Source: Desulfococcus multivorans
GTDB lineage: Bacteria; Desulfobacterota; Desulfobacteria; Desulfobacterales; Desulfococcaceae
NCBI RefSeq assembly: GCF_001854245.1
Contig: NZ_CP015381.1
Coordinates: 2,639,001 to 2,703,000 of the forward strand
DNA: 64,000 nucleotides
Direction of reading: 5' to 3'
Shown here piece after piece: positions 1-64,000 of the stretch. The notes beneath the pieces are model-generated. The model saw only the letters and a list, made by a program, of their open reading frames with translations. It did not search any database and had not been told where the DNA came from. Numbering within the stretch: position 1 is the stretch's first letter; each line of letters opens with the position of its first letter. The translations under genes and the position numbers were made by a program.

Positions 1-36
1 CAGATGCTCATAAACTAGAATATAATCATCCTTCAT
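1..36 (-). CDS. Start of an unidentified gene, cut by the window edge
   Basis: Only the first 12 codons are visible (M-K-D-D-Y-I-L-V-Y-E-H-L), open to the window edge. A GGGAG element lies 9 bases before the ATG at 36, which favours this start over the in-frame ATG at 45 that touches the Shine-Dalgarno. It follows the acyl carrier protein gene on the same strand after about 95 bp, so it may be the sixth gene of the acyl-CoA/PDH operon. The family cannot be told from so few residues. Confidence 0.35.
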   Translation of the reverse strand, partial: MKDDYILVYEHL

Positions 37-130
37 GTCATGCATCTCCCTTTGCGTAAGGATCGCTCAATCGTTGCCATAATATCTTCGAAAAGCCCAT
101 TGGAGGCTGATAATTGACGAAAAGAACGGA

Positions 131-376
131 TCAACTCAAGCGGGATGAGAGATACTGAATGATCTTCGATAAGGTATCGAGTTCACCGTAGTCCGATTCA
201 GGGATGTCCACGCCCAGTTCCTCATGAAGATGAATGAAAAAATTCAAGGCATCAAACGAGTCGATGTCAAGCGCTTTTCGGATGTGTTCGTCCGGTGCCA
301 AAGTGCCTGGGTCTGACTCGGGAGCGATCTGTTTGAGTATCCGGAAGACGATCTCTTCAATTTTATCGTTTTTCAT
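131..376 (-). CDS. Acyl carrier protein (phosphopantetheine-binding)
   Basis: An 81-residue acidic helical protein of normal ACP length. The sequence [11 protein letters not shown] carries the expected phosphopantetheine attachment serine in a D-S-F context (family consensus DSL) at about residue 40. ACPs carry acyl groups as thioesters in the cytoplasm. Its ATG overlaps the TGA of the dihydrolipoamide acetyltransferase gene (ATGA), so it is translationally coupled to a pyruvate dehydrogenase operon rather than placed in a fab cluster. That suggests a dedicated carrier and not the housekeeping AcpP; this role is inferred. The Leu-to-Phe change after the serine is mild and also seen in specialised ACPs. 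Confidence 0.85.
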
Positions 377-1602
377 AGCGTCAAAGGCTCCTGAAGATAA
401 CGGTTCAAAGCGTCGAGGAACTGGGCACCACGACGGCCGTCCGTGGCGCGGTGGTCCGCCGCCAGGGTAGCCGTGAGTATCGGCCGGACGGTGAGCATAC
501 CGCTTTCGGCCCAGGGCTGTTCCATGATCTTCCCGAATCCGATCAGCGCCACCTGGGGCGGGTAAATTACCCCGTACAATGCCTCGACGCCGAGATCGCC
601 TAAACTGGTGACGGTAACGGTAGCCTCCGTCATCTCCGAACTGCGCAATCCACCGGATCGCGCTCGCGTAATAAGATCTCTCAGCGATGCCATGAGCTCG
701 TCCAGGTTTTTCAAGTCCGCATTCAGAATGGCCGGCGTGATCAGTCCCCCCTGCCGCAGCGCAATCGCAAAGCCGATGTTTATGGCCTCCTGAGGCTGAT
801 GGCGATCCTCTATCCAGTAGCCGTTGAGCTCCGGAACATCCCCCAGGGCCAGGGCGACCGCTTTGATGAGCGGTACCACCGGCAGGATACGCTCCTTGAT
901 GGAGCGTTTCAGGTTGTCCGATTCCAGCCGGCGCAAGGTACGGCTCATGTCAATACGCGTTTGGAGATAATAGTGGGGAATTTCGCGGTTGGAGCGCACC
1001 ATGGCTTTTGCGATGGCACGACGCATCGCTGCCGCATAATCCTTGACGACCGATTTTTCAACTGCAGAGACTGTTGGCGGTTGTGTGGGTGGCACGGCTT
1101 TCGCCGTTGGGACGACCGCCTCGACATCCGCCGCATTGATGATCCCTCCCGGCCCCGTCCCCTTCAGACGGCGCAAATCAATGGCCTGTTCTGCAGCCAA
1201 CCGGCGTGCATACGGAGAGGCTTTGATGCGCTTGAGCGAAGTTGTCGAAGCCGGCACAAGGGGAACGTCCGATGCCGGCGGTGCTTTCCCTTCTATCTCC
1301 GCCCCTGTCGGGGGAGCATCCTCCACAAGGAACTTTTTTTCCTTTGGGAACACGGCGCCCTGACCTGCTTCCGTTCGAATCATGGCCAGGACGGTCCCCA
1401 CAGGAACCTTCCGGCCCGGCGGAACGAGAATTTCATCGATGACGCCATCTTCGAACACCTCGATTTCGATGGCGGCTTTATCGGTTTCCACGACGGCGAT
1501 AACATCTCTACGCTTGACGCGGTCCCCGGGCTTCACCAGCCATTCGACGAGGATGCCCTCCTCCATGTCCGATCCCAGACTGGGCATGCGAAATTCAGCC
1601 AT
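373..1602 (-). CDS. pdhC: Pyruvate dehydrogenase E2, dihydrolipoamide acetyltransferase
   Basis: Takes the acetyl group from E1 on a lipoyl arm and passes it to CoA. Domains over 409 residues: one N-terminal lipoyl domain with the lipoylated Lys42 in [10 protein letters not shown], a Pro/Ala/Val-rich linker, an E3-binding domain around residues 125-165 ([11 protein letters not shown]), a second linker and the C-terminal catalytic domain. The active-site motif is DHRATDG near residues 383-389 (family HxxxDG). Having one lipoyl domain is common outside enterobacteria. The start overlaps the end of pdhB by 8 bp, and the stop overlaps the acp start. No E3 (lipoamide dehydrogenase) gene is present in the window, so E3 must be encoded elsewhere. 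Confidence 0.9.
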
Positions 1603-2599
1603 CGCCTCCCACCATTTTCCTCACGCGGTCCACGATTTTGTCCACCTGCGGCAAAGCCGCTTCTTCAAGATGCTTCGCATACGGTAAGGGCACTTCCGCA
1701 CTGCAGAGACGCTCGACCGGCGCATCCAGCTCATAAAATGCGCCTTCCATGATGCGTGCGCTGATCTCGGCAGCAAGACTCCCGGTACGCCATCCTTCAT
1801 CCACGATAAGCGCCCGATGGGTTTTGGCCACGGAATCCAGAAAGGTTTTTTCATCCAGGGGACGCAGCGTACGCAGATCGATCACCTCGGTTTCAATCCC
1901 TTCCTTCGACAGAATTTCCGCCGCATCCAACGATTTGAAGAGGCTCGCCGAATAGCTGATGATGGAGACATGCCGTCCCTCACGCCGCACACGAGCCCGG
2001 TCGATATCCACCGGTCCGGCATCGACGGAAAGCATTCCCTTCATGTTGTAAAGTCCGCTGTTTTCAAAGATGAGCACGGGGTCCGGATCCTGGAGAGCGG
2101 TCCAGAGCATGCCGCGAGCGTCCTCGAGGGTTGCCGGGCTGAGCACCTTTATTCCGGGAATGTGAGCGTACCACCCCTCGAGGGAACGGGAATGCTGTGC
2201 CGCCAGCTGCCGCCCGCCGCCCGTTGCCAACCGGATGACGATGGGGACATTGAAAAGTCCGCCGGACATGTGAAGATAGACGGCGGCGTTATTGATGATC
2301 TGGTCGGCAGCCAGCAGGCTGAAGTTGACCGTCATGATCTCCACGATAGGACGCATTCCCCCCAGAGCCGCGCCGATGCCCGCTCCAGTGAACCCGGATT
2401 CCGACAGAGGGGTATCGCGGATCCTTTCAGGGCCGAATTCCTCGAGCAGCCCCTTGCTCACGGCAAAACAGCCCCCGTATCGGCCGACGTCCTCTCCCAT
2501 GAGGAAGACCCTGTCGTCTTTTTGCATGGCCTCCCGTATAGCTTCACGCACTGCTTCACGGTACGTGAGCGTTCGCATGGTATCAACACCGTTGGTCAT
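1595..2599 (-). CDS. pdhB: Pyruvate dehydrogenase E1 beta subunit
   Basis: Beta subunit of the heterotetrameric thiamine-diphosphate E1 that decarboxylates a 2-oxoacid. The protein is 334 residues, normal for the family. It has the conserved [10 protein letters not shown] segment near the N-terminus, the E-S-G-F-T-G-A-G region, and the C-terminal transketolase domain ([17 protein letters not shown]). I chose the ATG at 2599 because it forms an ATGA overlap with the pdhA stop. A longer reading back to 2653 would run 18 codons into pdhA with no family similarity. The substrate could be another 2-oxoacid or acetoin; pyruvate is the best guess from the overall motifs. Confidence 0.9.
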
Positions 2600-3599
2600 G
2601 GCGTCCTCCGTTCCGAATAAACAAAACGGGTCAAGTCTTCGAGAGGCTCCCACGTGCAGGCCTCGGCAAAAGCGACAGCTTCCTTGATCTCCCGAGCGAC
2701 ATCGCGCTCCATCTCCTCCAGATCCGCATCAGTCAGAAGTCCTTCACGCTTGAGCTTCCGGGAAAATGTCTCAATGGGGCAACGCTTTTTCCATTCCTCG
2801 ACTTCCGCCTTGGTCCGGTAAAGCTCGGCGTCGAACATGGAATGGGCTCGAAAGCGATAGGTACGGCATTCCAGAAAACAAGGTCCATCGCCCGAGCGAA
2901 CGGCTTGCACCGCTTCTCTCGCAGCCGCCTCCACCGCCAGGACATCCATTCCGTCAACGGCGGAGGAAGGCATGTCGTAGCTTGATGCCTTGCGAGCGAG
3001 ATCCATGACGGCCTGCGTGTATTTCAGCGCCGTTCCCATGGCATACAGGTTGTTTTCACACACGAACAGCAGCGGTAATCTCCAGAGCGACGCCAGGTTC
3101 ATGCTTTCGTGGAATTCCCCTTCGGCGACGGCGCCGTCCCCGAAAAAACAGCATGTCACGCGCGGCTTCTGCCGCATCTTGTCGGCCAGAGCCAGGCCAA
3201 CGGCGATGGGAAGGCCGCCGCCAACAATCGCATTACCCCCATAAAACCGCGTCTTGTCGTCGAACAGATGCATGGAGCCGCCTCTGCCGCGGCTGCAACC
3301 TTCCTGTTTTCCGTACATCTCCGCCAGAATACAACCTGCGGAAAGGCCCCGGATCAACGCATGCCCGTGTTCCCGATAGGTGGCCACAACAGCGTCGTCT
3401 TGCGTCAACGCCTCCATGACACCGACGGCGACCGCCTCCTCGCCGTCATACAGATGCATAAAGCCCCGAATCTTCATAGCGGTATAAAGCTCGGCGCATT
3501 TTTCCTCCATACGCCGGATGCGAATCATGGAACCCAGCAGGTGGAGGGCGTGATCACGATCCAGGGATTCAGCCTTTGTTTTGGTCATGCGTTGGGTTT

Positions 3600-3603
<4 letters not shown>
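2596..3603 (-). CDS. pdhA: Pyruvate dehydrogenase E1 alpha subunit
   Basis: Alpha subunit that binds thiamine diphosphate. The 335-residue protein shows the complete ThDP motif beginning [13 protein letters not shown] and ending NN (VCENN), plus the family segments [21 protein letters not shown] and [24 protein letters not shown] near residue 265 corresponds to the regulatory or phosphorylation loop region of E1 alpha. Its start overlaps the stop of the upstream acyl-CoA synthetase by ATGA and its stop overlaps pdhB. Strict anaerobes usually oxidise pyruvate with a ferredoxin oxidoreductase, so a PDH here may serve biosynthesis or another 2-oxoacid. Confidence 0.9.
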
Positions 3604-5360
<1,757 letters not shown>

Positions 5361-5606
5361 GTTTACACCTCCTCCAATGACGGATAAAGGTTCTGCTCTG
5401 CCGGCTGGTTATCTTTTCAACTCTCAACCCGATCCATGATGTTGACTGAAAAAAGGTGTTGTCGGGGGACGGTGAAGCCCGTTGAACATTGCGCTTGAGT
5501 CTGATGTTATTTTAATAAAGAAAAAAGTCTCTTTTGCAAATAGGGATAATAACTCAAATGTGTGAGGATAATGCCTATCCCGGATGGGGATTTATACCTA
5601 TGAGGA

Positions 5607-5861
5607 CTATTCTTTCCGTTTCCTTCGCCGCTCGAGAAACTCGATAAACCCGTACCAGACCGCCAACATGGCCCCGCCTTCATCCAGGTTGCCGATGATC
5701 GGGATATTGTCCGGAATCAGCTCGATAATCCCCGATCCGGGATTGAGCATGTATATGCCGCCCAGCAACGCCAGCAGATACACCACCAAAACCGGAACGC
5801 CTCGCTGGGACAGGGGCGTTGTCAGAAAATTACGTTCAGTCCTTTCCGATGACTGTTCCAT
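5607..5861 (-). CDS. Small DUF1232-type membrane protein
   Basis: An 84-residue protein with the DUF1232 (YkvA-like) signature: a hydrophobic helix LVVYLLALLGGIYML followed by the Pro-rich turn IIELIPDNIPIIGNLDE and a second helix. The usual form in the family is SPIDLIPDFIPVLGYLDD. Two short membrane segments are likely. The C-terminus is very basic (ERRRKRKE), so it should face the cytoplasm. The function of DUF1232 is unknown. It lies between the acyl-CoA operon and the nitroreductase-MFS pair, about 50 bp downstream of the latter, so it may be the last gene of that transcript. Confidence 0.65.
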   Translation of the reverse strand: MEQSSERTERNFLTTPLSQRGVPVLVVYLLALLGGIYMLNPGSGIIELIPDNIPIIGNLDEGGAMLAVWYGFIEFLERRRKRKE

Positions 5862-5910
5862 GGGTCGTGCCTCCTCGTGTTGTCGGCAGTGATACGTCCC
5901 AAGACGCCGC

Positions 5911-6828
5911 TCACCGGCCGTCCGCCTGATAAATTCTTAATTCAAAGGCTTTTCTCCCGGCCGTTCGCCGATAGGTTTCGTTCGGATGTCCCAGGGCGAT
6001 AACCGCATGAACATCCTCCTCCGGTGGAATTCCCAGAAAGCGCCCGATGGCGGGATCCTTTTTCATGGCGACGACGGCAAAACCGATTAGGCAGGTGCCC
6101 AGCCCCATGGCATGGGCCGCCAGGAGAATGTTCTGGGTGGCCAGAAGCGCGTCCTCCACGGGACAGGCGGCTCCTGGTTTTGATCCCACCACGATGGCGG
6201 CGGCAGCGCCGTGAAAGAGACGGTCGACGCCAAGGTTGCGGTATTCGCGCAAGGCCTCCCGGACCGTGGGGTAATAGTCGCGATAATATCGATGAAGTTC
6301 CGGTCGTCCGACAAGTTTCAGCAGGCCTCGAAGCCATCCTTTTTCCGCCGTATGGTTAAGCCGCTCAAAGAATTGCCCCACCCGCTCGCCAAAGGTCCGG
6401 ACCGCCGTCGGTCCGGGAAGAACGGTAAAGGTCCATTTCTGGCTGTTGGTGCCGGACGGCGCAAGCACGCCCGCCCGGACCAGGTCCGCCAACACAGCCG
6501 GATCCACCCGACGCTTTGTATAATTCCGGCATGAACGACGGGATCCCATAAGCCGGATCAATCCGGCCGCGTCGTAACGGCCGTGCGGCAGCCAGGATGC
6601 GTCGGGCACGATGGTTCGAAAACGGGTTGCGCCGGCATCCATGGCCGTCACCCGGACGGCTCCCGTCGGACAGGCCGCCTCGCAGTGCCCACAGCCAAGG
6701 GAGGTGTCCCCGGTGACTTTGGCCTTTTTTTCTTCCAGAGACAAGGTCCCCGATGGGCAAACCGAAACGCACGCCCCGCAGCCGATACACTTCTTCCGAT
6801 CGATGATGGTCGTCACTTTGCGATTCAT
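5911..6828 (-). CDS. Nitroreductase-family protein with N-terminal 2x[4Fe-4S] ferredoxin
   Basis: A flavin (FMN) oxidoreductase with its own electron-entry domain. Residues about 8-55 hold two CxxCxxCxxxCP-type clusters (CIGCGACVSVCP and a shorter CGHCEAACP). Residues about 80-290 form the nitroreductase fold, with SRRSCRNYTKR and LAPSGTNSQKW typical of FMN binding, and CLIGF near the C-terminus. The first potential start is a TTG at 6858 inside the upstream MFS gene. The ATG at 6828, preceded by GAGG at good spacing and 8 bp after the MFS stop, is preferred. This architecture is common in anaerobes; the electron acceptor is unknown. Coexpression with the exporter upstream suggests a shared detoxification role (inference). 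Confidence 0.85.
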   Translation of the reverse strand: MNRKVTTIIDRKKCIGCGACVSVCPSGTLSLEEKKAKVTGDTSLGCGHCEAACPTGAVRVTAMDAGATRFRTIVPDASWLPHGRYDAAGLIRLMGSRRSCRNYTKRRVDPAVLADLVRAGVLAPSGTNSQKWTFTVLPGPTAVRTFGERVGQFFERLNHTAEKGWLRGLLKLVGRPELHRYYRDYYPTVREALREYRNLGVDRLFHGAAAAIVVGSKPGAACPVEDALLATQNILLAAHAMGLGTCLIGFAVVAMKKDPAIGRFLGIPPEEDVHAVIALGHPNETYRRTAGRKAFELRIYQADGR

Positions 6829-6836
6829 TCCGTTCC

Positions 6837-8360
6837 TCAATTTCCGGAGTTCACGCAACTGTTACCCGGCAAAAGGAAACTCAACATCAGGCAGGCCCCT
6901 GCCGCCGCCAGGGCAATCCAGAAAACCGTAATGACGCCCTGCCCCAGGGACTCGTACAGAAGATACCGGAGTTCCGGAGACAAGAGGGCCTGCACGTCCG
7001 GCTTGAAAAAATTCTCATAGTTCCGGCGTATCTGCGCCGACACCGCCGCAGTCAATCCGGCATGGCCGAAGGATTCAGCCAACACGTCGAGTCTGCTGGA
7101 AAAATCGGCGGTCATGAGACTGCCGCAGACACCGACCCCGACGGTCCCGCCCAGGGTCCGGGTAAACTGGTGGGACGAGGTCGCCACGCCCAGATGGGCG
7201 GGGCCGATACTGTTCTGGACGATCAAAAGCGTCGAAATGGACACGAATCCCATCCCGGCACCTGCAAGGGCAAGGGCCGTGGAACAGGCCGCCAGGGTTG
7301 TTGCCGATGAAAACCGTACCATCAGAATACACCCCAGAATCAGGAGAAGCGACCCTGCCAGGGCAAACTGCTTCTCCCCTCCCTGCCGAACCGTCCGGCC
7401 GCAGATCAAGGCCCCGACAGACCATCCCAGGCTCAGAAACAGCATGGCCACCCCCAATGCCACCGGCGTGCGTCCCATGGCGCTCTGAACGAAGAGAGGG
7501 GTGAAAGCCGAGAGGGAAAACACCGAGAAGCTACTCATCAGAACGGCGGCGTTGCCCGCACTGAAGGCCGGCACCTTGAAAAATTCAATGGGCAACAGGG
7601 GTTCGACGGCCCGTTTTTCAACAGCATAGAATCCGCATCCCGATACCGCGGCAAGCATGAAAAGGCCGATGACGTGAGGGGAATCCCAGGGATAGTCCTT
7701 TCCGGCAACCAGAAACATGGTGAGAAGAGAGAGGATAGCGGTCGTCATGAGGCAGATGCCCGCATAGTCGATGACGACCTTCGATCGTTTGTCCCGGGTC
7801 TCCTTCAGAAATGCGACGATGCCCCACAGGGAGACAAGGCCCAGGGGAATGTTGATGAAAAAGATCCATCGCCAGGAGAAATAAGCGACGATGAAACCGC
7901 CGCAGGTCGGGCCCAGAACACTGGCGATCCCCCAGACCAGACTGGCCTGGGACATCATCTTTCCCCGGTCTTCCGGTCGGGAGATGTCTGCGAGGACGAT
8001 ATAAACCAGCGCGAATATTCCCCCGGCTCCGATGCCCTGAACAACCCGAAAAACGGTGAGCTGGGCCATGCTCCGGGAGATGCCGGCGAGGATGGAACCC
8101 ACAAGGAAAACAATGACTGAAATTCCATACAGAATCCGATTGGGATACAGGTCGGCCAGCTTCCCGAAGACCGGAAGCGCCACGGCGCGGCTCAGCATGT
8201 AGGACGAAAAAACCCAGCTGTAGAGGTGCAGCCCCCCCAACTCGGCGACAATGGTGGGCATGGCCGCGCCCATAACCAGGGTGTCGAGGGCGCTCAGAAA
8301 AAGGGAGAGGAGCGTGGCGAAGATAATCCAGCGTCGCTCTGTCGACGACAGCGGCGGCAT
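6837..8360 (-). CDS. MFS drug-efflux transporter, DHA2 (EmrB/QacA) family
   Basis: Proton-driven exporter in the inner membrane. The protein of about 507 residues is hydrophobic throughout, consistent with 14 transmembrane helices. It contains the early motif LDTLVMGAAMPTIVAELGG (motif D1 of DHA2) and GKLADLYPNRILYG (motif A). The sequence LVWGIASVLGPTCGGFI matches the antiporter motif C. The ATG at 8360 has GAAGG at the right distance. An upstream GTG at 8402 would add 14 polar residues without a good ribosome site. No EmrA-like adaptor is adjacent. The substrate cannot be read from sequence. It is followed 8 bp later by the ferredoxin-nitroreductase gene. Confidence 0.9.
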   Translation of the reverse strand: MPPLSSTERRWIIFATLLSLFLSALDTLVMGAAMPTIVAELGGLHLYSWVFSSYMLSRAVALPVFGKLADLYPNRILYGISVIVFLVGSILAGISRSMAQLTVFRVVQGIGAGGIFALVYIVLADISRPEDRGKMMSQASLVWGIASVLGPTCGGFIVAYFSWRWIFFINIPLGLVSLWGIVAFLKETRDKRSKVVIDYAGICLMTTAILSLLTMFLVAGKDYPWDSPHVIGLFMLAAVSGCGFYAVEKRAVEPLLPIEFFKVPAFSAGNAAVLMSSFSVFSLSAFTPLFVQSAMGRTPVALGVAMLFLSLGWSVGALICGRTVRQGGEKQFALAGSLLLILGCILMVRFSSATTLAACSTALALAGAGMGFVSISTLLIVQNSIGPAHLGVATSSHQFTRTLGGTVGVGVCGSLMTADFSSRLDVLAESFGHAGLTAAVSAQIRRNYENFFKPDVQALLSPELRYLLYESLGQGVITVFWIALAAAGACLMLSFLLPGNSCVNSGN

Positions 8361-8510
8361 GTGCCCTTCGGTGGTCAAGCCTTTCGCGCCCTCCGGGCCC
8401 ACCGGAAACAGGCAATCCCTCGGGCCGCAGGGATGCCTGGGGCAATCCCCCGAAAATGGCTGCGTCGGCGAACGCCGGGGGTATGAAGGAGGCCGGTGGT
8501 GATCATCCGG

Positions 8511-8975
8511 TCATCCCACCTGGGGCATCAACGCCCATTTGATGACCCAGTCGCCGGGCGTGTCCGGATGGGTGTCAAGACAGACGATACCGCCGTTTTG
8601 AAAACGGAAGATGGGACGCGCCGTGTTGCCGGTGACCAGGCCGGCTGCGAGCTTTTCCATAAACGGCAGGTGTCCCACCAGCATCACGCTGTCGGCCGGG
8701 TCCGCCTGAGCCATCCACCCCTCGGGTTCGTCCAGAGGCCCCAGTCCGGGTGCCGGACTCACCCCTTTTCGGGGGTTCAGGTATTCGGCGATAATTTCAG
8801 CCGTCTCCAATGCGCGTCGCTTTCCACTGTGAAGGATTCGGGAAACCGTCACACCGTACCCTTGAGCGACCCCGGCGATGCGCCGCACATCAGCCTCACC
8901 TTCCGGCGACAGGGGCTGTTCGGGATCTATCGTCCTGGGCAGACTTTTTCCATGCTGAACGAGATAAAGGGGCAT
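8511..8975 (-). CDS. sixA: SixA-like phosphohistidine phosphatase
   Basis: A small histidine-phosphatase superfamily protein (154 residues) of SixA size, which in E. coli dephosphorylates phosphohistidine in HPt or PTS proteins. It starts MPLYLVQHGKS. The phosphate-accepting His is in QHG where the superfamily has RHG. The second half shows SGKRRALETAEI and the conserved VGHLPFMEKLA with the second catalytic His. The start at 8975 is set by AGAGGG six bases upstream; a longer reading to 9065 has a low-complexity basic leader. The Arg-to-Gln change at the active site is notable, yet the rest is intact. It is divergent from the DHH gene at 9144. Confidence 0.8.
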   Translation of the reverse strand: MPLYLVQHGKSLPRTIDPEQPLSPEGEADVRRIAGVAQGYGVTVSRILHSGKRRALETAEIIAEYLNPRKGVSPAPGLGPLDEPEGWMAQADPADSVMLVGHLPFMEKLAAGLVTGNTARPIFRFQNGGIVCLDTHPDTPGDWVIKWALMPQVG

Positions 8976-9143
8976 GGTCATCCCTCTCTTGTAATTTGTG
9001 GCGATTGCCGTTATATTTTTCTGTTTGATTTCACCTTCGGACCCGCGCCTTACGCGAGGGTGCACCTACACCGAGCCATAAAGAACCATAAATTTTGATA
9101 GTATGACACTTTGCGGCAAACCTCAACATCAAAAGGAAACCCC

Positions 9144-10037
9144 ATGAGAATCGTGACGCGTCCTGATTTTGACGGCATCGTCTGTGCCGTCCTTCTCTAT
9201 GATATGGAATCGATCGATCAGCCCATCCGGTGGGTCGAGCCCAATGATCTGCAACAGGGTCGTGTAACCATCCGGAAAGGCGACATCATCGCCAACCTGC
9301 CCTACCATCCCAACTGCGCCATGTGGTTCGATCACCATTACACCAACAACCCCGGCACCCCTTTCAAAGGCCTTTACCGAGTGGCGCCGTCGGCGGCCGG
9401 CTTGATCCACGAATATTATGGAAAGCGGTTCCCAAGAGATTACGACGAACTCATTCGTCAGACCGATCGGATCGATTCCGCCGATCTGAGCCTCGAGGAG
9501 GTGCTCCACCCCGAAAACCACCCTTACATCCTTCTCTCCATGACCGTGTCGGGACGGGATACGTCGGAGGAAAGCTACTGGAACCGCCTCGTCGGGCTGA
9601 TCCGCCGCAACGACATCCATGCCGTCCTCGCGGATCCGGAGGTGAAACGGCGATGTGATCGCGTTGTAGACATCAACGCGCAATACACCCCTGTTCTGCA
9701 AAAACATACCACTCTGGAAGGCCACGTATCGATAACCGATTTCCGGGCGATAGACGAGGTCCCCAACGGGAATCGCTTCCTGGTATACTCCCTCTATCCC
9801 GATGCCGTGGTCAGCGTGCGGATTCGATATGACGGTCGGAAGAAAAAGCGGGTAATCATCGGTGTGGGGCACAGCATCTTCAATCGTCACTGCAGGGTTA
9901 ACGTCGGCCTGTTGCTGGCACGCTTCGGGGGAGGCGGACACCGTGGTGCGGGATCCTGCACCGTATCCGCCGAAGCGGCGGACGCATGTCTCGGTTCCAT
10001 CATAGAAACCCTCAAACGCAATGAACCCAACGAATGA
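9144..10037 (+). CDS. DHH/DHHA1 phosphoesterase (exopolyphosphatase-like)
   Basis: A 297-residue member of the DHH superfamily of metal-dependent phosphoesterases. Residues 1-15 give RIVTRPDFDG, the first metal-binding Asp pair. FDHHYTNN near residue 75 is the DHH motif. FGGGGHRGAG near the C-terminus is the DHHA1 substrate-binding loop. The ATG at 9144 has AAAGGA 7 bases upstream. Family members hydrolyse oligonucleotides, cyclic dinucleotides or polyphosphate; the actual substrate cannot be chosen from sequence. A strong bidirectional hairpin terminator follows about 95 bp after the stop. A second DHH protein with CBS domains lies 6 kb downstream on the other strand. Confidence 0.8.
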   Translation: MRIVTRPDFDGIVCAVLLYDMESIDQPIRWVEPNDLQQGRVTIRKGDIIANLPYHPNCAMWFDHHYTNNPGTPFKGLYRVAPSAAGLIHEYYGKRFPRDYDELIRQTDRIDSADLSLEEVLHPENHPYILLSMTVSGRDTSEESYWNRLVGLIRRNDIHAVLADPEVKRRCDRVVDINAQYTPVLQKHTTLEGHVSITDFRAIDEVPNGNRFLVYSLYPDAVVSVRIRYDGRKKKRVIIGVGHSIFNRHCRVNVGLLLARFGGGGHRGAGSCTVSAEAADACLGSIIETLKRNEPNE

Positions 10038-10130
10038 CCGCCGTCGGACGATCGGGATGCCGTCAGCCGTTTTCGCATTGCAAGCGCCGGGAATCCAAAG
10101 ATGTAATCCTGGCCCCTGGAGAAACGCTTG

Positions 10131-10160
10131 AAAACCCGGCGGCCGACCGCCGGGTTTTTC
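10131..10160 (+). terminator. Rho-independent terminator, likely bidirectional
   Basis: Perfect GC-rich inverted repeat AACCCGGCGG / CCGCCGGGTT around a CCGA loop, followed by TTTTTC on the plus strand. An A-run on the left gives a T-run for the opposite strand. It separates the plus-strand DHH gene from the convergent minus-strand DUF4178 gene. Confidence 0.85.
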
Positions 10161-10190
10161 GGCACTCCTTGCTTGCCCTGGGGAAGTGCG

Positions 10191-10769
10191 TTACATCCGC
10201 GGTAGAATATTGGTAAACTGATACGCTTCGACCCAGTGGCCCACGGATGCCTCGAAATCCTCCTCATCCCATTGTTGGATGGACAGGAAACACTCCCCGC
10301 TTTCATCCTCGTAATCCCACACCAGAAATTCACGGCCGGGACCCTTGCCGTCCTTGAAAAATTTTCCGCCGCCGAATTCATTCAGGTGATAGATCCTGTC
10401 CTCGAACTCGATTTCATCCGGTGGATCCTCCTTCTCCAGAATATGATTCCGAACGCCCGCGCCAAGGCGCTTGAAAGGGATGGGGCGGCTGACGCTCCAC
10501 TCGGTTTCATCGTCGGAAGTCTTCTCGAGATAAAGGGTATCGTCAGCGCTGTTCAGCTGCCACTCATGGGTGAGGTTTCCGCCGTCTCCCCAGTCATAGT
10601 AATGATAGGCCGTCACCTCCCATGTTTTCATGTCGTGATCGAGAAGATATCCCACTTTGATATCGGAAAGCGTAAGATCCGTCACCTGAGCAGCCGGACC
10701 TTTCGCCGGGGTGCCGACATCCTGTCTCCGATCCTTTTTACGAATGCCGAAAAATTCTCTCCAGCCCAT
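10191..10769 (-). CDS. DUF4178 domain protein
   Basis: A 192-residue soluble protein rich in Trp, Asp, Glu and Gly. After a basic N-terminus (FFGIRKKDRRQD) comes a beta-rich region with LSDIKVGYLLDHDMKTWEV and YHYYDWGDGGNLTHEW, which resemble the DUF4178 family. No catalytic motif is evident and there is no signal peptide or membrane segment. The family's function is unknown; members often sit with small partner proteins. Here the partner is the 61-residue gene 11 bp upstream, and AGGAG precedes the ATG. I am fairly sure of the gene, less sure of the family name. Confidence 0.65.
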   Translation of the reverse strand: MGWREFFGIRKKDRRQDVGTPAKGPAAQVTDLTLSDIKVGYLLDHDMKTWEVTAYHYYDWGDGGNLTHEWQLNSADDTLYLEKTSDDETEWSVSRPIPFKRLGAGVRNHILEKEDPPDEIEFEDRIYHLNEFGGGKFFKDGKGPGREFLVWDYEDESGECFLSIQQWDEEDFEASVGHWVEAYQFTNILPRM

Positions 10770-10780
10770 CGTCGCTCCTG

Positions 10781-10966
10781 CTATTGAAGAATGCCCATCT
10801 TCTTTTTCAGTTCCAGCAGATCCGCTGCCGCGGTAGAGCTCTTGCCGCTTTCCAACGCCGTCGTAATCTCGTCGTCGACGGTCTTTTCCGGGGTTGCGAG
10901 GTCGCCGTAGGCGATGGCCATTCCCATATCGATCAGATATGCCTTCACCAGATCAAACTTGTTCAT
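10781..10966 (-). CDS. Small hypothetical protein upstream of the DUF4178 gene
   Basis: A 61-residue acidic, helical protein of no family I recognise. The start at 10966 is decided by a near-perfect AGGAGG five bases upstream; the longer reading to 11005 would add 13 residues without a ribosome site. It contains VKAYLIDMGMAIAYGD and a Leu/Lys-rich C-terminal helix. There is no signal peptide and no Cys. It is followed by the DUF4178 gene after 11 bp, so the two are probably one transcript and perhaps one complex (inference). Confidence 0.6.
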   Translation of the reverse strand: MNKFDLVKAYLIDMGMAIAYGDLATPEKTVDDEITTALESGKSSTAAADLLELKKKMGILQ

Positions 10967-11065
10967 AGTTGCCTCCTGAGGTGCCCACCCGAAAATTTCA
11001 TCCACAATCTAACGCGTAATCAGTGCCGATCAAGATCCGGAACGGAAAAACCGTCTTGGGCTGGA

Positions 11066-11170
11066 AAAGACTGAAGGCTGAAGGGGTGTGCCTGTGGTGA
11101 ACGGAGCACTTATCCCTCTTTTCTTTTCTGACCTCTGTCCTCTGACCTCTGTCCTCAGCCTTCAACCGCT
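11066..11170 (-). repeat. Dispersed palindromic repeat, copy A
   Basis: Intergenic element bounded by GACTGAAGGCTGAAGG and an inverted CCTCAGCCTTCAACC. Read on the minus strand, the inner part (ATAAGTGCTCCGTTCACCAC, then AGGCACACC) aligns with copy B at 58766-58833. This copy is expanded by a 14-bp tandem duplication. Together with the stretch to 11450 it fills a gap of about 480 bp that otherwise holds only a possible promoter. Confidence 0.65.
11128..11155. repeat. 14-bp tandem duplication inside repeat copy A
   Basis: CTGACCTCTGTCCT occurs twice, head to tail and without mismatch, within the palindromic element. It is probably a replication-slippage product and is a candidate length-variable site. 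Confidence 0.8.
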
Positions 11171-11199
11171 ACCCGGCCACCATAACGAAAGCCAAAAAG

Positions 11200-11227
11200 T
11201 TGATATATATGGTATTTGTTATATACA
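11200..11227 (+). promoter_or_regulatory. Possible sigma-70 promoter for the helicase-exonuclease gene
   Basis: TTGATA, 16 bases, TATACA, in an AT-rich patch about 220 bp before the helicase start. The match is moderate and the leader would be long, so this is tentative. Confidence 0.3.
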
Positions 11228-11450
11228 CATTTTGTTTTTTTATCAAGAAAATAGAAATTTATTCAGCACGTCGTTCCGTACCGTAATCCTCCCATGCCAT
11301 TATCATCGACGGGGTGTGCGATGTCGTGATTCGACGCCTCATCGGACGGGATTTTCGAGATCCTCCCGACCCTGTTTTTGCTTGTCCGGCCGCTTTGATT
11401 CTGATAATCTTCAGTTTTAAGCCCTTTGCAGGAAAGTACCGCTCGGCGAA

Positions 11451-14342
11451 ATGAAATTCGGCTCCGACATCAACGAGTATATCCGTTCCCTGAAAGCCTC
11501 CCCCCGGATGGGCGATCAGGTGGTTTATCACATGACGCTTCCGGAGCGCCCGGCAGACTTCGCCGCGCTCGAGCGCCCTCTTGCCGATCCTCTCCGTAAA
11601 ATTCTGACGGCCGCCGGCATCAACCGGCTTTACCGGCATCAGGCTGCAGCCGTGGACATGATCCGGACCGGCCGTCACGTGGTGGTCGCCACCCCGACAG
11701 CGAGCGGGAAAAGTCTGGTTTACAACCTGCCGGTTCTGGAGCGTATTCTGGAGAATCCCGATTCGAGGGCTCTCTACCTTTTCCCGCTGAAAGCCCTCGC
11801 TCAGGACCAGCTGCGCACGTTTTCGGCGATGCTCGGGAAGAGCGACGTCCTCAAAAAAGCGACGGGAGCCATCTATGACGGCGACACCAGCGCCTGGCAC
11901 CGCCGCCGCATCCGTGAAAAACCGCCCAACGTGATTTTTACCAACCCGGAAATGCTTCATCTCTCGCTGTTGCCTTATCATGAAAAATGGGCCGGTTTTT
12001 TATCGAACATCAAGATCGTGGTCATCGATGAGGTCCACACCTATCGTGGTATTATGGGATCTCACATGGCCCAGGTGTTCAGGCGTTTCAGACGGATCTG
12101 CACCCATTACGGCGCATCACCTGTATTCGTCTTCAGCTCAGCCACCGTCGCCAACCCGGCGGAACTGGCCGAAGCGCTTACCGGACTCATCGTGACGCCC
12201 GTCACCGAAAGCGGTGCGCCTCAGGGGAAAAAGCACCTGGTCTTCGTGGACCCGTTTCAGGGGCCCGCCCAGACCGCCATTCTTCTGCTCAAAGCTGCAC
12301 TTTACCGAGAGCTCAGAACCATCGTCTACGCGCAATCCCGAAAACTCACCGAACTGATCGCGCTTTGGGCCGGAAGTCGCGCGGGGGCTTTTGCCGACCG
12401 AATCAGCCCGTACAGGGCCGGATTTCTCCCTGAGGAGCGACGCGAGATCGAAGGGCGCCTTTCCGATGGAGAGCTTCTGGCGGTCATCTCCACCAGCGCC
12501 CTGGAGCTGGGCATCGACATCGGCGATCTGGACCTCTGCCTCCTGGTAGGTTACCCCGGCACCATTGTCGCTACATGGCAACGCGGCGGTCGGGTGGGGC
12601 GGAGCGGCCAGGATGCGGCGATCATCCTTGTCGGCGGAGAGGATGCCCTGGACCAGTATTTCATGCGGAATCCCCTGGAATTGGTCACCCGGGAAGCCGA
12701 GGCCGCTGTGATCAACCCTCGAAATCCGGAAATTCTCAAACGCCACCTGCTTTGTGCCGCCGCTGAGTTGCCCCTTGACCGCGACGAAGAGATCATAAAC
12801 GAGAATGCCGTCAAGCAGGCCGCGGATGCCCTTGAGGCTGCCGGAGACCTTCTCAGAAGCGGTGACGGAAAACGGCTTTTCAGCCGTCTCAAGGCACCCC
12901 ACCGTCTGGTGGACTTGAGGGGAACCGGCAGTCGATTTGCCATCGTCTGCGCTCAAACCGGATCCAACAAGGGTGAAATCGACGCTTTCCGCGCCTTTCG
13001 AGAGACCCACCCCGGTGCCGTCTATATCCACAACGGCGATACTTTCCTGGTGGAAACCCTCGACATCGACGCCGGCATCGTCAAAATCGCCCCGGCCAAG
13101 GTGAACTATTATACCCGGGTGCGGGCCAACAAGACGACCGAAATTCTCGAGATTTACGAGGAATGCACCGCGTGGGGAACCCGGGTCTTCACCGGCCGCT
13201 TGAAGGTCACGGACCAGGTGTCCGGATATGAAAAGCACCCGATCCACGGCCGCGGAAAGCGCGCCGTCATCCCCCTGAATCTGCCGCCCCAGATCTTTGA
13301 AACCGAAGGCCTGTGGATCACTATTCCGGACTGGGTACAGCGAAAAACGGAGACGGAACGACTGCATTTCATGGGCGGCATCCACGCCGTCGAACATGCG
13401 GCCATCGGCATTTTCCCACTCCTGGTCATGACCGACCGAAACGATCTGGGGGGCATTTCGACTCCGCTGCACCCCCAGGTCGGATGCGCGGCCGTCTTTG
13501 TCTACGACGGCATACCGGGAGGAGCCGGACTGAGCCGGCAGGCTTTCCGGAAAACGGAGACGCTGCTGGAAGCGACCCTCAAATCCATTACGGCCTGCGC
13601 CTGCGAATCCGGTTGTCCTTCATGCGTCCATTCCCCCAAATGCGGCTCCGGCAATCGCCCCATCGACAAAGCAGCCGCACGATTCATTCTGGAAACCCTT
13701 CAGACCGCCGCCGAGTCCCTTCCAACACCGGAACCGTCCAGGCCTGCAAGGCCGACACTGCCCATGCCGGCCTCAATACACCCTTCGTTTCAAGGTCGTT
13801 CTCCGGCCCCGAAACGTTTCGGTGTGTTGGACATCGAAACCCGGTTGTCAGCCGATGAGGTGGGGGGATGGCACCGAGCCGATCGGATGGGTGTCAGCTG
13901 CGCCGTACTTTACGATTCAGGGGCGGATCGTTTTTTTGATTATCTGCAGGACCAGATACCGGCTTTGACGGCACGCATGAAAACGTTGGATCTCGTGATC
14001 GGCTTCAACGTCAATCGTTTCGACTACCGTGTGCTGACCGGCCAGATCGATTTTGATTTCAAAACACTGCCCACCCTCGACATACTTGAGGAGGTCAAGC
14101 GGTACCTTGGATATCGACTGTCGTTGAACCATCTGGCGAGCGTGACCCTGGAAACGGAAAAAACGGCCGACGGCCTTCAAGCCCTGCGGTGGTGGAAAGA
14201 GGGCCGCATCCAGGACATCATTGACTACTGCCGAATGGATGTAGCGGTCACCCGTGATCTTTATCTTTACGGTAGGGAAAAGGGCTACCTGCTTTTTCGG
14301 AACAAAGCCCTCAACATCGTTCGGATCCCGGTCCGCTGGTGA
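11451..14342 (+). CDS. MrfA-like DEAH helicase fused to an MrfB/YprB-like exonuclease domain
   Basis: A 963-residue protein with two parts. Residues 1-750 form a superfamily 2 helicase of the MrfA/Hrq1 type: Walker A TPTASGKS (81-88), Walker B DEVH (193-196), motif VI QRGGRVGRSG (377-386), and a DUF1998-like end with a Cys cluster (C716, C718, C722, C725, C731). After a Pro-rich linker, residues 789-963 form a DEDD/RNase H-like exonuclease: DIE at 794-796, IGFNVNRFDY, and YCRMDVAVTRD. In Bacillus subtilis MrfA and MrfB are separate neighbours that act together in mitomycin-C adduct excision (established). Here they appear as one chain, so a DNA repair nuclease-helicase is the inferred role. 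Confidence 0.85.
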   Translation: MKFGSDINEYIRSLKASPRMGDQVVYHMTLPERPADFAALERPLADPLRKILTAAGINRLYRHQAAAVDMIRTGRHVVVATPTASGKSLVYNLPVLERILENPDSRALYLFPLKALAQDQLRTFSAMLGKSDVLKKATGAIYDGDTSAWHRRRIREKPPNVIFTNPEMLHLSLLPYHEKWAGFLSNIKIVVIDEVHTYRGIMGSHMAQVFRRFRRICTHYGASPVFVFSSATVANPAELAEALTGLIVTPVTESGAPQGKKHLVFVDPFQGPAQTAILLLKAALYRELRTIVYAQSRKLTELIALWAGSRAGAFADRISPYRAGFLPEERREIEGRLSDGELLAVISTSALELGIDIGDLDLCLLVGYPGTIVATWQRGGRVGRSGQDAAIILVGGEDALDQYFMRNPLELVTREAEAAVINPRNPEILKRHLLCAAAELPLDRDEEIINENAVKQAADALEAAGDLLRSGDGKRLFSRLKAPHRLVDLRGTGSRFAIVCAQTGSNKGEIDAFRAFRETHPGAVYIHNGDTFLVETLDIDAGIVKIAPAKVNYYTRVRANKTTEILEIYEECTAWGTRVFTGRLKVTDQVSGYEKHPIHGRGKRAVIPLNLPPQIFETEGLWITIPDWVQRKTETERLHFMGGIHAVEHAAIGIFPLLVMTDRNDLGGISTPLHPQVGCAAVFVYDGIPGGAGLSRQAFRKTETLLEATLKSITACACESGCPSCVHSPKCGSGNRPIDKAAARFILETLQTAAESLPTPEPSRPARPTLPMPASIHPSFQGRSPAPKRFGVLDIETRLSADEVGGWHRADRMGVSCAVLYDSGADRFFDYLQDQIPALTARMKTLDLVIGFNVNRFDYRVLTGQIDFDFKTLPTLDILEEVKRYLGYRLSLNHLASVTLETEKTADGLQALRWWKEGRIQDIIDYCRMDVAVTRDLYLYGREKGYLLFRNKALNIVRIPVRW

Positions 14343-14445
14343 CGCGGCGAAAACCGATCGCAGGTGTAGACGCGATAATTCAAGCGGCTTCTCGATCCCA
14401 TCCGCATACGGGGAGGCTTCAAGGAACGCCTCGAGGCCCGGGGTA

Positions 14446-15996
14446 TCAGCGTTGACCAGACAGAGATCGCCTCGGAACCTTCCCGGAAATACCCCCCTGC
14501 TTTTCAATGATTCCCGCGGCCCGACGGCCGTCCGCGGTCTTGAACAATCGCAGCACGTGAGTGGTGCATGCGGGAATCTCTTCAATATGATGGACCACGC
14601 AGAGAATGTGGGTAGGGGTGTGCCGGCCGACGGCATCGATGAGTGCAAGGACCCGTTGTCGATTTTTCCGGTCGAGGCCTTGACACGGTTCGTCCAGGAT
14701 GAGCAGGATCGGCGATTTTACCATGGCCCGGGCCAGAAGAACCATCCGCTGCTCTCCTTGAGAGAGCTGGGGAAAGGGGCGCTGTGCCAGATTCGCAATC
14801 CCCATGTGCCGCATCCATTGTCCGGCGATTTTCTCCTCCTCCGGAGTGGACCGCCGAAAAAGACCTATGGAATCATAAAATCCCGACAGAACGACCTCCA
14901 GACCGATGATGTTTTTACGGTAGCGGATCTGAAACTCCGGAGAAATCATGCCGATGGACGCTTTGATCTCCCAGATGCTTTCTCCGGTGCCCCGCCGTCT
15001 GCCGAAAAGACGGATATCGTTGGCATACGCCTGAGGGTGGTCTCCGGCGATCATTTGGAGAAGGGTTGATTTCCCGGCACCGTTGGGACCGAGAATCGTC
15101 CAGTTTTCGCCCCGTCGGAAGGTCCAGTCGAGACCGTCGATGACGGCGGTCGAGCCGTAAGAGACACACACCCCCCGCATGGCCACCAGAACCGGCGGCG
15201 ACGCCTTCCGAATGCCGCGAAACGGCGGGATGGCCGACAGCTTCGTCCGGATGTCTTCAAACACCGGAGTTTCACGGTTCGCATCAAGAAAGGCTTTTCG
15301 AGGCCCCTTCCCCACAACGCCCTTTTTCCCTAATACAAGAACATGGGTTATTTCCGGAGGGATTTCGGAAAAGCGATGGGTGACCAGAACGATTTGAGCG
15401 CCTTCCGCCATCAATTTTCGGACAAGAAGCATGAGGTCCCTTCGGGAGGACTCGTCCAGGCCTTCAAAGGGTTCGTCAAGAATCAGCAGAGTTGGCAGCT
15501 TCGGGAACCGTGCCAGCGTCTTTGCGATCAGGACCTTGCGCATCTCTCCCGTGGAAAGGGCCTGAACGGGACGATCCATCAACAGGGACACACCTGAATT
15601 CAGAGATGTCAGGACGTCATTGTCGAGGGTTTCGAGGTTTCCCTCGAAAAGGTCCCGTACTGTTGTCAGGTTTTCTGCGTTGCAGCTGAATTGCCGGGAT
15701 ATGTCGAGGCGCTCCTCTCGGGCGATCAGTCGGCGGTGGGATTCAAAGGAAACATATCCTGTGTTTTCGATTTTCCAGGCTTTCCCGGGGATGACTCGCC
15801 CCCGTACGACCGGGAGTTCTCCGGCCAACGCCTGGACAAGGGTCGACTTTCCCGTCCCGTTGGGACCCGTGACCACCCAGTGCTCGCCCCGCCGGATCCG
15901 CCACGAAGTGCCCTCCAGAAGCAGCCGCGTTCCCCTGCGGACCGCGATATCCACAAGGGAAACAACAGCGTCCCCTTCAGGCAATGCCGTTTCCAC
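14446..15996 (-). CDS. Twin ATP-binding-cassette protein, ModF-like
   Basis: A 516-residue cytoplasmic protein with two complete ABC ATPase domains and no membrane segment. Domain 1: GPNGTGKST, signature LSTGEMRKV, Walker B LLILDEPFEGLD. Domain 2: GPNGAGKST, signature LSQGEQRMV, Walker B LLILDEPCQGLD. This arrangement and size match E. coli ModF (PhrA), whose function is uncertain, rather than ABC-F proteins, which have a longer linker. Translation starts at a GTG 3 bp after the stop of the DHH-CBS gene, so coupling is likely. No molybdate transporter is nearby. A gap of about 100 bp separates its 3' end from the convergent helicase gene. Confidence 0.8.
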   Translation of the reverse strand: METALPEGDAVVSLVDIAVRRGTRLLLEGTSWRIRRGEHWVVTGPNGTGKSTLVQALAGELPVVRGRVIPGKAWKIENTGYVSFESHRRLIAREERLDISRQFSCNAENLTTVRDLFEGNLETLDNDVLTSLNSGVSLLMDRPVQALSTGEMRKVLIAKTLARFPKLPTLLILDEPFEGLDESSRRDLMLLVRKLMAEGAQIVLVTHRFSEIPPEITHVLVLGKKGVVGKGPRKAFLDANRETPVFEDIRTKLSAIPPFRGIRKASPPVLVAMRGVCVSYGSTAVIDGLDWTFRRGENWTILGPNGAGKSTLLQMIAGDHPQAYANDIRLFGRRRGTGESIWEIKASIGMISPEFQIRYRKNIIGLEVVLSGFYDSIGLFRRSTPEEEKIAGQWMRHMGIANLAQRPFPQLSQGEQRMVLLARAMVKSPILLILDEPCQGLDRKNRQRVLALIDAVGRHTPTHILCVVHHIEEIPACTTHVLRLFKTADGRRAAGIIEKQGGISGKVPRRSLSGQR

Positions 15997-15999
15997 GGA

Positions 16000-17301
16000 T
16001 CAATCCGGGAGCATGTCATAAAAGTAGAGCATCACGTCCGAACGCGTGACGATGCCGATGATCTCATCATTTTCAACCACCGGAAGCCTGCCGATGTCGT
16101 GCTTCACCATCAGCCGGGCTGCCTGCATAGGGCTCTTTCCCGGTTCAATGGTTCGGATATCCTTGCTCATGAAAGCCCTGACAGGTGCTTTCATGTCCTT
16201 ACTTTTTCGAACCTTCCTGAAATCTCGACGGGAAATGACCCCTACCAGGCGACCGTCTTCCACCACCGGCAGCCCGGTACAGCTCTTTTCCGTGAGAATC
16301 TTGCGGAGATCGGACATGGACGCGTCGGCGGATATGGTCATCACCGGGAAAGACATGAGATCACTGATCTGGACCGAAGCCTGCTGATTGCCTTGGATAA
16401 GTTCGGTGATCATCTCCTGGATCGTATCGGGATTGACAAAATCGACCATAGCCGACCCCGCCCCCGGATGTCCTCCGCCGCCGAGACTTCGCATGATGGC
16501 GCCGATATTGAGGCCGTCGGCGTTGCTGCGCCCGATGACGATGGACTTGCCTTTTCTCTGTCCGGTAAATATGCCGAAGACCGCATCGACATTCAGGATC
16601 TCCCGGCACATCTGAGCCACCACCGAAAGGCTGCCCACATGGCCATCGATGTCGATCTTGTGGAAAGAGACCTTGTACCCGTTGATGCTTTCCCTCTCCT
16701 CGGATTTGAGCATCTCAAAAAGGACGTTCTTCTGTTTCTCCCCGTAGGCGGGCCGAAGGAGGGATGCGACCACGTTGACATCGGCCCCCATTTCCATCAG
16801 GTAAGCGGCGGCCATGACGTCCTCGGGGCAGGTGGCCGGGAACATGAAGCTTCCCGTATCCTCATGGAGGCCCGTCAGGAAAAGGGTTGCCTGTATCGGC
16901 GTGAGCGGTTTGCTTTCCAATCGCATCTGACGCACCATCAGCGTAATGTTGGCCCCCATGGTTTCGTGTCGGATCCAGTTGGCGTTGATGTCGCCCTTGT
17001 CCGGATGATGGTCCCAGACAATCACTTCCAGGTCGTCCACCCTGGCTTTGAGTTTGCGAAGACCGTCCAGCCGATGCCATTGGTTGACGTCCACCACGAC
17101 AAGAGACCGCACCTTGTCCAGATCGATTTCATCCACCGTCCGGACATCGAAAAGATCTTTGTGGATGGCAAGGAATGACCGGACATTGGGATTGATGTTC
17201 CGGGGGATCACCGGAACGGCACCCGGATAGAGAACCGTTCCGGCGATGATCGAAGCGAAGCCGTCGAAATCCGTATTTTTGTGGCTCGTGACGATGCGCA
17301 T
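16000..17301 (-). CDS. DHH phosphoesterase with two CBS domains
   Basis: A 433-residue protein. The N-terminal DHH domain has HKNTDFDG and WDHHPDKG, and DHHA1 follows with LGGGGHPGAG near residue 275. Two CBS domains occupy about 310-430 (SCTGLPVVEDGRLVGVISRR and IGRLPVVENDEIIGIVTRS). CBS pairs sense adenine nucleotides. In many deltaproteobacteria this same DHH-DHHA1-CBS-CBS module continues into a poly(A) polymerase/tRNA nucleotidyltransferase domain. Here the protein stops right after MLYFYDMLPD, where that domain would begin. It may be a complete stand-alone regulatory phosphoesterase or a shortened one. It is 4 bp downstream of a membrane protein gene and 3 bp upstream of the ModF-like gene. 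Confidence 0.85.
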   Translation of the reverse strand: MRIVTSHKNTDFDGFASIIAGTVLYPGAVPVIPRNINPNVRSFLAIHKDLFDVRTVDEIDLDKVRSLVVVDVNQWHRLDGLRKLKARVDDLEVIVWDHHPDKGDINANWIRHETMGANITLMVRQMRLESKPLTPIQATLFLTGLHEDTGSFMFPATCPEDVMAAAYLMEMGADVNVVASLLRPAYGEKQKNVLFEMLKSEERESINGYKVSFHKIDIDGHVGSLSVVAQMCREILNVDAVFGIFTGQRKGKSIVIGRSNADGLNIGAIMRSLGGGGHPGAGSAMVDFVNPDTIQEMITELIQGNQQASVQISDLMSFPVMTISADASMSDLRKILTEKSCTGLPVVEDGRLVGVISRRDFRKVRKSKDMKAPVRAFMSKDIRTIEPGKSPMQAARLMVKHDIGRLPVVENDEIIGIVTRSDVMLYFYDMLPD

Positions 17302-17305
17302 GGGG

Positions 17306-18211
17306 TCACGCTGAAGTCATACCGGTAGAATCCACAACGGCTTCCCGCTGATCCTCGGGGGGATCCCCGGGTTTGGGGGACGCCGTCGTCTGCTTTGAAT
17401 CCTCCTCGAAAGACTCCTTACGAACCGCCGGTTGTGGATCCTCAACTGGCTGGGCCTCGTAGACCAGACGCGCTTGCGGCGCCGACCCGCCGCGGTATTC
17501 GAGTTGAAGCCGTGCCTTTTCGAGTTCGGCCTGGTTGTCGATGCTCCGTTTGGCCAGAAGATACCGAAGATAGATGATCCAGACAAACAAACCGACAACC
17601 ACCGTTCCCGCTGCGATGAAGACCCATTTGAACCTGACGAGGGTGTCGACGCTGACCCGGCCGATATAGGTGACCATGTTGGGGAGCACCCAGTACATGA
17701 ACACCGCGAGAAGCAGAAGAAACCCGATGGTGAAGATGTTGAAACTGCTGATAGTGGCCACGATCTTCTCGAATTCAGTTTCATACCGGCCGATTTTATC
17801 GTTTGCAGATTTCGACCGCGCCGCCTCCTCTCCGTAGAAAAGCGATACATAAGCCTTGACGACAAAAGCGAAGAGCAGGATTACGCCAATGGGAATACCG
17901 ACCGCAGCCGTAAACCATGCGCGGAACGGAAAGGGCTGATCTCGTACCTCCAGTTTTTTTTCATACTGGTCGAGCGGTCCGAACGTCTTTTCGAAATAGT
18001 ACTTGTTAAAGTCGCTCAGACTTTTGCCGTCGGTCTCATGAATGACATTGCCGTTGCCGTCGATGATCTGGAGCCATGCCTTCCGTCCGGAGTTCATGGC
18101 GGCGACGGCAAAAATCTCAAGCTCGATAAGGAAGAGCACCACGGCGATGATAACAAAAACGGTCTTGTGTTCTTTCAGCAAAGATGCGATACTTTTTTTT
18201 TGGTTGATCAT
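17306..18211 (-). CDS. Membrane protein of unknown function, four predicted helices
   Basis: A 301-residue protein I do not recognise. Likely helices: VFVIIAVVLFLIELEIFAVA, VGIPIGVILLFAFVVKAYVS, FTIGFLLLLAVFMYWVL, and a fourth VFIAAGTVVVGLFVWIIYL. Between helices 1 and 2 is an extracytoplasmic stretch of about 60 residues with a conserved-looking DGNGNVIHETDG turn. The C-terminal 80 residues are charged, Pro/Glu-rich and probably disordered in the cytoplasm. The ATG at 18211 follows AGGA; an upstream in-frame reading to 18307 adds a basic, non-coding-like leader. It is the first gene of an operon with the DHH-CBS and ModF-like genes. Confidence 0.7.
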   Translation of the reverse strand: MINQKKSIASLLKEHKTVFVIIAVVLFLIELEIFAVAAMNSGRKAWLQIIDGNGNVIHETDGKSLSDFNKYYFEKTFGPLDQYEKKLEVRDQPFPFRAWFTAAVGIPIGVILLFAFVVKAYVSLFYGEEAARSKSANDKIGRYETEFEKIVATISSFNIFTIGFLLLLAVFMYWVLPNMVTYIGRVSVDTLVRFKWVFIAAGTVVVGLFVWIIYLRYLLAKRSIDNQAELEKARLQLEYRGGSAPQARLVYEAQPVEDPQPAVRKESFEEDSKQTTASPKPGDPPEDQREAVVDSTGMTSA

Positions 18212-18542
18212 TTGTTTTTCCTGGCTGTATTTCCCGGTTGTGTCCCCTCGAACCGGATGTTCAGGCCTGTGCCTGCGTTTCCCTTTCGGGCTCACAAACA
18301 GAAACATAATAACGATTTTGACGTTCGCACACTTTCATAAAAGGACTTGAGTGCCTGCTTTCCTGTAACCGAAACACCCCCGGCACAAGACATCCTGAGA
18401 ACTGCCTGACCGATAGACCGTCGGGGACAAGTCGCCCACCGGCCAAGGTCCTCCGCGATGACGGCGTCAAAACGGATACAGCCTCATTAACACAGAGACT
18501 CATCGAAATTCAAGGCGTAAAACCAAGGAGTAAAGAATCCAG
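18212..18542. other. Divergent intergenic region without recognisable content
   Basis: 330 bp between the divergently transcribed membrane protein and hydroxyacid dehydrogenase genes. It must hold promoters for both. I see AAGGAG before the plus-strand start but no confident -35/-10 pair and no repeat. Confidence 0.4.
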
Positions 18543-19559
18543 ATGAAAGAAGTTCGCCAAACGGCAAAGGAAAGAATGAAGGGCTATTGTCGGGTTTGTC
18601 CGGTATGCGACGGGCGTGCCTGCGCCGGTGAGGTACCCGGCATGGGCGGCATCGGTACGGGAAGCGCTTTCATGAATAATCTGAGTGCGCTTGCCGCCTT
18701 CAGACTGAACATGAAAACTCTCCACGACGTCGCAGAACCGGATACCGGCATCGAGCTTTTCGGTAAACGATTGGCCGTTCCGGTCCTGGCGGCGCCCATC
18801 GGGGGCGTCTCATTCAACATGGGAGGGAAGATCTCCGAAGAGGATTACATCCGTGCGATATTGGAGGGTTGTGTTGAAAAAGACACCCTCGGCTGCGTTG
18901 GCGACGGCGTCCCGGCATTTATCCACGAAGCGGGATATGCTGCGATCCGTGAGTTAAACGGCGCCGGGATTCCCTTTATCAAACCGTGGGAGGAGACAGA
19001 GCTGTTCGAGAAGCTCGAAAAAGCCGCTGACACCGGCGTCGATATCGTTGGGATGGACATCGATGCAGCCGGTCTTGTCACGTTGAAACTCATGGGGCGC
19101 CCCGTCACGCCGAAGTCGCCGAAAAAACTCAGGGCGATCATCGATAAAACGCCTATGAAGTTTATCCTCAAGGGGATCATGACACCGGATGAAGCTCGCC
19201 TCGCCGTCGATATCGGTGCCGACGGCATCGTGGTGTCCAACCACGGCGGAAGGGTGCTGGATCACACTCCCGGCGCAGCGGAGGTGCTCCCCGGCGTCGT
19301 CGAAGCCGTCAAGGGGAATATTACCGTAATTGCCGACGGGGGGGTGCGCACGGGCGGCGATGTTCTGAAAATGCTGGCCTTGGGCGCCGATGCCGTCATG
19401 ATCGGTCGCCCCTTTTCCATCGCCGCGGTCGGCGGTCTCAAGTCCGGTGTCGAGGCATTCATCGATCAGATTCATTCGGAACTCGTCTCGGCCATGATTT
19501 TGACCGGGACGGCCTCGGCGGCCGCGGTCGACCCGACAATTTTGTACGATTTTTCCTGA
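18543..19559 (+). CDS. FMN-dependent alpha-hydroxyacid dehydrogenase with Cys-rich N-terminus
   Basis: A 338-residue TIM-barrel protein of the lactate/glycolate oxidase superfamily. It has the flavin and substrate motifs KGIMTPDEA (catalytic-region Lys), VSNHGGRVLDHTPG with the catalytic His, IADGGVRTGGDVLKMLALGADAVMIGRP and the early VLAAPIGG. Before the barrel lies C16-x2-C19-x2-C22-x4-C27 (CRVCPVCDGRAC), absent from classical oxidases and able to bind a metal or Fe-S cluster; this is inference. Such anaerobe-type members are annotated as alpha-hydroxy-acid oxidising proteins. The substrate (lactate or another 2-hydroxyacid) is unknown. The start follows AAGGAG. The ACT-ACT gene is 17 bp downstream. 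Confidence 0.85.
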   Translation: MKEVRQTAKERMKGYCRVCPVCDGRACAGEVPGMGGIGTGSAFMNNLSALAAFRLNMKTLHDVAEPDTGIELFGKRLAVPVLAAPIGGVSFNMGGKISEEDYIRAILEGCVEKDTLGCVGDGVPAFIHEAGYAAIRELNGAGIPFIKPWEETELFEKLEKAADTGVDIVGMDIDAAGLVTLKLMGRPVTPKSPKKLRAIIDKTPMKFILKGIMTPDEARLAVDIGADGIVVSNHGGRVLDHTPGAAEVLPGVVEAVKGNITVIADGGVRTGGDVLKMLALGADAVMIGRPFSIAAVGGLKSGVEAFIDQIHSELVSAMILTGTASAAAVDPTILYDFS

Positions 19560-19576
19560 AAGGGGCTGCCGACATC

Positions 19577-20128
19577 ATGGACCCGAAAATCGTGATTACC
19601 ATTCTGGGTCAGGATCGACCCGGCATCATTGCCCGAATAACCCGGGTTCTGTTCGAACAGGACTGCAATGTGGAAAATGTGAGCCAGACGATCCTTCAGT
19701 CTGAATTCTCGGGCATCTTCATCGTGTCGATACCCGAAACCCTGGCCATAGACGCGCTTTACAGTCGCCTGATCGACCAGACGGAGGATCTCGGCCTGCA
19801 TGTCTACATCAAGGATCTGAAGCCGGCACCCCCGGCTTCGCCGGCCGGCGATCCGTTCGTTATCACCACCCAGGGTCCGGATCGAAAGGGTCTTGTCGCC
19901 GCCGTCACAGCGATTATCGCCGAGCACGGCGTCAATGTGACCAACCTTCAGGCCGTGTTTAAAGGCGGCAATGATCCGACCCGAAACATCATGATCTATG
20001 AAGTATGCATCCCCTTGGAAACGGATCGGGCGAAAATGACGGAGCAGCTGACCCGTAAAGCAGCCGAACTGGGTCTTCACCTCAGCATTCAGCACCGGCG
20101 TATCTTCGAGACCATCAACCGAATTTGA
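19577..20128 (+). CDS. Tandem ACT-domain protein, GcvR-like
   Basis: A 183-residue cytoplasmic protein made of two ACT domains, at about 1-85 (ITILGQDRPGIIARITRVLF) and 95-175 (ITTQGPDRKGLVAAVTAIIA). It matches the size and layout of GcvR-type regulators, which bind amino acids such as glycine and act through partner proteins, not through DNA binding. It is 17 bp after the hydroxyacid dehydrogenase gene and probably cotranscribed. It might sense an amino acid related to that enzyme's substrate (inference). No DNA-binding domain is present. Confidence 0.8.
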   Translation: MDPKIVITILGQDRPGIIARITRVLFEQDCNVENVSQTILQSEFSGIFIVSIPETLAIDALYSRLIDQTEDLGLHVYIKDLKPAPPASPAGDPFVITTQGPDRKGLVAAVTAIIAEHGVNVTNLQAVFKGGNDPTRNIMIYEVCIPLETDRAKMTEQLTRKAAELGLHLSIQHRRIFETINRI

Positions 20129-20138
20129 GGGTTCCGGT

Positions 20139-20166
20139 TTGAATCCCGGTCTATTTCTGGTATGAT
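20139..20166 (+). promoter_or_regulatory. Candidate sigma-70 promoter for the small gene at 20299
   Basis: TTGAAT, 16 bases, TATGAT, located just after the ACT-ACT gene and about 130 bp before the next start. A good -10 match and a moderate -35. Confidence 0.4.
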
Positions 20167-20298
20167 AATGGATAGCTGGAATTCAGGTCCAGACTGTCAG
20201 ACAAAAGCGACGAGAGACCCGAATTTGCGGTTGCCTTTTCGAGGCGGGCTGTTTCAACACAGCACGGACGCAAGCCGATCCTTATCTGGAGCAGTGGT

Positions 20299-20562
20299 AT
20301 GAGTGAAGCCGACGGTATCCACAGTAACGAAAAATGGCAGGAGATCAAAGCCCAACGGGTCCGGGTCAAGCTGGCCGATGGAACGATTTTTCGCGGCAAG
20401 ATCAATCTGAACAGCGAGGCTGTTCCCGCGGATCGGATGAGCGACTTTTTTCTGAAGGGGGTCAGTCCGTTTATTATTCTTTTCGATGTGAGTGCACAGG
20501 GTAGAAATTCCTTTTTTATCCTCAACAAGAGTCATATCGTCTGGATAACCCCCGATGATTGA
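20299..20562 (+). CDS. Small conserved-looking protein of unknown function
   Basis: An 87-residue protein of mixed beta character (RVRVKLADGTIFRGKINL, then FIILFDVSAQGRNSFFILNK), ending HIVWITPDD. The layout, a short beta-barrel-like domain without Cys, signal peptide or membrane helix, resembles small domains found in deltaproteobacteria, perhaps PilZ- or Hfq-like in size. I cannot name the family with confidence. It stands alone with its own candidate promoter, and no terminator is visible before the universal stress gene. Confidence 0.55.
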   Translation: MSEADGIHSNEKWQEIKAQRVRVKLADGTIFRGKINLNSEAVPADRMSDFFLKGVSPFIILFDVSAQGRNSFFILNKSHIVWITPDD

Positions 20563-20643
20563 CGACCGCCAGGCATCCGGCCGCTTCGGCACGTTTCTCG
20601 AGACGGACCTGACGTGTTCATAAAAAGTCAATTTCCAGACGTT

Positions 20644-20671
20644 TTGAAAGAGTTGAATATAGGTTTACAAT
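20644..20671 (+). promoter_or_regulatory. Sigma-70 promoter for the universal stress protein gene
   Basis: TTGAAA, 16 bases, TACAAT (5 of 6 at each box), about 105 bp before the uspA-like start. Confidence 0.55.
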
Positions 20672-20777
20672 CCCCCAAAAAATGCGAGATAGTTTCAGTC
20701 CATTCCAATGACGAGGGATATGCGTAAGACAACAACCGGGCTTTTTGTGGAGCCGTCAGACAAGGATTGAGGGAGCT

Positions 20778-21707
20778 ATGGAAAAAAAAATACTACTGGC
20801 CGTGGATGAATCCAAACATGCCAAAAATGCGATTCAATATGTCATCAATATCGCACCTCGGGTCAACCAACTCACCTATACCCTTTTCCATGTTCAGCCC
20901 CAGATTTCCCAATTTCTTCACGACGAGGCCAGAATCAACGTAAGAGCCCAATCGGCCATTGAAAAAATCAAAAAGAAAAACGCCCAGAACGCGCATGCTC
21001 TGCTGGAAAAATATAAGAATTTCATGGTGGATGAAGGCATCGATGAAACCCATATCGAGAGCAAAACCGCTCCCCGTAACCTCGGGCTTGCCAAGGACAT
21101 TATCGAGTTTGCCCAGAAAAAGCATTATGACGCCGTGGTCGTAGGACGGCGCGGTCTCACCAAAATGCAGGAGGTCTTCATGGGCAGCCTGACCACCAAA
21201 CTCGTCGAGCACTCACAGGTCATTCCCCTCTGGATCGTGGACGGCAAGGTGACCTCCCGTCGCGTCCTTGTGGCGGTCGACGGCTCCGAGAGCGCGTTCC
21301 GGGCGGTGGATCATGTAAGCTTCATCTTCCGCAACAATCCCCATGCGACCATCACCCTTTTCCATGTCACACCGAGACTCAAGGATTACTGCCGGCTCGA
21401 TTACATTACCGATGAAGAGGATCTGGAATCCGCGATTCTCCAGAGCGACAAAAAATGTATCGATCAATTTCTATCCGTCGTCGAGAAGAAGTTCATCGAT
21501 GCCGGCATCGCCAGGGAGCAGGTCATCGTCCGGCAGACCAAACCCCGTTTCAGCATCGGCGACGCCATTTTGGAGGAAATTCAAAAGGGAGACTACGGTA
21601 CCGTGGTTATCGGACGGCGCGGCACCGAGCGCGCCTTCTATCTGGGAAGGGTCTCCAACCAGGTTCTGTCCAAGACAACCCGGCGGGCGGTATGGTTGGT
21701 CGCGTGA
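20778..21707 (+). CDS. Tandem universal stress protein (two Usp domains)
   Basis: A 309-residue cytoplasmic protein with two Usp domains. The first (1-155) begins KKILLAVDESKHAKNA and has the nucleotide motif VVGRRGLTKMQEVFMGS. The second (165-309) begins RRVLVAVDGSESAFRA and has VVIGRRGTERAFYLGRVSN. G-x2-G-x9-G-S/T is kept in the first, suggesting ATP binding. In the second the spacing differs slightly. The ATG at 20778 follows AGGGAG; the longer reading to 20745 has no ribosome site. Its TGA overlaps a GTG start of darP (GTGA), so stress response and ribosome maturation genes are cotranscribed. Confidence 0.85.
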   Translation: MEKKILLAVDESKHAKNAIQYVINIAPRVNQLTYTLFHVQPQISQFLHDEARINVRAQSAIEKIKKKNAQNAHALLEKYKNFMVDEGIDETHIESKTAPRNLGLAKDIIEFAQKKHYDAVVVGRRGLTKMQEVFMGSLTTKLVEHSQVIPLWIVDGKVTSRRVLVAVDGSESAFRAVDHVSFIFRNNPHATITLFHVTPRLKDYCRLDYITDEEDLESAILQSDKKCIDQFLSVVEKKFIDAGIAREQVIVRQTKPRFSIGDAILEEIQKGDYGTVVIGRRGTERAFYLGRVSNQVLSKTTRRAVWLVA

Positions 21708-22249
21708 CCGATAACACCCCTCTTGAAAACGGCGACCGTTTTCTTCACAAAGAGACGCCGCCGAGCAAGTCCAGGCGAAAACGGGAAATGATCGAGCTTC
21801 AGAACCTTGGTGAACGCCTCGTGGCGTTATCGCGCCAACAAATCGATCGATTGTCGCTGCCGCCGGAGCTTCGTGAGGCGGTGATTTTTGCCGGTACGCT
21901 GACCCGACACGGCGCACGACGACGACAGATTCAACGGATCGGAGCGCTGATGCGGGAGGTGGATTCCGATCCCATTCGGGAAGGCTTGGACCGGCTGGAT
22001 CAACGCTGTTACGATGAAATCCTTCGGTTCAAAAACGCCGAATCCTGGCGGGAACGGCTCCTGGCTGAGGGCGACGCCGCAGTAACAGCCATGGCAACAG
22101 CATTCCCAGCGATGGACCGTCGACGAGTCCGGCAACTGTTACGAAACGCCCAGACAACGGGACGCCCTGCAGTGAGGACACGGGCATCGAAACAGCTCTT
22201 TCGATACATCATCGGATTGTTGACCGAGGCACCCGAGCCCCTATCATGA
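21704..22249 (+). CDS. darP: DarP/YjgA ribosome-associated protein (DUF615)
   Basis: A 181-residue protein matching the DUF615 family, including PPSKSRRKREMIELQNLGERL, the core ARRRQIQRIGALMRE and the C-terminal RRVRQLLRNAQ...KQLFRYI. E. coli DarP (YjgA) binds pre-50S particles and promotes late large-subunit assembly (established). I use the GTG at 21704 overlapping the usp stop; an ATG at 21692 within the usp end is also possible. Its TGA overlaps the next start (ATGA), so it is coupled to the NFACT-R gene, another ribosome-linked protein. Confidence 0.8.
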   Translation: MTDNTPLENGDRFLHKETPPSKSRRKREMIELQNLGERLVALSRQQIDRLSLPPELREAVIFAGTLTRHGARRRQIQRIGALMREVDSDPIREGLDRLDQRCYDEILRFKNAESWRERLLAEGDAAVTAMATAFPAMDRRRVRQLLRNAQTTGRPAVRTRASKQLFRYIIGLLTEAPEPLS

Positions 22250-22644
22250 AATTCGAGGCTTCCTTTCAAAAAATTGCACCCCGACTTTACGAGTACCGGC
22301 TGGCCGGTGACTGGGTTGTTCTGGCCGGTCGATCGGATACAGACAATGACACGCTCAGCATCAAGCTGGCCGCACCGAACGACTGGTGGTTTCATGTGCG
22401 GGGGGTTCCCGGCAGTCATGTAGTGTTACGGGTCACGGACAATCGTGAACCGAACCGCGAAACCCTTCGCCGGGCTGCCGCCGTCGCCGCCTACCACAGC
22501 AAGGCTCGAAACGGCGGCATTGTACCCGTCGCCTGCACTCAGGCCCGGTATGTCTCCAAACCGAGAGGTGCCAAACCGGGGACCGTCCAGATACGGAAAG
22601 AAATCATCCTCAAGGTGCGGCCTGCCCTCCCGAAACAATCTTAA
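22246..22644 (+). CDS. Stand-alone NFACT-R domain protein (RqcH C-terminal-like)
   Basis: A 132-residue protein consisting only of an NFACT-R (DUF814) RNA-binding domain. It has the signature DWWFHVRGVPGSHVVLR, then AAAVAAYHSKAR and the ending VRPALP. In full-length RqcH/Rqc2/Fbp proteins this domain is joined to NFACT-N, HhH and coiled-coil parts and binds tRNA and 60S/50S subunits. Stand-alone copies are known but poorly characterised. Coupling to darP points to ribosome assembly or quality control (inference). There is 15 bp to the UPF0210 gene. Confidence 0.8.
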   Translation: MKFEASFQKIAPRLYEYRLAGDWVVLAGRSDTDNDTLSIKLAAPNDWWFHVRGVPGSHVVLRVTDNREPNRETLRRAAAVAAYHSKARNGGIVPVACTQARYVSKPRGAKPGTVQIRKEIILKVRPALPKQS

Positions 22645-22659
22645 ATCAAGGTCAATCTG

Positions 22660-24033
22660 ATGTTAACCCAAAGAGAGATTCTTTCCACAATTGAAATGCT
22701 CCGAAACGAGCATCTGGATGTTCGTACCGTGACCCTGGGCATCAACCTCTTTGACTGCGCGGGTCACAATCTCGCTGAATTCAAACGGAAAATTCAGGAC
22801 CGCATTCTCGGGCTTGCGGAGAACCTGGTGGAGACGTGCAACGAGGTCGGCGACAAATACGGCATCCCCGTAGTCAACAAACGGATCGCCATCAGCCCGA
22901 TGGCGGCGGTCGGTGCGGCTTTTTCCGCCGGGGAGATGGTGGAGATCGCCCACACCCTCGACCAGATTGCCGGGAAAGTCAACGTCGACTTTATCGGCGG
23001 GTTCTCCGCGCTGGTCGAAAAAGGTATGGCCAAAGGCGATCGTGCCCTCATCGCCGCCGTTCCCCAGGCCCTGACCGAGACCGACCGCGTCTGTGCGTCC
23101 GTCAATGTCGCATCATCCAAGGCCGGCATCAATATGGACGCCGTCCTGCTCATGGGACAGATCATCAAAAAGGCCGCGGAAATGACCGCGGATCGGGACG
23201 GGATCGCCTGCGCCAAACTCTGTGTCTTCGCCAACATTCCCCAGGACATGCCTTTTATGGCGGGTGCCTATCTGGGCATCGGTGAACCGGACGCCGTCAT
23301 CAACGTAGGGGTCAGCGGACCCGGTGTCGTCAAAAAAGCTGTTGATCGTGCACTCTCAACCCGTCCGGACATGCCCCTTGGCCTGATCTCCGAAGAGATT
23401 AAGCGAACCGCCTACAAGGTCACGCGCATCGGCGAACTGATCGGCCGGGAGGTGGCCGAACAGTTGGGCACTCAATTCGGTGTGGTCGACCTTTCTCTGG
23501 CACCGACACCCAACGTGGGGGACAGCGTGGGAGAAATTTTCCAGAGTCTGGGCTTGCTCAGCATCGGTGTGCCCGGCACTACGGCGGCCCTGGCCCTCCT
23601 GAACGACGCGGTTAAGAAAGGCGGGGCTTTCGCCAGTTCTTACGTCGGCGGCATGAGCGGGGCCTTCGTGCCGGTCAGTGAGGATCTCAACATTTCCAAG
23701 GCGGCCGAGGAAGGTCACCTCACCATCGAAAAACTGGAGGCCATCACCAGCGTCTGTTCCGTCGGGCTGGACATGGTTGCCATTCCCGGGGATACCAGCG
23801 AAGATACCATCGCCGCCATCATGGCCGACGAGATGGCCATCGGGGTCATCAACAAAAAAACCACGGCCACCCGCCTGATCCCGGTGCCGGGAAAAAAGGC
23901 CGGGGAGCGGGCCTGTTTCGGTGGACTGCTGGGGGAGTCGATCATCATGCCGGTGCAAAACATCCCCGGGCCCAACCGCTTTATCCGCCACGGCGGCCGC
24001 ATCCCCGCACCGATTCAGAGTCTGACCAATTGA
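22660..24033 (+). CDS. UPF0210 / PFL-family (DUF711) protein
   Basis: A 457-residue cytoplasmic protein of the DUF711/UPF0210 family, recognised from the start MLTQREILSTIEMLRNEHLD, the middle NVASSKAGINMDAV and the Gly-rich PGTTAALALLNDAVKKGG. Structures in the family show a pyruvate-formate-lyase-like barrel with bound metal, but it lacks the glycyl-radical C-terminus, so no radical chemistry is implied. The function is unknown. In many bacteria it follows an ACT-domain (UPF0237) gene. Here a tandem ACT protein is 2.5 kb upstream, not adjacent. The stop lies shortly before the HD hydrolase gene. Confidence 0.85.
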   Translation: MLTQREILSTIEMLRNEHLDVRTVTLGINLFDCAGHNLAEFKRKIQDRILGLAENLVETCNEVGDKYGIPVVNKRIAISPMAAVGAAFSAGEMVEIAHTLDQIAGKVNVDFIGGFSALVEKGMAKGDRALIAAVPQALTETDRVCASVNVASSKAGINMDAVLLMGQIIKKAAEMTADRDGIACAKLCVFANIPQDMPFMAGAYLGIGEPDAVINVGVSGPGVVKKAVDRALSTRPDMPLGLISEEIKRTAYKVTRIGELIGREVAEQLGTQFGVVDLSLAPTPNVGDSVGEIFQSLGLLSIGVPGTTAALALLNDAVKKGGAFASSYVGGMSGAFVPVSEDLNISKAAEEGHLTIEKLEAITSVCSVGLDMVAIPGDTSEDTIAAIMADEMAIGVINKKTTATRLIPVPGKKAGERACFGGLLGESIIMPVQNIPGPNRFIRHGGRIPAPIQSLTN

Positions 24034-24077
24034 AGTTCAGCGAAAAACGCCTCCCGGCAGCAGCATTGGAGCCGATA

Positions 24078-24674
24078 ATGATCGTTCCATCCAAACATGA
24101 ATGTTTCGGATTGATTCATTCAGCCGGAACACTTGACCACATCGTTGCCCACTCCATCCAGGTCTGCCGGGTGGCCCTCCTGATCGCCGACAGTCTCCAG
24201 GGTCAGGCCGGCTGTCTCAACCGGAGCATCGTTCTTGCCGGCGCCCTGCTCCACGACATCACCAAGACCCGAAGTCTCACCACCGGCGAGCGCCATGCGG
24301 AAAGCGGCGGCGTATATCTTTCGGGAAAGGGGTTCCCCGAAGTGGCGGCCGTCGTCCGCCAACACGTTCGTCTGGACACTTTCCACCCGACCGGACCTGT
24401 CTCCGAAGCCGAGATTGTCAACTATGCGGACAAGCGGGTCATCCATGACCGGATCGCGCCCTTGGACGAGCGAATGGCCTACATCCTGGAGCGTTACGGC
24501 AAAACGCCCGAGTTACGGGACCGTTTGAATATCATCTGGGAAGAAACCGTGAGCCTGGAAGAGAAGCTCTTCCGGCGGCTCCCTTTTCCTCCGTCGGCTT
24601 TGACGGAACAACTTCCCGACGAAGATCGGAACCGGGAAATGAAGGAATATGCGGAATCGATTTTGACATGTTGA
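24078..24674 (+). CDS. HD-domain metal-dependent hydrolase
   Basis: A 198-residue protein with HD-superfamily motifs: H at SAGTLDHIVAHSIQV, the HD pair in AGALLHDITKTRS, then RQHVRLD and VNYADKRV. The ATG at 24078 has GGAG six bases upstream. A TTG at 24030 overlapping the previous stop is possible but less likely. Such proteins hydrolyse phosphate esters of nucleotides or related compounds; no specificity can be assigned. It is cotranscribed with the UPF0210 gene. Confidence 0.75.
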   Translation: MIVPSKHECFGLIHSAGTLDHIVAHSIQVCRVALLIADSLQGQAGCLNRSIVLAGALLHDITKTRSLTTGERHAESGGVYLSGKGFPEVAAVVRQHVRLDTFHPTGPVSEAEIVNYADKRVIHDRIAPLDERMAYILERYGKTPELRDRLNIIWEETVSLEEKLFRRLPFPPSALTEQLPDEDRNREMKEYAESILTC

Positions 24675-24744
24675 CCCTCTGGGGATAATCTGTTATTTCC
24701 CATGCACATTCTTACCGATCACACCTACAAAAGGAGGCATCCTC

Positions 24745-25242
24745 ATGGATCAGGTCAAAGCGGTTCTTTTTGCCGTGTTGAACGCATGCTTGAATTTCAT
24801 CCTGGCCCGGAAAAAAATCGGGATCTATTTCTGTTTCGCCGCCCTCTACGCCATCCTTACCGGCATGGTCGCCTTTGCGTTTCTCGTTCTCACGCTCCTT
24901 CAAGGCATCGTGCTCATCATCCTGACCCAGCCCAACGGCGCCATCAAAAGCCTGAATCATCGCTTGACGGTATACATCTACAGGATGTTGCGCTTCATCG
25001 CACTTTGCGAAACCCAGAAGCCCTACCCCTTCGGTCCCGTCCCTCAGGAAATAGAACCTGCGGACGAGGTGGATCTCAGGGTCGAGACCCCGGAAACGAA
25101 TATGTTTGGCCCGAAAGGCCCTTCAAAGCCGGCGGCCGATACCGAGCCCGGCGCTTCCCAGGGCGATGCGCCGGAGGGCAAGGCGCCGGAACAGCCGGCT
25201 GATTCGGTTCCAATGGGATACGACGAGGAGAAGGAAAAATAG
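24745..25242 (+). CDS. Small two-helix membrane protein with acidic tail
   Basis: A 165-residue protein of unknown function. There are two adjacent helices near the N-terminus (IYFCFAALYAILTGMVAFAF and LVLTLLQGIVLIILTQ), a short amphipathic region, and a Pro/Glu/Asp/Ala-rich disordered C-terminal half. AAAAGGAGG precedes the ATG. A second reading frame over the same DNA (24702-25202) has a very basic, improbable composition. It runs convergent with mtaB, with only 19 bp between stops and no clear terminator. Confidence 0.65.
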   Translation: MDQVKAVLFAVLNACLNFILARKKIGIYFCFAALYAILTGMVAFAFLVLTLLQGIVLIILTQPNGAIKSLNHRLTVYIYRMLRFIALCETQKPYPFGPVPQEIEPADEVDLRVETPETNMFGPKGPSKPAADTEPGASQGDAPEGKAPEQPADSVPMGYDEEKEK

Positions 25243-25261
25243 ATTCCTGAGACAAACGCGT

Positions 25262-26653
25262 TTATCGAGGGGGCAGGTCATTCATCAGACGACCGAATAC
25301 CAGCTTGCCCGGCCATACCCGTTCGACAACAACGGGTACGATACAGTTTTTCAGACCGTCGCCCCCTTCCAGCATCACCTTCAGATAATTTGAACTCATC
25401 CCTTTCAACAACCCTGTTTCAGCATCCCGCTCATTTTCCACGAGAACAGTGACGGTCCGTCCCAGAAAACGCCGATAAAACGCCTTGCGCTTAATACTCC
25501 CCAGATCCCGCATGCGACGACACCGGTCCTTGATCGCATCGATCGGGACCGGATCCGGATAACGGGCGGCGGGAGTGCCTTTTCTCGCCGAGAAAGGGAA
25601 GACGTGGAGATAGCTGATGGGCAGGTTTTTCACGGTTTCATAGGTATTTCTGAAAGCCGCCTCACTCTCGCCGGGGAACCCGATAAGCACATCCGCGCCG
25701 ATAGCGGCGTGAGGGATTTCATCGTCTATTCTCACAACTATCTTCTCGAAGACGTCTCGCGTATAGGGCCGATGCATGCGACGCAAGACACCGTTATCCC
25801 CGCTCTGGAGCGGAACATGAAAATGGGGGCAGAATCGCTCCGAAGCGGCCACCCGGTCCACGATATCCGCGGACAGCTCAAGGGGCTCGATGGAGCTCAA
25901 CCGGACCCGATCGATGACGGCTTCATCGTCGATCCGTCGGAGCAGTGTCGGAAGATCCGCAGACGGCTCAAGATCCCGTCCGTAACATCCCAGGTGGATG
26001 CCGGAAAGGACGACCTCACGGTACCCTGCCGCCGAAAGCCTTGCGATGCTCTCCATCACCTCCGAAAGCGGCATGCTTCGACTGCGGCCCCGGGCATAGG
26101 GCACGATACAGTAGGTGCAAAAGGCATCACAGCCGTCCTGGATCTTCAGCGAAGGCCGGGTGCGGTTGCCGTTGGGAACGGCAGGCATCGGATCGAATCC
26201 CCGTGCGTCCGCGACATCACGCCTGAGAACCATGGGCGAGAGGGTTTTCATCGCCTGAAATTCAGGCGCCGGATCCACATCCGTTTCGAAACGCCGGGGC
26301 GTCGAAGCGTCCTTGAGATAAACGTCCACAATCTCAGCGATGCGGTGCTTGTCGCCGTGGCCCACGATGAAATCGACCCCTTCGATTTTCTTGAGTGCTT
26401 CGGCTTCCGTCTGGGCATAGCAGCCCGTCACGACGATAAAAGCGCCGGGATTGGCTCGAACGGCCTGGCGAACGGCCTGGCGCGACTGCATGGAAGCTTT
26501 TCCCGTCACAGTGCAGGTATTGATGATACAAAGCCCTGCCGGCCAGTCTTCAGGGGCCGGCCACCAGTCTGCCTCCCTGAGGGCAACCCCCAGGGATTCG
26601 GATTCGCATTGATTGACCTTGCAGCCCAGGGTAATGATTTTAAACGATTTCAA
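25262..26653 (-). CDS. mtaB: tRNA (t6A37) methylthiotransferase MtaB
   Basis: Radical-SAM enzyme that converts t6A at tRNA position 37 to ms2t6A. The 463-residue protein has the N-terminal MTTase domain (TLGCKVNQCESESLG, TCTVTGKA, VTGCYAQTEAEAL) whose three Cys bind the auxiliary cluster. The radical-SAM motif is CDAFCTYCIVPYARG, and a C-terminal TRAM-like domain is present. The opening GCKVNQCES is typical of MtaB as opposed to MiaB or RimO. Its start overlaps the mnmA stop (ATGA), so two tRNA thiolation enzymes and a ferredoxin share an operon. Confidence 0.9.
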   Translation of the reverse strand: MKSFKIITLGCKVNQCESESLGVALREADWWPAPEDWPAGLCIINTCTVTGKASMQSRQAVRQAVRANPGAFIVVTGCYAQTEAEALKKIEGVDFIVGHGDKHRIAEIVDVYLKDASTPRRFETDVDPAPEFQAMKTLSPMVLRRDVADARGFDPMPAVPNGNRTRPSLKIQDGCDAFCTYCIVPYARGRSRSMPLSEVMESIARLSAAGYREVVLSGIHLGCYGRDLEPSADLPTLLRRIDDEAVIDRVRLSSIEPLELSADIVDRVAASERFCPHFHVPLQSGDNGVLRRMHRPYTRDVFEKIVVRIDDEIPHAAIGADVLIGFPGESEAAFRNTYETVKNLPISYLHVFPFSARKGTPAARYPDPVPIDAIKDRCRRMRDLGSIKRKAFYRRFLGRTVTVLVENERDAETGLLKGMSSNYLKVMLEGGDGLKNCIVPVVVERVWPGKLVFGRLMNDLPPR

Positions 26654-27684
26654 CGGTACCTCTCAATCCAACCGCCCCCCAACACCTCGCTTTCTCTGTA
26701 GAAAACAGCACCCTGACCGGGGGTTACGGCCGGTTCAGGCGCGTCGAAAAGAAGCGTTCCGCCACCCCTGTCATCCGGTTCGAACGTTGCCGGCACCGCC
26801 TGGTGCCGATATCGGATTCGAGCCCTCAAACGGATTCTCCCCGAAGGGGGACGCCCAATCCATCGGATGCTGGAAAGACGGCATCGGGAGACGCCCATCT
26901 CGGTCCTGAACCCCACCACCAGACGGTTCTCCCCGGGAACTGTATCGATCACGTAATAAGGCTCCGAAGCCGGACAGTTGATGCCTTTGCGCTGCCCCAC
27001 AGTGAACTGATGAAGCCCCGAATGGGTACCGATGATCCGGCCGTGCACATCCGAAATCGGCCCCGGGCGAGGCTCGATCCCACCCCGCTCCACCAGAAAT
27101 TTCCGGCAGGATCCCTTGATGAAACAGACATCCTGGCTCTCGCGGCCTTCGATCGGCGAAAGCCCTCTTTCAGCCCCCAACCGCCGCACCGCCGTCTTGG
27201 TCATGCTCCCCAGGGGGAAAAGGGCGCGCGACAGCTGAACCTGGGACAGAAACGCCAGGAAATAGGATTGGTCCTTTCGGCTGTCCCTGCCTTTGAACAA
27301 ACGGCATGTCCCGTCCGGATACCGCCGGATTCGGGCGTAATGACCCGTAGCCATCCAATCGGCGCCCATCTGCCGGGCGATCGTCATGACGGCGCCAAAC
27401 TTGACATCGGGGTTGCAGACGAGGCATGGATTGGGGGTCAGCCCCTTTTGGTAGGTCGTGACGAAATAGTCGACCACCCTCCGATGAAACAGGTCGCCGA
27501 CGTCCACGATTTCCAGAGGGATATTCAGCTGTCGGGCCGCCCCCTGCACCTGTTCCATGGAGAGATCCTGATATCCGGTAAAAAAATGGATACCCATAAG
27601 GCGGTGACCACGCTCCTGGAGAAGACTTGCCGCCACAAGTGAGTCGATCCCACCGCTTATGGCGATGGCTGTTCTGGGTTTCAT
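26650..27684 (-). CDS. mnmA: tRNA-specific 2-thiouridylase MnmA
   Basis: Makes s2U34 in tRNA Lys, Glu and Gln. The 344-residue protein has the PP-loop SGGIDSLVAAS, the catalytic Cys in NPCLVCNPDVKFG, KDQSYFLAFLS, and the second catalytic Cys in ESQDVCFI. The MnmA-type C-terminal domain is present (GQRKGINCP). The start overlaps the stop of the NIL-ferredoxin gene (ATGA). No IscS/NifS gene is nearby. Confidence 0.9.
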   Translation of the reverse strand: MKPRTAIAISGGIDSLVAASLLQERGHRLMGIHFFTGYQDLSMEQVQGAARQLNIPLEIVDVGDLFHRRVVDYFVTTYQKGLTPNPCLVCNPDVKFGAVMTIARQMGADWMATGHYARIRRYPDGTCRLFKGRDSRKDQSYFLAFLSQVQLSRALFPLGSMTKTAVRRLGAERGLSPIEGRESQDVCFIKGSCRKFLVERGGIEPRPGPISDVHGRIIGTHSGLHQFTVGQRKGINCPASEPYYVIDTVPGENRLVVGFRTEMGVSRCRLSSIRWIGRPPSGRIRLRARIRYRHQAVPATFEPDDRGGGTLLFDAPEPAVTPGQGAVFYRESEVLGGGWIERYR

Positions 27685-28109
27685 TCAAAAAACATCTTAT
27701 TGGTGGGACGGATCCTCATGGCACGGGTGGGACAGGCGGTGATGCACAACTCGCAGACGCTGCACTTTTGTTCTTCAAATTCAACACGCATCTCCGGACG
27801 CCGGATATGGAGGGCGCCGGTGGGGCAAACCGCCGTACAGGCGCCGCAATGGGTGCATCGCTCCTCCAGCCGTTTGACCTCCTGATCGGCGTTGGTCACC
27901 TTGACGCCCTGATCTTTCAAAAAGCTCACACCGGACTTGAAATTCTTTTTCTCGCCATAGAGCTCAAGCACCAGAATGCCTTCCTTGCGGGGAAGGACCT
28001 GAGCGTTCAGGATATTGAACATGAGATCGTAATCCTTGACCAGGTGACAAACGATGGGCTTATGGGCGACCTCGCGTGGAAAGCGAAGAATCAATATCTT
28101 AGAATACAT
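27681..28109 (-). CDS. NIL-domain protein with two [4Fe-4S] clusters
   Basis: A 142-residue protein. Residues 1-70 form a NIL domain (ILRFPREVAHKPIVCHLVKDYDL; KEGILVLELYG). Residues 75-135 form a bacterial ferredoxin with CTHCGACTAVCPTGAL and CSVCELCITACPTRAM. NIL-ferredoxins are linked to sulfur trafficking or homocysteine synthesis in anaerobes and methanogens. First position in an operon with mnmA and mtaB suggests it delivers sulfur or electrons for tRNA thiolation (inference). Confidence 0.8.
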   Translation of the reverse strand: MYSKILILRFPREVAHKPIVCHLVKDYDLMFNILNAQVLPRKEGILVLELYGEKKNFKSGVSFLKDQGVKVTNADQEVKRLEERCTHCGACTAVCPTGALHIRRPEMRVEFEEQKCSVCELCITACPTRAMRIRPTNKMFFE

Positions 28110-28152
28110 GGATGACCTCCGAAAGTACTTTATTTTTAATTCAAAGCGTTAT

Positions 28153-28181
28153 ACGATAATCCCAACGTAAGCCCATGTCAA
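28153..28181 (-). promoter_or_regulatory. Sigma-70 promoter for the NIL-ferredoxin/mnmA/mtaB operon
   Basis: TTGACA, 17 bases, TATCGT on the minus strand, about 45 bp before the ferredoxin start, in the 117-bp gap with the divergent acyltransferase gene. The -35 is perfect. Confidence 0.5.
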
Positions 28182-28226
28182 TCGAAACCTGATAGATTAC
28201 CATCGCCACGACATGTCAATGAACCC

Positions 28227-30389
28227 ATGAATCGATTCGCATACCTGACAACGGGCCTTGCCATCAAGACCCTTTCCAGCCTCTCCAGGGCCAATATCCA
28301 TGTTCACGGAACGGAAAACATTCCCAGAGGGTCGATCATCTTTACAGTGAATCACTTCACACGCATCGAAACCATGATCCTCCCCAGCTATATCTACAAA
28401 CTCACGGGAGGCGTTCCCGTATGGTCGCTGGCGGACGCCGCTCTTTTCAAGGGAGGGCTCAAGACCTACCTGGACTATGTGGGCGCCATTTCCACCCGTG
28501 ATCCGGATCGGGACTGCCTGATCCTCAAAACCCTGCTCAAGGGAGACGCCGCCTGGATCATCTTCCCCGAAGGTCGGATGGTCAAAAACAAGAAGATCGT
28601 CCACCGGGGCCGCTACATGATCCTGAGCGAGACAGGCAAACACCGGCCCCATACCGGTGCCGCCAGCCTGGCGCTCAGAACCGAATTCTACCGGCGGCGC
28701 ATGGGGAAAATCGGCGCGACATCGCCCGAAGAAGCCCGGCGCCTGATGTCGCTCTTCGAAATCGACGCCCTTGCGCCGATGATGGAACGACGGACCTATA
28801 TCGTCCCCGTCAACATCACCTATTACCCCTTGCGCGCCCATGAAAACCTGCTCAGCAGACTAGCCGTCACCTTTGTGGAGGACCTGGACGAACGGGCCGT
28901 GGAAGAGCTGATGACCGAAGGGTCCATGCTCCTTTCCGGTGTGGACGTCGACATCCGGTTCGGTGCGCCCATCGATGTCGGCATCTATCTCGACCATCCC
29001 ACCGTTCAACGGGATATCGAAACACCGGGTTACATCAGCTTCGACAATCCCATCCCTTCCGCAAAGATTCTCAGGAAATCGGCCGCGAAAATCATGGAAC
29101 GCTACATGAGAAGCATTTACCGGATGACCACCGTGAATCACGATCATCTGGCGGCCTCCATCATCCGCCACATGCCTTTCCGACGAATCCGCATCGACGA
29201 TCTGAAACGCCGCCTGTTTCTCGCGACGCAGCTCAATCTGAAAGGCCTCGAGATCTTCTTCCACCACAGCTTTGAGACTGATCAGGTCCATCTTCTTACC
29301 GACGACCGTTACGGCAAGTTCGGCGACTTTATCACCATCGCCGTCGCGAAGGGTGTTCTCGCTCGTCAAGGTCCCTATCTCGTCAAAAAGAAACCCTTTT
29401 CAACCCCTATATTCAACTTCCATCAGATTCGGGTCGACAACCCGATTGCCGTGATGGCCAACGAGGTGGAACCGTTGGAACGACTTCAGCGTAAAATCCG
29501 ACCCATCGCCTTTTTACCGGAATTCTGGATCAGGCGCCGCACGGCAGCCTATCTGATCAGACAGGCCGAGTCGCTCTACGAGCAGGAGTATGAAACCTTT
29601 TTCGTGGACGGCGAGTCGCGTCCTAAAGAGGTCGGCATGCCCTATCTGGTCAGAGGAAAAGGCAGCGGGATCGGCGTTCTTCTGATCCACGGATACATGT
29701 CGGCTCCCATTGAAATGGCGGAGCTCGCCGGGTATCTCGGCAGCAAGGGCATAACAGTTTATGTCGCACGCCTCAGAGGACACGGCACTTCACCCGATGA
29801 TCTGGCCACGCGTACCTACTCGGACTGGCTCAACGCCGTCGATGCGGGCTTTGCCGTTGTCCGCAGCCTGTGCAAACGGGTGGTTGTCGGTGGATTTTCC
29901 ACCGGCGCGGCGCTGGCTCTGGATCTGGTGTCGCGGAACGAAGGCGTTCAGGGGGTTTTTGCCGTCTGTCCTCCCCGAAGGCTGCATGATCCCTACTTGA
30001 TGAAAAATATGGCATTGGACTTCTGGAACCTGCTTGTGAAAAGGGTGCGGGGCAATGCGGATCGGGAAAAGGAATTCATCGAGAACCTGCCGGAAAACCC
30101 CCTTACAAACTACAGCCGGAATCCGGTATCGGGAATCCGTGAAATCGAACGACTCATGGAGCGGCTGGATCAGAAGCTGCCGGGTATCGATATTCCGGCC
30201 CTCCTGATCCACTCCCACCGGGACCCTATTGCCTTCCCCGGTGAATCGAAACGAATCTTCGATCTCATCGGCTCCGAAAACAAGACGTATATCCTGTTCA
30301 ACTTCGACCGACACGTCATCCTCGCCGGCGACGGCGCCCACCGGGTTCACCGGGTCATCGGAGACTTCATCGCAGACCTCACGGCATAA
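28227..30389 (+). CDS. PlsC-like acyltransferase fused to an alpha/beta hydrolase
   Basis: A 720-residue two-domain protein. Residues 1-230 resemble 1-acyl-glycerol-3-phosphate acyltransferases: NHFTRIE (43-48 region) corresponds to NHxxxxD but ends in Glu48, and FPEGR is at 113-117. A middle part of about 230-470 has no family I recognise. Residues 480-720 are an alpha/beta hydrolase: oxyanion HGYMSAP, nucleophile GGFSTG with Ser558, Asp666 in HSHRDP and His696 in FDRH. Acyl transfer and ester hydrolysis in one chain suggest phospholipid or wax-ester remodelling at the inner membrane (inference). No signal peptide is evident. Confidence 0.75.
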   Translation: MNRFAYLTTGLAIKTLSSLSRANIHVHGTENIPRGSIIFTVNHFTRIETMILPSYIYKLTGGVPVWSLADAALFKGGLKTYLDYVGAISTRDPDRDCLILKTLLKGDAAWIIFPEGRMVKNKKIVHRGRYMILSETGKHRPHTGAASLALRTEFYRRRMGKIGATSPEEARRLMSLFEIDALAPMMERRTYIVPVNITYYPLRAHENLLSRLAVTFVEDLDERAVEELMTEGSMLLSGVDVDIRFGAPIDVGIYLDHPTVQRDIETPGYISFDNPIPSAKILRKSAAKIMERYMRSIYRMTTVNHDHLAASIIRHMPFRRIRIDDLKRRLFLATQLNLKGLEIFFHHSFETDQVHLLTDDRYGKFGDFITIAVAKGVLARQGPYLVKKKPFSTPIFNFHQIRVDNPIAVMANEVEPLERLQRKIRPIAFLPEFWIRRRTAAYLIRQAESLYEQEYETFFVDGESRPKEVGMPYLVRGKGSGIGVLLIHGYMSAPIEMAELAGYLGSKGITVYVARLRGHGTSPDDLATRTYSDWLNAVDAGFAVVRSLCKRVVVGGFSTGAALALDLVSRNEGVQGVFAVCPPRRLHDPYLMKNMALDFWNLLVKRVRGNADREKEFIENLPENPLTNYSRNPVSGIREIERLMERLDQKLPGIDIPALLIHSHRDPIAFPGESKRIFDLIGSENKTYILFNFDRHVILAGDGAHRVHRVIGDFIADLTA

Positions 30390-30410
30390 AGGCTTTCCGA
30401 TCCGAACCGT

Positions 30411-33194
30411 TCATTTCGAGCCTTCGGCACGAAGAACGATGCCCGACGGCAGCGCTTCCCCGAAAACCGTGTTGATTTCCTGCTGCTTCATGGGAACGAC
30501 TTCCCTGAGGGGCCGGAGATCGTCCGCCGAAGCCCCGTTCCGAGCAAGGGCATCGATCACTCGCCGAGTCGTTCCGTCATCCACGTCCCGTATACGGTCC
30601 CCGGTTTTCCGAGACATCTGGGCCGCTGCAAGGAGCGCAGACCGTGGATCCGGCCAGTCCCGATCCAAAACCGCGGCAATCCAGCGGGCAGCCTCGTCGG
30701 GAGGGATGACGCGATCGACGGGGCCGTAAAGGAGATCTCGGGCCCCCATGCGGGAAAGGGACCAGAAATGCTGGGGCATCGCCTTTCGGTCGTTCAACTC
30801 GGAAAGCAATTTACGACCCCATTTAATTTTATCCTTGACAAGCAGGAGTTCCATGTTTGCAACGGCCATCCATATCTCCAGATACTCCTGAGGGGCCACC
30901 CTGACCCGGGCCTCCTTTTTCGGAAACATTACCGGCGTCAAATCCTGAATGAACTGTCGCTGTTGGCCAGGCTTGAGTCCGCCGGCCACCCGCCGCCACA
31001 TGATCCACCACTCGGACCTGACCTGAGGGTTGTTTCCATGAATGGGACCGCCCTTGTAAATTTTCCAGAGCTTCCTGATGCGATGTTCGTCGAAACCGTC
31101 CCCCATACCCGGCCGCAGGCAGTATCCCAGAAGATTGAGCCAACGGCTCTCCGCCAGATGTCTGGCGCCCCTTGCGGAAACTCGGCCAAGCAGTGCATCT
31201 GCCATCTTTCGGATGAGAGTCAGGGGCCATTGATCCCGGGGCCGATCGATCATGCCGCCGATATCCTTCACCAGAGCGGTCAATGCCTTGGGGTCGGCGT
31301 CGCTTGAAAATGCATTTTCAATCTTTCGGCACACCGCATCCACGACCGATTCGTCGAAAACCTCCGTCTCTGAAACGTCGGCGGCGGCCCCCGCATCCCG
31401 CAACTGAAATCGAAGCTGCCAGCGGTGATCACTGATTCGGGATCGGCACCAGATCCCCAAGGTCCCAACCTCGGTATATTCCGCTTCGATATCGACTGGA
31501 ATCAATTTTTCCGCACCCTTTTTGCCGAACTGGATGACAGTCCGAAGCGGTGGAAGGGGGGTCAATGTGTCGTCCACCACGACAAGGTCTCCCGCCTTGT
31601 CTCCGGAACGAAAGCTCGAGCTGAACACTTCGAAACCGACCGGCTGATTGGTCAGCACCTCAAAGGTTCGGTCCTCCAGAATGATGCGGCTCCCTTCGTC
31701 CATCCCCCGCTCGACAATGCAGACCGCTTCCTGCCGAGGGGAATCCGTTCGTACCCCCATGTAATACGCACGCGCACTGCCGCTCCCCACCCGAACCCCG
31801 CGACCGGCCCTGACCAGTCCGTAATAGGCCGCTCCCAGGGCGACGGCCGTGTCGGGGTTGGGATTCGCGAGTACCCGGGGCAGCGCTGTGTCGGATATCC
31901 CGAACCAGTGTCGGAGCGCTTCCCGAATGCGATCCTGAATCACCCGGGACTTGAGTGATCCGCCGTTGAACAGGATCAGGTCCGGGGCAGGGCTGTTTCG
32001 GCCGAGAGCCTTCATAACATCCTCACCGTGATGCTCCAGAAACCAGCCCATGTGACGGGTGATCGCCGGTTCCGGCTCATAGGGCAGGCCGAACTCGGTG
32101 ATACCTTTCCGCGACATCGCCTTTCGTTCGTCCGTTCGATCCACGACAGGGAAAAACCCTTCCAGAACAATGTGTTCGACCTCCTTCCGCCCAAGCTCGG
32201 TTGTAAGGACGTCACCGATGACTTTCCGCCCCTTCCCCATGAGCGTGATTTTCCGCGATTCCCCAAAACCGTCCAGAAGCATTTCCTTGGCCTGACGGCA
32301 TTGATGACACAGCATCTTCCATCGATCGCCTGTGAGCGATCCCCTGGTTTTCCTACGGAAGAGCACGGCCTCCGCGTGCCGTGCCAGGGCAAGATCGATG
32401 TTGTCGCCGCCAAGGATCAGATGATCCCCTACGGCAATCCTTTCAAAACGGGGACTTCCGTCCACCTCTCTCAGGGTGATGAGGGTGAAGTCCGTCGTTC
32501 CGCCGCCGACATCGCAAACCAGGATCAGTTCATCCGGTTTGACATGATCGTCCCAGTCCTTTTCGTGCCGCGTCAACCAACTGTAAAAGGCCGCCAACGG
32601 CTCTTCCAGAAGCGTTACCGGGCCGAAGCCCGCCAGGGCCGAAGCCTCCAGGGTCATATCCCGCGCCACTTCGTCAAAGGAAGCGGGAACGGTGAGGGTG
32701 ACGAACTGATTCTCCATGTACAGTTCAACCTCATCCCCCATGGCGTGATTCCAGGCGTTTCGGATGTGTTTCAAAAAATAGGCCGTAGCCGTCACCGGAG
32801 ATACCTTGTTTACATCCGCTTCGGCGCCCCAGGGCAGAATCCTGGCGTGCCGATCCGCCTTGTCGTGGCAGAGCCAGCTTTTCGCGGAGGAGACCAATCG
32901 GGCCGGCACCGAAGCACCGTGATCCCGGGAAAAGGCCCCTACGAAATTGTCGTCCTCGGTTTTCCAGGGGATAGTGATGGCCGATTTGGAAATGTCGTAG
33001 TCACCGGGGATATACAAAAAGGAGGGGAGCACCGGCAGCCGTGAAAATTCTCCCGCACCGGTCAACTGGGGGATCTGGAAGAGTCGGATTCGCGACGAAT
33101 CGCCGTTCTCCGCCGCCAAGTCCACATAGGAGACGGCGGAATTGGTGGTTCCCAGGTCTATGCCGATGATGTATCGTTTGTCGTTAGCGTCCAA
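30411..33194 (-). CDS. Large Hsp70-like ATPase with C-terminal extension
   Basis: A 927-residue protein. The N-terminal 600 residues are an Hsp70 fold: phosphate-1 IGIDLGTTNSAVS, phosphate-2 VCDVGGGTTDFTL, adenosine-side NGGSLKSRVI and AVALGAAYYGL, then a beta-sandwich-like region. The remaining 300 residues are a basic, Trp-rich alpha region without substrate-binding-lid features, resembling the DUF3731 extension of atypical Hsp70 proteins. DnaK is about 640 residues, so this is not the housekeeping chaperone. No DnaJ or GrpE is adjacent. It is convergent with the acyltransferase fusion and divergent from the prkA cassette. Confidence 0.8.
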   Translation of the reverse strand: MDANDKRYIIGIDLGTTNSAVSYVDLAAENGDSSRIRLFQIPQLTGAGEFSRLPVLPSFLYIPGDYDISKSAITIPWKTEDDNFVGAFSRDHGASVPARLVSSAKSWLCHDKADRHARILPWGAEADVNKVSPVTATAYFLKHIRNAWNHAMGDEVELYMENQFVTLTVPASFDEVARDMTLEASALAGFGPVTLLEEPLAAFYSWLTRHEKDWDDHVKPDELILVCDVGGGTTDFTLITLREVDGSPRFERIAVGDHLILGGDNIDLALARHAEAVLFRRKTRGSLTGDRWKMLCHQCRQAKEMLLDGFGESRKITLMGKGRKVIGDVLTTELGRKEVEHIVLEGFFPVVDRTDERKAMSRKGITEFGLPYEPEPAITRHMGWFLEHHGEDVMKALGRNSPAPDLILFNGGSLKSRVIQDRIREALRHWFGISDTALPRVLANPNPDTAVALGAAYYGLVRAGRGVRVGSGSARAYYMGVRTDSPRQEAVCIVERGMDEGSRIILEDRTFEVLTNQPVGFEVFSSSFRSGDKAGDLVVVDDTLTPLPPLRTVIQFGKKGAEKLIPVDIEAEYTEVGTLGIWCRSRISDHRWQLRFQLRDAGAAADVSETEVFDESVVDAVCRKIENAFSSDADPKALTALVKDIGGMIDRPRDQWPLTLIRKMADALLGRVSARGARHLAESRWLNLLGYCLRPGMGDGFDEHRIRKLWKIYKGGPIHGNNPQVRSEWWIMWRRVAGGLKPGQQRQFIQDLTPVMFPKKEARVRVAPQEYLEIWMAVANMELLLVKDKIKWGRKLLSELNDRKAMPQHFWSLSRMGARDLLYGPVDRVIPPDEAARWIAAVLDRDWPDPRSALLAAAQMSRKTGDRIRDVDDGTTRRVIDALARNGASADDLRPLREVVPMKQQEINTVFGEALPSGIVLRAEGSK

Positions 33195-33406
33195 AAGGGC
33201 CTCTCTCTTTTGTAAGACCTGTCTGAGGCGTGCCCCTTTTGCCCGATTTTCCCGTCAAAATGCGCCGAGAATTCCTGCGGCCAACCTTTCCATGCATATT
33301 GAGGTAGAACAAAAATGGCTCGATCTCGAACCGGTCCTGAGTGTGGGGAAATGGTCCGGGCAAAACCGCCGAACCATCGTGATTCGGTCATGTATAAATA
33401 TTCAGT

Positions 33407-33435
33407 ATACTACTTCTGCTGCTGTTTTTTGTCAA
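33407..33435 (-). promoter_or_regulatory. Candidate promoter for the Hsp70-like gene
   Basis: TTGACA, 17 bases, TAGTAT on the minus strand, with a second TATACT three bases upstream of that -10 box. The leader would be about 200 bases. Confidence 0.45.
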
Positions 33436-33471
33436 AAAATATCCGACGGTTTTCCTTTCCGAAGTTTTGTG

Positions 33472-33499
33472 TTGCATTCCATCTCCCTGCCATTATACT
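33472..33499 (+). promoter_or_regulatory. Weak candidate promoter for the prkA cassette
   Basis: TATACT with TTGCAT 16 bases upstream, about 150 bp before prkA. The -35 match is poor; an alternative sigma factor is possible. Confidence 0.25.
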
Positions 33500-33647
33500 A
33501 TTAATATAAGAACTTATTTTCCTTTTATTTTCCTTAGATTGCATGCATCTGCCGGTTCGGTGACGGCAGAGTGATCCTTAAAAAACCATCCGGATAAGGG
33601 AATCTCTGGTCGCCCCTCTCCCCATCCGCCAGACACAGGAGGACATC

Positions 33648-35708
33648 ATGGCGAGTACAGACAAGAACACGCTCCGACATCATCTTACAGCGGTCAAAGA
33701 GGGAAGCCGCCGTTTCGAAAATGCCTTCCAGGGCGTCGCCCGAATGATATTGGACAACGAAATCAAGAAAGTCGTGGTCAACGGTAAAACTACATATGAT
33801 TTCAATATCTTCAGGACAGGGAAGAAGCATGTTATCGGCATGTACGATGAAATCAACAGTTTTGTCTCCTATGTCAAAGATGCCGCTGAAGGCGGATCTT
33901 CCAAGGAGATGGCGTATGTCCTGGTGGGGGAGCCGGGCAACGGGAAGACCTTCCTGGTCGATTTTGTCTGTGCAAAATACCGTGAATTCCTTTCCAAACC
34001 CGAAAACCGAAAGTACACCTTCCGTTTCATGAACATAGATCAGCTGGGAAGCTACGGTCGGATCAGCGTCATTGAATCCCAGACATACGAGGATCCCGTC
34101 ATTCTGGGGATGAACCTCTTTGACGATCCGGATGAAAACCGGGCCTTTCTATCGCGCGAAATCGGTTTCTCGGATGACGAGATCGAAACGCTGTATGACA
34201 ATTACCGCCCCATGGGGGCCTGCAGCGGATACATCTGGAACGACATCCGCAATTATTGCGACGGCGACCTGGACCGAATGCTCGATTTCGTTCAGATCAT
34301 TCCCGTCCCCCTGGTGGAGAGTCTCGGCACCATCACCGGCAAATATCCCGCCAAGGATAAAATCACCTCTTCAGCGGTGGATCTTTTAGGGGAGGAGTCG
34401 ATCCAGCGCCTCCTGCACATCACCGACACCAACAATCCCTACCGATTCGATCTGCGGAGGGGAGCACTGGCTCGGGTTGCGGGGGGCGGAATTCATTTCA
34501 GCGATGAGATCTACAAGAACAAGAAGGACCTGGTCCAGGTCTATCTGGGGGTCATCCAAAACCGCAACATCGAGATCGACGGCTACAAATGGCCCATCGA
34601 TACGCTTATCATCGCCACCAGCAACAACTCCGAGTTCAATCGGTTTCTGGCGGAAAAGGAGGAAGCTCCCATCGTCGATCGGTGCCGCATCTGCTATGTC
34701 TCCCACAACACCAACTACAAACTCCAGAGCGAACTGACCGCCTATTCCATCGGCAGCGAAGCCAAAACCACCTTGAGCCGCGAAAGTCTTCATCAGGACC
34801 CCAACCTCAACTATGCCACATCGGTGGGCGTTGTTCTCACCCGGCTGCCCCGGTCCGAAAAGCTGACGCCCATCGAGACGATGAAGCTGGCGGCGGGAGA
34901 GGTGGCCGGCGAAAAAAGCATCAAGGCACTTGCCGAGGTCATCGACACCCTCAATCAGGATCCGGACATCATCAAGCGGTTCGGTCAGAAAGGCCTCGGT
35001 CAGCGAAACCTCGGCCGGGCGCTTCAACTCCTCATCGAGAGTTCGGAGACCAACGAAGGCCAATGCATGTTCGCTTATGATATCTTCAAGTGCCTCGAGC
35101 GTATCGTCCTCGATTACGTATCGGACGCCAACGACCGGAGCAAGTTTCTGGAGGACCTCAAGATTGCCAAAGGGCTTTACCGCGAGCGGATCATGACGGA
35201 GATGTTCAATGCCTATATGGACGAACCCATGGCCATCCGAAAGGACGTCATGAACTACGTCAACATGATCATCGGCATCGATGCGGAAAATCTGGGCCCC
35301 GACAAGATGTGGAAATACAAGGATCCCCAATCCAGGGAACTCAAAGCGCTCAAGATCGACGAACGCTACATCCAGAGCGTGGAAGATCGCCTGGGACTGA
35401 AAACCGAGGAGCACCGCGAGAGTTTCAGGACGTCCATCCGCAAGATCTACGGCCAGAAGATTACCGTCGACCCCAACTATGACTTCATGGATAACCTGGA
35501 ACTCGTGAAGGCAGTGACCGACGTCCGACTCAAATCCGACATTGCCGGTGCGGGCAGTCTCATCGGGGCCCTCGCGAACCGCACCAATGAAGAGAACCAG
35601 AAGCTATACGACCGTATGGTCGACACCATGCTGAACAAGCTCGGTTACTGCATGACCTGCGCCCAGAAAACCATTGAATACTTCTGCACCCAGGAAGATG
35701 AAAAGTAG
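33648..35708 (+). CDS. prkA: PrkA serine protein kinase (YeaG family)
   Basis: A 686-residue AAA+ ATPase/protein kinase of normal PrkA size. The N-terminal AAA part has Walker A VGEPGNGKT and the PrkA-specific GGGIHFSDEIYKNKKD and IIATSNNSEFNRF. The C-terminal part has the PrkA domain (QDPNLNYATSVGVVLTRLPR). In E. coli YeaG-YeaH respond to nitrogen starvation and stress, and in Bacillus PrkA affects sporulation through SigK-regulated genes (established). CAGGAGG precedes the start. First of four same-strand genes, prkA-yeaH-spoVR-prkA2, with gaps of 40-65 bp. Confidence 0.9.
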   Translation: MASTDKNTLRHHLTAVKEGSRRFENAFQGVARMILDNEIKKVVVNGKTTYDFNIFRTGKKHVIGMYDEINSFVSYVKDAAEGGSSKEMAYVLVGEPGNGKTFLVDFVCAKYREFLSKPENRKYTFRFMNIDQLGSYGRISVIESQTYEDPVILGMNLFDDPDENRAFLSREIGFSDDEIETLYDNYRPMGACSGYIWNDIRNYCDGDLDRMLDFVQIIPVPLVESLGTITGKYPAKDKITSSAVDLLGEESIQRLLHITDTNNPYRFDLRRGALARVAGGGIHFSDEIYKNKKDLVQVYLGVIQNRNIEIDGYKWPIDTLIIATSNNSEFNRFLAEKEEAPIVDRCRICYVSHNTNYKLQSELTAYSIGSEAKTTLSRESLHQDPNLNYATSVGVVLTRLPRSEKLTPIETMKLAAGEVAGEKSIKALAEVIDTLNQDPDIIKRFGQKGLGQRNLGRALQLLIESSETNEGQCMFAYDIFKCLERIVLDYVSDANDRSKFLEDLKIAKGLYRERIMTEMFNAYMDEPMAIRKDVMNYVNMIIGIDAENLGPDKMWKYKDPQSRELKALKIDERYIQSVEDRLGLKTEEHRESFRTSIRKIYGQKITVDPNYDFMDNLELVKAVTDVRLKSDIAGAGSLIGALANRTNEENQKLYDRMVDTMLNKLGYCMTCAQKTIEYFCTQEDEK

Positions 35709-35773
35709 TTCGCTGTTAACCAAATCTTTATCCGCGACAGGCGGCGGCAGGGAACAACGACAGGACAACCATC

Positions 35774-37162
35774 ATGGAACAACGACTGAAGGCATACTAC
35801 GAGCGGCTCAAAGCCAAGGGGCTCTCCCCCCATCGCGAGGATGGGATTCTCCGGGAACTGAACGGCGATCTTTCCCACGAAACGCCCTCCGATCCCCCGG
35901 CCCGAACGAACAGGGGATTTCCCCCCGGTCGGGACACCCTTTATGAATATGCCGATCTCTTCGAACTCCAGGACATGACGCCCCCCCATGTAAGCGCCAC
36001 GACCTGTCTGAGATCCCTTGACGAGCTCCTGGAACGGGACAAGCTTCGAGAAAAAGACGGATTTCCGAGGAAGATCCGGATCGGACGGTTGGTGAAACCC
36101 GGCAAGGGCGGCAAGGACAAGATTGTCGTCGTCCCCACCACCGTCGAGGAAAAATTCATCCACGACATTATTCGCGTCCCCAACGAGGAGGAGCAGTCTG
36201 GCGGGTCCGGAGAGGGGGAAGAAGGTGAGGTCATCGGTGAACAGCCCGTTCGCTCGCCCGAAGGCGCCGGCGCCGGACCCGGCGAAGGCGCCGGCGGCCC
36301 CCACGAAATGGAATCGAGCGCCTACGACCTCGGCAGGATCCTGACGGAGAAATTCGAGCTGCCCAACCTCAAGGATAAAGGTAAAAAGCGGTCCCTCACC
36401 CGATACACCTACGACATGACCGATCGAAACAGGGGGTTTGGACAGCATCTGGACAAAAAGGCCACGCTTCGGCAAATTCTGGAAACCAATATCCATCTCG
36501 GGAATCTGCCGGACGTGTCCGATATCGACCCCACCCGGTTTCTGATCTCGCCCACCGACCGGATCTATCGAATTCTCTCCCGGGAAAAGGACTACGAATC
36601 CCAGGCCATGGTCTTTTTCCTGAGAGACTACTCGGGATCCATGACCGGAAAACCCACTGAGCTGATCGTCTCCCAGCACGTTCTGATCTACAGCTGGCTC
36701 CTCTACCAGTATGAAAAACAGGTGGAATCGCGATTTATCCTTCACGACACCGATGCCGTCGAGGTGTCCGATTTCTATACCTACTACAACACCCGGGTCG
36801 CCGGCGGCACAAAAGTCGCCGCCGCCTATCGCCTCGTCAATGAGATCGTCGATAAGGAGAATCTGGTGAAGGACTATAATATCTATGTCTTCCATGGAAC
36901 GGACGGAGACGATTGGGATACGGACGGCAGGGAAACCCTTCCGGAAATCGAACGCATGCTGCGTTACGCCAACCGTGTAGGCGTCACTGTCGCCCGGCAC
37001 GGCATGAGCAGCGACGAAAGCGAAGTGGAAAAATATCTCAACCGATCGGGATTGCTGAAGGACAAACCCGGTCTGATCCGAATGGATGTCATGAAGCAGG
37101 ATGCCGACGAAGCCCGGATCATTGAAGGCATCAAGACATTGATCTCCATGGCGGCGGTATGA
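35774..37162 (+). CDS. yeaH: YeaH / UPF0229 (DUF444) VWA-like protein
   Basis: A 462-residue protein of the DUF444 family, partner of PrkA/YeaG. The C-terminal half carries a von Willebrand A-like domain with the metal-site motif DYSGSM (near residue 295), a Thr in GGTKVAAAYRL, and FHGTDGDDWD. The N-terminal half has a Gly/Glu/Pro-rich low-complexity insert at about 135-180, likely a flexible linker. There is no signal peptide, so it acts in the cytoplasm. It sits between prkA and spoVR, the conserved context. Confidence 0.9.
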   Translation: MEQRLKAYYERLKAKGLSPHREDGILRELNGDLSHETPSDPPARTNRGFPPGRDTLYEYADLFELQDMTPPHVSATTCLRSLDELLERDKLREKDGFPRKIRIGRLVKPGKGGKDKIVVVPTTVEEKFIHDIIRVPNEEEQSGGSGEGEEGEVIGEQPVRSPEGAGAGPGEGAGGPHEMESSAYDLGRILTEKFELPNLKDKGKKRSLTRYTYDMTDRNRGFGQHLDKKATLRQILETNIHLGNLPDVSDIDPTRFLISPTDRIYRILSREKDYESQAMVFFLRDYSGSMTGKPTELIVSQHVLIYSWLLYQYEKQVESRFILHDTDAVEVSDFYTYYNTRVAGGTKVAAAYRLVNEIVDKENLVKDYNIYVFHGTDGDDWDTDGRETLPEIERMLRYANRVGVTVARHGMSSDESEVEKYLNRSGLLKDKPGLIRMDVMKQDADEARIIEGIKTLISMAAV

Positions 37163-37207
37163 TCGCCTCCTGCTGACAACGACCTCTACCCGGGAGAAGG
37201 ATGATCC

Positions 37208-38875
37208 ATGGAACTCATCGGCCAGCATGCAAAAAAAATTATGGAAGGGTGCAAACAGCGGGCGAGGGACGCCGGGCTGCGCTTTCAGGACGACACCCTC
37301 GAGTATATCGTGACCAACCGGGATCTCCTGGAACTGTCACCCAAGATCATGATCCCCACCCTGTACGATTATTGGGTTCACGATGTCGAAGTCCTCAAGG
37401 GAAAGGGAAAATACGAACTTTATCCTGGAAACCCTTATGAGACCGTGATCAACACGCGGCCGCCCATCTCCTTTTACAATGACAACAACCCCGACTGGCT
37501 CAATGTGATGATCTTCTATCACGTCATCGGGCACATCGACTTTTTTCAGAACAACCTGCTTTTTCAGCATACCCACGATTATGACTTCACCGGAGAGGCC
37601 CTGTCGGACAAACGACTGATCGCCCGGTTGCGGTCGGAAAAAGGCCGATGGGTCGATTATGTCATCGAATTCGCCAGAGGCATCGACAACCTGGTCTCCT
37701 TTCACGGTGAACTGTCGCGGGTTCAACCGCCGTCAGCGGCCTCCGGCTCAGGCCCGATCAATTTTTATTTCGATGTCTTTCTTCAGTCCCTCAAGAAGGT
37801 CAACATCACCGACTACATCAAGGAAATCGAGCGGTACAACCAATGCATACGGGATTATGGACAGCACGGTGAGGAAACTTTTCTGGCGGATACCGAGTTG
37901 AAACACCCCGAATTCAAGGCAGTCTACCAGAAAAGCCTTCAAAAAAAGCCCGAAACCCGTATGGACCTGCTGCGTTTTCTGATGGTTCACTCGGAATTCC
38001 TGAACAAGGAAGAGAACGATTGGATGAAATCGGTCCTGCAGGTCATCCGGAAGACGTCCCTTTTTTTTCAGCCCCAGATCCGGACCAAAATCATGAACGA
38101 AGGCTGGGCCAGCTACTGGCACGAGGTCTTGTTCATGGCGGACGACCGCATCCAGGGTCACGAGGTTGATTTTGCCCGCATCAACGCCGGCGTAACGGCG
38201 CTTCCCCGGGTGGGGTTGAACCCCTACGCCCTGGGGATGCGTCTCTTTTATTATATCAAGGAGATGGCGGACAAGGGGCGGCACACCATGACATTTCATC
38301 AAATGAAAGACGCGCATCTGCGGGAGGTCTACGACGCAAAAACAGGGGCCGGCCGTCGGTTTATTTTTGATGTTCGGGAAAACATGGACGACTTTCTTTT
38401 CGTCAAGACCTTTGTCGATCAGGATTTTATCGATGCTCACAAACTTTTCGTCGTCGGAAAGCGGATGAATCCGGCCAAAACCGCCTGGGAATATTACGTC
38501 AAGTCCCGAAAGGCCGAGGATTACCGGCAAATGCTGATCGAGGGACTCTACCATCCGCCCCACATCGAGATCGATCCGAAAAAGACCGAAAACAAGACCC
38601 TCTACCTGGTGCACCGCTTCGAGGGAAAGCCCCTGGTGAAAGATTACATCGCCAATACCATGCTGGGGATCGAATATCTCTGGGGCGGACCCGTCAAACT
38701 GGAGACAAGCGAAGTGGCCAAAACGTCTTCCTCCCCCTATGCCGTTTTCAACGTGGGCGGCACATCGGCCCAGGAGACGTCCGACACCTTCGACATTAAA
38801 TGGCAGCGGGTTCTTTACACCATGGAGAAGCGACGGCTGACCCGAAGAATTCTGTACAATATGGAAGACGTTTGA
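37208..38875 (+). CDS. SpoVR family protein (YcgB-like)
   Basis: A 555-residue protein of the SpoVR family (E. coli YcgB, Bacillus SpoVR). Motifs include FYHVIGHIDFFQNN, EGWASYWHEVLF, NPYALGMRLFYYI and the C-terminal VHRFEGKPLVKDYI. SpoVR is needed for spore cortex formation in Bacillus; in non-sporulating bacteria the biochemical role is unknown. The H/E-rich motifs suggest a metal-dependent hydrolase (inference). It follows yeaH by 45 bp and precedes a second PrkA-like gene by 41 bp. Confidence 0.9.
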   Translation: MELIGQHAKKIMEGCKQRARDAGLRFQDDTLEYIVTNRDLLELSPKIMIPTLYDYWVHDVEVLKGKGKYELYPGNPYETVINTRPPISFYNDNNPDWLNVMIFYHVIGHIDFFQNNLLFQHTHDYDFTGEALSDKRLIARLRSEKGRWVDYVIEFARGIDNLVSFHGELSRVQPPSAASGSGPINFYFDVFLQSLKKVNITDYIKEIERYNQCIRDYGQHGEETFLADTELKHPEFKAVYQKSLQKKPETRMDLLRFLMVHSEFLNKEENDWMKSVLQVIRKTSLFFQPQIRTKIMNEGWASYWHEVLFMADDRIQGHEVDFARINAGVTALPRVGLNPYALGMRLFYYIKEMADKGRHTMTFHQMKDAHLREVYDAKTGAGRRFIFDVRENMDDFLFVKTFVDQDFIDAHKLFVVGKRMNPAKTAWEYYVKSRKAEDYRQMLIEGLYHPPHIEIDPKKTENKTLYLVHRFEGKPLVKDYIANTMLGIEYLWGGPVKLETSEVAKTSSSPYAVFNVGGTSAQETSDTFDIKWQRVLYTMEKRRLTRRILYNMEDV

Positions 38876-38916
38876 GCATCCATCCAGAAAACGGCATGAG
38901 GGGATGAATTAAACCT

Positions 38917-41253
38917 ATGAACAAGATCCGAAAAGCCTTGGACAATCTCAATCGCACCATGAGCGACACGCATCCGAACGAGTTGATTCCTTTCGAGGAC
39001 TTTCTGAAAATCATGAACGAGAAGCCTCACCAGGTAATCCGCAATATCTTCCAGGTGTTCTACGACATGATCCGTTATTATATCGAAGAAGGGGTTGACG
39101 AATATCCCGGCGACCCGGAATCGATCCATTATGTCTACTATGACTGCAACCGCCTCTTTGTCGAGGACGCGGATCACCCGTTTTTCGCAGATCGACTGTT
39201 TGCAAATCGCTTTATCAATCATATCGAAGCATTAAGAAGAGGCGCCCAACAGAACAAAATTTACATCTTCGACGGCCCTCCCGGATGCGGCAAGAGCACC
39301 TTTCTGAACAATCTTCTCAAAAAATATGAGACCTATGCCAACACTCCGGAAGGGATGCGCTATGAAACCGTTTGGCGCCTGAGCCGCAAGGCACTCGGCA
39401 GCTATCACAACCACAACAACAATCCCATGCTGGACAACCTCTATCGCATCCTTTCGGTGACGTCCCCGGCTAAGGAAACGCTTGACGTCAACAACGAGGA
39501 AAGACCGAATGAGCAGGAAGAGGCTTACGAGGAAGATCTTTACGCCCATGATCTCCAGGAGGACTACATCGATGTCCCTTGTCCCAGCCACGAACATCCG
39601 CTCCTTATCATCCCCAAGAGATATCGGCGCCAACTTTTTGACGATCTGTTCGAAAACGATGAATTCAAATGGAGGCTTTTCACGGACAAGGCCTATGAAT
39701 GGGTCTTCAGGGATAAGCCCTGCACCATTTGCAGCTCTCTTTATCAGGCCCTTCTCGGCAAGCTCCAAAGCCCGGAGGAGGTCTTCAAAATGGTGTATGT
39801 CCGACCCTATCATTTCAACCGGCGGCTCGGGCAAGGCATCAGCGTGTTCAACCCGGGGGACAAGCCCATGCGACAGTCCACCATGACCAACCCCATGCTT
39901 CAGCGGCGCATCAACGAAATTCTCAGAGACAGCAACCAGGTGAACTACATTTTTTCACGATATGCCAAAACCAACAACGGCATCTATGCCCTGATGGACA
40001 TCAAGTCTCACAACGTCGAACGACTGATGGAACTCCACAACATTATCAGCGAGGGAATCCACAAGGTCGAGGATATCGAGGAGAACGTCAACTCTCTCTT
40101 CTTCGCCCTCATGAATCCCGAGGACAAAAAGAACATCCACGGGCTGCAGTCGTTTTCCGACCGTATCGAGTATATCCAGATCCTGTACGTTCTGGACCTG
40201 AACACCGAGGTTGAAATATATAAAAATATCTTCGGAAAGCAAATCGTCGACAGCTTTCTACCCAGAGTGCTCCATAATTTTGCACGGGTGATCATCTCGT
40301 CGCGCCTCAATCAAAAATCAGAGGCTCTCCTGGAATGGATCGGCGATCCGAGCAAATACCGTCTCTACTGCGACCCGAACCTCCACCTTCTCAAGATGGA
40401 AATCTATACCGGGTACATCCCCAAATGGCTGTCGGATGAGGACCGCAAGAGCTTCACCGCCAAGGTCCGCCGCAAAATACTTGCCGAATCGGAAACCGAA
40501 GGTAAAAAAGGCTTCTCAGGTCGCGATTCCATAAAAATATTCAATGAATTCTATTCCTCCAGTGCCCGTACAGACAAACTGATCAATATGTCGACCCTGT
40601 GCAATTATTTTACAAAGATCCGCGCTGATCTGAGCGAATCCATCCCCCCGGGGTTTCTCGAATCCCTTCTCAGGATGTATGACTATACCGTCCTTCATGA
40701 GGTCAAAGAGTCCCTCTACAACTATAATGAAGCCCAGATCTCCAGGGATATTCAGAATTATCTGTTCGCCGTCAATTTTGAACTCGGCGTCAAAGAAACC
40801 TGCCCTTACACGGGCGAACATCTCGAAATCACGGACGAGTTTCTCTGGGGAATTGAAAACCGTCTGCTCGGCGGAAACGTCTCCGACGCCAGGCGGAAGG
40901 AATTCCGCTCCGAGACTCAAAAGATCTATGCGGCAAAAACCCTGACACAGGAAATTCTTCTGGAAGGCACCCCCATCGTTGATACTCAACTTTACCAGGA
41001 CCTTTACGAGCGATATGTCTATACCCTGAAAGAGAAGGTCCTCGACCCGTTCCTCAAAAATGAAAACTTCCGCCAGGCCATCAAGGATTACGGCAAGGAT
41101 GCGTTCAAAACCTACGACAAGCGTATCCGAGAGGACGTGACGTTTCTGATGAACAATCTCTCTAAAAAATCCAGATATACCGAGCAAGGCGCCAAGGAGG
41201 TCTGTATGTATGTGATCGACAACAATCTGGCCTCGAAATTCAGCAATCCCTAA
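38917..41253 (+). CDS. Second, divergent PrkA-like AAA+ kinase
   Basis: A 778-residue protein with Walker A FDGPPGCGKST near residue 125 and a PrkA-like C-terminal half (ARTDKLINMSTLCNYF, GFLESLLRMYDYTVLHEVKESL). It is 90 residues longer than PrkA and differs along most of its length, with an acidic insert of about 60 residues (EERPNEQEEAYEEDLYAHD) after the Walker A region. A CxxC pair (CTIC near residue 270) is present. Two PrkA-type kinases flanking yeaH and spoVR in one operon implies either mutual phosphorylation or two substrates; this is inference. Confidence 0.8.
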   Translation: MNKIRKALDNLNRTMSDTHPNELIPFEDFLKIMNEKPHQVIRNIFQVFYDMIRYYIEEGVDEYPGDPESIHYVYYDCNRLFVEDADHPFFADRLFANRFINHIEALRRGAQQNKIYIFDGPPGCGKSTFLNNLLKKYETYANTPEGMRYETVWRLSRKALGSYHNHNNNPMLDNLYRILSVTSPAKETLDVNNEERPNEQEEAYEEDLYAHDLQEDYIDVPCPSHEHPLLIIPKRYRRQLFDDLFENDEFKWRLFTDKAYEWVFRDKPCTICSSLYQALLGKLQSPEEVFKMVYVRPYHFNRRLGQGISVFNPGDKPMRQSTMTNPMLQRRINEILRDSNQVNYIFSRYAKTNNGIYALMDIKSHNVERLMELHNIISEGIHKVEDIEENVNSLFFALMNPEDKKNIHGLQSFSDRIEYIQILYVLDLNTEVEIYKNIFGKQIVDSFLPRVLHNFARVIISSRLNQKSEALLEWIGDPSKYRLYCDPNLHLLKMEIYTGYIPKWLSDEDRKSFTAKVRRKILAESETEGKKGFSGRDSIKIFNEFYSSSARTDKLINMSTLCNYFTKIRADLSESIPPGFLESLLRMYDYTVLHEVKESLYNYNEAQISRDIQNYLFAVNFELGVKETCPYTGEHLEITDEFLWGIENRLLGGNVSDARRKEFRSETQKIYAAKTLTQEILLEGTPIVDTQLYQDLYERYVYTLKEKVLDPFLKNENFRQAIKDYGKDAFKTYDKRIREDVTFLMNNLSKKSRYTEQGAKEVCMYVIDNNLASKFSNP

Positions 41254-41444
41254 AACAACCCGTCGCACGCATATTGATGACAATGCTTCGGTTCTTTGAT
41301 ATGAATAAAAGCCGGTTCTGCCGGAACCGGGTCGATGACGGAGGTCAAAAGCAATCCAGTGGACGGCACCACGCCTTGGTTTGGCCTGAATGATCAACAA
41401 CGTGTCCGACACGTGTAGTCAATATTGAGGAACCACAAGGTATA
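41254..41444. other. Intergenic region with a hairpin
   Basis: 190 bp. It contains the inverted repeat CCGGTTC / GAACCGG (about 41310-41331) without a T-run, so it is not a clear intrinsic terminator. It may slow polymerase or protect the 3' end of the prkA cassette. Confidence 0.35.
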
Positions 41445-42650
41445 ATGAGAAATATAATTATATTTGTATCCGTGCTGATTTTTGCAGGAGTGACGGGATG
41501 TGCGATCGAACATCAATCCTTCCCGGCAAAAGCTGCGCGACCACATCCCGAAAGCCCCCACCCGACGGGGAGTGACAGTAGCGGAACAATCGCCGGCGGG
41601 AGCGGTCCCGGCAGCCTCGCCCTGCCTGAAACCGAATCCGATACAGAGCCGGCGAGCGAGGCAAAGCCTCAACGCATTCCCTCGCTCGATGCGCATCATG
41701 TAAAAACAGACACCAACAAAAGCAACATTATTCATACGGTCGAGCCAGGGGAGACGCTATCACAGATTGCGGTACACTATTACGGTAGCTGCAAGGACGA
41801 ACTGCTCCATCTTTTAAAAAGTATCAATGAAATCCATGAAACGGATTCCCTGCAAGCCGGCCGGCAGCTCATCCTTCCGCTGCCGGCTGTCGACGGAGGT
41901 ATCCCCCCGGTCCTGACGACAACTTCCGCCACATGCGCCAACGGTTCACCCAAATCAGGGCAATCCACAGACAGTCCGGGAAAAGACGCTACTGCCGTAG
42001 ACAAACGGAGCGGAATGGCCCGTGAAAACGGGGAAGAGGCTCCTGATCCATTCAACGATCAGATGGCGAAAGGTCTTGTTGCTCTAAAAAAAAGGGACTA
42101 TCGCACAGCCCACAGGGCCTTCTCGGCCGCTGCCGAAGGCCATCGGAAAGACAGCCGATGCTCGAAATATCTCAAAGAAATCGAGGCAATTGCAAATCAT
42201 CACTTTGAAAATGGGCTGAGTTTTTACAGAAAAAGAAATTATGTCGGCGCTATTGCGGAAATCGAGAAAGCATGTATTCCGCCGTTGGAGGTTCAGACAA
42301 CCGAATACCTCTTTAAATCCCATTTCGAGATTGCAATGAAAAAATTCCTGCGTTACAGGCGCACAGGAAACAAAAGGGATTTCGACCAGGCGCAGAACAG
42401 TCTGAATCGGGCGCGAGCCTATCAGGCGTCCTGCACCGGATGCAATGATTATGAAGAAATTTTCAAGAAAACGCATTACAACAACGGGATAAAATATTTC
42501 ACTGGAGATAATGGAGAAGGTATGGACAAGGCGGTCGAGGAATGGGAAAAGGTTCGATTTATCGATCCCGGGTACAAGGACGTCACCGAAAACATCGACC
42601 AAGCCCAATTTCTGCTGAAAAAATTGAGGAATTTGAAAAAAGTATCCTGA
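41445..42650 (+). CDS. LysM lipoprotein with TPR-like C-terminal half
   Basis: A 401-residue lipoprotein. The signal peptide MRNIIIFVSVLIFAGVTGC ends in a lipobox (VTGC, Cys19). A Pro/Ser-rich linker precedes one LysM domain at about 95-145 (VEPGETLSQIAVHYYGSCKD ... LQAGRQLILPL), which binds peptidoglycan. Residues 200-400 are Lys/Tyr-rich helices in a TPR-like pattern (KGLVALKKRDYRTAHRAFSA; YNNGIKYFTG). A role tethering envelope layers or organising a secretion or stress complex is possible. TATAAT sits directly before the start, so its leader is very short. Confidence 0.75.
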   Translation: MRNIIIFVSVLIFAGVTGCAIEHQSFPAKAARPHPESPHPTGSDSSGTIAGGSGPGSLALPETESDTEPASEAKPQRIPSLDAHHVKTDTNKSNIIHTVEPGETLSQIAVHYYGSCKDELLHLLKSINEIHETDSLQAGRQLILPLPAVDGGIPPVLTTTSATCANGSPKSGQSTDSPGKDATAVDKRSGMARENGEEAPDPFNDQMAKGLVALKKRDYRTAHRAFSAAAEGHRKDSRCSKYLKEIEAIANHHFENGLSFYRKRNYVGAIAEIEKACIPPLEVQTTEYLFKSHFEIAMKKFLRYRRTGNKRDFDQAQNSLNRARAYQASCTGCNDYEEIFKKTHYNNGIKYFTGDNGEGMDKAVEEWEKVRFIDPGYKDVTENIDQAQFLLKKLRNLKKVS

Positions 42651-43037
42651 AACAAGGCCGAGATCCTTCCCCATATGAGCCACACTGATGTTGTTGGCCG
42701 TCTGGAAGGTTTTCTGAACCTGTGCAGCAACAGCACCGACAGCGAATCCACCGTGGACTGTGAGAACGCTTTGAGACGGATATCGACAACATATCAGCCG
42801 GCCAACGCTCCCGCCTGCAGCGCCGCCCATGCAGTCCGCCACCAGGCAGAATCCACCACCAACCCCGATCAGCATTTCAATGGGCGTTCACATCACGGAC
42901 CGGTACGATGACAGAACCGTATTTTATACAAAACCAACGAAGAAATGCCTGGATATCAAATAATACTTTAACATACCGGAATGCCTCGATGACAATTCGG
43001 ACATGACCTCATGACAACGCCGTACAGAAGGCAAGGC
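42651..43037. other. Intergenic region without recognisable content
   Basis: About 390 bp between the LysM lipoprotein and the cyclase. One short open frame (42675-42911) has no ribosome site and a His/Ser/Thr-rich composition, so I do not call it a gene. I see no repeat, RNA gene or convincing promoter. Confidence 0.4.
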
Positions 43038-44711
43038 ATGAAAAAAAACCAGGAACAGCAGCTGCTTTTCGGCCAACTGCTCATGGAAAAAAACATCATC
43101 ACCGAGACGCAGCTCCAAGAAGCCCTTGATATTCAGAAAAACGACGGCGCAACGTTGAACGATTCGACATATCTCGGACAAATCCTTGTTCGTCTGGGCT
43201 ATGCCACAGAAAAGGATGTCGTAAGCGTCGTCAACGAACAACAGAACCATTCCATCAAATCCTTTTCCGAAAACGCCCAGAGTCAGATCGAACACCACCC
43301 CCGAACGTCCGGAAAGCGTTTCCGGAGTCTCAAAATTCCCATATGGCTTCAGCTCTCCATCATCACGACGGTACTCATATCCGTCGCCATATTCACCCTT
43401 TACCTCTTTACTGTAGACCTTCAGAACCGACAACTTTTTCGGCAAGCCCTTCTCATCGGCAGAGTGAGCCTCAACTATTTTGTCAACAACGCGAGAATAC
43501 TTCTCCTCGAGGATAACAACGATCTTCGACTGAACACGCTGATCACCGAAGCGTCCGCAGTGGAAGGCATTGTCTACGCCATTATCCTCGACCGGGACAA
43601 GATCATCAAGGCCCACACCGATCATACCCGGATCGGCGAAACCTTAAAGATGGCGCCATTTCTCAGCAGCGGCATCCAGGAAGGGGATGTGACCTATTTC
43701 GACTATTATTCGGAAGCAGAGGAGCACATCCTCAACCTGAGCCGCACCGTCATCATGAAAGACGAGGCACTGGGAGAGGTCCACGTCGGCATATCACTGG
43801 ATTTCATCGACCTGACCATCCGTGAAAAAACCCGTGACATCCTCCTTATCAGTTTGGTGATCATCGGGCTCGGCATCATTACGGCGGTCTACTACAGCAT
43901 CCGTTTTTCACGCCCCCTGGTAAAGCTGGTCCAAGCCTTCAATGAAATCAGCGTCGGCAATTACCAGCACAAGATCAAGACCATCCGAAACGATGAATTC
44001 GGAAATATCGCAATGTCGTTCAATGCCATGAGCCGGGAGCTGTGGCTGAAATCGGTCATGCAACGATCCTTCGGTAAATATGTCGGGAACGAGGTTCTGG
44101 AGCTGATCCTGGACAATCCGGAAAGTGACTGGCTAAAGGGCAGACGGCGGAAAGCGACGGTGCTTTTCACGGATGTCCGGGGATTTACGTCCTACTCGAA
44201 GGTTCGTGAGCCCGAGGAAATCGTTGATCACCTCAACACGTACTTCGAAATCGCCACAAAAATCATCAACCAGCACGGCGGGTATGTCGACAAGTTCATC
44301 GGTGACGCCGTCATGGGGATCTTCGGCGTTCCGGTTTCCCAAAAGGATCACATCGTCCGTGCGGTGCAGGCGGCCCTTGACATGCAACGGATATTTCTTG
44401 AAAAAAACCGATCCCATGAAGACACCCTTCTGAATAAGATCGGCATCAGTATCGATACCGGCGTGGTGCTGTCGGGAAACATCGGCTCCCATGTCAAAAT
44501 GGAGTACACGGTAATCGGCGACACCGTCAACATGGCATCCCGATTGAATGGGCTCTCGGGCCCGGGGGAGATCGTCATCAGCAAGGCCGTATACGCACAT
44601 ATGAAGGACACTTTGGACGTGGTTCTTCTCAAGCCTCGGAAGATCAAAGGGAAACTTTCCCCCATTAAAGCCTACCGCATCCTGAACATCAAGTCGAAGG
44701 AGGCAGCATGA
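43038..44711 (+). CDS. Membrane adenylate cyclase with MshEN-like N-terminal domain
   Basis: A 557-residue protein. Residues 10-67 (FGQLLMEKNIITETQLQEAL, then LGQILVRLGYATEKDVV) resemble the MshEN/GspE N-terminal domain, which in some proteins binds c-di-GMP. TM1 is at about 102-125, then a 150-residue periplasmic sensor, TM2, a HAMP segment (SIRFSRPLVKLVQAFNEISVG) and a class III cyclase. Metal-binding Asp occur in FTDVRGF and DKFIGDAVMG. Lys in VDKFIGD and Asp in VIGDTVN fit ATP specificity, and NMASRLN gives the transition-state Asn and Arg. The ATG at 43038 follows GAAGG; an in-frame ATG at 43011 is possible. Confidence 0.85.
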   Translation: MKKNQEQQLLFGQLLMEKNIITETQLQEALDIQKNDGATLNDSTYLGQILVRLGYATEKDVVSVVNEQQNHSIKSFSENAQSQIEHHPRTSGKRFRSLKIPIWLQLSIITTVLISVAIFTLYLFTVDLQNRQLFRQALLIGRVSLNYFVNNARILLLEDNNDLRLNTLITEASAVEGIVYAIILDRDKIIKAHTDHTRIGETLKMAPFLSSGIQEGDVTYFDYYSEAEEHILNLSRTVIMKDEALGEVHVGISLDFIDLTIREKTRDILLISLVIIGLGIITAVYYSIRFSRPLVKLVQAFNEISVGNYQHKIKTIRNDEFGNIAMSFNAMSRELWLKSVMQRSFGKYVGNEVLELILDNPESDWLKGRRRKATVLFTDVRGFTSYSKVREPEEIVDHLNTYFEIATKIINQHGGYVDKFIGDAVMGIFGVPVSQKDHIVRAVQAALDMQRIFLEKNRSHEDTLLNKIGISIDTGVVLSGNIGSHVKMEYTVIGDTVNMASRLNGLSGPGEIVISKAVYAHMKDTLDVVLLKPRKIKGKLSPIKAYRILNIKSKEAA

Positions 44712-45217
44712 ACATCTCTCCCGAGAAACCCCTCGGAAACCCGATGATCGTCGGTGTCATGGGGGGTGCCGACGTCGACCCGACGGTCCTGAAAAACGCG
44801 CATGAACTGGGCATGCGGATCGCCCGTGAAGGTTGGGTGCTCTTGAACGGGGGCAGGAACGCAGGGGTCATGAACGCTTCGGCTCAAGGCGCACGGGAGG
44901 CCGGAGGGATCGTTGTCGGCATCCTCCCCGACAATCACTGCAGACAGATGTCTCCCTACGTCACCATTCCCATCGTCACCGGCATGGGAAGCGCCCGGAA
45001 CGCCGTCAACGCGCTTTCGAGCCATGTTGTCGTCGCTTGCCCGGGCGGCCCCGGGACGATTTCGGAGATCGCCCTGGCGCTGAAGGCCGGGCGCTGCGTC
45101 ATTCTACTGGATTTTGAACTTCGGGGAATTTTTGAACGTGCTGAACAGGAAGGCCGACTCCGACAAGCCAAAACCCCCAGAGCGGTCATCGAAATCATCA
45201 GATCCGAAGTATCATGA
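44708..45217 (+). CDS. TIGR00725 / LOG-family Rossmann protein
   Basis: A 169-residue protein with the LOG (lysine decarboxylase-like) fold: GGADVDPTVLKNAHELG, LLNGGRNAGVMNASAQGARE, ILPDNHC and the nucleotide motif CPGGPGTISEIALALKAG (PGGxGTxxE). Larger LOG proteins are cytokinin-riboside monophosphate phosphoribohydrolases. TIGR00725 members are smaller, and nucleotide binding is likely but the reaction is unproven. It is coupled to the cyclase by ATGA. Its 3' end overlaps the convergent ispD by 6 bp. Confidence 0.8.
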   Translation: MNISPEKPLGNPMIVGVMGGADVDPTVLKNAHELGMRIAREGWVLLNGGRNAGVMNASAQGAREAGGIVVGILPDNHCRQMSPYVTIPIVTGMGSARNAVNALSSHVVVACPGGPGTISEIALALKAGRCVILLDFELRGIFERAEQEGRLRQAKTPRAVIEIIRSEVS

Positions 45218-45931
45218 TTTCGTGCGATTTTTTCGGGAAGCGGCCAAGGCGAGGACGGCGGAGGCCAGTGCCAGATCCTCGGGCGTGGTAATCTTCAGGT
45301 TATAGCGAGACCCCGGGATCATCCGAACCGGCCGTCCCAAACGCTCCAGAAGTGCGGCGTCATCGGTTTCCACCACTCCCGCGGATCGGGCCGATTCATG
45401 AGCCGCCCAAATGAGGTCGTATCGAAAGGCCTGGGGTGTTTGGGCACACCAGACCTTTCTCCGATCCAGGGTTTTCTCGATGGTGATGTCGTTGTCCACC
45501 GTTTTGAGGGTATCCACCGCCGGAACGCCCGGAACACAGGCGCCATAAGCCTTGGCCCCCGCGAGACACCGGGTGATGAGATCCGGTTGAACGAAAGGCC
45601 GGACCCCGTCATGGATGGCGACGATATCGGCCAACCCCATCGCGGCTTCGAGCCCGTTGTAAACCGATTCCTGACGTTCGACACCGCCCGATACCAGGTC
45701 GACGATCGCACAGTCATCGGGAAAATCCGCCAGAATATGGTCTCGACAGTAGGCCTCATCGGCTTCCGGGATCACGAGAAAAATACGATGGACGTCTGGA
45801 CATGTCAGAAAAGCCGCCAGTGTATGACTCAGAATCGACCGGCCGCCAAAGACGAGATACTGCTTTCGCAAATCGCTCTTCATGCGCAGTCCTCGCCCAC
45901 CGGCGACAATAATTGCCGCCGTTCGCATCAT
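45212..45931 (-). CDS. ispD: 2-C-methyl-D-erythritol 4-phosphate cytidylyltransferase
   Basis: Third step of the MEP isoprenoid pathway: MEP plus CTP gives CDP-ME. The 239-residue protein has the nucleotide-binding start AAIIVAGGRGLRMKSD, VFGGRSILSHTL, VAIHDGVRPFV (the conserved HDGVRPF) and VWCAQTPQAFRYD. Two adjacent ATG codons (45931, 45928) are possible. Here ispD is not fused to ispF, and ispF is not adjacent. It is 3 bp downstream of the HPr-fusion gene on the same strand. Confidence 0.9.
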   Translation of the reverse strand: MMRTAAIIVAGGRGLRMKSDLRKQYLVFGGRSILSHTLAAFLTCPDVHRIFLVIPEADEAYCRDHILADFPDDCAIVDLVSGGVERQESVYNGLEAAMGLADIVAIHDGVRPFVQPDLITRCLAGAKAYGACVPGVPAVDTLKTVDNDITIEKTLDRRKVWCAQTPQAFRYDLIWAAHESARSAGVVETDDAALLERLGRPVRMIPGSRYNLKITTPEDLALASAVLALAASRKNRTKS

Positions 45932-45934
45932 CGC

Positions 45935-47257
45935 CTATTCATGGAGATACCCAAGTTCCCGCGGCAGAGGAATCCCGTTGCCCATGGTGTCCTCGCCGTA
46001 GTTGGAGTTTGCGAGGACCTTGAGGTCCCTGAGCGATCGGGCGTCCCCTTCGAACTTGACATGCGTGATGTTCTCGTTCTGAATTTTGCCGCCCGCCCAC
46101 TGGATATCCAGAACACTGCTGGCATCAAAGCGGCCCTCCCCGGCGCAAAGTTCCACCTTGCCCCCGTAATGCTGAACAATTTTAGCCACCAGAAGGCTCG
46201 GACGACTATGAAAGCCTCTGGGCACCGGAACGCCCACCTGAATGACGTCCCGATCGATATTCTCGTTCAGCACCGCCTGCGCGATTTCCTTCCCGTTGGA
46301 GAGAAAATGGCACACCCAAAAAAGGCCGTAGTTGATGGTTCGGTCCAACAAGATATCGGGATCCACCAGAAAGGAGAGTTGATTGCGAACCTTCTTGTAA
46401 ATGTCCCGGTATCCCGCTTCGTGAAGATGCCGTTCGTAAAAGTGCAGAAACCGCCCCATACTCTGAAGCAGGTGGAACACCACGGAGAAATGACTGCGGA
46501 GCGTTTTGAGCTGCCGCCTACCGTGGACATAGCCCCCGTGAATGACGTAGGTGTCAAAGGAGGATTGAAGGTTGTGCACAAGCATCTCGTAACGTCTCAC
46601 CTCCACCTCGTTGATCACTTCAGGTACCAGGCTGCGTATACGATGCACATCGAACGGCTCGAAAAAGGTATACTGGTCAAAGTGTTTGCTGATGTTGAGA
46701 AATTCGCTCGAAATCTTGACGATATAATTTTTGGGCTGTTTTTTTTTTTCGTCGTCGATATTGTATTCCAAACCCGTTCCAGTGACGATCCCCGGGAACT
46801 CGGATCCGTCGAACTCATCCTCAGGTATGGGGATACCCAGACGCCTGGCTTCGTCCAGGATGATCGGCGCGATCTTGATGAGGGATCGAGTCAAAAAATC
46901 GAGCGTCACCCGTCCATCCCTTTCAAAAGCATCGTCCTCCGGCAGGTCGTAGCAGACGAGCCGGTTCAGAATGTGCTTCTGAGAATACCCGCCCAGACTG
47001 AGGTGCCTCACGGCGGCGGAGAGTTCACGGTAGAGATACCAATCCTTGTTGTTTTTGGCACCGTGAAAATCGAGAAAATCCTCCAACACCTGCGAGGTAC
47101 CGATGAGTTTGGAAAACAGTTTCTTGGTGAACACGTATCCTTTGTTCGGAGATCCCGGTCCCAAAATGAACAGACAGCATTTGAGGTAGTCGCGTGAAAA
47201 AAGGTGAACCTTTTCGGTAAAGGAATGACTCCCGGTATTCTTTTCTGCGCCGGTCAT
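45935..47257 (-). CDS. HPr-like phosphocarrier domain fused to a large unknown N-terminal domain
   Basis: A 440-residue protein. The last 100 residues are HPr-like: VPRGFHSRPSLLVAKIV places His350 at the HPr phosphorylation site (GLHARPA in classical HPr). FDASSVLDIQWAGG resembles the Ser46 helix, and VKFEGDARSLRDLKVL the last helix. The first 335 residues are helical and charged, with no family I can name (LFSRDYLKCCLFIL; HGGYVHGRRQLKTLRSHFSVV). HPr is normally a free protein of about 85 residues. A C-terminal HPr fusion suggests phosphorelay control of the N-terminal domain (inference). The ATG directly follows the TAG of the upstream Suf remnant, and the ribosome site AAGGA lies within that remnant. 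Confidence 0.75.
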   Translation of the reverse strand: MTGAEKNTGSHSFTEKVHLFSRDYLKCCLFILGPGSPNKGYVFTKKLFSKLIGTSQVLEDFLDFHGAKNNKDWYLYRELSAAVRHLSLGGYSQKHILNRLVCYDLPEDDAFERDGRVTLDFLTRSLIKIAPIILDEARRLGIPIPEDEFDGSEFPGIVTGTGLEYNIDDEKKKQPKNYIVKISSEFLNISKHFDQYTFFEPFDVHRIRSLVPEVINEVEVRRYEMLVHNLQSSFDTYVIHGGYVHGRRQLKTLRSHFSVVFHLLQSMGRFLHFYERHLHEAGYRDIYKKVRNQLSFLVDPDILLDRTINYGLFWVCHFLSNGKEIAQAVLNENIDRDVIQVGVPVPRGFHSRPSLLVAKIVQHYGGKVELCAGEGRFDASSVLDIQWAGGKIQNENITHVKFEGDARSLRDLKVLANSNYGEDTMGNGIPLPRELGYLHE

Positions 47258-47548
47258 CTACATCAGATCCTTCAGGGTTTCCGAAACGGCCTTGTCCGGT
47301 TTTTCCCGCAATCCTGCGGGAAGCCCTTCGATGTCAACATTTAAAAACCCTCTGGCGATCGTCGAAACAGCCTCCTCCTCATCGACACCCCGGGCCATCA
47401 GATACGCGATCTCTCGCTGATCGATCTTGTCCGCGGCGAATTCATGGGGCATCCCGACTCCCGGGACAAACCCTGAAAAATTTTCGTTTGTATTTTTCGA
47501 AATCGGTTTCCCACCGATTTCAACCCGCAAATCTTCAATCAACAGCAT
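47258..47548 (-). pseudogene. In-frame chimeric remnant: SufC N-terminus joined to SufBD C-terminus
   Basis: A 96-codon frame. Residues 1-16 (MLLIEDLRVEIGGKPI) look like the start of a SufC-type ABC ATPase. Residues from about 34 (MPHEFAADKIDQREIAYLMA, then RGVDEEEAVSTIARGFLNVDIEGL) look like the C-terminal end of a SufB/SufD protein. The ATPase motifs and the SufBD barrel are missing, as if a deletion inside a sufC-sufB/D gene pair fused the ends in frame. There is no good ribosome site before the ATG. The stop abuts the HPr-fusion start, so it may persist as a leader. A short functional protein cannot be excluded. Confidence 0.6.
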
Positions 47549-47602
47549 AAAGGTCTCGTTCGCTTTCTTTCTGCCGAGTTTCTTTGGGATAATAGGAAAA
47601 AA

Positions 47603-48030
<428 letters not shown>

Positions 48031-48042
48031 TTTCCTGAAGGT

Positions 48043-48762
48043 TTAATCCCGAGGTCCTTCCCAATATATAATTCTATTACAAAAAGGGCAGAAATTCAAG
48101 CTTTCGAATCGTCTGAGGTCATTGGCCATCTGCGGAGGAATATTGATATTGCAGCCCTCGCAGGTATTGCCTCTCACCGGAACAATCATGGGGCCATCCA
48201 CCATCTTCCGGGTGCTCATAAATATCTTCATCAGATCCGGGGGTGCGGCAGCGGCGATTTGGTTCCGTTTCTCCGCAAGTTCGGCCAGATGCGTTTCCTC
48301 CTTTTCGGTCTCCACTACCAGCCGAAGCTTTTCCGTTTCAAAGGCATTCTCAGCACGCAGACAGTCTTGTTTCCGCTCCTCAAGCACCTGTTCCCCCGCC
48401 TCGATCCGATCGAGGATGGCGAGCATTTCATCTTCTATGCGGCTGTTTTTTTTCTCCGTCTCCTCAACCTGTCTGAGCAACGCCTGATACTCTTTGTTGC
48501 TTTTGACGCCCGGCAATCGGCTCTTGCTTTTCCGAATCAGTTCGAGATTAACCTTGGCGTCGGATTCAAGTAGTCGATAAGATTTGCGAAATCCTTCCAG
48601 ATCAGCGGCTGCGGCATCCTTGGCCGAAACAGCGGCGGTGAGCTCCTTTTCCAGATGCCGCTGTTTTTCGGCAATTCCCGAAAGCAGCTTTCGAACCTGA
48701 TCGGCGTCCGTATCGTTCTTTTGGAGCGCCACCAGAATATCAATCTGTTCTTTTACGTCCAT
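48043..48762 (-). CDS. Coiled-coil protein with C4 zinc ribbon
   Basis: A 239-residue protein. Residues 1-180 are a long charged coiled coil (KEQIDILVALQKNDTDADQV onward). Residues 195-239 hold a zinc ribbon with CEGCNINIP and CPFC. This C4-type zinc ribbon family (DUF164-like) is widespread in deltaproteobacteria beside nif3, and is thought to bind nucleic acid or act as a scaffold; its role is not established. The start at 48762 follows GGAGAG. The upstream frame to 48891 overlaps the end of nif3 and is rejected. Confidence 0.85.
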   Translation of the reverse strand: MDVKEQIDILVALQKNDTDADQVRKLLSGIAEKQRHLEKELTAAVSAKDAAAADLEGFRKSYRLLESDAKVNLELIRKSKSRLPGVKSNKEYQALLRQVEETEKKNSRIEDEMLAILDRIEAGEQVLEERKQDCLRAENAFETEKLRLVVETEKEETHLAELAEKRNQIAAAAPPDLMKIFMSTRKMVDGPMIVPVRGNTCEGCNINIPPQMANDLRRFESLNFCPFCNRIIYWEGPRD

Positions 48763-48854
48763 CGTTTCTCTCCGTCCATAGAACCAAAACCACGCGTGCC
48801 CTGGACGCGGCGCATCCGGGGTTGTCACCCTCAACAGCTCCCGCATCATTCCCC

Positions 48855-49658
48855 TCAGATAGAGACAAAGGGATCCGTTTCCAGAGGACATGCCTCGATC
48901 GAAAGGGGCATCGATCGTTTTTTCGCCTCCGCCGTCAACCGTTCCACGAGGATATCCACGATGAGGTGCTCCGAAGCGAAGTGCCCCACGTCAATCAAGC
49001 CCAATCCGGCGGCTTCGACATCCCGGGCATCGTGATATTTCAGATCTCCACTCACATAGACATCGGCTCCCGAAGCAAAAAACGCCCCCATAAGGCTCGA
49101 TCCGCTTCCGGAACATACCGCCGCCCGACGAACAGGCAAGTCTTTGGACCCGGTATATTTCAACGCCGGCACCTTGATCGTCTCCTTGATTTCCCGGGCA
49201 AGCGCACCGAGAGTCGTGGGCCGGGCAAGGGTACCCACCCGACCGATGCCGGTACCCGTTCCCGCGGATCCCTCTACAAGGGGGATCGTATCCGTCATTT
49301 TCAACTGGTCGGCAAGGATATCATTGATACCGTCGGCCGCGGCATCCAGATTGGTGTGGGCGGAATAGATACTCAGTCGGCAACATGCCGACTGCTGGAT
49401 GATCCGTCCTAAAGGTGTTGCGAAATCGATTGATTTTGGAGCTTTGAAAATCAGGGGATGATGTGTGATGAGAAGGTCGATACCGGCATCGCAGGCAGCG
49501 GATACCACCAATGGGATCGGATCCAGTGAAACCCAGACGCGCTTTACCGGCCAATCCTTTCGGCCGATCTGAAGTCCGGCATTGTCCCATTCCTCCGCCA
49601 GATCCGGCGGTGCGATCTGATCCATGATATCGATCAGATCGGCTACAGTAACGGTCAT
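48855..49658 (-). CDS. Nif3-like dinuclear metal centre protein
   Basis: A 267-residue member of the Nif3/DUF34 family, related to GTP cyclohydrolase I type 2-like proteins. Metal ligands appear in LLITHHPLIF and AHTNLDAAADG near the N-terminal half, and DVGHFASEH with the final His-Glu pair in the C-terminal half. The family binds two metal ions; the substrate is unknown. The start at 49658 is set by GGAGG. It precedes the zinc ribbon gene, the usual pair. Confidence 0.88.
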   Translation of the reverse strand: MTVTVADLIDIMDQIAPPDLAEEWDNAGLQIGRKDWPVKRVWVSLDPIPLVVSAACDAGIDLLITHHPLIFKAPKSIDFATPLGRIIQQSACCRLSIYSAHTNLDAAADGINDILADQLKMTDTIPLVEGSAGTGTGIGRVGTLARPTTLGALAREIKETIKVPALKYTGSKDLPVRRAAVCSGSGSSLMGAFFASGADVYVSGDLKYHDARDVEAAGLGLIDVGHFASEHLIVDILVERLTAEAKKRSMPLSIEACPLETDPFVSI

Positions 49659-49823
49659 ACAAGCCCTCCATTCCATGGAAGCCTGTCCGGCGATCGCCGG
49701 TTTTGATCATTTATGGGTGAAAAATCCAAATGATTCCCATAGGGTTCACGGGAAGGGTCTTTCCATCCGTGACGAACCGCCACCACTCCGGTGTGGTCCA
49801 AACAGGCGCTGTGCCGGACGACC

Positions 49824-49858
49824 AAAAAAGGCGTGGCTCGTTTTTCCGCCACGCCTTT
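49824..49858 (-). terminator. Rho-independent terminator after the CAT-anticodon tRNA
   Basis: On the minus strand the stem AAAGGCGTGGC / GCCACGCCTTT is followed by a T-run, 17 bp past the tRNA 3' end. Confidence 0.85.
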
Positions 49859-49875
49859 CATTGGCTATATCGTGA

Positions 49876-49948
49876 TGGGCCCACCTGGGATCGAACCAGG
49901 GACCGACCGGTTATGAGCCGGTGGCTCTGCCAGCTGAGCTATGGGCCC
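49876..49948 (-). tRNA. tRNA with CAT anticodon (elongator Met or Ile2)
   Basis: A 73-nt cloverleaf. The acceptor GGGCCCA pairs with TGGGCCC, with discriminator A. The D-arm is AGCTCAGCTGGCAGAGC and the anticodon stem ACCGG/CCGGT holds loop CTCATAA, giving CAT. The T-loop is GGTTCGATCCC. The mismatched start of initiator tRNA is absent (base pair 1-72 is formed), so it is elongator Met or lysidine-modified Ile2, which sequence alone does not separate. CCA is not encoded. It lies between rpoD and nif3. Confidence 0.92.
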
Positions 49949-50013
49949 GATGGGAGATCGATACCGAGCACCTTTCCTAACGCCGTAAATAATTTTTGTC
50001 AAGAATTACCCTG

Positions 50014-51780
50014 TCAATAATCGATAAAACTCTTCAACTTCCGGCTTCGGGTCGGGTGCCTCAATTTTCTGAGAGCCTTGGCTTCGATTTGCCGAATGCG
50101 TTCGCGGGTAACGGCAAAATCCTGTCCGACCTCCTCCAGAGTATGATCGGCCTTTTCCCCGATACCAAAGCGCATCCGGAGGACTTTTTCCTCTCGAGGC
50201 GTCAGTGTGGCAAGCACCTTCCGCGTCTGCTCCGAAAGGTTGAGGCTGACCGCCGCGTCCGAAGGCAGCATGAATTTCTTGTCCTCGATGAAATCTCCCA
50301 GATGGCTGTCTTCCTCCTCGCCGATGGGTGTCTCGAGAGAAATGGGTTCCCGGGCGATCTTCAAAACCTTACGCACCTTTTCGAGTGAAATTTCCATCTT
50401 TTCGGCGATTTCTTCAGGCGTCGGCTCCCGCCCCAGTTCCTGGACCAGATATCGGGACGTCCTGATGAGCTTGTTGATGGTTTCAATCATGTGAACCGGT
50501 ATCCGTATGGTCCGGGCCTGATCCGCGATGGCTCGCGTAATGGCCTGGCGGATCCACCACGTGGCATAGGTGCTGAATTTGTACCCTCTCCGGTATTCAA
50601 ATTTATCCACCGCCTTCATCAGGCCGATATTTCCCTCCTGAATCAGATCCAGGAACTGCAGTCCTCGATTCGTATATTTTTTGGCGATGCTCACCACGAG
50701 CCGTAGATTGGCACGAATCAGTTCGGCTTTGGCATCCTTGGCCCTCTGGCGCCCTTCCTCGACATTGGACATGGTCCGCTTCAAGGCTTTGCAATTGGCT
50801 TTGAGTTCAAACTCCCGGGCATCGATCTTATCCTGGATCGTTTGGAGTTTGTCTATCAGCACGTCGATCTCGGCGACATCCGGCACGCCTTTCCGTCGAA
50901 CATCCTCGGCGAGCACCGACTTGTCCTCAAGCCCCTTGCGGATCTCTGCCACTGAGATACCGAGGCTTTCGGCGCATTTCACGAGTTCCCCCTGCATAAA
51001 GGTGAACCACCGGATATCCTCTTTGATTGCCGTCTCGATGTTGTCGATCACGCTGCTCTCCAAGCGCCATTCCTTGAGATAATCAAAGATCTTACCGTTT
51101 CTGCGTGAAATATTCCTTCGGATGCGCCGCTGTTCGTCGGGGTCCGGTGCTGAGGAAAAAAGCTGCTCACGATAAGCCCTGTTCTCGTTGTCCACCTCGC
51201 GAATGGACTGTATGGTGCTCAGAAAGTTTTTGCACTGCAGTTCTTCATCGACACAGGTATCGCCTTCATCCAGATCCCGAAGGACGTGGCGGGGCCGAAG
51301 GGTTCCGGATTCGATCTCGTTTCCCAACTCCAGAATAGAGTCGACCCCAACGGTCGTATCCAAAAGGGCCCTCAGCACCTCCTGTTCTCCGGTCTCGATT
51401 TTCTTGGCAATTTCGACTTCTTCTTCTCGGCTGAGGAGCGTAACCATCCCCATCTCCCGAAGATACATCTTGACCGGATCGGTCACCGTACCGAATTCCG
51501 ATACAGACGTATCCGTATCGAGGCTCGCCTTGTCCCGATTCTTTTTCACCTTGGTCGCATTGGACATCGGCTGTTTTTTGTCGCCGAGGATGTCAATGTC
51601 CAGGTCGTTGAAAAGGACCATGGTTTCATCGAGCTGATCCGGGGATAATGCCTCATCGGGAAGGACGGCGTTGATCTCGTCATAAGTCAGGTATCCCTGC
51701 TCTTTTCCCTTTGCAATGAGAGCTTTCAATGCGGCTTTGTCTTCCGCATTTTCCCCATTTACAGTGGATTTCATAGCCAT
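50014..51780 (-). CDS. rpoD: RNA polymerase primary sigma factor RpoD
   Basis: Housekeeping sigma-70 (588 residues). Region 1.1 is at the N-terminus ([20 protein letters not shown]), followed by region 1.2 with [20 protein letters not shown] and a large non-conserved insert at about 150-340. Regions 2.1-2.4 carry [19 protein letters not shown] and [19 protein letters not shown]. Regions 3 and 4.2 follow, with [20 protein letters not shown] as the -35 helix-turn-helix. AGGAGG lies 9 bases before the ATG. It is 22 bp after dnaG on the same strand, the classical macromolecular-synthesis operon order. Confidence 0.95.
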
Positions 51781-51802
51781 CTAGTTGCGCCTCCTGCAGA
51801 TT

Positions 51803-53602
51803 TCAGTTTATCGTCTGCCGCTTCCTGGCTCGGTTCTGTTTTTCTTTCAGAAGCTCCAAGAGCAGGGCCTGGTTGTTGTTTCGGCGTGCGGCTTCTATTT
51901 TATGTAATAAATTATCCGTCTGCCGCTTTCGGCCGGATTCGAATTGCGTCAGCAATCGAAGACATCCGCCTCGATCCCACACATCCCCTTCCATCGCCAG
52001 GTTGATTGCAATCGCCCTCTCCGCTTCATCCAATTTTTCGATAAAATTGGAGATGTGATGTTCTCCACCCGATTTGTAGTTGGCGAGAAGATGTCGGCCG
52101 ATGGATTTCAGTCGTTCATCTTCGAAATCATCGAGAATGCGGCGACGATCGATCTCCGCCAGAAGATCCGGAAACTGGAGCATCACGGTAACGATCTTTC
52201 TCTCGATCCTGGCATGCCGCCCCTCAAACCCGATCGAATCCTGATAATCCGAGCCTTCGGCAACATACGCTCCCCTCGGGTCGTTCTCTCGCCGCGAATC
52301 TCGACCGGACGCCGGCCTGCCTATTCGGCCGGCCACGACGGCCTCGTCAACGCCGACTCGCTCGGCCAGATTCCGAATGTAAAGGGATCTGGCCATCGAA
52401 TCCGAAACAGCGGAAAACGGCTGCCGCATCTCTTCGATAACGCGAATTTTTCCTTCCACTGAAAGGCCGTGCTTACGGATTGTCTCTTCCATCATGAAGT
52501 CCATCATGTTTCGTGCGGATTGGGCCGCCGCTTCGAAAGCGTCCCTGCCGAATTTGCGGATGAATGAATCCGGATCGTGGCCTTCCGGCAAAACCAGAAT
52601 CCGTGCATCCATATTCTCCCGGCGAAATATTTCAACGCTTTTGAAGGCCGCACGCATTCCCGCCTGATCCGAATCGTATACCAGAATTATCTCGCGGACA
52701 TATCCCTTCAGAATTCTGACGTGCTCGGACGAGAGGGCGGTTCCCAGTGTCGCCACGACATTGGGAACTCCCGCCTGCGAAAGCGCCAGAACATCGAAAT
52801 ATCCTTCGACGACGTAAACGGTGCCCTTTTCCCGGCACCCGGATCTGGCCGCCTCCAGACCGTAAAGGCTTCGTCGTTTGTTGAAGACGGCTGTTTCGGG
52901 AGAATTCAAGTATTTCGGCAGGGAATCGTCCATTACCCGGGCACCGAATCCAACAACCCGGGAAGCGGTTCCCGCGATGGGAAAAACGATGCGATTCCTG
53001 AACCGGTCGTAATGTCCGGGACCGTTTTTTTTGGCGATCACCAGGCCGGACTGTTTCAGCAACATGTCCGAAATGCGCCGATCTGCGAAAAACCGCGTCA
53101 GGGCATCCCATCCCTCGGGGGCATACCCCAATGAAAACCGGTCGATCGTTTCCATGCTCATCCCCCGTTTTCTCAGATAGTCCAAGGCCCGACAGCCCAC
53201 AGGATCTTCCACAAGCATCCGCCTGAAAAATGCCGTTGCCTGTTCATTGATATCGAAGATCCCTTCGCGTTCGCGTATACGCCGCTGCTCTTCCGGAGAG
53301 AGGTCGTTATCCGACACGGCGATGCCGTGTCGGCGCCCCAGCATCCGCACCGCTTCGGGAAAAGAGAGTCCCTCATGTTTCATCAGAAACGTGAAGACAC
53401 TTCCACCGGCGCCACACCCGAAACAGTAGAAGATCTGTTTGTCGGAGTTCACGGTAAACGAAGGAGTTTTCTCGGAATGGAAGGGGCACAACCCTACATA
53501 GTTCTTCCCGGCTCTTTTCAGCAGAACCACTTCCGATATCACGGAAACGATATCCGAAACAGCCCTGATTTCTGAAATGGTCTTCTCGGGAATACGATCC
53601 AC
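51803..53602 (-). CDS. dnaG: DNA primase DnaG
   Basis: Makes RNA primers for replication. The 599-residue protein has the N-terminal zinc finger (CPFHSEKTPSF ... FYCFGCGAGG), the TOPRIM core with VYVVEGYFDVLAL and ILVYDSDQAGMRA, and a C-terminal helicase-binding region (residues 450-599). The start is a GTG preceded by AGGAGG nine bases upstream. The N-terminal DRIPEKTISEIRAVSDIVSV is typical. Confidence 0.95.
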   Translation of the reverse strand: MDRIPEKTISEIRAVSDIVSVISEVVLLKRAGKNYVGLCPFHSEKTPSFTVNSDKQIFYCFGCGAGGSVFTFLMKHEGLSFPEAVRMLGRRHGIAVSDNDLSPEEQRRIREREGIFDINEQATAFFRRMLVEDPVGCRALDYLRKRGMSMETIDRFSLGYAPEGWDALTRFFADRRISDMLLKQSGLVIAKKNGPGHYDRFRNRIVFPIAGTASRVVGFGARVMDDSLPKYLNSPETAVFNKRRSLYGLEAARSGCREKGTVYVVEGYFDVLALSQAGVPNVVATLGTALSSEHVRILKGYVREIILVYDSDQAGMRAAFKSVEIFRRENMDARILVLPEGHDPDSFIRKFGRDAFEAAAQSARNMMDFMMEETIRKHGLSVEGKIRVIEEMRQPFSAVSDSMARSLYIRNLAERVGVDEAVVAGRIGRPASGRDSRRENDPRGAYVAEGSDYQDSIGFEGRHARIERKIVTVMLQFPDLLAEIDRRRILDDFEDERLKSIGRHLLANYKSGGEHHISNFIEKLDEAERAIAINLAMEGDVWDRGGCLRLLTQFESGRKRQTDNLLHKIEAARRNNNQALLLELLKEKQNRARKRQTIN

Positions 53603-53759
53603 CAGTTAAGACCTCCTGACATCGGAACACTGGAAGGAAGCTGAAGCGGAAAACGACGTCTCTAGATTACTTCTAATCATTGTTGCCGGATGAAGCAAAT
53701 ACCGTGTGCAAGACTCACCGTATTTTGCAGCGGAAAATATCCAGCGGTCAAACTCGTTG

Positions 53760-53787
53760 AATATAAGGCGGAAAATCTCTGTGTCAA
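53760..53787 (-). promoter_or_regulatory. Sigma-70 promoter for dnaG-rpoD
   Basis: TTGACA, 16 bases, TATATT on the minus strand, about 160 bp before dnaG and just after the hisA terminator. Confidence 0.6.
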
Positions 53788-53795
53788 CAGGAATC

Positions 53796-53821
53796 AAAAA
53801 AGTCTGACATTCAAAATGTCA
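53796..53821 (-). terminator. Rho-independent terminator overlapping the hisA stop codon
   Basis: TGACATT-TTG-AATGTCA hairpin, GAC, then TTTTTT on the minus strand. The TGA of hisA is the first triplet of the stem. A short stem but a clean T-run. Confidence 0.6.
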
Positions 53822-54541
53822 TCGGGTGAGATCAATGGCTTCCTTCAAGTTCAGGGTTCCCGCATAGAGAGCCTTGCCCGTGATCACGCCGATCACTCCG
53901 AACGGTTCGAGAGGCATCAGATTGCGTATATCCCTGAGGGTGGAAACCCCGCCCGATGCCACCACCGGTATGGAAACCGATTCGGCCAGCTCCCGAGTGG
54001 CCTCCAGGTTGGGACCGGTCTGCATGCCGTCCCGGTGGATGTCGGTAAAATTGATGGCGGCAACACCGCTCTGTTCAAAGCGTCGAGCCAACTCGACCGC
54101 CCGGATCCGGGTGGTTTCGGTCCAGCCCTCGATGGCCACCAGGCCCTCTCTGGCATCGATGCCGACCACGATTCGGCCCGGATGGTTTCGACACGCCTCC
54201 TCTACGAGGGCCGGGTTTCGAATAGCCTCAGTGCCGATGATGATACGCCGAATGCCCACCGACAGATACATCTCGATGGTTTCGATATCTCGAATACCGC
54301 CGCCGACCTGTATCGGAATCTTTACAGCGTCTAAAATTCGCTTGATGGAGACCAGATTTCGAGGCTTCTTTTCGACCGCGCCGTCCAGATCGACGACATG
54401 AATCATTTCAGCACCGTCGGCTTCCCATCTCAGTGCCATGGCCGCAGGATCCTCTCCGAAGACCGTCTCGCTGTCCATCCGACCTTGCCGGAGGCGAACA
54501 CACTTGCCGTTTTTGATATCTATCGCCGGTATAATTATCAT
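53819..54541 (-). CDS. hisA: HisA, ProFAR isomerase of histidine synthesis
   Basis: Catalyses the Amadori rearrangement of ProFAR to PRFAR. The 240-residue TIM barrel has [18 protein letters not shown] with the catalytic Asp8, the phosphate motif [27 protein letters not shown] with the second catalytic Asp, and [13 protein letters not shown]. Normal length. The start overlaps the stop of the upstream lipoprotein gene (ATGA). HisB lies one gene further up, while other his genes are not in the window, so the pathway is split. Confidence 0.93.
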
Positions 54542-55233
54542 TTTATATTCAGTGTTTCCAATAAGTTGTCAAGTCCGGCCGACGCCATCTGCTCCGCCGT
54601 GATCCACTTCCCCTCACGGGCAAAAAACCTGCCGATATCAAACATGTCTTCCATCAGCGTTTTCTGGGTTTCATCGAAATATCCCGTCCAAAGAACGCGT
54701 CCATCCGATGTCCGGACCAGGTGAACGTCAAAGGCGACGGAGGCAGGGGTTTCCACCGAAAGATTCCGACCGACCCTTTCGATATAGCGATAGAGGTGCC
54801 CCACCAACAGAGCGTCGGCATCCATAGCCCGTCCGACTGCCATCATCAGTCTCAATTCGGACATATTATCTGCCGAATCCGACAGACCGGATTGAATCTC
54901 CCAAAGGTCCTGCGGCGTGATGAGTTTGAAGTCCCTTTCAGCCTTTTCCCTGAGCGACGTCAACAGACGATCCGTCAAAAAAGCGGGCGCCGAAGCGTCC
55001 ACCGGGCCCGATACAAAGACCTTCCCGCTGAGGGGACATCGGACATTGGTTCGTTCGTCCGTTTGGGCGTTCATGTCCCTGAAAGCCACTACCAGTATTT
55101 TCCGGAGATCGGTCGGAACGACGATGGATTTCTGGACAACCTTTCTGTCGGCACATCCCCATACAAGCGTAAAGGCCGCAAGACCGGAGAGAACCAGACA
55201 CCACACGAGAGATCGATTCATTTTTTTCACCAT
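54538..55233 (-). CDS. Lipoprotein between hisB and hisA
   Basis: A 231-residue lipoprotein. The signal peptide [20 protein letters not shown] is followed by a lipobox ending VWGC. The mature part is a mixed alpha/beta domain ([51 protein letters not shown]) of the kind seen in LpoB/CsgG-like outer-membrane lipoproteins, where the phrase [10 protein letters not shown] is typical. The exact role is unknown. ATG 55233 is preferred to a GTG at 55239. It is coupled to hisA by ATGA, though histidine synthesis and a lipoprotein have no evident link. Confidence 0.75.
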
Positions 55234-55280
55234 TGCCACACTTATCCGTCTTGATTTGCGCTTCGGGTTCGTGTTTCGGG

Positions 55281-55871
55281 CTACAGGACGCCTTTGGTCG
55301 AAGGGACGCCCGAAATTCTGTCGTCTAAAGCGGCAGCCGCGTCGAGAGCTCTGCCGGCGGCCTTGAAGACGGACTCGAGAATATGGTGCTCGTTTTCACC
55401 ATAGGCCACATTGATATGGAGGTTCATTCCGCTTCGGTTGGTAAAGGCCCTGAAGAACTCCTTCGCCAGATAGACGTCAAAACCGGAAACACCTTTCCCG
55501 GTCTGAAAAACATTATACACCAGAAAAGGACGGTTGGAGAGATCGATCGCCACAGTGGAAAGGGTCTCGTCCATGGGCGTCACGGCATGGCCGTAACGCC
55601 GAATTCCCCGCCGGTCTCCCAGGGCTTGGGAAAACGCATCACCCAACACCAGCCCCACGTCCTCCACCGTATGGTGAAAATCGACCTCAATGTCGCCCTC
55701 AGCCTTAAGGAAGAGATCGAACAAGCCATGAACGGTGAAAAGGGTCAGCATATGATCAAAAAAGGGGATTCCCGTCCGCACGTCCGCACGTCCGGAACCG
55801 TCCAGACTCAGTTTGACTTTCACGTCCGTTTCCAAGGTTTTGCGTTGGAGTTCAGCTGTGCGTTCCATCAT
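55281..55871 (-). CDS. hisB: Imidazoleglycerol-phosphate dehydratase
   Basis: Dehydrates IGP to imidazole acetol phosphate. The 196-residue single-function HisB has the metal-binding repeats [50 protein letters not shown] and [13 protein letters not shown], with all His/Glu ligands present. It is the first gene behind a near-consensus promoter with a leader of about 165 nt. The lipoprotein gene begins 47 bp downstream. Confidence 0.95.
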
Positions 55872-56044
55872 CCATCGGGTCCTTGTCGGCCTTCATGGCG
55901 GCCGCTGTTTTCCATAAAGATTCGAAAAAAATATGAAGCGGCCGCCGCTTTCATACGTTTTGGAGGCATCGCAAATCGAGCCCTGATTGCAAAAATCTCT
56001 AACCGTTTGATTTTATTTATGCTAATAAAACAATAGCACAAAAA

Positions 56045-56073
56045 AGTATACATTCTTTCACATAAAATGTCAA
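56045..56073 (-). promoter_or_regulatory. Near-consensus sigma-70 promoter for hisB
   Basis: TTGACA, exactly 17 bases, TATACT on the minus strand. This is one of the two best promoters in the window. It lies inside a spurious 122-codon frame, which argues against that frame being a gene. Confidence 0.75.
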
Positions 56074-56439
56074 GAATTTTGATTTGTTGCCGGTATCCGG
56101 CTTCATGCTTTCCGAGGCGTCCCTGTGAATGCCTTCTCGTCACATCCATAATGTACTCCGTACTCGAATCAGCAGGTGAATGCGACTGAACAGGGATATT
56201 GACGGGTCGCCATCGTCTCCTGCAGACATTCGTCACCGACCGGCACGTCGCGCAATGTAAATCCGCTTGCCGAACAATTCGAGATATGGTAATTATGAGA
56301 TATTCTTGAAATTGATCGACACCTGTGTTGTTATCGGCATTTGTCGTGATTATTTTCTTCTCAATTGCATAAGGGGGTTGCGGCAGCGCTATCAGAACCC
56401 AACCGTATATCTTATATCTTCAAATGAAGGAGAGAAGAC
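56074..56439. other. Intergenic region upstream of hisB and the coiled-coil gene
   Basis: AT-rich divergent region between the hisB promoter and the plus-strand coiled-coil gene. It ends in GAAGGAGAG, a strong ribosome site for 56440. No repeat or RNA gene is recognised. Confidence 0.45.
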
Positions 56440-56727
56440 ATGACGATTTCCCAAAAAGAGTATGTCAGAGAAGTAGAACAAACCCTCCAGAAGTGGGCCG
56501 ACAGACTGGAGGAATTGGTTGCCGAGGTGAATTCCGCCAAGCCCGAACGCCGGCAGGCACTTCAAACCTTGATCGATGCCATTATCGAGAACCGAAATTT
56601 TATCGAGATGCAAATGAAAGAAATCAAAAAATCCGACGACAACTGGCTGCGACTCAAGGAAAGCGTCGAAGGCGCCGCCAAGAACCTGGATCAGAGCTAC
56701 CGCAGCGCGCTGGCCTACATCATGTAA
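56440..56727 (+). CDS. Small coiled-coil protein
   Basis: A 95-residue, highly charged all-helical protein (KWADRLEELVAEVNSAKPER; IEMQMKEIKKSDDNWLRLKE). Heptad-like Leu/Ile spacing suggests one or two coiled-coil helices. There are no Cys, signal peptide or membrane segment. It resembles small stress-associated coiled-coil proteins but cannot be assigned. GAAGGAGAG precedes the start. It is 77 bp before the potassium channel gene and may be cotranscribed. Confidence 0.65.
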   Translation: MTISQKEYVREVEQTLQKWADRLEELVAEVNSAKPERRQALQTLIDAIIENRNFIEMQMKEIKKSDDNWLRLKESVEGAAKNLDQSYRSALAYIM

Positions 56728-56804
56728 CCGCATCATCATGATGTCGTCGCCGTCTATTGTCGGAAGGATTGGATTCATCCAGCCGAACGTCTGGAGCGAA
56801 CAAG

Positions 56805-58526
56805 ATGAAGACCATGACCACTCAGCTGGCTTTACTGATGCAGCTCAGCCGGCGAAAAAGCAACATGCGTCTACTGATCCGGTTCTCCATGGTGCTGATT
56901 CTTTTTTTCGCTCTTTACACCGTTCTGTTCCACGTGCTCATGCTTTACGAGGGACGTCGGTATTCCTGGATAACCGGTCTGTATTGGACCCTGACAACCA
57001 TGTCGACCCTGGGGTTCGGCGACATCACCTTCAGCAGTGACATCGGTAAATTCTTTTCTGTCGTGGTGCTGCTGAGCGGGATTATTTTTCTTCTCATCAT
57101 ACTGCCCTTTACCTTCATCCAGTTTTTTTACGCCCCATGGCTGGATGAACAAAACAAAGCGCGCGCGCCGCGAGCGGTGGCCGAGAGCCTTTCCGGTCAT
57201 TTAATCTTCACTTATTTTGATGCCGTCGCCGTAAACTTGATTCAGAAGCTCGGCCAATACGGCATCAACTACGTCATTCTGACCGCCGAGCTTCAGAAAG
57301 CACTCGATCTCCACGACCAAGGGTACGCGGTGGTGGTGGGGGACCTCGATGATCCTCAGACTTACCACCGTCTCAATATCGACCGCGCCGCAATGGTGAT
57401 CGTGCTGAACGACGACGTCGCCAGCACCAACATCATTTTCACCATCCGGGAAGCGAACGCCAACGTGGTCACCGTGACCAACGCCGACGCGGACGACTCC
57501 CTGGATATCCTGGAGATGGCCGGCAGCACCCATGTTCTTCAGTTCACCAAAATGTTGGGGCAGGCCCTGGCTCGTCGCGTCCACGGGGTGAGCATGAAAG
57601 CCAATGTCGTCGGCAGATTCGATCAGCTGCTCATCGCGGAAGCGCCGGTCATGCGAACATGGTTACAGGGAAAAAGCCTGGCTGAAAGCCGTCTTCGAGA
57701 GGTGACGGGGGTGACGGTGGTGGGCATCTGGGAAGAAGGGCAATTCCGTATCCCGGGCCCTCAGTCCCTCATCGGGGAATCGACGGTGTTGGTGCTGGCC
57801 GGGACCGAAGCGCAACTGGATCGGTTTGACAGATCCATCGGCGGCGGCCGGGAGAAACAACTCAACTCGGGACCTGTAGTGGTGCTGGGCGGCGGACGTG
57901 TCGGCATGGCAGTGGCAAATACGCTGAAAGCCAGGGACATCGACTACCGGGTCGTAGAAAAGAAAACCGGCATCGCCGCCCAGGACCCCCACTTCATCCA
58001 GGGAAGCGCCGCCGACCTGGAAACCCTGGTCAAGGCAAGCATTCATGAAACCCCTTCGGTGATCATCACCACCCATGACGACAACCTGAACATCTACCTG
58101 ACCATCTATTGCCGACGGCTTCGCCCGGATGTTCAGATCATCAGCCGCGCCAGCCTGGATCGGAACATCAACACCCTTCACCGGGCCGGCGCCAACCTGG
58201 TAATGTCTTACAGTTCCCTGGTCACCGCCACCATTCTGAACCTGCTGCATCCGCAAAAGATTCTGATGCTGTCCGAGGGCCTCAACGTATTTCGAACCGC
58301 CCTGAACCCGAAACTGGAGAACAAGGCTCTTTTGGACATTCAGGTCCGAGAGAACACCCAATGCAGTGTTGTGGCCGTGAAACGAGGGGAAGATCTGATC
58401 ATCAACCCCGACCCCACCATCATTCTCGAGCCCGGCGACGAACTTCTGTTGATTGGTCTGGCCGAATCCGAAAAAAAGTTTATCGAAAAATATCCAGCCC
58501 CTGCCTCGACCAGCCCCGAACCATAG
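56805..58526 (+). CDS. Potassium channel with two TrkA (RCK) modules
   Basis: A 573-residue ion channel. Two helices (residues 20-115) flank a pore loop TTMSTLGFGD, whose TLGFGD is a K+ selectivity filter. RCK module 1 follows (LIFTYFDAVAVNLIQKLGQ ... TrkA-C MRTWLQGKSLAESRLREVTG). RCK module 2 begins VVVLGGGRVGMAVANTLKA, with an intact Rossmann GxGxxG-like glycine cluster, and ends in another TrkA-C (ENKALLDIQVRENTQCSVVA). Module 1 lacks the canonical GxGxxG (it has TYFDAV), so only module 2 is likely to bind NAD or nucleotide. The start at 56805 is set by GGAG. Confidence 0.88.
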   Translation: MKTMTTQLALLMQLSRRKSNMRLLIRFSMVLILFFALYTVLFHVLMLYEGRRYSWITGLYWTLTTMSTLGFGDITFSSDIGKFFSVVVLLSGIIFLLIILPFTFIQFFYAPWLDEQNKARAPRAVAESLSGHLIFTYFDAVAVNLIQKLGQYGINYVILTAELQKALDLHDQGYAVVVGDLDDPQTYHRLNIDRAAMVIVLNDDVASTNIIFTIREANANVVTVTNADADDSLDILEMAGSTHVLQFTKMLGQALARRVHGVSMKANVVGRFDQLLIAEAPVMRTWLQGKSLAESRLREVTGVTVVGIWEEGQFRIPGPQSLIGESTVLVLAGTEAQLDRFDRSIGGGREKQLNSGPVVVLGGGRVGMAVANTLKARDIDYRVVEKKTGIAAQDPHFIQGSAADLETLVKASIHETPSVIITTHDDNLNIYLTIYCRRLRPDVQIISRASLDRNINTLHRAGANLVMSYSSLVTATILNLLHPQKILMLSEGLNVFRTALNPKLENKALLDIQVRENTQCSVVAVKRGEDLIINPDPTIILEPGDELLLIGLAESEKKFIEKYPAPASTSPEP

Positions 58527-58673
58527 TCATCCAACTTCGATTTTCCGGTAACATCACCCCCATCATCAAACTGACTTGACCACCCCACGGCAAGAAATTC
58601 GTCGAGATTTTTTTGAGGAACAGTGCTATTATTAATAATATGTGGAACAGGGAGTGCACCCCTGCCCCTCGTC

Positions 58674-58706
58674 AAACCGGACGTGCCGATTTCCCGCATC
58701 CGGCTT
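58674..58706 (-). mobile_element. Group II intron domain V-like hairpin (remnant)
   Basis: On the minus strand a 33-nt hairpin AAGCCGGATGCGG-GAAA-TCGGCACGTCCGGTTT shows the features of domain V: an AGC triad near the 5' base, a GAAA tetraloop, and a two-nucleotide bulge on the 3' side with compensating pairs around it. One inner pair is mismatched. No reverse transcriptase gene is present, so it is a fragment. Confidence 0.5.
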
Positions 58707-58765
58707 TTTACGAGTGCATCATTATTGATAACGAAACTTTCGGCTTTCGTTATGGTGACTGGATA

Positions 58766-58833
58766 GAGACTGAAGGCTGAAGGGACATAAACACGCCATT
58801 CGCCACAGGTGCACCTCTTCAGCCCTTAGTCTC
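58766..58833 (+). repeat. Dispersed palindromic repeat, copy B
   Basis: A 68-bp near-perfect palindrome: arms GAGACTGAAGGCTGAAG and CTTCAGCCCTTAGTCTC match at 15 of 17 positions. The inner CATAAACACGCCATTCGCCA aligns with copies A and C. It lies between the two intron-like fragments. Confidence 0.75.
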
Positions 58834-58836
58834 AAC

Positions 58837-59040
58837 GGCCCGGAAGGTTTGAGCCAGGGCCGGTTTCCGGGCTGCCCGAACCAGACTTCAGCAGCACTTG
58901 AACGAAACCACCAGGTGTGCGGGCCGTCCCCTGCCGCACCGGTCTATGGAGAATGCCGGAAGTTAAACAATGTGACGCAGCCTTCGACTTTCATGACGGT
59001 GACCGGAAAGCGGTGCCGGGAGGATACGGCCCATGAAAGT
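58837..59040 (+). mobile_element. Possible 5' fragment of a group II intron
   Basis: A GC-rich, structured noncoding stretch (GGTTTGAGCCAGGGCCGG; CGAAACCACCAGGTGTGCGG; GCCGGAAGTTAAACAATGTG) that I recall from 5' domains of bacterial group II introns. The recognition is from memory, not alignment. A 64-codon frame across it has no ribosome site. It is in the opposite orientation to the domain V-like hairpin, so the two are not one intact intron. The whole gap 58527-59121 holds no gene. Confidence 0.35.
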
Positions 59041-59121
59041 TGAGAATGTGAATTATCATTATGGAAAGAAAGCGGCTTTCAGGCAGGTTCGGTCACTCCA
59101 CCAACGCGGAACGCATGAACG

Positions 59122-60798
59122 ATGATTGGTCAACAAATCGGCCCCTATAATATTCTCAGTCTCCTTGGTCAGGGTGATATCGGAATGGTTTACCAAGCCG
59201 TTCATTCCAAAACCGAGCAACTGGTCGCCATCAAGGTGCTCTCACGCGAATTGTGCGCGAACCTGGCCATGCGGGACCGGATTCTGCACCAGGCCAATCG
59301 ACAAGCCGGCCTGTTTCATCCCAACGTCGTCAATGTCCTGAAATACCTGAAAGACAACCAGGGGATCTATCTGGTCACTGAATATATCCAGGGGGAGAGC
59401 CTGGAAAAACGGCTCAACCAGACGGGCTCCCTGAACCTGTCGGAATCCCTCCGGATAACGTTGAAGATCTTGAACGCCATGGCTTTCATGAACAAGCGCG
59501 GCATCTATCACCGACATTTAAAGCCGGCCGACATCCTGATCATCGGAGACGGAAACATCAAAGTGAAGAACTTCGGGATCACCAAGGTCTTCGGGGAAAA
59601 AGGAATCTCCCTGATGGGGATGCGTCTGGAATCGCTGTGGTACATGTCTCCTGAGCAGCTCCGAGGTGAAACGGTCGATGCTGCATCGGACATCTATTCT
59701 TTAGGCATTACGCTGTATCAGATGCTCACGGGACAGGTGCCCTTCCACGGCAAATCGCGGTTCGAGGTCATCAAAGCGCATATGGAGGAGGTCCCGCACG
59801 ACCCTGGGGCCATTACGCCAACCCTCCCGAGGGGCCTCTGCCGCCTCATCATGAAAACCCTCTCTAAAAATCCCGGGGACAGATTTCAATCCGCGGAAGA
59901 ACTCTCGATCGCCTTGCTGGAGTTCAGCGATGACGGCGAGAGTGGCGTCGACATGCTTTCCGGCAAGCCGTTTTCGAATCAAGATGATCCACTTTCAGAG
60001 CGGAAATCAATCGACGGAGAAAATGACGTTGTCTCCATCGAACAAAGAAGGGAAGCCCGTCTTTTCCTGGGGCGTTTCGAGCGGAAAAGTTTCTACCTCC
60101 TCATGGGAACGGGAATTGTTCTGATCGGAATCCTACTCCGTCTTCTCTTCTTTGGGGATTCCCGGAAGCAAGACTCGCGCGGCTACAGCACTCCAGAGAT
60201 CTCCTCGCCTGCCGACCGGATCCATACCGCCGATCCTTTGCCCGTGACAATGGATGACGAGACAGAGCTGCCTGATGCATCGCCGCTTCAAAAGGCAGCC
60301 CCGGAAAGTCCTCCAGCGGAAAAGAACCGGGATCATACGGCAACATCCTCCCTCCCGCGGGAATCGTTCGTTCCCGAGGAAACTGAGGGTCGGTCACCAT
60401 CTCCAGCTTCACCCATACTGAATTCAGAGCCGGACGCCCCTTCGGAGACGACACCGATGAAAAGCATCGAAAGCGAAACGTCGAAACGACCCGGCAACAC
60501 GCACCACACGGCCGATGGACCCCTGGAAAAGAAGTCGCCGGCAAGCGAAGCGCTGAAACGACCCGACAACACGCACCACACGACCGACGAACCCCTGGAA
60601 AAAAAGTCGCCGGCAAACGAAGCGCTGAAACGACCCGGCAACACGCACCAGACGACCGACGGACCCCTGGAAGAAACGTCGTCGGCAAGCGAAGTCGATT
60701 CGAAGGCAAGAACCGGGCAAGCCGAAAATAGAAGACCCGGCAAGGAAACTGCTGAACCCCCTGAAGGAGTAAATGACGGATGGCACATCATCAAATAA
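59122..60798 (+). CDS. Membrane Ser/Thr pseudokinase with tandem-repeat tail
   Basis: A 558-residue Hanks-type kinase homologue. The Gly loop LGQGDIGMVY and VAIK Lys38 are intact, but the catalytic loop reads YHRHLKPADIL, with His132 in place of the catalytic Asp and Asp for the usual Asn. The metal motif DFG is NFG (150-152). The SPEQ region and helix F Asp in ASDIYSLG remain. Such a domain should bind but hardly phosphorylate. One TM helix (323-345) is followed by a tail of 210 residues with three 24-residue repeats (KRPGNTHHTTDGPLEKKSPA type), expected in the periplasm. It overlaps the lipoprotein gene by 19 bp. Confidence 0.8.
   Translation: MIGQQIGPYNILSLLGQGDIGMVYQAVHSKTEQLVAIKVLSRELCANLAMRDRILHQANRQAGLFHPNVVNVLKYLKDNQGIYLVTEYIQGESLEKRLNQTGSLNLSESLRITLKILNAMAFMNKRGIYHRHLKPADILIIGDGNIKVKNFGITKVFGEKGISLMGMRLESLWYMSPEQLRGETVDAASDIYSLGITLYQMLTGQVPFHGKSRFEVIKAHMEEVPHDPGAITPTLPRGLCRLIMKTLSKNPGDRFQSAEELSIALLEFSDDGESGVDMLSGKPFSNQDDPLSERKSIDGENDVVSIEQRREARLFLGRFERKSFYLLMGTGIVLIGILLRLLFFGDSRKQDSRGYSTPEISSPADRIHTADPLPVTMDDETELPDASPLQKAAPESPPAEKNRDHTATSSLPRESFVPEETEGRSPSPASPILNSEPDAPSETTPMKSIESETSKRPGNTHHTADGPLEKKSPASEALKRPDNTHHTTDEPLEKKSPANEALKRPGNTHQTTDGPLEETSSASEVDSKARTGQAENRRPGKETAEPPEGVNDGWHIIK
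60475..60690 (+). repeat. 72-bp tandem repeat, three copies, in frame
   Basis: Copies at 60475-60546, 60547-60618 and 60619-60690 differ at few positions and encode 24-residue units in the pseudokinase tail. Recent expansion is likely, since even third codon positions are mostly identical. Confidence 0.9.
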
Positions 60799-61277
60799 TC
60801 CGATGGGCAATCTTGTTTCTGGCGCTGCTGTCACTGACGGCCTGCCAGAGAGCCTTGCTCAAGGCGCAAATCGAGACCTACAAGTGGACCTACAAACCAG
60901 GGGAGCACCTTGTCGCCACCTATGAAGAAACAAGAAAGCAATATTCCTGTAAAAACACGACTTCGGTTTACTTGAAGGAAACCTTTTTCAGACCCTATAA
61001 GATGGTCCCGGGGGAACAGATCCTGACCCGCTTTGTCTATGCCTCCTGCACTCCGGAAGACCTCCGCGGCACTATCCTCCGGCAGGTGATCCACAACGGC
61101 AGGGTTGTACTCAGGGACACCACCTCTCATCATTTCGTTCCGGGCACATGGGGCGTGAACGCCTATATCCAGATCCCCCCCGATGCATCGCCCGGCGCCT
61201 ATATCTTTTCCGTCACCATCACCGCAGGTGCACAGGTATTCAAGGAAATCCATTCCTTTCAGGTCATGCAGCCGTAA
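60780..61277 (+). CDS. Lipoprotein coupled to the pseudokinase
   Basis: A 165-residue lipoprotein of no family I recognise. The signal peptide (IIRWAILFLALLSLTAC) ends in an LTAC lipobox. The mature part is beta-rich (HLVATYEETRKQYSC; VPGTWGVNAYIQIPPDASPG; YIFSVTITAGAQVF) and suggests an immunoglobulin-like sandwich. The start lies 19 bp inside the pseudokinase gene with AGGAG upstream, so the pair is translationally linked and may form a complex across the membrane (inference). Confidence 0.7.
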   Translation: MAHHQIIRWAILFLALLSLTACQRALLKAQIETYKWTYKPGEHLVATYEETRKQYSCKNTTSVYLKETFFRPYKMVPGEQILTRFVYASCTPEDLRGTILRQVIHNGRVVLRDTTSHHFVPGTWGVNAYIQIPPDASPGAYIFSVTITAGAQVFKEIHSFQVMQP

Positions 61278-61380
61278 ACACGGCGTCGTTAGATATTATC
61301 AATTCGACTTTCGGTGTTCATGAGCCGATGCCGGCAGGAAAGAACCCGCGCTCTGCGCACTTTTGTCAAGTCCCGCTGAA

Positions 61381-61408
61381 GCGTGTTCCGGGCGGCCCGG
61401 AAACACGC
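61381..61408. repeat. Long hairpin after the lipoprotein gene
   Basis: GCGTGTTCCGGGC and GCCCGGAAACACGC are nearly perfect inverted repeats with almost no loop. No T-run follows on the plus strand, so it may be a rho-aided or stabilising structure and not an intrinsic terminator. Confidence 0.6.
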
Positions 61409-61440
61409 CCACGCTCAAGCAGTCCGGACCGTTGAAACTA

Positions 61441-61509
61441 TAGGGATGAAGGCTACAGGGTTGAGTTTGTGACGAAAAGTGCGTCTATGCCCCTTCAGTC
61501 TTCAGCCTA
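61441..61509 (-). repeat. Dispersed palindromic repeat, copy C
   Basis: A 69-bp element. Read on the minus strand it starts TAGGCTGAAGACTGAAGGGG, continues CATAGACGCACTTTTCGTCA and ends CCTGTAGCCTTCATCCCTA, aligning with copy B over its full length. Confidence 0.7.
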
Positions 61510-61710
61510 AAAAGGCCGGTGAGCCTAACGGAAGTTGAAAGTTGACACCATAAAATACAGGCTGATCTGGGGGCTAAAGATTGGAAGGTCATGTTTCGAG
61601 TTCGCCCTTTCGACCCACCTCTTCTGACGTCTGTCTATCCGTTGAGACGACTAAACATAATGTAACACCAGTGTAGACGATTGGTGCAAGGCAGGACGTT
61701 TTACCAAAAC

Positions 61711-61743
61711 AAAAAACGCCTTTGATCATTAAATCAAGGCGTT
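61711..61743 (-). terminator. Rho-independent terminator after tRNA-Ala
   Basis: On the minus strand AACGCCTTGAT / ATCAAAGGCGTT forms a hairpin followed by TTTTTT, 13 bp beyond the tRNA. Confidence 0.85.
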
Positions 61744-61755
61744 ATAGTCGTGGAA

Positions 61756-61828
61756 TGGAGATGAGGGGGATCGAACCCCTGACCTCAGCATTGCGAACGC
61801 TGCGCTCTCCCAACTGAGCTACATCCCC
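61756..61828 (-). tRNA. tRNA-Ala(CGC)
   Basis: A 73-nt cloverleaf with acceptor GGGGATG/CATCTCC and discriminator A. The G3:U70 wobble pair, the alanine identity element, is present. The anticodon loop TTCGCAA gives CGC. The T-loop is GGTTCGATCCC. CCA is not encoded. A strong promoter lies just upstream. Confidence 0.94.
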
Positions 61829-61844
61829 ACAACATGAGTAGGTG

Positions 61845-61873
61845 TCTATACCAGAAGCCGATGGGCGTGTCAA
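61845..61873 (-). promoter_or_regulatory. Promoter of tRNA-Ala
   Basis: TTGACA, 17 bases, TATAGA on the minus strand, with the -10 box 17 bp before the tRNA 5' end. Confidence 0.7.
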
Positions 61874-61954
61874 ATTAAAAAATACTTGTTTTATTCCCTG
61901 AAAAATGTGCATGATAAATGATTATGAAATCGTAGTATCCTAATGGAGAAAAGC

Positions 61955-63700
61955 ATGACCGATAAACTTGTATTAAACGACGTCTTCAAGCAGTCAACCC
62001 ATGACCTGGATAAAACGCTGCCGCCGGAAGAAACCGTAAGGCGGTTCAAGGACAGGATAGCACAACTGAATCTTCACATCCTGGATGAGGTCGTTCGCAT
62101 CGACAACGGCCGCCTGGGGATTCCGGTCTACATGAGCTACTGCGGTCCCGACGCCGAAACGGTCACCGGCACTCGAAAACAAATGGGAAAGGGGGCGACG
62201 CCCGAGCAGGCCGAGGCCAGCGCGGTGATGGAACTTGGCGAGCGGTTCAGCTTCTTCAGCTACTATCACAACCCTGGGAATTTCATCATCGATACCTGCG
62301 AGAATCTCAAGGATCGCGCCCTTTCATTCAAAGCGGTGGCGCGCTCCGTCCACGACACCTCCGAGGATCGAGACCAGGCCCGGAAAATCTTCGAGTCGCT
62401 CCCCCTCCGGTGGGCCCGGGGTTACAGCCTCACCGAGGACAAACCGATCCTCATCCCCTTTGACTGGTTTTTCACCATCAACGAATTCAACGGCGCCTGC
62501 GCGGGAAACTGCGTGGAGGAAGCCCTCAACCAGGGGATCTGCGAGGTGGTGGAGCGTCATGTTTCATCGGTGGTGAGCCGGGGTCGTCTCAACGTCCCCG
62601 GTATTCAGCCCGATTCCGTATCCGACCCGGTCGTCCGGGAGATGATCGAAAAGTTCAAACGAGCCGGAGTTCGGATCCATCTTTCGGATTTCAGCCTCGA
62701 CACGGGCATCCCCACTGTGGGAGTCCTGGCCTGGGATCCCGAAACCTTCCCGGAAAAAAGCGAGATCGTCTGGACCGCCGGGACTACGCCCAATCCCCAG
62801 AAGGCCCTGTGTCGGGCGCTGAGCGAAACCGCTCAGCTGGGGGGAGACTTCAATTCGGGATCCAATTTTCTGGCGAGCGGGCTGCCCAAGTTCACGGACA
62901 TCGACGAGGCCCGGTACATTACCCGACCGGAGGCGACGCTTACCATCGACGCACTTCCCGACCTCTCCCACAACAACCTCAAAATCGAGATTCTGAACCT
63001 TCTCTCAGCGCTTTCCCGTCACGATATGAACGTCCTCGCCGTCGACGTCACCCATGAAAAACTGGGAATCCCGGCTTTCTACACCATTATCCCCGGCGCC
63101 CATTTCAGAGAGCGGGCCGAAGGGGGAAGTGTCGGAATGTTCTGCGCGAAGCTCATCGCCGAAAAGAACCCCGCGCCGGTGGCGATCATGACCCTCATGG
63201 AGGTCGAACACCGGCTCCCGGACAAATACTACATTCAGTTCTATCTTGGAACCGCCTATCTCGAGATGGGTGAAACCGAAACCGCACTGACCTGTTTTCA
63301 GAAGTCTCTCGACTTGAATCCCGAACCACAGGATGTCCCCAGCATCTACTCTTTCATGGGGGTGTGTCTGAAAGATCTTGAACGTTATCAGGACGCGCTG
63401 ACCGTTCTGGAAAAGGGAATTCGACGCGATCCGACGCGCACCGACCTTTACAATCTCAAGGGCTTCTGCCATTTCAAGCTGAAACAGCACGAACAGGCCA
63501 TCGAAAGCTTCAAGGCGGTCTTGCGTATCGACCCCGGCTCCGCCATCGATTATGCCAACATCGCCGTCAACTATCGGGATATGGGGAATACGGAACAGGC
63601 GATCTTCTATTTTCAGATGGCCCTTTCTCTTGATTCGTCCATCGACTTTGCCAGAGACGGTCTGGAAAAACTGCTGTCCGGGACAAAGCATAGCCAATGA
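61955..63700 (+). CDS. YcaO-domain protein with C-terminal TPR repeats
   Basis: A 581-residue protein. Residues 60-400 form a YcaO ATPase domain with the ATP/Mg motifs ASAVMELGERFSFF and EALNQGICEVVERH, plus ALCRALSETAQLGGDF. Residues 415-575 are TPR repeats (YYIQFYLGTAYLEMGETETA; YNLKGFCHFKLKQHEQAIES; DYANIAVNYRDMGNTEQAIF). This resembles E. coli YcaO, which assists RimO in ribosomal protein S12 methylthiolation, more than RiPP cyclodehydratases. No precursor peptide or dehydrogenase is adjacent. The C-terminal Pro-rich tail needed by azoline-forming YcaOs is absent. GGAG precedes the ATG at 61955; an ATG at 61943 overlaps that site. Confidence 0.85.
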   Translation: MTDKLVLNDVFKQSTHDLDKTLPPEETVRRFKDRIAQLNLHILDEVVRIDNGRLGIPVYMSYCGPDAETVTGTRKQMGKGATPEQAEASAVMELGERFSFFSYYHNPGNFIIDTCENLKDRALSFKAVARSVHDTSEDRDQARKIFESLPLRWARGYSLTEDKPILIPFDWFFTINEFNGACAGNCVEEALNQGICEVVERHVSSVVSRGRLNVPGIQPDSVSDPVVREMIEKFKRAGVRIHLSDFSLDTGIPTVGVLAWDPETFPEKSEIVWTAGTTPNPQKALCRALSETAQLGGDFNSGSNFLASGLPKFTDIDEARYITRPEATLTIDALPDLSHNNLKIEILNLLSALSRHDMNVLAVDVTHEKLGIPAFYTIIPGAHFRERAEGGSVGMFCAKLIAEKNPAPVAIMTLMEVEHRLPDKYYIQFYLGTAYLEMGETETALTCFQKSLDLNPEPQDVPSIYSFMGVCLKDLERYQDALTVLEKGIRRDPTRTDLYNLKGFCHFKLKQHEQAIESFKAVLRIDPGSAIDYANIAVNYRDMGNTEQAIFYFQMALSLDSSIDFARDGLEKLLSGTKHSQ

Positions 63701-63726
63701 CCCACGACGATCGGGTATGACGCCTC

Positions 63727-64000
63727 ATGGCTTTTGAATATTTCATCGGGAATCGATATCTGATAACCCGGAAGAAGCAGACATTCATCTCTCTGATCAC
63801 CTTCCTCTCCACCGCAGGGGTGGCCGTGGGCGTTATGGTGATGATCGTGGTCATCGCCGTCATGTCGGGAGCCGAATCCGAGCTTCGCTCCCGCATGTTG
63901 GGGATCACCGCCCATGCCGTCATCCTCCGGCACGGCGGGGAGTTTACGAACTACTCCCAGACATTGCAGAAGCTCCGGCAGACACCGGACGTCACGGCGG
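63727..64000 (+). CDS. LolC/LolE-type lipoprotein-releasing permease, N-terminal part
   Basis: The first 91 codons of an FtsX-family ABC permease, cut by the window edge. FEYFIGNRYLITRKKQTFIS followed by a long helix (LITFLSTAGVAVGVMVMIVV) and MSGAESELRSRMLGITAHAV is the classic LolC/LolE start. It would release lipoproteins from the inner membrane for outer-membrane sorting, which fits the several lipoproteins in this window. The start is 26 bp after the YcaO stop on the same strand. Confidence 0.85.
   Translation, partial: MAFEYFIGNRYLITRKKQTFISLITFLSTAGVAVGVMVMIVVIAVMSGAESELRSRMLGITAHAVILRHGGEFTNYSQTLQKLRQTPDVTA

Follow-up and report, generated by a model that had tools for sequence, protein, structure and literature searches.

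A YprA-family helicase and a predicted DEDDy exonuclease distinct from MrfB are joined in one chain in Desulfococcus multivorans

Helicases of the YprA family are expected to move in the 3'-5' direction. Movement of this polarity is described for MrfA and SftH, and complementation is said to require close alleles (PMC12458937). In the model put forward for MrfAB, MrfA unwinds and MrfB excises (PMC11194089). MrfB is described there as a DEDDh enzyme with a long N-terminal part and a TPR tail, and PolB-type exonucleases are also reported among its structural neighbours (PMC11194089). YprA helicases fused to MrfB/YprB homologues are already in print (PMC12458937); the text and legends of that paper hold no analysis of the nuclease type of such fusions (the term DEDDy has 0 occurrences), and our literature search found no other paper on this question. 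Helicase-exonuclease fusions, including those of YprA to a nuclease, are therefore known as a kind. What is new here is that the nuclease belongs to a different, phage-type DEDDy family, and that the fused form and true MrfAB are mutually exclusive in our sample.

We analysed a 64,000-nucleotide stretch of the D. multivorans genome (contig NZ_CP015381.1, positions 2,639,001 to 2,703,000), which we call the window; the genome as a whole is one contig of 4,455,399 bp. D. multivorans DSM 2059 is a sulfate reducer (PMC5109826), and the earlier note on this DNA was right to place the gene in a Gram-negative anaerobe. The window contains a single uninterrupted frame that encodes both helicase and nuclease (Table 1), and the frame is open for just 10 codons 5' of its ATG (973 aa open in all). 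One chain carrying a helicase and a DnaQ-type exonuclease, as the earlier note had read it, is confirmed as a real fusion by the frame and its Pfam domains. The same nuclease lies in a 940-1210 aa frame in 55 of 198 Desulfobacterota genomes, which rules out an artefact of annotation or assembly.

Table 1. Features of the fused gene, in positions of the window.
Feature	Residues	Position	Strand	Evidence
Whole ORF: YprA-family helicase, linker, DEDDy exonuclease		11451..14342	+	963 aa, one frame; ATG 11451, stop 14340-14342
RecA1 / DEAD	62-236	11634..12158	+	PF00270 E 7.4e-31
RecA2 / Helicase_C	285-386	12303..12608	+	PF00271 E 6.8e-11
HRQ1-type winged helix (WHD_HRQ1)	421-492	12711..12926	+	PF22982 E 1.1e-8
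MZB (MrfA Zn-binding, DUF1998)	647-726	13389..13628	+	PF09369 E 1.7e-22, 80.3 bits vs cut-off 24.2
Cys cluster	C716, C718, C722, C725 + C731	13596..13643	+	all five invariant, 37/37 aligned full-length proteins
Pro-rich disordered linker	758-783	13722..13799	+	pLDDT < 50 in full-length model
DEDDy 3'-5' exonuclease domain (predicted)	789-963	13815..14339	+	PF13482; pLDDT 95.4; Z 15.2 to family-B polymerase proofreading domains
Exo I (DIE)	D794 and E796	13830..13838	+	invariant 46/46
Exo II	N853 and D858	14007..14024	+	invariant 46/46
Exo III (YCRMD, Tyr type)	Y926 and D930	14226..14240	+	Y and D invariant 46/46

The helicase portion (residues 1-750) belongs to the YprA/MrfA family by both Pfam and fold match, and it carries the RecA1 and RecA2 domains with a winged helix, the MZB domain with its Cys cluster, and the MrfA fold. 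Within RecA1, a Walker A motif (TASGK) ends at K87 and DEVH occupies residues 193-196, in columns that are invariant in the alignment, and the Cys cluster is intact, as the earlier note had stated. B. subtilis MrfA is the closest solved sequence to the protein (E 2.4e-142). In a fold search with the full-length model (mean pLDDT 87, pTM 0.73), the MrfA structures 6znp, 6znq and 6zns took ranks 1-4, with TM scores by target of 0.74-0.84 and 33-35% identity. The best NCBIfam match is TIGR03817, yet it falls below its cut-off (732.8 vs 874.1).

We placed the helicase in a 41-row helicase tree, with two long rows (L149 and L200) left out. Nineteen of the 20 fused rows formed one clade with support of 100/100, and B. 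subtilis MrfA together with nine MrfA proteins of the phylum formed a separate 10-row clade (100/100) that excludes the fused clade. The helicase is thus family kin of MrfA and lies outside the MrfA ortholog clade. Four unfused helicases (L201-L204; 749-800 aa; two families) adjoin the fused clade inside a 25-row group supported at 100/100, and three of the four come after a ResB-like gene rather than a nuclease gene. The remaining fused row (L207) lies outside the 19-row clade, grouped with L205 (G301), whose frame ends at a contig end. These phylogenetic results point to one fusion event as the likely history. In two further genomes (L148 and L206) the pairing is of a third kind, with a helicase outside the MrfA clade lying downstream of a PF13482 nuclease gene.

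Helicase and nuclease are separated by a disordered linker; in 99 relatives, 44-164 aa (median 55) lie between the CGSGN/CGNNN motif and the first strand of the exonuclease. The earlier note had suggested a domain search and structure prediction for residues 789-963. Pfam RNase_H_2 (PF13482) matches residues 840-938 (29.5 bits vs a cut-off of 22; E 8.5e-7), and the isolated domain gave a model of high confidence (pLDDT 95.4) with a proofreading-type fold. The best fold matches of this model are family-B DNA polymerase proofreading domains (Foldseek E 4.8e-7), and structural alignment to such a domain returned an rmsd of 3.5 over 164 residues at Z 15.2. Because PolB-type exonucleases also neighbour MrfB, the fold match by itself does not separate the two nucleases. 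The MrfB structure 8un9 is absent among the 50 fold matches listed, which has no bearing on exclusion. The DIE, N/D and YxxxD residues that the earlier note had picked out are present (D794/E796, N853/D858 and Y926xxxD930), and do not vary across an alignment of 46 domains that includes four stand-alone ones; no loss of catalytic acidic residues was seen, and the DEDDy residues are likewise kept in a 56-row alignment. Sequence and model together indicate a nuclease of the DEDDy type within the DnaQ superfamily, with its catalytic residues intact and a predicted 3'-5' exonuclease activity.

We compared this domain with MrfB using profiles built from 47 fused domains, 10 MrfB and 8 HhH-RNase H domains, with B. 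subtilis MrfB held out. The MrfB profile scored 142.1 bits on B. subtilis MrfB vs 10.2 bits on the window domain (E 3.3). In the reverse direction, the fused-domain profile gave 3.5 bits on B. subtilis MrfB, 20.5 bits on the best MrfB of the phylum (E 0.0025) and 23.2 bits on one HhH protein. The phylum MrfB profile found 8un9, which is B. subtilis MrfB, at E 5.7e-45; the fused-domain profile did not find it at E up to 10. Profile-profile comparison with HHalign returned a probability of 98.3 for MrfB against the HhH-RNase H type, 76.5 for the fused domain against the HhH type and 24.6 for the fused domain against MrfB. Both nucleases match PF13482. The Exo III residue, however, is Tyr in 46/46 aligned domains of the fused-nuclease type vs His in 10/10 MrfB, and TPR_14 is found in 9/10 phylum MrfB; no C-terminal TPR was found by Pfam at E 1 on the window protein, nor in 21 domains, and the chain stops at the nuclease. 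On the profile scores, the Tyr in place of His and the lack of a TPR, we rejected the identification of the C-terminal domain as MrfB; sequence comparison indicates that the fused nuclease and MrfB are remote superfamily kin. True MrfB does occur in Desulfobacterota, as 10 proteins of ~430-540 aa with HNxxD and TPR, and 7/10 have a YprA helicase adjoining in the locus. We also looked among the phylum genomes for MrfA fused to genuine MrfB; a 1214-aa MrfB frame in one genome (G212) was rejected as a candidate, as its helicase runs in another frame.

The C-terminal domain, assigned to MrfB in the earlier note, proved closer to another DnaQ family, with viral exonucleases scoring up to 144 bits against the fused-domain profile and the window domain 10.2 bits against the MrfB profile. 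The phage family phrog_403 (DNA polymerase exonuclease subunit) matches the domain at E 1.3e-10, better than PF13482 does at 8.5e-7. A search of viral contigs returned at least 54 confirmed relatives, 23-35% identical; these are metagenomic viral contigs, some of which may be bacterial. The fused-domain profile was run on 27 of these at least 54 relatives, and all 27 scored (median 83 bits, best 143.6), whereas the same 27 reached at most 11.9 bits with the MrfB profile and at most 26.6 bits with the HhH profile. Of the 27 viral frames read, 25 are 130-342 aa and two are 625-626 aa. Annotated phages hold weaker relatives, such as the 'putative exonuclease' of Bdellovibrio phage phi1422 (E 5e-8), and tblastn of plasmids with the nuclease domain gave no match at 1e-5.

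In a 53-row nuclease tree, the fused domains grouped together within the viral rows (97/87), and this clade joined viral rows L210 and L211 at 97/94. Viral and fused rows together split from MrfB and the HhH type at 100/99, at a point where long branches meet. Forcing the fused domains and MrfB into one clade was marginally rejected by the AU test (p 0.038). In a first tree, later replaced, solo rows were scattered among fused rows, with L191 deepest; because of this scatter, some solo copies (L142, L143 and L114) look like later helicase losses. Among the kin sampled, from viral contigs and Desulfobacterota, sequence comparison places stand-alone viral-contig exonucleases nearest to the fused domain. 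The nuclease may be of phage origin, although both that origin and the direction of transfer are uncertain.

We surveyed fused and split forms across the phylum, as the earlier note had suggested. The fused-type nuclease domain is carried by 57 of the 198 sampled Desulfobacterota genomes, in 25 families. Fifty-five of these 57 hold it fused in one frame of 940-1210 aa, with MZB in a same-length frame in 55/55; of the other two, one (G239) has a frame of 711 aa and one (G306) a fragment at the edge of a contig. One genome (G291) has an additional stand-alone nuclease copy of 188 aa. The PF13482 count for the phylum (107/198) was not used for the fused form, as that search missed the domain of D. 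multivorans itself. True MrfB (E at most 1e-30) was found in 21 of the 198 genomes, in 9 families, and never in the same genome or family as the fused nuclease. In D. multivorans no MrfB was found, the MrfB profile matching only a TPR stretch. The chance of zero overlap is 5e-4 by genome and 0.023 by family, taking ~77 families as counted from codes. The exclusion is weak once kinship is considered, and relatedness may explain part of it.

A search of named genomes gave 454 confirmed relatives, of which the best 80 were read in detail. Their names point to organisms of the Desulfobacterota/Deltaproteobacteria type, with one Proteobacteria and one placed in Myxococcota. Of these best 80, 71 have a frame of 940 aa or more, and the helicase match lay wholly inside it in 69 of the 71 (not L089 and L097); among the other nine, a contig end truncates six and two (L075 and L127) are short. 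No helicase was found within the 10-kb locus of L114, one of the best 80. In a class-level sample, 150/192 genomes match the whole protein at 1e-10, a count that includes distant helicases.

The surroundings of the gene are not conserved. Transporters, enzymes, DHH proteins and a protein with DUF4178 make up the 8 window neighbours tested, among which two lack a Pfam match; six of the 8 are found in none of the loci of the best 80 of 454 relatives, and two in 2 loci each. Among the flanking frames of those loci (L062-L141; n=381), the commonest cluster occurs in 21/80 loci. Scans for SOS-type sites, promoters and terminators found nothing beyond chance when compared with shuffles.

We propose that the protein is a single-chain DNA-processing enzyme, a YprA-family SF2 helicase with a tethered DEDDy 3'-5' exonuclease, which probably takes on the kind of job done by MrfAB. 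The helicase would load onto a single-stranded stretch close to a lesion, a nick or a fork and then unwind, presumably with 3'-5' polarity. The nuclease, on its flexible tether, would gain access to the 3' end that unwinding exposes, and would trim the damaged strand, such that unwinding and excision would be done by one molecule, as is thought for MrfA with MrfB, or for WRN. The enzyme would have been assembled from a stand-alone nuclease of the viral-contig type and a helicase from a subfamily of YprA in which unfused members also occur. More tentatively, we suggest that the fusion may be a non-orthologous reinvention of MrfAB, in which, across much of Desulfobacterota, a phage-type, proofreading-like DEDDy exonuclease was captured by a YprA helicase as a tethered domain, and the resulting one-molecule enzyme replaces, in a DNA-repair role, the two-gene MrfAB of other families in the phylum.

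Other explanations of the protein have evidence of their own. The earlier note took it for MrfA fused to genuine MrfB, with a role in mitomycin-C repair, and such a reading can draw on a helicase of the same family, on the PF13482 match and remote profile similarity that link the two nucleases (probability 24.6; best MrfB row 20.5 bits), and on a preprint that loosely groups such proteins as fused to MrfB/YprB homologues (PMC12458937). We nevertheless consider it very improbable, given that the MrfB profile scores 10.2 bits on the window domain vs 142 on B. subtilis MrfB, that MrfB is nearer to the HhH-RNase H type (98.3) than to the fused domain (24.6), and that the Tyr in place of His, the absence of a TPR, the position of the helicase outside the MrfA clade and the AU test (p 0.038) all count against it. 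The YprA/MrfA family of the helicase therefore stands, but its MrfA orthology and the MrfB identity of the nuclease do not. With a nuclease other than MrfB, the fusion gives no direct information on the Bacillus MrfA-MrfB complex, for which the earlier note had claimed direct genomic support, nor does it establish the mitomycin-C pathway in this Gram-negative anaerobe, where the note had placed it. It is hardly credible that the nuclease domain is a non-catalytic relic that binds DNA, since D794, E796, D858, Y926 and D930 are invariant in 46/46 domains and the active-site fold is confidently modelled.

An active enzyme could serve elsewhere than in lesion excision. A layout that resembles WRN in principle and a nuclease fold of the proofreading type would suit a WRN-like fork or recombination enzyme that works on D-loops, flaps and stalled forks, a role we regard as unlikely because adduct repair is the process linked to those helicases of the family that were studied elsewhere (PMC11194089). 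A nuclease-helicase with an antiviral or counter-element role, akin to the defence branch of YprA helicases, would agree with the viral-contig kin of the nuclease and with the many YprA relatives in DISARM, Dpd, Druantia and ARMADA (PMC12458937). However, PADLOC matches to the protein are partial and cover the helicase only (best E 1.3e-45 over residues 50-388), none of the 8 window neighbours is a defence gene by Pfam, and presence is broad and stable within families, which together make a defence role quite improbable.

If our proposal of a MrfAB-like enzyme is correct, YprA helicases have been paired with 3'-5' exonucleases on more than one occasion, and with different nucleases, and selection would favour unwinding with 3' trimming rather than the MrfB protein as such. 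The finding also cautions against taking fusions of this kind to support a MrfA-MrfB complex in Bacillus, and this compact enzyme opens both predicted activities to study at a fixed 1:1 ratio. WRN combines a 3'-5' helicase and a 3'-5' DEDD exonuclease in one chain, but its helicase is of the RecQ family, its nuclease is N-terminal and it is eukaryotic. Like the helicase described here, B. subtilis MrfA (YprA, 6znp) has RecA1-RecA2, a winged helix and an MZB domain with a Cys cluster; unlike it, MrfA stands alone with a separate MrfB, falls in a clade apart (100/100) and shares 35% identity in the fold alignment. The viral-contig YCxxD exonucleases and phrog_403 resemble the nuclease in their DEDDy residues with YCxxD and in a GW...MG stretch, at 35% identity at best, but the viral-contig enzymes are stand-alone, with no helicase fusion in the rows read. 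B. subtilis MrfB (YprB, 8un9) is likewise a 3'-5' exonuclease of the DnaQ superfamily paired with a YprA helicase, yet it is a DEDDh enzyme with His, a long N-terminal part and a TPR (PMC11194089), and it gives no significant profile match. Finally, S. aureus DinG also unites a helicase and a 3'-5' exonuclease in one chain and takes part in crosslink repair, but its nuclease is N-terminal and DEDDh-type, and its helicase moves 5'-3' and belongs to another family (PMC12345164).

Two DHH-type phosphoesterase-like genes flank the fusion locus at a distance, and the first returned no match in a Pfam search at 1e-5 despite its DHH and GGGGHRGAG-like motifs. The approximately 660 bases ahead of the fusion gene (window 10788-11450) are without a clear gene and include an AT-rich tract near 11200-11265. 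Among the loci of the best 80 of 454 relatives (L062-L141), the commonest flanking gene cluster occurs at 21. Three of the four unfused sister helicases (L201, L203 and L204) follow a ResB-like gene, which is associated with cytochrome c biogenesis.

Coordinates of genes flanking the fusion locus and a relative's locus
Feature	Location	Strand	Motifs or domains
DHH-type phosphoesterase-like gene, first	window 9111-10037		DHH, GGGGHRGAG-like
DHH-type phosphoesterase-like gene, second	window 16000-17301		DHH, DHHA1, CBS
Commonest flanking cluster, example	L063 1383-2294	minus

The 456-aa frame at the relative's locus L075 (also genome contig G029:C49) retains an N-terminal helicase part (approximately residues 34-167) and a C-terminal part (658-963) and lacks the core between them, which reflects either an internal deletion or an assembly fault. 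Genome G291 encodes a divergent, stand-alone nuclease copy of 188 aa (L191, contig C12; 43% identical) together with a fused protein.

At two further loci, L148 (genome G162) and L206 (genome G214), a YprA helicase that is positioned outside the MrfA clade lies immediately downstream of a PF13482 nuclease gene. This arrangement is a reversed-order pair, which differs from both MrfAB and the fusion.
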